24,084 nt of DNA from a virus: positions 1 through 24,084 of the IMG/VR virus record IMGVR_UViG_3300037264_004633. The stretch is one strand, 5' to 3'. The number at the start of each line of letters is the position of its first letter. The first letter of the stretch is position 1. Shown one piece after another: positions 1 through 24,084 of the stretch. The position numbers and the translations under genes were made by a program. A model generated the notes under the pieces. That model saw only the letters and a program-made list of their open reading frames with translations. It was not told the origin of the DNA and ran no database searches.

Positions 1-31
1 AATTGTGCTTCATTTTTCCCTTTTGCCGGAC

Positions 32-67
32 TTTAACGCCCTGGCTCCGGGCGGGTTAAATTTTTTT
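32..67 (+). terminator. Rho-independent terminator, plus strand
   Basis: TTTAAC-GCCC (32-41) pairs with GGGC-(GG bulge)-GTTAAA (49-60) around a 7-base loop, and seven T's follow at 61-67. The T-run lies on the plus side, so it would end a transcript entering from a gene left of the window. That transcript would converge on the minus-strand late operon. No such gene is visible here. Confidence 0.6.
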
Positions 68-69
68 CG

Positions 70-115
70 CTTTTTACTTTTTACCTTTTACCTTTTACCT
101 TTTACCTTTTACTTC
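70..115. repeat. 7-bp tandem repeat (CCTTTTA)
   Basis: Four exact CCTTTTA units run from 85 to 112, flanked by degenerate units (CTTTTTA) on the left and ACTTCTTA on the right. It lies directly after the plus-strand terminator in AT-rich noncoding DNA. It looks like slippage-prone simple sequence; the minus strand reads as a polypurine GGTAAAA tract. No protein or spacer structure is associated with it. Confidence 0.8.
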
Positions 116-264
116 TTACATTATTATTATCGTCAAAAACTCGGAAAAAGTCAATAACAAAATTGCGATTTTTTAAAATATTTTTTCGGCGGAAAAGGGT
201 AAAAAACCCTATTATTGCTTTAAAAACGCAGAAAAACGAACGCATTAGAAGCGATTACAGCCCC

Positions 265-290
265 GATAATCTGTCGGATGGTAGATTATC
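265..290. repeat. 8-bp inverted repeat, 10-base spacer
   Basis: GATAATCT (265-272) and AGATTATC (283-290) are perfect reverse complements separated by 10 bases. Neither side carries a T-run next to the stem, so it is not a clear terminator. It could be an operator or a structured end of the message. Confidence 0.4.
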
Positions 291-351
291 CTTCCCAAAT
301 CTTTTTACACCCCTGTTTTTAAGCTGATAATAAGGGTATTATTTAAAAACC

Positions 352-409
352 AGCGTTTTTAACGTAAAAATACAGATTAGTTATTATCGCTGAAAACTAT
401 AAAAACGCT
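352..409 (-). terminator. Possible late-operon terminator
   Basis: Directly at the stop of the last gene, AGCGTTTTTA (read on the minus strand from 409) is matched by TAAAAACGCT 38 bases downstream (361-352). GGTTTTTAAAT follows. The 10-bp perfect stem and T-rich tail at the operon end fit a terminator, but the 38-base loop is long and the stem is AT-rich. Confidence 0.35.
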
Positions 410-846
410 TACCACTTTCCATCCCGGCAGATAAAATCCGGCGTGGCGAGGCGGGCCTGAATTCCACAGCATATATGGGGACATTTATACCCGCCGCTGC
501 AATCTATGCAGATTTTTCGGCGGCGGACATATTCGGCTTTTTCGATGGGGATTTTGCCGGCGGACGCAATGCCGCGAGCGGCAATATCATAGTCAGCTTG
601 GATTTGATTATTAGTTAATTCCGGCGGAAGCGGAACCGGTGAGTTGGGGACAATCAGTTTCGGATTTCGGATTTCTGGTTTCGGATTTAAATCAGGCGGG
701 CGTACCCAAAAACCAATTTTACAGCACCAGAGTTTTCTTTCGCTAATATAAAGACACCGAGAACACTCCTCTATATTTATGACTTTAGGTTTAGTGGTTT
801 TATCACAATTTAGCAAAATATTATTTGTCTCCAGTATGTTCGCCAA
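409..846 (-). CDS. Small Cys-rich putative zinc-binding protein, last gene of the late operon
   Basis: A 145-residue protein without recognised function. The N-terminal part has C28xxC31 and C41-C42. The C-terminal part has C113xxC116, C122, C126-C127 and C140, ending in C-R-D-G-K-W. This last spacing recalls small zinc-binding C-terminal domains ending in CPxGKW in phage proteins, which is a family resemblance from memory. A Pro/Asn-rich linker (about 48-80) joins the two halves. There is no ATG anywhere in the frame: either the TTG at 846 (37-base overlap with the upstream gene) or the TTG at 816 (7-base overlap, GGAG about 12 bases upstream) must start it. It is probably a tail accessory or terminal regulatory protein; the zinc-site reading is inference. 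Confidence 0.6.
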   Translation of the reverse strand: MANILETNNILLNCDKTTKPKVINIEECSRCLYISERKLWCCKIGFWVRPPDLNPKPEIRNPKLIVPNSPVPLPPELTNNQIQADYDIAARGIASAGKIPIEKAEYVRRRKICIDCSGGYKCPHICCGIQARLATPDFICRDGKW

Positions 847-1577
847 TCTTTACCAACACCAGGTTTGCTATCCACATTCGAGGTGTGGGCTAATCTGCAT
901 TTATATATTTTGCCGCCCCAGCGAATCGGATTGTTGAAAGTATCGTAAAAGGTATTTAACGTCCACTCACTTAGGAGAGATATTTGGGCAGTTCCACCGT
1001 ATCCTCGAAGGGTACTGCAATTACCCTGATTACTATAATATCCTGATAATTTAGCTTCGCAATTACCTATTTTAAAATACCATCCCCAGAATGCTTGCTT
1101 AGCGCCAGGGTCCGTAACGGGACATCCATCTATCTCTGCATGGCCGGCTATTCTGACATACCCATCCCACAGCCCACTATAATACAACCAAACGCCAATA
1201 TGCACATGCTGATAGGATTTCCACGCCCATTTGCAGAACTCACCGCCCCCGCCTACTTCTAAAGACAATATCCATTCTCCGTTCAGATATTCCCCGTGAT
1301 ATCCTGGGCAACTATTGACGCCTTCCAATTTGATTATTATGCAATTTATATCCGTAGCACAAACGCTGCAATTACAAAATGAGGGACATTCATCGTCGGG
1401 AATTTCCACCCTAAACTGCATAGTCACTAAATTAAGGCAGGCGTAGTAAGTGTCTGCGTATGTTTTAACCGCAACCATGCCGGCGTGTTCACCGCCGGTT
1501 ACAACACACCCTGAAATTTCGCAGCAATTTGTAAGTACAACCATGCCGTCGAGTTTTACGCAGCCATTTATAAGCAT
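810..1577 (-). CDS. Cys-rich tail fibre/adhesin-like protein with C-terminal carbohydrate-binding-like module
   Basis: 255 residues with about 17 cysteines, many in pairs or closely spaced (CNCSVC near residue 68). That is unusual for an intracellular virion protein and suggests disulfides or metal sites. The middle part (LNGEWILSLE...CKWAW) recalls repeat domains of planctomycete proteins with LNG...L...C.W. Residues 225-249 (YKC..AHTS....PGVGKDW..YW) resemble small carbohydrate-binding modules (CBM5/12-like) at the ends of phage tail proteins. The ATG at 1577 lies 9 bases after the upstream stop with only a weak GAGG upstream. As the penultimate gene after the hub it is a good candidate for receptor binding. 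Function is inferred from context and composition. Confidence 0.65.
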   Translation of the reverse strand: MLINGCVKLDGMVVLTNCCEISGCVVTGGEHAGMVAVKTYADTYYACLNLVTMQFRVEIPDDECPSFCNCSVCATDINCIIIKLEGVNSCPGYHGEYLNGEWILSLEVGGGGEFCKWAWKSYQHVHIGVWLYYSGLWDGYVRIAGHAEIDGCPVTDPGAKQAFWGWYFKIGNCEAKLSGYYSNQGNCSTLRGYGGTAQISLLSEWTLNTFYDTFNNPIRWGGKIYKCRLAHTSNVDSKPGVGKDWRTYWRQIIFC

Positions 1578-1585
1578 TGGCGATT

Positions 1586-1975
1586 TTATGCCTCTTCTTC
1601 ACAGATGGTCCATATCTGGAAACCTTCCAAGGCCCACCAGTTATGGTCATTTTCATAAATATTAAGATAATCCCCCAAATCAAGATGCCTGATCGCCGCA
1701 GATAAAGATGTTCCCCCGCTTAGAACGCATCGAACGTCGAAGGCGGCCCCCGTTTCGTCCCACGTTTCCGTTCCACCATTCCATTCTACCAATTTACAAC
1801 TGATAATATTATCCGTAATATTATCAGCCGCCTCCTGCGTCTTTGCCATGCGGATATCGCCGCCGGCCGGCAGCGGCGGCAAGAAGCGAAGGGGACTCTT
1901 ATACGCCTGCTGCTGCAGTTCGCGGACTTGACGCTTAAGGGATTCCATTTCTCTTTTTAATTCGATTATGTCCAT
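1586..1975 (-). CDS. Small tail-tip protein with N-terminal coiled coil
   Basis: 129 residues. The first 25 or so form a heptad-like helix (ELKREMESLKRQVRELQQQ), suited to trimerisation. A Pro/Gly linker (about 30-40) follows, then a probably beta-rich domain containing WNGGTETWDETGAAF. I do not recognise the family. The ATG at 1975 starts 4 bases after the stop of the 679-residue hub gene with no clear Shine-Dalgarno, so translation is probably coupled. A coiled coil followed by a small beta domain, placed between the hub and the Cys-rich fibre, suggests a trimeric connector or short fibre. Confidence 0.6.
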   Translation of the reverse strand: MDIIELKREMESLKRQVRELQQQAYKSPLRFLPPLPAGGDIRMAKTQEAADNITDNIISCKLVEWNGGTETWDETGAAFDVRCVLSGGTSLSAAIRHLDLGDYLNIYENDHNWWALEGFQIWTICEEEA

Positions 1976-1978
1976 ATA

Positions 1979-4018
1979 TTATTTTTTGCGAAACATCGCA
2001 GATATATCCAATTCCGTAAAATCGGTCATTATCGTCGTTTTTACGTTTTGAAAATTCCATTCGACAGCCGTAACGCACGAGCCGGCGACGCCTACGCCTG
2101 AAACGTCCGTATTTGTCAGCATTGTCCCGATGGGCACCGCGGCATCGACGACATTCATCTGAATCGTAATTTTATTGCGAATTCTGCCATACCACGCAAC
2201 GGCGGCCGCCAGTGCATCACGAAGCCGCGGACGGTCATCGCGGATAAAATTCGAACCGCCGTATTCAACCAAAGAGCCGGCGGCATTAACATCGATAATT
2301 GTTCCAGGCGTTACATACCACAATTCGGCGTCGGGGACATCGAGTGTTAAAATTCTTTTGTTCTCATAATTACCCAAAGTATGCGTTACTTTTACGAATT
2401 GGTCGGTTTCCAAAAAAACAGTAGCGAGCATTTCCGAATAATCAATAAAAACATATTCGGCGTACATCGCCGGCTCTGCGTCGGTCCAATAATTTTCGGC
2501 GGCTAAATACTGCGGATTGAATCTAACCTCAAATCCCATTTCCCTTTGCAGCGGACGCGTAACTGCGTTGTGTGGTTCGAGTTTTTCCGCATAATAATAT
2601 TTATCATCCTTTGTGCATAGCACAAACATATCCCTGTGTTCCGGCTCGGAGCCGCTCGGATTCTTATCGACTGGATTCGCTCCGCTGTAATCGAAACCCA
2701 CTTTAAACGGCAGATAATTTAAAATACGTTTATCAAAATTCCAGTAATTTGCCTGAGCGTTATAAACAACGTCCCCTGCTGAGTTGAGTTTCGGGTTAGT
2801 TATCCGCCACCAAATTCCATCGAGAGTTTTCCAATTCCACGCCGGATTAATTCTGAACGTGGTAAATACTCGGCCGAACCGCTCGGCAGAACGAAATCTA
2901 TCGTTTAGTTCGGCCTTTTCGGTATCAGACAATCCGCTATACCCGGCAACGTCTTTTGCCGCATTTTTATAGGTCGTCTCCTCGGCGTCGGTCCATGCCC
3001 CTTGAAGTATATTGCCCGAAAAGTACAAAGTGCAGCAGGTTTTCATTTTCGAGCCGCGAACGGTGATTTCATCGAAAACACTTGAAATATCCAGTGTTAC
3101 CTCAACAGTTGTTTTTAGTTTGTCTTCCCAAAGTTCGAGGGACACTTTGGAGTTATTCGCAGGAAGCGTTACGCCGCCGCCGACGGCTATATTTTCATCT
3201 ATAACCGTGAACGGCTCCAATGTAACCGTCCCCTCCACATCTACGTTATATCGCCAGCTAAATCCGCGATTGCGGTTAAACAGCGCATTGAGCGCCTGCC
3301 GCAGCGTTACATTGTTAAAATCGTAAATATTTTCTATCATTAAAAGCGTATCAACCACTTTATCGGAGGCGGAAAGTATGAATTGCGGGCCGTTATCAAA
3401 TTGATAGCGTTCCAGTAAATAATCAACGATATCCAAAACGCTCCACGTTGCCGGCGTTTCGGTATTATTGGCGAATACGTAAGAAATTTTGCCGTTTAAT
3501 TCGACCGCTAACGCTGACCTATTGCCGACAATGTCCCCGCCATACTCATGGCGGCGATTGAAGGTGGGTAGATAATCGATTAAAACCGCCGAGTTCTCAC
3601 TGTGTACCCAGCCGCCGTTAAGCCGCGTTTCTAAAAGCCAATCCAGACCGTAGGCCTGAATGATTTGGTCTGCGCTCGATGAGCGGGCAGTTTTACCTAA
3701 AAGCATAAACTTTTCGGCAGGCACTACGCCTGTCCAAAGTATAAATTCGTCCTTGCCGTTTCGTCCCCTGATTTGAATATAACAATACGTAAAACTTATT
3801 AATTCATCGCCGTCTGTCATTTGTTCGTAATTTTCCCAAAATCCCTCGCCATATCTAACTTTAAATGTTGCTGTCCCCATCGCAGGCGCAGCGGCCAGCG
3901 ACGCGGAGAGCGGCTGAATATTGGGAGCATAAATCCAATCGTCCCCCCAATTCAATTTAAAATAAACGGACGTCGGAATACTGAAAACCTGCTCATCCGC
4001 TCTCAATTGTATTGCCAT
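1979..4018 (-). CDS. Large tail-tip/baseplate hub-like protein
   Basis: 679 residues, the largest protein in the window. It begins with a beta-rich region (FKVRYGEGFWENYEQM..GDELISF). A segment around residues 235-275 reads like tail-hub or Tal-type proteins (LRQALNALFNRNRGFSWRYN, then TVTLEPF). The remainder is beta-rich with many aromatic residues and a late sequence on 'GTIIDVNAAG' and 'IRNKITIQMNV', as in proteins whose tail domains reorient a hub. The gene follows the FN3-like tail genes and precedes the coiled-coil and Cys-rich genes, where siphoviruses place the hub or central fibre. The ATG at 4018 is 3 bases past the upstream stop with no strong Shine-Dalgarno. Hub is the best reading, but no catalytic motif is visible. 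Confidence 0.6.
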   Translation of the reverse strand: MAIQLRADEQVFSIPTSVYFKLNWGDDWIYAPNIQPLSASLAAAPAMGTATFKVRYGEGFWENYEQMTDGDELISFTYCYIQIRGRNGKDEFILWTGVVPAEKFMLLGKTARSSSADQIIQAYGLDWLLETRLNGGWVHSENSAVLIDYLPTFNRRHEYGGDIVGNRSALAVELNGKISYVFANNTETPATWSVLDIVDYLLERYQFDNGPQFILSASDKVVDTLLMIENIYDFNNVTLRQALNALFNRNRGFSWRYNVDVEGTVTLEPFTVIDENIAVGGGVTLPANNSKVSLELWEDKLKTTVEVTLDISSVFDEITVRGSKMKTCCTLYFSGNILQGAWTDAEETTYKNAAKDVAGYSGLSDTEKAELNDRFRSAERFGRVFTTFRINPAWNWKTLDGIWWRITNPKLNSAGDVVYNAQANYWNFDKRILNYLPFKVGFDYSGANPVDKNPSGSEPEHRDMFVLCTKDDKYYYAEKLEPHNAVTRPLQREMGFEVRFNPQYLAAENYWTDAEPAMYAEYVFIDYSEMLATVFLETDQFVKVTHTLGNYENKRILTLDVPDAELWYVTPGTIIDVNAAGSLVEYGGSNFIRDDRPRLRDALAAAVAWYGRIRNKITIQMNVVDAAVPIGTMLTNTDVSGVGVAGSCVTAVEWNFQNVKTTIMTDFTELDISAMFRKK

Positions 4019-4021
4019 TTT

Positions 4022-4987
4022 TTATTCGCTTTCCGCCGTATGGCCCAAAAACGACTTGCCGTCTGGTTTAGCCGGTCCTGCCGTCGATGCTGTGCAGGAA
4101 TAAATTACGGCGTTCGTACTGTCGTAATTATTTACACCATCAACCCTCCGCATTCGCACCAAAACCTTCAACGTGTCGTTATGGTCTGCGGCTGGGGACA
4201 GCCAATTCAGATTGGCGATTCCGTTATTTCCCTTAATTGCAACCAAAGTCGGCGCATCATTCGGGTTCGGGTCAACGCCCGTATCGGTGAACCAAATCGC
4301 CCAATGCGTCGCCGCATATTCGTTATTGCGGTCGAATAAATACTGCGCCTTAACTTGTCCCTTGCCGCCGGCAGCGGGGACAATGCTTATATTGGTCGGC
4401 TCATCCGGCAGATTCGGGGCAAGGTCGTAATTATTGTCGAGTTTTAAATCCGAGCCGATAACGTTCTGGCTTAAGAGTCCCCACTTGTTTCTTTTGCGCA
4501 AAACAAATTGATAGTTGACGTTCGGGTTTAAGTTCGGAATTACGAACGGCGGCGCCAATAAATCACACAGCGTGATATCGAACGGCTCGACGGGTATTTG
4601 TGCGGGCAGCGTCTTAAAAACCGCAAACGGCGTATCATAGTTAGGGACACCATCGGTGATTAAATAGAGTTCGTATTGTTCCAACTCATCAGTTGCAATT
4701 CTAAATAATCCCTCGCCGACGTTCGGCGATATTTGCAGAAATCCTTTATTATTAACGTCAAACTCAATAGTGGCGTGACATATTTTGGTAAACTCCGCCG
4801 ATTCGGCACAGTTGGAATCAAACTCAACGGCAGCGTGACATATTTTGGTAAACTCCGCCGATTCGGCACAAGAATCGGAAAAGCTGATATCGGCATGACA
4901 ACTAACCTCATGCACTAACGCTACTTCCTGATAAGGCAGCTCTTGAAGCCATATACTGGCGTGACAACTAACGTTATATTCCGTCAT
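4022..4987 (-). CDS. Tail protein with tandem CHA repeats and fibronectin-like domains
   Basis: 321 residues from the ATG at 4987, which overlaps the upstream TGA as ATGA. A longer frame back to a TTG at 5140 would overlap the neighbour by 157 bases and is less likely; a second ATG lies at 5005. The N-terminus carries four CHAx(I/V) motifs at residues 8, 30, 50 and 70. The last two lie in near-identical 20-residue units (CAESAEFTKICHA). The rest contains two segments that read like fibronectin type III domains ('LNPNVNYQFVLRKRNKWG' and 'NDTLKVLVRMRRVDG'). It is probably a tail-tip or fibre subunit; the role of the Cys-His repeats is unknown. Confidence 0.65.
   Translation of the reverse strand: MTEYNVSCHASIWLQELPYQEVALVHEVSCHADISFSDSCAESAEFTKICHAAVEFDSNCAESAEFTKICHATIEFDVNNKGFLQISPNVGEGLFRIATDELEQYELYLITDGVPNYDTPFAVFKTLPAQIPVEPFDITLCDLLAPPFVIPNLNPNVNYQFVLRKRNKWGLLSQNVIGSDLKLDNNYDLAPNLPDEPTNISIVPAAGGKGQVKAQYLFDRNNEYAATHWAIWFTDTGVDPNPNDAPTLVAIKGNNGIANLNWLSPAADHNDTLKVLVRMRRVDGVNNYDSTNAVIYSCTASTAGPAKPDGKSFLGHTAESE
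4758..4972 (-). repeat. 60-bp tandem duplication plus older degenerate copies
   Basis: Bases 4773-4810 and 4833-4870 are identical over 38 bases at a 60-base offset. The preceding TCAAACTCAA (4758 and 4818) is repeated at the same offset. Older copies are visible as TGACAACTAAC at 4896 and 4962, 66 bases apart. All offsets are multiples of 3, so the array expands the CHA repeat of the tail protein without breaking its frame. Confidence 0.85.
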
Positions 4988-6033
4988 TGCGCGTCGAAAC
5001 TCCATTTTATTGCATTTTGCAAGGAAGGCGTTGCGGTCTGTCCCGCTATAATTATAAGCCACAACCACAATCCAATCATTCCGCCTGCGGCAATGTCCCC
5101 AATATTCAGTCCGGTCGATTCGGTTATTCCGGTTGACCAAGAAAAACCCGAAATGCCGGCGGTATCGTTTTCGTTTGCGGCGACCGTAAATGCCCCGCCG
5201 GTCGGAGATTCGCTCGCAATTTTTATTCCCGGTACGGCGTCGAGTTTATCGCTTGCCGCTCCGGCAAGCGCCGATGTACCCAAAAGTCCTCTACCCGCCG
5301 CCGGCACGGTTAGAATCGTCGCTGTTTTTTGCAAATAATAAACAATTTCACGCAGCGAGCCGCCGACCGTCGAAATCCGGCAAAATCCGGTTGCAGGCCA
5401 GTCGGCGAACGAACCGCTTGTTTCGATTGTCCCGTCGCCGGACGCAGGCAGTTGGCCGGAATCGCTCGTCTGCTGCGTGCCGAGCGCTGCAAGCCATATT
5501 TTAAGATTTTTGACTGCTTGCGTTACATTGCAGGCCCTGAATGCCATACATCGCAGTTTAATCTCGCCCGCCGCCTGTTCGGCTCCGGAGACGTTCGACG
5601 AACCGATGACGTTATTATATACGGGGACAAGCGTAACCGTCGCAATACCCTTGAGGGTTGCAGCCGTCGAACGCGTTGCAATTGCAAATTTGCAGCGATT
5701 GGCGGCATTCGCCTCGACGCCAGTTTCTAAAAGTTTTGTTTGTCCGTTCGCTATTGCGACGATAGGGCCTGGCGTTCCGTTCGGCGCAGTCCATCGCAGC
5801 GAATCACCGTCAACCGTTTCGAGGCAGCCGATTCCCTCACCATTTGCGCCTGATACGCGTTTAATGATTATTCCGGGTATTTGGCCCGTTAAAAAAAAAC
5901 CGATTTGTTCGACGTAATTCGAGCCGCGGTACCCGCCGAGGGACATATCAGGGTCGGGTTGTGCAGCGCCGTCGCTTGCCGCTCCAGTTAAAAACAAGCC
6001 CAAAGTATCGCCGTGCGTGAATTCATCGTACAT
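4984..6033 (-). CDS. Tail/virion structural protein, unrecognised family
   Basis: 349 residues, rich in Ala, Gly, Thr and Ser, as in beta-structured virion proteins. It contains 'AAGRGLLGTSALAGAASD' (about 243-260) and a C-terminal hydrophobic stretch, 'GLWLWLIIIAG', where related virion proteins carry a G.W.R.(I/V)PAG pattern from memory. It is more likely a buried beta strand than a membrane anchor. Start at ATG 6033 with AGGA about 9-10 bases upstream, preceded by a 72-base gap that shows nothing further. It ends in an ATGA overlap with the CHA-repeat gene. Its place between small tail-tip genes and the hub points to a tail-tip or fibre component. Confidence 0.6.
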   Translation of the reverse strand: MYDEFTHGDTLGLFLTGAASDGAAQPDPDMSLGGYRGSNYVEQIGFFLTGQIPGIIIKRVSGANGEGIGCLETVDGDSLRWTAPNGTPGPIVAIANGQTKLLETGVEANAANRCKFAIATRSTAATLKGIATVTLVPVYNNVIGSSNVSGAEQAAGEIKLRCMAFRACNVTQAVKNLKIWLAALGTQQTSDSGQLPASGDGTIETSGSFADWPATGFCRISTVGGSLREIVYYLQKTATILTVPAAGRGLLGTSALAGAASDKLDAVPGIKIASESPTGGAFTVAANENDTAGISGFSWSTGITESTGLNIGDIAAGGMIGLWLWLIIIAGQTATPSLQNAIKWSFDAQ

Positions 6034-6105
6034 CTGTTATTTTCCTATCAACCTCATAAAATTTCGCTACGTGCCTAAAAATCGCACATTAAGCTCGAAG
6101 CAGCC

Positions 6106-6606
6106 CTATGAAGCCGACGATGCGGCATAATACATCACCTTCACGACGTCGCCGTTATTAACTACCTGGTCTCCGCCGTCAGATAAAGCCGCACACCATA
6201 ATTTTCCGGCCGTGCCGCTTTTTGTATTATTGGTTGTTAAAAAAGCACCCTTCATTGTTTCTGTTGCATTGCAACTAAAGTAGATCGGAGTACCGTTAGA
6301 TGTCTCTTGGCCGGAGGCGGTGCCGAACGTAATAGTTGGACGCGTCGATTCGCTGTATTCGTCGGCCTCTTCCCATCCGCCGTGACTTGCCATTGTGTCC
6401 CCCGCTACGATGCCGGTATAATTATCGTCCCTAATTAAGCCGACATACCACGTCGGCTTTGCCGTTACGCCGAATATTATATCCAAAGACAAATCCAGGC
6501 CTTCATTGACAACGAGGTTACTGATTGCTTCTTTCCATTTTAGATTTCCGAGTTTGTCGAAACATTCGACGACAAATTTCCCTTTCAACTTAAATCTTTC
6601 GTTCAT
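6106..6606 (-). CDS. Conserved phage tail-associated protein
   Basis: 166 residues. The order of motifs 'NLVVNEGLD', 'WYVGLIRDDNYTG', 'AGDTMASHGGWEE', 'RPTITFG' and 'GAFLTTNNTKSGT' matches a type of small beta-rich protein common near tail fibres in phage late operons. I cannot name the family. The ATG at 6606 has GGAG 8 bases upstream and follows the previous stop by 1 base. An intergenic gap of 72 bases follows. It is probably a tail-tip or fibre-associated structural subunit. Confidence 0.6.
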   Translation of the reverse strand: MNERFKLKGKFVVECFDKLGNLKWKEAISNLVVNEGLDLSLDIIFGVTAKPTWYVGLIRDDNYTGIVAGDTMASHGGWEEADEYSESTRPTITFGTASGQETSNGTPIYFSCNATETMKGAFLTTNNTKSGTAGKLWCAALSDGGDQVVNNGDVVKVMYYAASSAS

Positions 6607-6607
6607 A

Positions 6608-7126
6608 CTAATTCTCCGTAATGCTCAAATAATGGGTCGTATTCGAATATTCGTAATCAACGTCCGGCTCATCCGGATATCGTACGCATAAAACCGAAAA
6701 TTCCCTTGCCGTCCCATCGTTGCCGTTCGTGCCGACGGGGACGAGCCGGAACAAATGCGTCTGGCCGTCTTCAAGAAATCTGCTCTCGAATTGCATATAC
6801 CCATCGTTTTCCCTTATTTTTTTACGCCGAGTCCAAACGCCGCCGACATATTCATCGACGCGGTAATATTCCGTGTTCGACACAAAAAACCATCCGAGCC
6901 GAACCTTGCCCGGAAAAATCTGGAGCGGTTCGGCGTCGGAATCATCGAGGATTTCAATGACGTAATTTTCGTTCAGATTTACGCCGACCGTAAATTCCGT
7001 CAACTGCGTTTGCGCGACGATAATGCCGTTGAGATAGATGTAAAACGTCGGATTCGGCAAATCGCTCGAAAATCGCAGTAGCCAACTTGTGGTGCCTTTT
7101 CTAACAGGTTGTTCTATTGTCACCAT
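6608..7126 (-). CDS. Fibronectin/Ig-like tail protein
   Basis: 172 residues from the ATG at 7126, 5 bases after the upstream TGA. A TTG at 7156 would give a 25-base overlap. Beta-strand-rich with FN3-like wording in the first half ('TSWLLRFSSDLPNPTFYIYL'), then 'EYYRVDEYVGGVWTRRKKI' and 'FESRFLEDGQTHLFRLVPV'. This resembles the tandem Ig/FN3 domains that decorate tail tips and can bind host glycans. No enzymatic motif is seen. There is no clear Shine-Dalgarno, so coupling to the upstream gene is likely. Confidence 0.55.
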   Translation of the reverse strand: MVTIEQPVRKGTTSWLLRFSSDLPNPTFYIYLNGIIVAQTQLTEFTVGVNLNENYVIEILDDSDAEPLQIFPGKVRLGWFFVSNTEYYRVDEYVGGVWTRRKKIRENDGYMQFESRFLEDGQTHLFRLVPVGTNGNDGTAREFSVLCVRYPDEPDVDYEYSNTTHYLSITEN

Positions 7127-7131
7127 ATTTA

Positions 7132-7506
7132 TCAAAGAGTCGGCTTCAAAAGCCAAACGGCGTTGATTAGATAATTATTGTTCGGGGGATTTGAGTACAA
7201 TAGCGCCTTAACAGAAAGTACCCGCACGTCAACGACCAATACGTAAGTAACCGTTCTGCCGAGTTCATCAACAACGGTAACGTGCGTCCCCTTCAATTCG
7301 GCGTAATCGTCCGCCGCTGCCTGGGCGGTTACAAGATTTGTTACGCCCTCTATAGTATTGATTGTAAGTTCTTCGGCCTTAAACGCATCGATGCGGCTGG
7401 CCGTGCCGTCAACGCCGGGCCGGTCTATGATTTCGACCGCCGCCGCCAGCGCCGGTATCTGCGGACCTTTGAGCGACAAAAAACTAAATGCCCCGATACT
7501 GCTCAT
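7132..7506 (-). CDS. Small distal-tail protein following the tape measure
   Basis: 124 residues. It contains 'LKGPQIPALAAAVEIIDRPG-VDGTA' (split around the RPGVDG turn), a central helical 'TNLVTAQAAADDYAELKG' and a C-terminal 'AVWLLKPTL'. I have seen similar proteins after tape-measure genes, with the RPGVDG motif and a closing W.L.P strand, but I cannot name the family. The start ATG overlaps the tape-measure stop as TAATG. By position it would be the distal tail (Dit-like) adaptor between tube and tip; this is inferred from gene order. Confidence 0.6.
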   Translation of the reverse strand: MSSIGAFSFLSLKGPQIPALAAAVEIIDRPGVDGTASRIDAFKAEELTINTIEGVTNLVTAQAAADDYAELKGTHVTVVDELGRTVTYVLVVDVRVLSVKALLYSNPPNNNYLINAVWLLKPTL

Positions 7507-9032
7507 TATTCAATGTACCCCGACGGCGCAACGCTGCCGATTTTTTCGGTTATTAATGACACCGAATCCGCTAATTTTGTAAGCCGGTCGATTAGTTTAT
7601 CTATCGCCTCAACCGCTTTGGGACTATACGCCGGATTGGATATTTCTCTTTGATAATCGCCCATGCCCTCCCGGAAACCGCCGGCGTAAGAAATTTCCGT
7701 TTTGTTGGAAAATCTTTGTTTTAACGCCGCCATATTTTCTATCGCCGTACCTACGTAATCGCCGCCGAAACGTCCCTCAATCTCCGTCGATCCCATTATG
7801 AGTTTGCGATGAAATGCCCCTATTTGCGGCATTGCGGCTAGGGTTTGTTCGGTCATTCTTCTTGCCCTGCCGGCGGCTCCGCCCTCTCCCCATCCCTCAT
7901 ACATCTTCTCGATTTCAACCGCCTGCTGCGCCTCTATATTTACGGCGCCCAATATTCTTTGTGTCCCAGCTTTGGTCAGCGTTTGGGCAAAAACATCCTG
8001 CTGCTGAGCCGCTTGAATTGCCTCAACCGCCGACGTGAATCGCCCCCTTTGAAAAACGGGCGCCACTTTGGCGTAAGTCGAACCCCACATTGTTTGTGCC
8101 TTATCAGGATTGGCCATAATCCATTGCAGGCGACCTGATGGGGACAATCCGACGAGATCGTTTTCAATCCGCTGTTTATCGGTCAAATCTTTACGCTTAC
8201 CCGTTACGGCGTCGAATTCGCCGCTCTTTTGATATTCGTCGGTGAGCATTCCCAAAACGGCGCCCATCGCCTTCGGCTTCATTTGCACCTGCAGGCCGGC
8301 CATCGTCAAACCGAGCGACTCTTCACCGCCGACGCCTGATGCCATCATTTGTATCGCAACCTTCATCGATTCGGCTAAAACGTCCCTGTTGCCGCCCGCG
8401 GCCGTTCTCATTTGTGTCGTTATGTCGAGAATGTCCCCGATATTTTTGCCAGGCATCTGTTCCTGCAGTTCGCCGGCGAGACCCGCCATTGCAGGCGCAT
8501 TTTCCCAGCCGACAACCGGACCCAGCGTTTTAACCGCCGTGAGCGATTGTCCCCACGTTGCCCCCGGAAAAGCTGCCTTGTACGCCGTAAGTATTTTGAT
8601 GGCTCCTTGGTCGGAAAGCGTCGATATATTTTTAATCGTGTTTTGAAATTGTGAGGCGAATTTGTCGAGATTGCGAACGCCCTCAACGCCAAAAGATTGG
8701 CCGATTGCCTGCGAAAAATTCTGCGCAAAATCCAAACCCGCTTTGGCGGCCTCATCTTCCTTGCGACGCATATCCTCGAATTCTTTTCCGACGAGGTTTA
8801 TTATTTTTCGCATCCCCTCCATCGCCGCCGAGGCCGTAAAAAAACCGGCCGCCGTTTTGGCAACGTCCCCTCCGACTTTATCGAAGAAACTTAACTCCTG
8901 CTTCGCTTTTCGGCCTTCGCCGCCGATTCCCTTCAGACCAGCGGCAACCTTGGCTTCCACCTCGATAAGTTTTAAAAACGCGTTGACGGCGTTAGCCGAC
9001 TCCGCTTCCAATACGAATGCTACTTTAGGCAT
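7506..9032 (-). CDS. Tape measure protein
   Basis: 508 residues, mostly helical and Ala/Gly/Gln/Met-rich. The N-terminal region (about 10-110) has heptad-like helices and a hydrophobic patch ('TAAGFFTASAAMEGMRKIINLVG'), and glycine-rich breaks separate later helical blocks. Length, composition and position between a gp10-like protein and a distal-tail candidate are typical of tape measure proteins, which set tail length and may help DNA cross the envelope. At about 1.5 angstrom per residue, 508 residues would predict a tail near 75 nm. ATG 9032 has AGGTGG about 4 bases upstream and an 8-base overlap with the previous gene. Confidence 0.8.
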   Translation of the reverse strand: MPKVAFVLEAESANAVNAFLKLIEVEAKVAAGLKGIGGEGRKAKQELSFFDKVGGDVAKTAAGFFTASAAMEGMRKIINLVGKEFEDMRRKEDEAAKAGLDFAQNFSQAIGQSFGVEGVRNLDKFASQFQNTIKNISTLSDQGAIKILTAYKAAFPGATWGQSLTAVKTLGPVVGWENAPAMAGLAGELQEQMPGKNIGDILDITTQMRTAAGGNRDVLAESMKVAIQMMASGVGGEESLGLTMAGLQVQMKPKAMGAVLGMLTDEYQKSGEFDAVTGKRKDLTDKQRIENDLVGLSPSGRLQWIMANPDKAQTMWGSTYAKVAPVFQRGRFTSAVEAIQAAQQQDVFAQTLTKAGTQRILGAVNIEAQQAVEIEKMYEGWGEGGAAGRARRMTEQTLAAMPQIGAFHRKLIMGSTEIEGRFGGDYVGTAIENMAALKQRFSNKTEISYAGGFREGMGDYQREISNPAYSPKAVEAIDKLIDRLTKLADSVSLITEKIGSVAPSGYIE

Positions 9033-9486
9033 TGACCACCTTTTTATCCTTCACGGCGTTTAATCTCGCCGTTACTTTTTTGTTTAATTTTACGGCCATG
9101 GCCTCGGCCTCCCGCTGCGTTAAGGCGTACAGCTCTTCCGGCTTATTGGGATGTCCCGGCGTCGTCATCCAAAAATACCTCGGCGCCTTTGCGACGCCGG
9201 TCGCTTTTTTAAACGTACCCGATACGCGTATCGATTGCAAAATCTGCCGGCGGCTTTGACCACTGTAAACCAGCGGCGGCAGATGTTTTTTGTCTTTGTA
9301 CCGCTGATATTTTGTGGAACGCGCGTCGTAGTTATATTTTTCCTTCGCTGATTTTTTGAAATGTCCCGGCGCCGTATCTTTGTGCCAATCGACGACAAGT
9401 CCCTGTAATTCTTCTTTAACCGCCTGCTTAAATTCCTTGAGTAACCCCACCGGACTGCCCTGTATTCTCATTACGCCTCGCAGCAT
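9025..9486 (-). CDS. HK97 gp10-like minor tail protein
   Basis: 153 residues, basic. It contains 'TAPGHFKKSAKEKYNY', 'KHLPPLVYSGQSRRQIL' and 'PRYFWMTTPGHPNKPEELYALT'. The order of helix, (L/P)PLVYSG and a Lys-rich C-terminus recalls the HK97 gp10/tail-completion family, but the gene lies next to the tape measure rather than the neck. Two starts are possible: ATG 9486 with GGAG 9 bases upstream, or ATG 9471 with GAGG 4 bases upstream; I keep the longer. A 59-base gap with no further signal separates it from the previous gene. A tail-completion or tail-assembly role is likely. Confidence 0.55.
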   Translation of the reverse strand: MLRGVMRIQGSPVGLLKEFKQAVKEELQGLVVDWHKDTAPGHFKKSAKEKYNYDARSTKYQRYKDKKHLPPLVYSGQSRRQILQSIRVSGTFKKATGVAKAPRYFWMTTPGHPNKPEELYALTQREAEAMAVKLNKKVTARLNAVKDKKVVNA

Positions 9487-9545
9487 TTTTTACAACTCCA
9501 TCGATAATAAACATAAGTCCGCACAAGTCGGGTAATAGTCCTTAA

Positions 9546-10283
9546 TCAATCCGCTGCGCCACCTTTGATATTCGAGCCGGCGGAGACAGGGACGTCTTTT
9601 TTTTTATCGCTTTCGAGCCGCTGCGCCATCTCCATCAAGGTCGGAACGTCTATAATCACAGCCATGAGCTCAGCCAGATTTTGCGTAGTCAATAAATGCA
9701 GCATATTCACCTCGATTCTGCCGATTCGATAATTCCACGCCAGCGCATCGATTGCCAATTCCATTCTATCTTTTGCGGTCAGTTGCGGAGTCCCTTCGTC
9801 CCATTTATTTTCGATTCGGAAATCCTGCCATAATTTCTGCGCTTTTGCGGAAAATCCGGCGTATTGCGGCATTTCGCCGGTCAGGATTTCGCCATTGTCC
9901 CCAAGTATAAGCGATTGCGGCAGGGCCGAGCCGCCGCTGATAATCCTCGCAATCGGAATCAGCCAGCGTTCTCCGTCGGCCAATTCGACGTAATGGCCGG
10001 CCAACTGCCTTTTGCGGCGCAGGGCGGATTCCACGGGCAATTCGTTTTTGTAATGCCCGACGTAATAATTTCCACATTTGGCCCATACCTGCTCATCCGG
10101 CTTAAAAAATAACCGTTCTGCGTTATTGCCGAGACAGAGCAGCATACCGTCCCCATCCGGTCCGGCCGCTTGTCTTTGAGTAAATTCGTCGAGCGGCGAA
10201 ATCGCGTAAGAAAGTCCGAATTTGTCGATAACACTGGAATTAACGATGTTGACGCCTTTTAAAAAATATAAGAATCCGCTCAT
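9546..10283 (-). CDS. Protein in tail-assembly-chaperone position, unrecognised
   Basis: 245 residues. The N-terminal 'SGFLYFLKGVNIVNSS' is followed by a beta-rich part (about 20-140; 'QVWAKCGNYYVGHYK', 'GERWLIPIARIISGG') and a helical C-terminal part with 'MELAIDALAWNYRIGRIEV' and 'LAELMAVIIDVPTLMEMAQRL'. The ATGA overlap with the preceding 84-residue gene indicates translational coupling. Lying between the tail tube and tape measure, it is where many siphoviruses encode tail assembly chaperones, but those are usually smaller and this may be a structural protein. No slippery sequence joining it to its neighbour was found by eye. Confidence 0.5.
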   Translation of the reverse strand: MSGFLYFLKGVNIVNSSVIDKFGLSYAISPLDEFTQRQAAGPDGDGMLLCLGNNAERLFFKPDEQVWAKCGNYYVGHYKNELPVESALRRKRQLAGHYVELADGERWLIPIARIISGGSALPQSLILGDNGEILTGEMPQYAGFSAKAQKLWQDFRIENKWDEGTPQLTAKDRMELAIDALAWNYRIGRIEVNMLHLLTTQNLAELMAVIIDVPTLMEMAQRLESDKKKDVPVSAGSNIKGGAAD

Positions 10284-10534
10284 TTTACCTTCCTCGTTTC
10301 GATTGCGTCATCCGCATCAGGGATGGGCTTATTGTGCTGCAATGCGTCTAAAATTATGCCGGCACGCCTTTTGGCCATAATGGCCTCTCTGCAATCTTTC
10401 GTATGTTTTTCCAATTCAGCCGCCGACATATTTACAACCGGTTTTCGCACAATGTTTCCATAAGCCCTTTGTGCGGCGTGAAGGGTTTTTCTCGACGATT
10501 CGACGGTAATTGTTTCGTTTGTTTTCTTTGCCAT
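10280..10534 (-). CDS. Small basic helical protein, possible tail assembly chaperone
   Basis: 84 residues, Lys/Arg-rich and predicted helical ('SAAELEKHTKDCREAIMAKR'). It directly follows the tail-tube candidate (1-base gap; no Shine-Dalgarno, so probably coupled) and overlaps the next gene by ATGA. Size and place between tube and tape measure match gpG-type tail assembly chaperones, but there is no sequence signature and I did not find a frameshift site. Confidence 0.5.
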   Translation of the reverse strand: MAKKTNETITVESSRKTLHAAQRAYGNIVRKPVVNMSAAELEKHTKDCREAIMAKRRAGIILDALQHNKPIPDADDAIETRKVK

Positions 10535-10535
10535 T

Positions 10536-11417
10536 TTACGTTAATCCGCTTAAGGCAATAATATCATTTGTCCCGTCCCAAACGGGCAACACCTTAACCG
10601 AGCCGCCGAGCCGCTCGCCGTGACGGCCGGTTATATCCTCGAAATGGGCCATGCCGGCGTCAATCGTGAACGTAATCGGACTTGAGCCGCGAACGCCGCC
10701 GAGAGCTTGGTCGGATAATACAAACGTCGAATCGGTTTCCCCTTGAGCGACACCATTGTCGAGCCAACTGTAATAAGTGTCCATATCAAACGTCCGCGCG
10801 GTGAAAACCGGATTGCGGCTTAAAACACCGACATCGGTAATATACACCTTGCCATCGCTGCTATTGACCCAGAGGTTTATCCCTAAATCCAAAGTCCATT
10901 CATCAACACCCGGAAGGGCTACGCCATTGAGCGTAACGGCGCCCATCGTATAAAGTTCGGCGTCGGAGCTTTGCGCTGTTTCGAGCGAGCCGTTATTGAT
11001 TAATGCAATCGGGGACGCCGTACCGTCTGCAGACCTCGGCACGGCGCGAAAACCGATAGTCGCAGCCGCCGCATGCGGCGCTCTTATTTGCGTGGGTATA
11101 ACTATACCGTTTGCCAACGTCGCTTGGATATGCACCGAGGCGCCGCCGCGTAATCCATCTGCGGCCATTTTTTGAAACCAGAATTTATCGCTCGACATTG
11201 CGACGCCGCCGATTCCGAGCGAGCCGAGAATCGTTTTTATGGCCGTTGACGTAAAGGACGCCTCCGGTTGAATTTTCGATACTCCGACAAAGGTCGGGTC
11301 AACGCCGCCGCTGCCGGAATTGACTATTTGTTCCAGCGATTGGTTAAACGTGAAACTCTGTATACCCTTGTACAGAGTTGACGAATGTTTAAACGCCGAT
11401 ATTGTGTAGGCATTCAT
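10536..11417 (-). CDS. Probable major tail tube protein
   Basis: 293 residues, beta-rich and Gly/Ala/Thr-rich. The pattern includes an N-terminal '...SLEQIVNSGSGGVDPTFVGV' and central 'LNGVALPGVDEWTLDLGINL', as in tube proteins with a beta-sandwich and a long inter-subunit loop. The start has one of the best ribosome sites in the window (AAGGAG, 6 bases before the ATG at 11417), fitting a highly expressed structural protein. Its place after putative tail-completion proteins and two genes before the tape-measure cluster supports tube over fibre. The assignment rests on context and composition, not on a diagnostic motif. Confidence 0.65.
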   Translation of the reverse strand: MNAYTISAFKHSSTLYKGIQSFTFNQSLEQIVNSGSGGVDPTFVGVSKIQPEASFTSTAIKTILGSLGIGGVAMSSDKFWFQKMAADGLRGGASVHIQATLANGIVIPTQIRAPHAAAATIGFRAVPRSADGTASPIALINNGSLETAQSSDAELYTMGAVTLNGVALPGVDEWTLDLGINLWVNSSDGKVYITDVGVLSRNPVFTARTFDMDTYYSWLDNGVAQGETDSTFVLSDQALGGVRGSSPITFTIDAGMAHFEDITGRHGERLGGSVKVLPVWDGTNDIIALSGLT

Positions 11418-11427
11418 ATTTTTCTCC

Positions 11428-11937
11428 TTATGCGAGTCCCCAGCTAATCAGTATTCTTACGCCGTAAACCCATTTTTGAGAACTTTCGCCGTCCTGAAAT
11501 CTGGCCGGCCCTTCTATTATTTTCCAATTGTTTATTACAAAGTAGCCCGGCTGAGCCGACAGCGTCATGGCGTCGGCTAAAACGGCCTCATAAAAATTTT
11601 CAAAATCCGTCTCGGACATTTGTGGGTCGTTTATATGCTGCGAATTTATGTCCCTCTCGAATCGCAGCTCCATCTCGCCGCCGACGGCAAACTCCTGAAT
11701 TGCAATCGAATCCGCCTCATCCTGGTCAACCGAACAAATCAGGCCGAACGGCCTTACAAAACCCGTTATCTCGTCTGGAGCGTAAGCCGCCCTGTGCAGC
11801 CGCAGTTTTGCCGCCGCAATCTTTTCCGCCGAAGTACCCGTAGCGCCGATTGCCGTCTGAAACGTCGCCGATTCGGCCAAAAGGTTGACCAAATTCAATT
11901 TTGCCTTTCCGCGTTCTCCAGTCGGATTTACACTCAT
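11428..11937 (-). CDS. Putative tail terminator/minor tail protein
   Basis: 169 residues. An N-terminal helix ('NLVNLLAESATFQTAIG') is followed by alternating strands, 'FVRPFGLICSV', and a C-terminal 'KWVYGVRILISWGLA'. Such alpha/beta proteins just before the tail tube are typically tail terminators (lambda gpU-like) or tail-completion proteins. The start ATG overlaps the preceding stop as ATGA. The family name is inferred from place and fold-like pattern. Confidence 0.55.
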   Translation of the reverse strand: MSVNPTGERGKAKLNLVNLLAESATFQTAIGATGTSAEKIAAAKLRLHRAAYAPDEITGFVRPFGLICSVDQDEADSIAIQEFAVGGEMELRFERDINSQHINDPQMSETDFENFYEAVLADAMTLSAQPGYFVINNWKIIEGPARFQDGESSQKWVYGVRILISWGLA

Positions 11938-12443
11938 ATCGCATTCCCCACGGTTTTTGTCGCACCGTCATAAGTTATCGTTTGGGTCGTAGCTACGGAA
12001 TCATCGTCGTTGTATGTTTTCAGTTCGTCGGCGTCTTGGGTACATTTTTTGTAAAATCTGCGCCAAATTCGCTCGACCATCGAATCAATTTCAAAATCGA
12101 TATTCGCCTGCAGAATTGTCCCCGCCGTTCCGTCTATAATAATAATATTCCCTCTATTTGCGCCCTCCGCAAAAACGGCGTCCGGCAAATCGATTCGGTA
12201 AAAACCGTATCCGATTTCAAAGGCCTTATTATCAGTATGCGGGTCAGTCAGCCCCGTCAATGCAGTTATATCGATTTTACTACTAATGGTTACATCGTTA
12301 TCGGTTTCGACGCGGATATAATACATATCCAAATTGGCGAGCGTAACGCCGGTTTTCGGCGAACCGTTAAATGCGTCCCTCAATAACACAGATAGCGTTA
12401 CGTCCGTGCTGTTTTTCTTGATTTGCAGATTTCCATTATTCAT
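11934..12443 (-). CDS. Neck/tail-associated beta protein
   Basis: 169 residues. The N-terminal half reads as an Ig-like or BppU-like beta domain ('DVTLSVLLRDAFNGSPKTGV', 'YYIRVETDNDVTISSK', then 'GFYRIDLPDAVFAEGANRG'). The YRIDLPDAxFAxGA pattern is frequent in phage structural proteins of unknown role. The C-terminal part contains 'DSMVERIWRRFYKKCTQ' and ends in a Thr/Asp-rich segment. ATG 12443 lies directly after the beta-helix gene with GGAG 7 bases upstream. It may attach the beta-helix protein to the particle or form part of the neck. Confidence 0.55.
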   Translation of the reverse strand: MNNGNLQIKKNSTDVTLSVLLRDAFNGSPKTGVTLANLDMYYIRVETDNDVTISSKIDITALTGLTDPHTDNKAFEIGYGFYRIDLPDAVFAEGANRGNIIIIDGTAGTILQANIDFEIDSMVERIWRRFYKKCTQDADELKTYNDDDSVATTQTITYDGATKTVGNAI

Positions 12444-13865
12444 TTATATCTCCAGTAAGGATTTTCGCTGCCATGCGCCCATGGAGTTGTAACCGTTCAA
12501 TGATTGCGTCAGGCCGCCCGGAACGGGTCTGCCGGTATTTAGGCAGGGACTGCCGTAAAGAAGCCGATAATCGCCGTTGGCAGCGTCGGCGTAAAGCGGG
12601 TCGGACTGAACGTCGCCAGGGTATGATCTCGACACGGCGTCGGGGACGCAGTTGTATCCGCAAAAATCCCTGAATAAGGAATTGACCGGATTAGTCGCCG
12701 GGTTGAACAAATCGCCTGCCGAACGCAAAATACTGTCGTTTACTAAAATCGCGTATCCGACCGTATCGGCAATATAAGTCAATGTCCCCGTCCCGATTAA
12801 GACGAGCGACGTATTCACCATATTTACGCACGGCTTTGCGGTCGAATAAAATATGTTCGTCAATGCCACGTTGTCTATTTCAATGATGCAGTCCCTTAAA
12901 TTCGCACTCGTAGGCGCCGCACCCAAAAACAGTGATACGGTATTTTGCCCGTATATCCTGAATTTACAACGCCAGAAATGGGTTTCACCGTAATGCTGGA
13001 TGATGTACCCATTCAAATTGCTCGCCGAAATTTCACAATCGAAGAATCTCGTCTTGCAACCCGAAAGGCCCGTATAAAACAGCCAAGGCATGCCGTTGTT
13101 TGCTTTATCAAATTTGCAATTCCAAAAAACAGTGCCTCGAACGGCGTTCGCGTTTGTCATCATATACGATATGCAGGCAGCGCTTTGTGAAAGTGAAATA
13201 TTTTCGATTCTCAAATTATCGCGTTCTTGATTGAATAGCGTGGTTCCGCTGTCCTGCTGCCAAACAACATAACCGTTGACAGAATCTTTATAATACTGTC
13301 CCCCGTAGCATCTGTCCCATATAGTCGTTTTGAATCCGACAACGCGGATTTCGTAATTTACCGTTAGTCCCCAATCTACGACTCTTGTCGTAAGACCTGT
13401 TTCGTCTTTGTTCGTGAAAATCGTTTGTCTATAATACGCTGCGTCCATATTGCCGACCAGCGTTTGCAGAATCGGAAATGCGCCGCCGACGTTAAAAACG
13501 GAAAATGTACCCGGAGCGTCGCTGAGGCCGGCGATTTCAATTTGCGTGTCGCTGAATTTATTCGTAATTTTGAAACGGTCGGACGTCCCAAGTCCGCTGA
13601 CGTAAACAACCATACCGATTTCGACGGCGGCAAAAGCGCCCGCCGGACCCGTAGCCGTGTAATCTACAATGCCGCCCCACGTAACCGTATCATTGAGCGC
13701 AACCAACGGCGAGCCGTGATTACCCATAATGTTACTTAACGTAAAATTGTTGCCTTTGGCGATTAGCCACGCCTCGGTACATCCGCCGGCATAATCGCTT
13801 CCTGTCTTATCACCCGTGCCGCCGACGAAGAAAACGGCCGGTTCAGTATTAAAAATATTAGCCAT
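12444..13865 (-). CDS. Right-handed beta-helix virion protein (candidate decoration or depolymerase-like spike)
   Basis: 473 residues. The N-terminal part begins 'EPAVFFVGGTGDKTGSDYAG'. Residues about 190-360 are short repeating turns of the kind 'RFFDCEISASN', 'HFWRCKFRIYG' and 'LRDCIIEIDN', as in parallel beta-helices. The end (422-441: DPLYADAANGDYRLLYGSPC) closely follows the DPxFxDxxxGDYRLxxGSPC segment of many planctomycete and other environmental beta-helix surface proteins. The start has GAGGGG about 7 bases before ATG 13865 and overlaps the previous gene by 8 bases. It lies between neck genes rather than with the tail fibres, so it may decorate the head or collar. No catalytic residues are assignable by eye. 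Confidence 0.7.
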   Translation of the reverse strand: MANIFNTEPAVFFVGGTGDKTGSDYAGGCTEAWLIAKGNNFTLSNIMGNHGSPLVALNDTVTWGGIVDYTATGPAGAFAAVEIGMVVYVSGLGTSDRFKITNKFSDTQIEIAGLSDAPGTFSVFNVGGAFPILQTLVGNMDAAYYRQTIFTNKDETGLTTRVVDWGLTVNYEIRVVGFKTTIWDRCYGGQYYKDSVNGYVVWQQDSGTTLFNQERDNLRIENISLSQSAACISYMMTNANAVRGTVFWNCKFDKANNGMPWLFYTGLSGCKTRFFDCEISASNLNGYIIQHYGETHFWRCKFRIYGQNTVSLFLGAAPTSANLRDCIIEIDNVALTNIFYSTAKPCVNMVNTSLVLIGTGTLTYIADTVGYAILVNDSILRSAGDLFNPATNPVNSLFRDFCGYNCVPDAVSRSYPGDVQSDPLYADAANGDYRLLYGSPCLNTGRPVPGGLTQSLNGYNSMGAWQRKSLLEI

Positions 13866-14148
13866 TGGATTTCCCCTCCAACTTTATTATCAAACAATCG
13901 TCGGAAATCTCAATTTCGGCGTTCGGCACAATAATTCGCAGTTGTGCCTTAATGGCGGCGAACGCTTGAGTTCTGTTTTCAGACGCTAATTCTTCTAAAA
14001 TAGCCGTTTTGCAATTTTTAATGAACGTATCCGAATAATCCCTTCCGAATTGCTTTCGCACGAATTCAGGGGACAATTCCCTCACTTGAGCGATGGAAAC
14101 GCCGTTATTTTTTACGTACTGTTCGAGTTTTTCTTTAAGCTGTCTCAT
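13858..14148 (-). CDS. Small helical protein of unknown function
   Basis: 96 residues with mostly charged helices ('RQLKEKLEQYVKNNG', 'ILEELASENRTQAF') and a beta-like C-terminus ('IVPNAEIEISDDCLIIKL'). The TAATG overlap with the upstream holin-like gene indicates coupled translation. It may take part in lysis timing or head completion, but no family is recognised. Confidence 0.6.
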   Translation of the reverse strand: MRQLKEKLEQYVKNNGVSIAQVRELSPEFVRKQFGRDYSDTFIKNCKTAILEELASENRTQAFAAIKAQLRIIVPNAEIEISDDCLIIKLEGKSNG

Positions 14149-14450
14149 TATTTTTTTAGCATATCTTTCAGCAAAAACTTTATTTCGCCGTGTTCGCGGG
14201 TATTATCCTCGCGAAACTGCGATTGGGTTTTTTCGAGCGAATCCAATACTTTTTTAATAACCTCGATCTGCGTCGTATGCGGACGCGAAACGTCGGTCCC
14301 GTTTTTTTCGATGTCCCTTACTTTTTCCGCCAGCGATTCGGTCGCCGCCTGCTGGTCGCACCAGCCGGCGATGCCGGCAACCGCAATTCCGAGCAGCGTT
14401 ATAATTACCGGCAAATTAGCTAAAAATCCGTTAAGCATTCTGCTCATCAT
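14148..14450 (-). CDS. Holin-like membrane protein, copy A
   Basis: 100 residues. One hydrophobic segment (about 14-32, 'VIITLLGIAVAGIAGWC') is followed by a charged, coiled-coil-like tail ending 'EHGEIKFLLKDMLKK'. It is about 60% identical (58 of about 92 aligned positions by eye) to the 99-residue protein at 15713-16012, so the pair arose by duplication. One membrane helix and a helical soluble tail recall XhlA-type lysis accessories and class III holins. AGGGAG lies 2 bases from the first ATG and 5 from the second (14447), which may be the true start. It is preceded by a 17-bp perfect hairpin and coupled (TAATG) to the next gene. Confidence 0.65.
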   Translation of the reverse strand: MMSRMLNGFLANLPVIITLLGIAVAGIAGWCDQQAATESLAEKVRDIEKNGTDVSRPHTTQIEVIKKVLDSLEKTQSQFREDNTREHGEIKFLLKDMLKK

Positions 14451-14463
14451 AACTCCCTTTTCC

Positions 14464-14506
14464 CCGCAGTGTGCGGGCGGTTAGTCAGGCCGCCCGCACA
14501 CTGCGG
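14464..14506. repeat. 17-bp perfect GC-rich inverted repeat
   Basis: CCGCAGTGTGCGGGCGG (14464-14480) and its exact reverse complement (14490-14506) flank a 9-base loop. The repeat lies between the gpFII-like gene and the holin-like copy A, a few bases before the latter's ribosome site (AGGGAG). There is no T-run on either strand, so it is not a standard terminator. It could act as an mRNA stabiliser, processing site or weak attenuator. Confidence 0.85.
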
Positions 14507-14516
14507 AGGAAGGCGA

Positions 14517-14888
14517 TTATTTAACTTTATGTTTATAACCTTCGTGGTATTTGCTGACGTGCCGATGCGCTATTACGGCCAGCGTTGCCTTACCGAGCCG
14601 CTTATCTTTTACGTCCGTGATCTCCCACGTTCGAGCGTCGCCGGCAATAACGATTGTTCCGTTTATTTCGGGTTCGGCGATTCCATATACGGCGTCCGTA
14701 ATTATCGTAATGTCCCTGCGTGATATTTCCGTTTCGCCGTGTTCACTATCGTCGATAGCCGTATCTTCCGGTCCCGGAATCCCTTTTGTCACCGTTACAA
14801 CGCCCGCCGGCGACGTGTATGTTATCGCCGACGCGGCCTCGCCGTCGTAAATAACGGACTTCAAATCATCAGCTATAACTAATCCCAC
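14517..14888 (-). CDS. gpFII-like head-tail joining protein
   Basis: 123 residues, beta-rich. Lambda gpFII and related tail-attachment proteins share a pattern of a strand on the ruler residue set, 'ISRRDITI', a Gly turn, then 'GTIVIAGDARTWEITDVKD' and 'GKATLAVIAHR'. The start is a GTG at 14888 with GAGG about 9 bases upstream and a 10-base overlap with the previous gene. Its placement between the lysis genes and the neck cluster fits a head-tail joining role. The family call is moderate because it rests on the beta pattern and length. Confidence 0.5.
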   Translation of the reverse strand: MGLVIADDLKSVIYDGEAASAITYTSPAGVVTVTKGIPGPEDTAIDDSEHGETEISRRDITIITDAVYGIAEPEINGTIVIAGDARTWEITDVKDKRLGKATLAVIAHRHVSKYHEGYKHKVK

Positions 14889-15094
14889 ACGCCAATCCCC
14901 TCACTTTTTACATTGCCATAAGATATCAACTTATAGTTCGCGAGTTTCTGACAGCCATCCAGTTTAATATATAAACCCGAACTCAAATCAAAGTGAGTGA
15001 ACGTTGCCGCTTCTGCCTTATGGGTACACCAGCCCAAAAAGAACAGCAGTAAGGCGATAATAATCACCCTAATTATTTTAAACAGTTCTTGCAT
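14879..15094 (-). CDS. Small secreted or lipoprotein-like protein in the lysis cassette
   Basis: 71 residues. The N-terminus is a signal-like segment (about 6-23, 'KIIRVIIIALLLFFLGWC') with Cys at the end of the hydrophobic core and 'KAEAA' after it. LGWC is a non-canonical lipobox; an alternative is cleavage at AEA-A. Small exported or lipid-anchored proteins beside an endolysin are often outer-membrane spanin parts. The ORF overlaps the hydrolase stop by 17 bases. Only the export signal and context are visible; spanin is a possibility, not shown. Confidence 0.5.
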   Translation of the reverse strand: MQELFKIIRVIIIALLLFFLGWCTHKAEAATFTHFDLSSGLYIKLDGCQKLANYKLISYGNVKSEGIGVWD

Positions 15095-15713
15095 AAAAAT
15101 ATTTAACCCACCACGTTAAATTTATTCCTTGAGGCAGCAGTATCGCCCCACGACGCTTGATTATTATCGTATATCTTCGCGGGGACACAATTCGAAGCCA
15201 CTTGCCGGACGTGACGTAATTGCTTACCTCGCTGCAATACCAGAGAAATTCCCGATTGACCGCTTTGGCAAGAATGCTTATTTGTCTTTTGGTTTGCTTA
15301 AACAACAAACTTAACCCATACAAAATTGAGCCAAAACCGGCCAAACCGAGGTAATCATATCCCTTACCCAATTCATCATTAGACCTATCAATCATATCCT
15401 CAACATCTTTCGGGTTTTTATATATCTCCGCGTAGATGTTCCATTCATCGGAATTAACCAGCAATTCGCCGGCGGAAATCCAACGCGTTCCTATCCCCAT
15501 AACCGAGGAAAAGAACCATAGCCCGCCGTTTACAAAGAATCCGGTTTCGGTGTGATATTCTGGCGGAGTATTCCAGTTGAACGGTTTTGTATAGAGCGAT
15601 ATGATATTGCCGACGGTAAACAGTCCGTCATTTTGCCGAACTTTACGCTGTGCAGTAAGCACAACCGGATAGTCTACCTGCTCATAAATCAATCTTTTAT
15701 TCATCGGCCGCAT
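15078..15713 (-). CDS. Permuted papain-fold hydrolase, candidate endolysin (NlpC/YiiX-like)
   Basis: 211 residues. The layout matches circularly permuted NlpC/P60-YiiX enzymes, in which a catalytic His comes first and the Cys last. Here H54 lies in 'YHTETGFF' and C160 in 'WYCSEV', the YxCSE(L/V) context of YiiX-type proteins, with 'GKGYDYLGLAG' (116-126) between them. Such enzymes cleave peptidoglycan stem peptides or amide/ester bonds. Its location between a holin-like gene and a small exported protein suggests the lysis enzyme of the phage. It lacks a signal peptide, fitting holin-dependent release. ATG 15713 overlaps the holin-like stop as TAATG; a second Met (MNKRL) is 9 bases further on. 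Family-level confidence is moderate. Confidence 0.6.
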   Translation of the reverse strand: MRPMNKRLIYEQVDYPVVLTAQRKVRQNDGLFTVGNIISLYTKPFNWNTPPEYHTETGFFVNGGLWFFSSVMGIGTRWISAGELLVNSDEWNIYAEIYKNPKDVEDMIDRSNDELGKGYDYLGLAGFGSILYGLSLLFKQTKRQISILAKAVNREFLWYCSEVSNYVTSGKWLRIVSPRRYTIIIKRRGAILLPQGINLTWWVKYFYARTV

Positions 15714-16012
15714 TATTTTTTATTTAAAATATCCTTTAGCATAATTTTTATTTCTGTGTGCTCGCGCCTGTTATCTTCCCGAAATTGCATTTGGTTTTTT
15801 TCGTAGGATTTCATTGTTTCCTTGAAAATTTCAATCTTGGTCTCGTTTATTCGCGCCAGTTTGGATCCGTTTTCTTCGAACTCACCCATTCTTTCGGCTA
15901 AATATTCGGTTGACGATTGCTGGTCGCACCATCCCATGATGCCGGCTACTGCAAAACCGGCGAGCGTAATTATTACTGGAAGATTATTTAAAAACCCTTT
16001 AAATCTGTTCAT
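15713..16012 (-). CDS. Holin-like membrane protein, copy B
   Basis: 99 residues from ATG 16012, which has AAGGG about 6 bases upstream; a TTG at 16018 lies in the same frame but is a weaker start. One hydrophobic helix (about 12-28, 'PVIITLAGFAVAGIMGW') is followed by a charged helical tail ending 'EHTEIKIMLKDILNKK'. It is about 60% identical to the holin-like copy at 14148-14450, including the N-terminal GFLxNLP. It lies after a GC-rich hairpin and directly before the hydrolase gene (TAATG coupling), so of the two it is the better holin candidate. Two similar copies could form a holin/antiholin pair or act at different times. Confidence 0.65.
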   Translation of the reverse strand: MNRFKGFLNNLPVIITLAGFAVAGIMGWCDQQSSTEYLAERMGEFEENGSKLARINETKIEIFKETMKSYEKNQMQFREDNRREHTEIKIMLKDILNKK

Positions 16013-16023
16013 AGTCAACCCTT

Positions 16024-16067
16024 AACCGGAATGCGGGCCGAGCAGAAACATTCGGCCCGCTCCGGTT
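16024..16067. repeat. GC-rich hairpin between capsid gene and holin-like gene
   Basis: AACCGGA and GCGGGCCGA (16024-16041, with a 2-base bulge) pair with TCGGCCCGC and TCCGGTT (16052-16067), giving 16 paired bases with a 10-base loop. It lies just after the stop of the major capsid gene on the minus strand and before the holin-like copy B ribosome site. Four T's follow on the plus side and only two on the minus side, so it is at best a weak terminator for the operon. Confidence 0.8.
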
Positions 16068-16092
16068 TTGTGGAAAGCGATGGCTTTTATGT

Positions 16093-17052
16093 TTAGCTCA
16101 GCGTCGCATGGGCGGCATACTGCCAATACGCGTACCCAACATTACGATTTGCCTTGATGCCATATAGGTGTCTGTCGTTGGTAAATTCTTCGTAACTTCC
16201 TTCGGCTTGCGCTTGTATCTCAATATCGGCTTCATTTTGGCGAATAAGCGCCTTTGCCGGGGCGTCCGTGCGAAAGACAACAAATTGCGTTGTGTAGGCC
16301 AATCTGGCATTGGAGACGATTCCGACGTTAAATCCTTCTTTGGATATTATTTTTTGGACAGGATTATCCTCGCCGCTACCGACTTTTTCCGAATATACGC
16401 CGCCGGCAAGATGCTGCCAGAGGGCAGGACTTGTCATAACAAGGAAATTCCGTGCGTTCTCATTCAACGGCTCACCCTCGTTGTCGAGATAACCCATCAT
16501 GTACCCAATAACGCCGAGTATGGCCTTTGCGGCCTCCGCAGACGTCGGGGCAGTAGCTGTTGCGACGTTGAGGGCTGCAACCTGGGCTGCGGCCAAAAGA
16601 TTGAGTTGTGTGCCGCTGTCGCCCTCGGAGTGGTCTGTATCGAAGAAATACTGACCGTCGTAGCACAGACCGCTCGTCGCCCCGGTGCCGTTGGTTATCA
16701 ATGTGGAAAGCAGTTTGTTCCAATGTGACAAGGCACGAACGGCCAATTCGTCGATTCGAATTTGAACCTGTTGAGTTTTGTCCCTGCGGATTTCATCGAC
16801 GAGAACCTGAAGCGTTGCCTCAAATTTTTTATTGACGACAGTGATGCCGTTGCTGCTGAACGCCTTGGCGTTGCGGCCGCCGACCCATTCCCGCATTTGC
16901 GGAATCTGGCCGAGCCATTTGTATGTTTCGGACTCCTGGTCGCTGTCGAATAACATCGATATCAGATCGAGCCACGAAGTCCCCGTTAACTGCTGTAACC
17001 GGGCGAATAATTTGCCGATAATCGCCCTTGAGCCTAAAGCACTTGCTCCCAT
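16093..17052 (-). CDS. Major capsid protein, Mu gpT-like
   Basis: 319 residues. Mu gpT is about 305, and the sequence follows that family: 'YKWLGQIPQMREWVGGRNAK' early, 'KKFEATLQVLVDEIRRDKTQ', 'ELAVRALSHWNKLLSTLI', then 'CYDGQYFFDTDH' (about 140) and 'NFLVMTSPALW' (about 200). Family members share W.G.R, the (L/I)..EI.(D/R)D segment and DGQ.FFDTDH. The protein forms the HK97-fold shell, to which portal, protease and cement proteins attach. ATG 17052 has AAGGA about 8 bases upstream, a good site for a highly translated gene. The gene is bracketed by hairpins (17080-17164 and 16024-16067). gpT with lambda-like packaging genes is a mosaic head. Confidence 0.85.
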   Translation of the reverse strand: MGASALGSRAIIGKLFARLQQLTGTSWLDLISMLFDSDQESETYKWLGQIPQMREWVGGRNAKAFSSNGITVVNKKFEATLQVLVDEIRRDKTQQVQIRIDELAVRALSHWNKLLSTLITNGTGATSGLCYDGQYFFDTDHSEGDSGTQLNLLAAAQVAALNVATATAPTSAEAAKAILGVIGYMMGYLDNEGEPLNENARNFLVMTSPALWQHLAGGVYSEKVGSGEDNPVQKIISKEGFNVGIVSNARLAYTTQFVVFRTDAPAKALIRQNEADIEIQAQAEGSYEEFTNDRHLYGIKANRNVGYAYWQYAAHATLS

Positions 17053-17079
17053 AGTTATGTCCTTTCACTTTTTACGGGC

Positions 17080-17130
17080 AACAAAAAAACGGCAGTCGAG
17101 TGTTCGGGCACCCGAATGCCGTTTTTTGTT
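17080..17130. terminator. Terminator-like hairpin just upstream of the capsid gene
   Basis: AACAAAAAAACGGCA (17080-17094) pairs with TGCCGTTTTTTGTT (17117-17130); an inner TTCGGG-CA-CCCGAA hairpin (17103-17116) sits inside with an 8-base bulge. A T-run follows the CGGCA/TGCCG stem on both strands, so it could act in either direction. Only 27 bases separate it from the capsid ATG (17052), too few for a full promoter, so readthrough is expected. Confidence 0.75.
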
Positions 17131-17138
17131 CTTGCGTC

Positions 17139-17164
17139 GATTACGGGCAGGCCTGCCCGCAATC
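17139..17164. repeat. 26-bp near-perfect palindrome
   Basis: GATT-A-CGGGCAGGCCTGCCCG-C-AATC. The central 16 bases (17144-17159) are a perfect palindrome and the outer GATT/AATC also pair, with one A/C mismatch. It lies between the capsid cement gene and the terminator-like hairpin at 17080-17130. It may be a cruciform, a protein-binding dyad or an mRNA structure; there is no T-run. Confidence 0.8.
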
Positions 17165-17222
17165 AAACCCGTTATTCAATTTTTAAATTTCGTTTTTTAC
17201 CTAAACTTTTACGCCCTCAGGA

Positions 17223-18008
17223 TTAAGCCTCCTGTGCCCATGTTCCTCGCATGCCGTCAACCGTCACCATCCATCCGTCAGCCGTACCGTAAGTAAGCGT
17301 GACATAGTCGCCGCGATTGGCCGTTGCCTTAGTATTGATGAGGTCCTTGTTGTCAGCACCAGCAAGGTCAGGACCCATAATTTTATCGGCGGCGTTCGGA
17401 CTGATGCTGAAACCAACCGTGCCAAACGAACCGGCGTTGACAAAGGTTACGGTGACAGCCGTCGCTATCGCCGGCAGCGTAATGACCACGGCGTCGGTAT
17501 CGACATAGATAATTTTGCCCGTGTCTTGCGCATCAACGGTATAATTAGCGCTCTTGGTCTCGCGTTTTTCGTTTGCGCCGAATTCGTCATATTCGCCGGG
17601 ACAAAATTCGACTTCCATCTTCGTCGCCGAAACGTAGCGGCTTATAAAACCGACGTAGCTGTTGCTCGTGGCGACAAACGTATATGTCGCATCGTCAGAG
17701 GCGTAAACAGGCTGGCCGACGTCGGTGATTGTACCCACGAGAGGAACAATCAACCGATAATGCCCGTTTTTCAGCGGTATGTTCAGATCGCCGGCCGCAC
17801 CGGCTACGCCGCCCGGACCGGTCACGGTATTGTCGACTCTTTTCGTTGAGTGACCGACAAATTTGTCGCCGGCGACAAGGGGTCTGCCGTAACCGGCGGC
17901 ATTGTCCCCTACCATTGCGCCTTCAAATACGATGTCGTTTGCAATGATTCCTATACCATTATCCCCGATACTTTCGGTCATCGGGGCGTCTACTGCTAAT
18001 GTTGCCAT
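17223..18008 (-). CDS. Capsid cement/decoration protein (DUF2190-like) with a C-terminal beta domain
   Basis: 261 residues. The N-terminal half (about 1-140) fits DUF2190-type cement proteins: Gly-rich, with 'GRPLVAGDKFVGHSTKRVDN', 'NGHYRLIVPLVG' and 'VGQPVYASDDATYT'. These bind between capsomers. The C-terminal part (about 150-261) is a separate beta domain ('NYTVDAQDTGKIIYVDTDAV', 'ITLPAIATAVTVTFVNAGSF'), like virion beta domains that display a surface patch. The order protease, coiled coil, cement, capsid matches other phages with cement proteins. The start has AGGAG 7 bases before ATG 18008. It is likely abundant on the capsid surface; the division into two domains is inferred. Confidence 0.7.
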   Translation of the reverse strand: MATLAVDAPMTESIGDNGIGIIANDIVFEGAMVGDNAAGYGRPLVAGDKFVGHSTKRVDNTVTGPGGVAGAAGDLNIPLKNGHYRLIVPLVGTITDVGQPVYASDDATYTFVATSNSYVGFISRYVSATKMEVEFCPGEYDEFGANEKRETKSANYTVDAQDTGKIIYVDTDAVVITLPAIATAVTVTFVNAGSFGTVGFSISPNAADKIMGPDLAGADNKDLINTKATANRGDYVTLTYGTADGWMVTVDGMRGTWAQEA

Positions 18009-18083
18009 ATTTTATCTCCTTTTTTTGTTTGTTCTTTTCTTTTGGCACTTAAAATTTTAAAACACATTCTCTTTAATTCAAAA

Positions 18084-18440
18084 TCAACAGCTCTTAAGAA
18101 ACTTTTCGGCGGCAGATACCCTTTCTTTGTCATTTGCACCTGCAGCCCTTTGTATGTAGTTGCCGAGGGCCGCTTTTGTAGCATCGTCTTTTTCCGGCAA
18201 AACAAAGGGCAGCCGGTCCGGTTGATTAGATTTACCGCCCGCCCTGCAATATGCCCTGATGACGCCAATACCGAACGGGTCGTAGGTTTCAAGCATAAAG
18301 CCCTTTATTCTCGGTGGCTGCTTATCATTCAGTGCCTGCTGCAATTTTGCAACCTGATTTTTGAGCTGCTCGTTTTGATTTTTGAGCTGTTCGTTTTGTT
18401 CGCGCAGCTCTTCTGTTATATTCTTTTTTTCGTCGCTCAT
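18084..18440 (-). CDS. Coiled-coil head-region protein of unknown function
   Basis: 118 residues. Residues about 8-40 are heptad-like, with repeated 'EQLKNQN' units, which suggests a parallel coiled coil. The rest is alpha/beta with 'FMLETYDPFGIGVIRAYC' and a basic, helical end. GAGG lies about 7 bases before ATG 18440. It lies between the protease/scaffold and the cement gene, so it may be an assembly factor or head vertex protein. No family is recognised. Confidence 0.55.
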   Translation of the reverse strand: MSDEKKNITEELREQNEQLKNQNEQLKNQVAKLQQALNDKQPPRIKGFMLETYDPFGIGVIRAYCRAGGKSNQPDRLPFVLPEKDDATKAALGNYIQRAAGANDKERVSAAEKFLKSC

Positions 18441-18506
18441 AATTTTTCCTCAGTTTTTAAAGGTTTTTTGTTAGTTTCTTTCGGCGGGGTATTCCGCCTC
18501 ATTCCG

Positions 18507-19010
18507 TTATTCGGCGGATCTGGGTAATCGCACCTGCCCCGATTTAACGGCATTGAAATATGCGATGTAGTTTTCGACCTTGCCGAATTCATCCTGCAGT
18601 TTTTTGTCGGCGGCGTATTTTTCCTTTAGTTCGTTGTCGCTTTTTTCGGTTTCGTCGACAGGGGTCTGCGGCGGATTTTGCTCGTCTGAAAATTCCTGTA
18701 TTGCCGGGTCAACCTTTTTGGAGGGCGTTTTCGGCGGTTGTTTTTCGCTGAGCTGTTTTTTCAGTTTTGCGTTCTGCGCAACAATCGCATCGTTGAGCGC
18801 AACGCCCGCCTTAAATTGCTCGACGCACAAGGCGGGGTCGTCGAAAAATTGTTCGGCGAATTTTCCGAACAGCTCGCGGGTTTCTTTCGCGCCGGACGCT
18901 TTTGCGGCGGAAATTTCCTGAACCATTCCGGCCTTTGTCTCGCTAATAATTTCTTTGAGCAAATCCGGATATTCGGCGGCAAACTTTTCTTTTGTCATTT
19001 TGTCTGACAT
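18507..19010 (-). CDS. Nested scaffold protein from internal start
   Basis: 167 residues, in the same frame as the C-terminal half of the protease gene. The start MSDKMTKEKFAAEY at 19010 is preceded by AAGGAG (19017-19022) with a 6-base spacer, better than most starts in this operon. The product would be the helical scaffold domain alone ('EFAAEYPDLLKEI'-type helices, Lys/Pro linker, acidic end). The lambda C/Nu3 gene pair has this arrangement: a protease and a separate, in-frame nested scaffold. It is inferred from the start signal, not shown by expression. Confidence 0.6.
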   Translation of the reverse strand: MSDKMTKEKFAAEYPDLLKEIISETKAGMVQEISAAKASGAKETRELFGKFAEQFFDDPALCVEQFKAGVALNDAIVAQNAKLKKQLSEKQPPKTPSKKVDPAIQEFSDEQNPPQTPVDETEKSDNELKEKYAADKKLQDEFGKVENYIAYFNAVKSGQVRLPRSAE

Positions 19011-19607
19011 AATATTCTCCTTATCGTTTAAAACGGTAAATTTAAGCTGTTTGCCGCTCTCGGCAAACGCCGTTGATATTGTTTGATTGTCGGCGCCGAA
19101 CGTACAGATGCTGATCTCTTTGATGGTCGCCTTGCGGAATACCGTACCGGGTCCGTTCAGGGTATGTCCGTTTACCTGCACGCTTTCGCCTTCTTCAATT
19201 CGCTCTATAATAGATGGAGGGACATATAAACTCGCTTCCATCGGGAAACCGTCCCTCATATCGCTGCGTAATTGCTGTGCGTTGGCGTTGCCGAGGAAAA
19301 CGCCCTCGACAAAAACCTTGTCCGTAATTTCCTGCAGGACGGTAACGCCTATTCTTTTGTCGCTCAGGTGATCTTCGAGAATTGGCGTCGGCTTTTTGGC
19401 AAATTGCAGGCCGCCGAGGTCGAAAGCGAGATTACCCCAATACCAGTGTTGGGGTATAATCTGCCCAGAATACCCGACTATGCCGAATTTGCCGTTTTTA
19501 ACGTCGCCGTCTTTTTCGACCGGCTTTGCAAAACTTATCTCGCCAAGATGCCTGAATATGCATGTGGTTATCGCCGCCGTATTATTTTGTTTTTGCTCTT
19601 TTTCCAT
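18507..19607 (-). CDS. Prohead protease fused to scaffold
   Basis: 366 residues. The first half (about 20-185) has features of phage prohead proteases: 'PTPILEDHLSDKRIG' with H80, 'DGFPMEASLYVP' with S126 as candidate nucleophile, then 'TIKEISICTFGAD' (161-173), where such proteases carry (L/V).E(V/I)S. The second half (from about 200) is helical and acidic, with a Lys/Pro/Gln linker (about 290-320), as in scaffolds that are cut out before packaging. An internal ATG at 19010 (Met200) has a strong AAGGAG, so a shorter scaffold is probably also made. The order portal, protease-scaffold, capsid is the standard one. The catalytic residues are inferred from pattern only. Confidence 0.75.
   Translation of the reverse strand: MEKEQKQNNTAAITTCIFRHLGEISFAKPVEKDGDVKNGKFGIVGYSGQIIPQHWYWGNLAFDLGGLQFAKKPTPILEDHLSDKRIGVTVLQEITDKVFVEGVFLGNANAQQLRSDMRDGFPMEASLYVPPSIIERIEEGESVQVNGHTLNGPGTVFRKATIKEISICTFGADNQTISTAFAESGKQLKFTVLNDKENIMSDKMTKEKFAAEYPDLLKEIISETKAGMVQEISAAKASGAKETRELFGKFAEQFFDDPALCVEQFKAGVALNDAIVAQNAKLKKQLSEKQPPKTPSKKVDPAIQEFSDEQNPPQTPVDETEKSDNELKEKYAADKKLQDEFGKVENYIAYFNAVKSGQVRLPRSAE
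19017..19022 (-). promoter_or_regulatory. Internal Shine-Dalgarno for the nested scaffold start
   Basis: AAGGAG read on the minus strand, followed by AATATT and then ATG (19010). The core and the 6-base spacing are near ideal, and it lies inside the protease frame, where a strong site would be unexpected by chance. Confidence 0.65.
19433..19456. repeat. 8-bp inverted repeat inside the protease gene
   Basis: TACCCCAA (19433-19440) and TTGGGGTA (19449-19456) flank an 8-base loop. It lies in the coding region for residues about 51-58. No T-run follows. The stem could affect the mRNA, but a coding coincidence is equally likely. Confidence 0.5.
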
Positions 19608-19610
19608 TTT

Positions 19611-21062
19611 TTATTCCCCGTCTTCAATGTCATCCAGTTTTTTTGAAGGTTCGGATTTGCCTATTATATTGTCTTCCTTTATCCGTTGTTCGTTGATTGC
19701 GGCAAAGTCCCCGCCCTGACGCGCACAGATTATCGTTCTGTTCGTCGTATTGTTTTCGAGTTGCAGTCCGTCGGCCTGCGCTTCCCTGAACGGGTCAACG
19801 TATGGCCAGCGGCGGCAGTATATATCGATTTTATGCATGTCGTCGCGGGCAGAAATCTTTTTATCGCGGAGCCATTGCTGTAATTTCCACTTGCGGACGG
19901 CCGTGACAAAGGGCCTTACGACGTCATCCTGCTCGCAGGTCCAGTTATCCCTCGCCTCCTGATACGCAAGCCGGATGTTCATAAACGTGGCGCCGGAATA
20001 ATCGAGGGATATCAGGGCCATAGGCAGGCATAACGGCCGGCCTATGAACATCAGCATTCGCATTACGAACGGGTCGAAAAGCGTTCCCGGCCGCACCTGG
20101 CCTATTCCCATCGCTTCCTCGCCGGGCTCGCCGTACACAATTATGCCGGGAGAAATCTTTTCGAGACGCTTACCGTCTTCATCTTTGCCCGTGCCGCTTA
20201 TTCCCCCCGTGTACCCGTCCGGCACGATAGAATCTTTTTGAGAAATGAACATCGAGAAGCAGGCGTTTACTTTTGCCGCAACCAGTTCGGCATCGACGTA
20301 TTCGCACAGTTTATCAATAAAGTTTATCGACGAAGCAAGGGCTGGCTCGCCGCGGCTCTGGCTTGACCTTTCGGGATTAAAAAGATGATGGACATATTCT
20401 GAAAGATATTTCCGGTACGAATCGGTCTTGATGTACCCGTATTTATCGGGAGAACCAACAAAATAACCGATAATTTTTTTGGTTTGTTTTGAAAAGGCAA
20501 TACCGTTCACTATGTCGTAAAATTCAGCGTCTTTAAATTCGAGCGGAGTTCCGATCTGTTCGCCTTCGATTAATTGCAGCCCGTCGTCGGTAAAAATTAC
20601 CGCGGCATCGCCGTCCCTGCGGTATGCCAAAAAGAGCATCCGCAGCATCTGGTTAAAGTTAAACCGGCCGGTAATATCACAAGTACTGTCCAGCATTTCC
20701 GCGGACCATAGCGATTCGGCCTCTTTATTCCAGCCGGCGTCGTCGGTGCGGGCCTCGATTTTAACGCCTGTCCCTATTACACCGTTGCGCTCCGTTCTGA
20801 GCAGACCTTTTGCCAGCGGATTGTTGCGGCACATTTCGCGGGCTATTTCCCTCAGGTCGTAAAGCGATTTCTCGTCGAGATGCTGGTCGGCCGTACCGCC
20901 GAGGTCGGTGCGTTTTTTGCGCGTGCGGGTTTTATCTATCGCGTCATACCCGAAACGATATTTTTTACGCTCAAAAGCCGCCTTCGGCGAAAAGACGCCC
21001 ACAACGCCGTCAACTAATTCGGACGTTGCCCGCAAAGCGGCCTTGGATTTGACCTCTCTCAT
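19611..21062 (-). CDS. Portal protein, lambda gpB-like
   Basis: 483 residues (lambda gpB is 533). It contains 'LYDLREIAREMCRNNPLAKG', then 'LRTERNGVIGTGVKIEART', matching the lambda-type portal N-terminal pattern (R...NNP.A......N..G.G....). 'DGLQLIEGEQIGTPLE', 'GEPALASSINFIDKLCEYVDAEL' and 'WTCEQDDVVRPFVTAVRKWK' follow the same family order. The protein forms the dodecameric ring at one capsid vertex through which DNA is packaged and to which head-tail joiners bind. Start ATG 21062 overlaps the gpW stop by 1 base and has GGAG 6 bases upstream. The family match is good by eye. Confidence 0.85.
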   Translation of the reverse strand: MREVKSKAALRATSELVDGVVGVFSPKAAFERKKYRFGYDAIDKTRTRKKRTDLGGTADQHLDEKSLYDLREIAREMCRNNPLAKGLLRTERNGVIGTGVKIEARTDDAGWNKEAESLWSAEMLDSTCDITGRFNFNQMLRMLFLAYRRDGDAAVIFTDDGLQLIEGEQIGTPLEFKDAEFYDIVNGIAFSKQTKKIIGYFVGSPDKYGYIKTDSYRKYLSEYVHHLFNPERSSQSRGEPALASSINFIDKLCEYVDAELVAAKVNACFSMFISQKDSIVPDGYTGGISGTGKDEDGKRLEKISPGIIVYGEPGEEAMGIGQVRPGTLFDPFVMRMLMFIGRPLCLPMALISLDYSGATFMNIRLAYQEARDNWTCEQDDVVRPFVTAVRKWKLQQWLRDKKISARDDMHKIDIYCRRWPYVDPFREAQADGLQLENNTTNRTIICARQGGDFAAINEQRIKEDNIIGKSEPSKKLDDIEDGE

Positions 21063-21265
21063 TAAAACTCCGCAAGCGTCCTGCCGCCGTCGGCAATATC
21101 AGAACGGGCAACCAGATTCAAAAGTCTCGCTTCTCTTTCGTATAATGTTTTGAGATTTGCCCGCGTGAAGGTGACGCCGTCGACGGAATAGCTTTGATGT
21201 CCGCTTTCAATCGCCGCTATCGCGGCCTGTACCCGCGTCAATTGCGCATCTAACGTTTCAGCCAT
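21062..21265 (-). CDS. gpW-like head-tail joining protein
   Basis: 67 residues, like lambda gpW (68). It contains 'AIAAIESGHQSYSVDGVTFT' and 'ANLKTLYEREARLL', fitting gpW-type proteins with an N-terminal helix, a beta hairpin around S.S(Y/V).VDG and a second helix. They bind the portal after packaging. It lies between the small zinc-ribbon gene and the portal, the usual place. The upstream sequence has no clear Shine-Dalgarno before ATG 21265, although TATAAT lies 1 base before it. The dyad at 21305-21327 with a T-rich run is 40 bases upstream. The family call is good despite the small size. Confidence 0.75.
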   Translation of the reverse strand: MAETLDAQLTRVQAAIAAIESGHQSYSVDGVTFTRANLKTLYEREARLLNLVARSDIADGGRTLAEF

Positions 21266-21304
21266 GATTATAAACTACGCTTATAAAAAATTAAAAAAAG
21301 AAGT

Positions 21305-21327
21305 TCGTTACTAATAATTAGTAACGA
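21305..21327. repeat. 23-bp palindrome before the gpW gene
   Basis: TCGTTACTAAT (21305-21315), a central A, and ATTAGTAACGA (21317-21327). On the minus strand it is followed by ACTTC then T-rich sequence (TTTTTTTAATTTTTT), resembling a weak terminator in the 123-base gap between the zinc-ribbon and gpW genes. A protein-binding operator dyad is an alternative. There are no other signals in this gap apart from TATAAT just before the gpW ATG. Confidence 0.65.
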
Positions 21328-21388
21328 GTTTTGTAAAACATTGATTATTAAGATGTTACAACGGCAACTTTTTGCGATTTACGCTTGA

Positions 21389-21616
21389 TTATTGTTCAAG
21401 AGATTTGAAGTTTAAACCGCATTTCGAGCATTTATGATATCGAATGGGCTTATGTGTGCTGTCATACACGGGGACATTATCGCTATTGCAGCGGGGACAT
21501 TTAAGTTTGAAATATCGGATGGTTATGTTTTCCCAACTGACCGGCTTATTTTCTTTTTTTGGGGCCGGCGGACCCATTCCTATATCGGGCAGATTGTCCA
21601 AAAATCCGTTTTTCAT
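21389..21616 (-). CDS. Small zinc-ribbon protein coupled to the large terminase
   Basis: 75 residues. C40-x2-C43 ('CPRC') and C63-x2-C66 ('CSKC') form a zinc ribbon, probably binding one zinc. The N-terminus (MKNGFLDNLPD) copies the last residues of the large terminase (GFLDNLPNL), and at the DNA level the two segments are a 35-bp-offset direct repeat. The start overlaps the terminase stop as ATGA, so it is coupled. The function is unknown; a DNA- or terminase-binding role is plausible. Pro/Lys-rich residues (about 15-27) link the peptide to the ribbon. Confidence 0.65.
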   Translation of the reverse strand: MKNGFLDNLPDIGMGPPAPKKENKPVSWENITIRYFKLKCPRCNSDNVPVYDSTHKPIRYHKCSKCGLNFKSLEQ

Positions 21617-21642
21617 AAGTTCGGCAGGTTATCCAAAAATCC
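21588..21642 (-). repeat. Direct repeat linking the terminase end to the zinc-ribbon start
   Basis: GGCAGATTGTCCAAAAATCC (21588-21607) and GGCAGGTTATCCAAAAATCC (21623-21642) agree at 18 of 20 bases with an offset of 35. The offset is not a multiple of 3, and the ATGA overlap of the two genes shifts the frame to match. The same peptide is therefore read in both frames (GFLDNLPN and GFLDNLPD). Confidence 0.8.
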
Positions 21643-23565
21643 CTCGCCCTTTTTCCGTTCTCTTACCGGCGACGGCCGCCTTGCGGCCAATCGCTGGGCA
21701 ACGGCCGCGGGAATAAAAGTTTTTCGCTCAGCCGCCGGCGTCATATAATGGACCCCCTTGAGCATGGCCGCAGCGGCGGTCAATACTTCTATATCCAGCG
21801 AGTGCGTAGGGGCACCTTCGGTGACTGTCTTCCACTCGTGCTGTTTGTGTCCGTACCTATCCGCTATTTCCACGCGGTGTTCGTTCGTAAGCTCCTTAAA
21901 ATAATAATCCGGTATTTCCGTAAAATATTTTGTGCCGCCGTTTTCCATCTCAAGCCAGGTCGTCGTCTGGTCCTTGAAAAAACTCGTGTCAATATTTAAA
22001 AGCTGCATACCCTTAAATTTTTCATTGCGAAAACCTAACCGTTTTAATATTGCCGCCTCCGGCGAGGAAAAAAACAGCGGATTTTTTTGTGGGGTAGAGA
22101 TGCCCTTCGAAGGCAGTGCAATTCCCCTTCGTTTTATGCAGTAGTTATATACTTCGTCGGGTTTGTACCCCGAATCTACGATAAGCATTATAACCGCCAG
22201 AAACGGGCGGGTTTCGTTCGGCGTACCGTCCGCCCACGGGAAAGGGTTTAATAATACCTGGCGGTCTAATTCTGCAAAACTCGTCACCGAGCCGTAATCG
22301 ATAAGCCAGTTGGTTTCGTTGTACCCGAAACCGCGGATTCCGTAATCAATTCTGACAATTCCCTTTTGCGACTCGTGATAATCCGCACCCGCCACAAGCA
22401 ACTGGCATTCCGGCGGCACCGTCCGCCGAGAAAATCCGCCTATTCTTTTTTTGGTCTCGTCTTTGTCTATTTTCTTGCCGACTTTTTCCCAGTGAACGGC
22501 GTCAACGGTATTGTTGAATACCATCAATTTGCCGGTAAGCAGCCCCTCGGCCGTGTTCGCCTCAAACCACAGGGACATAATTTCCGCCCATCGCTTCCAC
22601 GGAGATAGCAACTGCGTAAAATGATATCCGCTGATTCTTTTGCTCTGTACCGGCTCGCCGTAAAGTTTGCCGTCCGGCCTGATTGTCTGCCCCTCAGGGA
22701 CGTATCGACCCCGGCTTACCAGCGACGGCTTTTCCCATTCGTCGATTCTGCCGCGGCAGTGGCGGCACATCAGCCAAACCTCTCCCTTTTCTTTGATGTA
22801 GGTAGGGTCCCTGTTGTCATCCTCATAAACCAGACTCGAAAATTTCCACCAGAAATATTCCCCGCAACGCGGGCAGGGTATATAATATTCCTGCTGATTG
22901 CTTTTGTACCACCATATCGTGATGTAGTTGTATCGCGTCGTCGGCGGCGATGCCATCACAATCTTATGGTCCCAGTAAGCGTCCGTTCTCGATATCGCCC
23001 CTTCGATGGGATTAACGTCTTTGCCCATAAAGGAAGGATATGCGTCCACGTCGTCGAGGTATAAATTTCTAATCGACCGTGCCTTGACGTCAGCAGGCGA
23101 ATTGCTGCCGGCAAATTCCAAAGTCATATTGTCAAAATAAAAGCCGCTGTTCGATAAATCCCATACCCTGCCCGTCAGGTGTTTCGCCACGGCTGGCATT
23201 TTCTCCATTTCTGGTTTTAACCGCTTATTTACGACGTAAGGTATATCCTTATCGTCCCTCGGCAAAACCAGCATAGAGTCCGACGGGTCTATGTCAACCG
23301 AACAGCCAATCATATTATATATTGCCGACGATTTGCCCATTTGCGGCGGCGTCATAAAAACAATAATTTCCACTTCAGTATCCGTAAATGCGTCCTGCGG
23401 TTCTCGCAGGTACGGCGTTCTGTCTGTCCGCCATTGTCCCCTCTCCGGACCGTAGGCGACGATGCGGTTTTTGTCGGCCCAGTCCGAAACAGTGATTGCC
23501 TCAGGCAATCGCCACGCCTCCCTTTCTTTCGCAGACCAGATTTTAGACGCCGCTTTATTCATCAT
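21613..23565 (-). CDS. Terminase large subunit, GpA family
   Basis: 650 residues (lambda gpA is 641). Walker A-like 'TPPQMGKSS' (72-80), Walker B 'NLYLDDVD' (167-174) and 'MASPP' (204-208) form the ATPase motor. C231-x2-C234 and C267-x2-C270 are the zinc-binding Cys pairs seen in GpA proteins. 'VAGADYHES' (391-399), 'LIVDSGYKPDEVY' (461-473) and 'THSLDIEVLTAAAA' (587-600) provide candidate nuclease acids D395, D464 and D591. It cuts concatemeric DNA and drives it through the portal. The start is in a TAATG overlap with the small terminase without a Shine-Dalgarno, so translation is coupled. Its C-terminal GFLDNLPNL is repeated in the next gene. Confidence 0.9.
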   Translation of the reverse strand: MMNKAASKIWSAKEREAWRLPEAITVSDWADKNRIVAYGPERGQWRTDRTPYLREPQDAFTDTEVEIIVFMTPPQMGKSSAIYNMIGCSVDIDPSDSMLVLPRDDKDIPYVVNKRLKPEMEKMPAVAKHLTGRVWDLSNSGFYFDNMTLEFAGSNSPADVKARSIRNLYLDDVDAYPSFMGKDVNPIEGAISRTDAYWDHKIVMASPPTTRYNYITIWWYKSNQQEYYIPCPRCGEYFWWKFSSLVYEDDNRDPTYIKEKGEVWLMCRHCRGRIDEWEKPSLVSRGRYVPEGQTIRPDGKLYGEPVQSKRISGYHFTQLLSPWKRWAEIMSLWFEANTAEGLLTGKLMVFNNTVDAVHWEKVGKKIDKDETKKRIGGFSRRTVPPECQLLVAGADYHESQKGIVRIDYGIRGFGYNETNWLIDYGSVTSFAELDRQVLLNPFPWADGTPNETRPFLAVIMLIVDSGYKPDEVYNYCIKRRGIALPSKGISTPQKNPLFFSSPEAAILKRLGFRNEKFKGMQLLNIDTSFFKDQTTTWLEMENGGTKYFTEIPDYYFKELTNEHRVEIADRYGHKQHEWKTVTEGAPTHSLDIEVLTAAAAMLKGVHYMTPAAERKTFIPAAVAQRLAARRPSPVRERKKGEGFLDNLPNL

Positions 23566-24077
23566 TAAACGTTACCCGAAAAATCGTTAATAAGACGCTT
23601 TATCTCCTCGCCCATCAGAACCTCGATTTTTCGGGGGTCTTTTATGTTGGCAACCTGCAGGGCAATCTTGCGCGGCAGGCCCAACAGGGCCCGTTTGACA
23701 ATCCCGATTCTATCTATTCTCCCCCGCTCTACGTCTTGCACGCGTACCCATTCGCCTTTAAGCATCTCGAACTCGAATTTTTCCCGTTCGGCCCGAATCG
23801 ATTCTTTTTCCGCCGATGCCGTCTCTTTTTTATTTTTAACCTCGGACGGCTGACGACCCTTACTCACCCGAAATATATCGAGTATCGACTTGATATACTT
23901 CCCATCCGCCGTCATCGTCATCCCCTCCTCGTCTTTCCATCTCCGTATAGTACGCTCCGCTACCCCGGTATACTTGGCCGCCTCTTTTTGCGTATCGACA
24001 ATCTGCTCTGCCGCAATAGTCCCCTTGTCCCTCTTCGCGGTTTTCGTCTTGTTCTCTAATGCAGCCAAGTCCTTCAT
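23565..24077 (-). CDS. Terminase small subunit, Nu1-like
   Basis: 170 residues from ATG 24077. The frame stays open to the window edge, so the start could be further right; GGAG lies immediately before this ATG with no spacer, which makes it doubtful. Residues about 29-48 form a helix-turn-helix ('TQKEAAKYTGVAERTIRRWK') as in Nu1. The second half ('RAEREKFEFEMLKGEWV' then 'ALLGLPRKIALQVANI') follows the Nu1 family order of a helical linker and oligomerisation part. It binds the packaging site and guides the large subunit. The gene sits in the canonical place before the GpA-type terminase. Confidence 0.8.
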   Translation of the reverse strand: MKDLAALENKTKTAKRDKGTIAAEQIVDTQKEAAKYTGVAERTIRRWKDEEGMTMTADGKYIKSILDIFRVSKGRQPSEVKNKKETASAEKESIRAEREKFEFEMLKGEWVRVQDVERGRIDRIGIVKRALLGLPRKIALQVANIKDPRKIEVLMGEEIKRLINDFSGNV

Positions 24078-24084
24078 CTCCGAT

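Follow-up and report, generated by a model that had tools for sequence, protein, structure and literature searches.

The i-spanin of phage lambda, Rz, combines a transmembrane (TM) segment with helices joined by a linker (PMC6139136). Other phages make more than one holin-like protein: P1 encodes LydA, LydC and LydD (PMC9025707), and the Bacillus phage Deep-Purple encodes HolP30 and HolP33, both required together (PMC9327680). For neither set did we find an account of sister copies placed on either side of a head–tail gene. Two sister membrane proteins, c1 and c2, are so arranged in the window analysed here (the whole stretch of DNA, one virus record of 24,084 bp, its late genes all on the minus strand). 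The pair probably helps to break open the host cell, since c1 and c2 occupy the two positions at which host-bursting genes lie in related phages.

Paired membrane-protein genes in the late operon

The late genes run in the order large terminase, zinc-ribbon protein, portal (1.1e-56), probable protease/scaffold, probable decoration protein and gpT-type capsid. These are followed by c2, pap, exp, a gpFII-like gene, c1, a 96-aa gene, a 473-aa gene (homologous at 5e-21 in the comparison with the relative L009) and the tail genes. In GTDB the capsid is matched best by a Sedimentisphaerales MAG (63%), and the host is therefore probably a planctomycete. The features of interest are:

21613–23565, minus strand: large terminase (GpA family; PF05876, 4.5e-54)
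21389–21616, minus strand: zinc-ribbon protein, neighbour of the large terminase
16093–17052, minus strand: major capsid protein, Mu gpT family (PF10124, 9e-39; phrog_371, 1.7e-50)
16024–16067, minus strand: GC-rich hairpin 2, between the capsid stop and the ribosome site of c2 (MFE −31.1, z −3.9)
15713–16012, minus strand: c2, 99 aa, directly downstream of the capsid gene
15078–15713, minus strand: pap, 211-aa putative permuted papain-fold hydrolase, TAATG-coupled to c2 (motifs HTETG, YDYLG, WYCSEV)
14879–15094, minus strand: exp, 71-aa exported or membrane-anchored protein (hydrophobic N-terminus ending LGWC)
14517–14888, minus strand: gpFII-like head–tail joining protein (HMM built from relatives, E 4.6e-7)
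14464–14506, minus strand: GC-rich hairpin 1, between the gpFII-like stop and the ribosome site of c1 (z −9.1)
14148–14450, minus strand: c1, 100-aa paralogue of c2, directly downstream of the gpFII-like gene (likely start 14447)
13858–14148, minus strand: 96-aa protein, function unassigned, TAATG-coupled to c1

By eye the 96-aa gene resembles the one behind the TM gene of L009, a likeness dropped at a BLAST E of 0.34. Towards the other end of the window, the protein of 4022–5140 carries tandem internal repeats (SCHADISF and AESAEFTKICHAxxEF units) and is probably tail-associated.

The duplication described in the earlier note is borne out: c1 and c2 are identical at 59 of 99 residues (60%, E 3e-44; the earlier count was 58 of about 92), and the window holds exactly two copies. 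The TAATG coupling of each copy to its next gene is likewise there in the sequence, at 14150–14146 for c1 and 15715–15711 for c2. The probable start of c1 is its second ATG, at 14447 (MSRM...), which fits the MNR of c2 and gives better ribosome-site spacing. The two genes share 69% of their DNA, with dN 0.27, dS ~1.4 and dN/dS ~0.2, and 7 of 22 fourfold sites are identical against 25% expected, placing silent sites at chance and thus at saturation. The copies are therefore anciently diverged sisters, each under purifying constraint, and not the recent paralogues they had been taken for. No other three consecutive genes of the window are as poor in GC as c2, pap and exp (40% versus a mean of 49%) and c1 lies nearer the genome average, so c1 is probably the resident copy, with c2 and its two neighbours acquired later from a related phage. 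No single-copy relative able to order the gain of c2 was found.

Both proteins have a single hydrophobic helix, as the earlier note had read them, and it lies near the N-terminus. In c2 the TM helix spans residues ~8–28, with an invariant Cys at its end, and is followed by a predicted helical coiled-coil tail. An invariant GWC closes the hydrophobic helix of both copies, and the tail segment QFREDNxREHxEIK is nearly invariant. A low-confidence model of c1 (pLDDT 53) contains a TM helix (5–27) and two further helices (31–51 and 60–99), and the last helix of each copy follows a heptad pattern (p ~0.01 each). The sequence reads as positive at the N-terminus and acidic after the TM segment, for which we predict an N-in/C-out topology. 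With one N-terminal TM in a small protein, predicted to sit in the inner membrane, c1 and c2 have the basic form of an i-spanin. The fuller Rz-like layout (N-in/C-out, linker-joined helical coiled coils) is suggested by the positive-inside reading, the pLDDT 53 model and the heptad pattern. The 24-kb structural region encodes just three small membrane proteins, c1, c2 and the exported protein, and in all three (14148–14450, 15713–16012 and 14879–15094) the TM helix ends in GWC, which is no standard lipobox and is possibly a disulfide site.

Family searches place neither protein. The best profile matches are Rz-like, weak and insignificant as evidence of spanin-family similarity (phrog_739, E 0.008; LysB, 0.056; phrog_89, 0.19), and the XhlA or holin membership proposed earlier gained no HMM match for either. 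A pattern scan, which unusual lipoboxes could escape, found no lipobox ORF, and hence no o-spanin, in the window. Searches of annotated phages and GTDB genomes found no homologue of c1 or c2; viral contigs gave only L003, a doubtful match (43% over 38 aa), and a motif-pattern scan of those contigs added none. A neighbouring gene in L003 looked like an M15 peptidase by eye and has no Pfam match.

The genes between the copies had been named as a papain-like hydrolase, an exported protein and a gpFII-like gene. The last stands, by its profile match and its place in the head–tail operon, and the hydrophobic N-terminus of exp makes export plausible. The papain-like assignment has weak profile and motif support: pap touches a single PHROG family, phrog_1128 (E 0.027; 3e-4 when searched in this record), gains nothing from Pfam, NCBIfam or the PDB, and gives an uninformative single-sequence structure model (pLDDT 38). 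Searches of phages, viral contigs and 11 records returned no relative of pap by sequence.

Hairpins at the ends of the capsid and gpFII-like genes

Both GC-rich hairpins reported earlier are real, each lying directly before a ribosome site, and no hairpin at any other gene end of the window is as strong. Hairpin 1 has a perfect 17-bp core (MFE −49.4 with flanks), and its extended stem pairs with the ribosome site of c1, which could limit c1 translation. Intrinsic termination was considered for both and rejected: they have no U-tract and were not called by the terminator scan. A terminator-like hairpin with a U run lies just upstream of the capsid gene (17084–17127), and the capsid gene is thus bracketed by hairpins.

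Starting from 80 capsid relatives, 62 loci remained once near-duplicates were removed. In 30 of these, versus 4.6 expected, the strongest hairpin at any gene end falls within 110 nt downstream of the capsid stop. The hairpins are unrelated to one another in sequence and occur across relatives with a different TM gene there or none, many having none. A strong hairpin without a U-tract follows the gpT capsid stop at 16024–16067 in the window and at the same position in many relatives among L004–L083, a conserved structural feature of this message end. Because capsid-end hairpins are common with or without a holin-like gene behind them, hairpin 2 belongs to the end of the capsid gene in general and is not an element of the holin-like gene. 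Hairpin 1 is not explained by the gpFII slot, since L087, L126 and L159, in which TM genes of this slot or a comparable one were checked, have no similar hairpin there; the resident copy may have brought it from an earlier position at the capsid end. Holin-specific control, which the pairing of the hairpins with c1 and c2 had suggested, is rejected for hairpin 2 and not supported for hairpin 1.

Membrane-protein genes near the capsid in related phages

Relatives with gpT-type capsids place TM genes in two slots, the capsid–gpFII interval and the position directly after gpFII, and the window fills both (with c2 and c1, respectively). In several of them a verified peptidoglycan hydrolase follows directly. 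In L025 a small TM/coiled-coil gene precedes a GH19 gene (1e-12), and in L026 a TM gene, its product likewise of N-terminal-TM layout, precedes Hydrolase_2/SleB (2.8e-17). L029 has a TM gene, then Amidase_2 (1.1e-14) and GTA_holin_3TM (7.5e-14). TM genes are followed by M15_3 in L033 (9.5e-6), M15_4 in L061 (1.5e-9) and VanY in L159 (8.1e-6). The order c2–pap repeats this layout, a TM/coiled-coil gene directly upstream of a putative hydrolase, with the identity of pap weak; c1 is followed by the 96-aa gene. By automatic counting four further loci (L055, L063, L064 and L068) have TM genes in both slots; judged by size and sequence, at least one hit in each is tail-type or pilin-like and not a coiled-coil protein.

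These comparisons mark the capsid/gpFII region as a recurring site of lysis cassettes in gpT-capsid phages, and they favour the pairing with lysis that the earlier note had drawn. The record of L018 adds to this evidence. It has no post-capsid TM gene, and a papain-like gene (phrog_1128, 7.9e-7) and a TM86 gene belong to a cluster behind its tail genes; a gene of this cluster that resembled M15 by eye has no Pfam match. As a side observation, the 165-aa protein (9894–10391) behind the SleB hydrolase of L026 has His/Cys motifs that recall a permuted papain fold, with no library match.

The closest relatives differ. In the eight with capsids 62–73% identical (L005, L008, L009, L011, L013, L014, L016 and L017), no recognisable hydrolase lies beside the post-capsid TM gene, which belongs to a different family from c1 and c2 and has its TM at the C-terminal end. 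Scans of the mid-size proteins in four close-relative records (L009, L012, L015 and L016; 25–43 kb) found no known endolysin or other known peptidoglycan hydrolase by Pfam or PHROGs. In the close relatives covered here, standard families thus fail to pick out the lysis genes of planctomycete phages, and this clade may use lysis enzymes of novel families. The earlier note had staked its lysis reading on neither protein proving to be a head protein and on relatives showing some link to lysis. Neither was placed in a head family, and the wider set of relatives does show such a link; the missing hydrolase in the closest relatives counts against it.

Function of the pair and comparison with known systems

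We favour, slightly beyond an even chance, a role for c1 and c2 as host-lysis proteins, either i-spanin-like or accessory holins. The main support comes from the recurrent cassettes in relatives, and the main counter-evidence from the closest relatives without a recognisable hydrolase neighbour. In each protein a single membrane helix would separate a short N-terminal segment in the cytoplasm from a helical coiled-coil tail of ~65 residues outside the membrane. Together with the putative papain-fold cell-wall hydrolase and the small exported protein, c2 would form a lysis cassette that was inserted into the interval from capsid to gpFII, and c1, just after gpFII, would hold the other place of the equivalent gene in related phages. 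The two would most likely form oligomers, possibly mixed ones, in the membrane and disrupt the envelope. The hairpins, we infer, would mark where the strongly expressed capsid and gpFII messages end and hold down expression of the lysis genes that follow. The locus points to the capsid/gpFII junction as a probable lysis-gene site and to the two sister membrane proteins as candidates.

The N-termini of c1 and c2 also share a motif with the large terminase and the neighbouring zinc-ribbon protein, a new observation:

21622–21642, minus strand: GFLDNLP, C-terminus of the large terminase
21587–21607, minus strand: GFLDNLP, N-terminus of the zinc-ribbon protein
15977–15997, minus strand: GFLNNLP, predicted cytoplasmic N-terminus of c2
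14409–14429, minus strand: GFLANLP, predicted cytoplasmic N-terminus of c1

Across the called proteins of all loci, the strict form GFLx[ND]LP occurs at terminase C-termini and zinc-ribbon N-termini and otherwise only in c1 and c2 (~697,000 other residues). FLxxLP lies near the start in 10 of 13 zinc-ribbon relatives; several terminase tails of the clade carry it, and in others I or M replaces the second L. The tails of more distant terminases are RRVRSKGI-like instead.

A possible reading of the motif is a docking partner shared by the proteins that bear it, and the large terminase of lambda, gpA, does bind the connector (PMC2366019). c1 and c2 might then be membrane partners in packaging or head assembly, their GFLxNLP docking where the terminase tail and the zinc-ribbon protein also bind, perhaps on the portal. 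The confinement of the strict motif to these proteins and a predicted N-in topology, which puts it in the cytoplasm, speak for this. We nevertheless hold it to be quite improbable: the motif was chosen post hoc, an NLP ahead of a TM helix is to some degree expected, the VI form of the peptide occurs inside an unrelated ATPase-like family, and close relatives lack the motif in their post-capsid TM proteins. A long shot is that the pair links lysis or the membrane with packaging: with the docking peptide of the terminase and the zinc-ribbon protein, c1 and c2 would compete for a common partner such as the portal, or be held by it, with release at the end of packaging. The motif offers a way to ask whether a phage membrane protein reads out DNA packaging.

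The earlier note had raised a two-step or dose-tuned timer, in which a holin/antiholin-like pair would time lysis through a ratio set by the hairpins. Two retained copies, each with its own hairpin and ribosome site, would suit such a timer, as would the multi-holin precedents of P1 and Deep-Purple. It is unlikely, however, given that hairpin 2 belongs to capsid ends in general, that saturation speaks against a recent dosage duplication, and that neither protein matches a holin family. A dual-start holin/antiholin was also tried in c1 (MMSRM) and rejected: the second ATG best fits the ribosome site, and c2 has no second nearby start. Moron-type genes for host interaction (superinfection exclusion or envelope modification), with no part in lysis, would agree with the acquired look of the low-GC c2–pap–exp block and with the glycosyltransferase and secreted-protein genes behind the post-capsid TM gene of L009 and L011. 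This is improbable in view of the TM/hydrolase pairs that recur at these sites in more distant relatives, and of c1, which sits within the rest of the late operon and has no moron-like features.

Set beside described systems, the proposed lysis pair resembles P1 and Deep-Purple in the presence of several holin-like genes in one phage. Phage permuted papain-fold (YiiX/C92-like) enzymes share with pap a CSE-type Cys motif and the phrog_1128 alignment also seen in L174; unlike them, pap has no match to PF05708, and its papain fold is putative. XhlA-type coiled-coil proteins upstream of endolysins (L025, L033, L054 and L055) occupy the same slot with a cell-wall enzyme adjacent downstream, but their coiled coil precedes a C-terminal TM, whereas c1 and c2 have an N-terminal TM and match no XhlA HMM. 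The cassettes of L026, L029 and L061 come closer in layout, with an N-terminal TM and a coiled coil followed by SleB, Amidase_2 or M15 downstream of a gpT capsid. They differ in being single-copy, in having no sequence similarity to c1 and c2 and in their post-TM charges, which suggest a cytoplasmic coiled coil, on the opposite side to the predicted c1/c2 tail. The Rz-type i-spanins of lambda differ in that we found no o-spanin lipoprotein or embedded or overlapping partner frame here, and in that the window has two copies at a site adjoining the capsid gene. They are alike in size, in the single N-terminal TM, in the predicted N-in/C-out topology, in a modelled pair of linker-joined helices and in a conserved Cys near the membrane.
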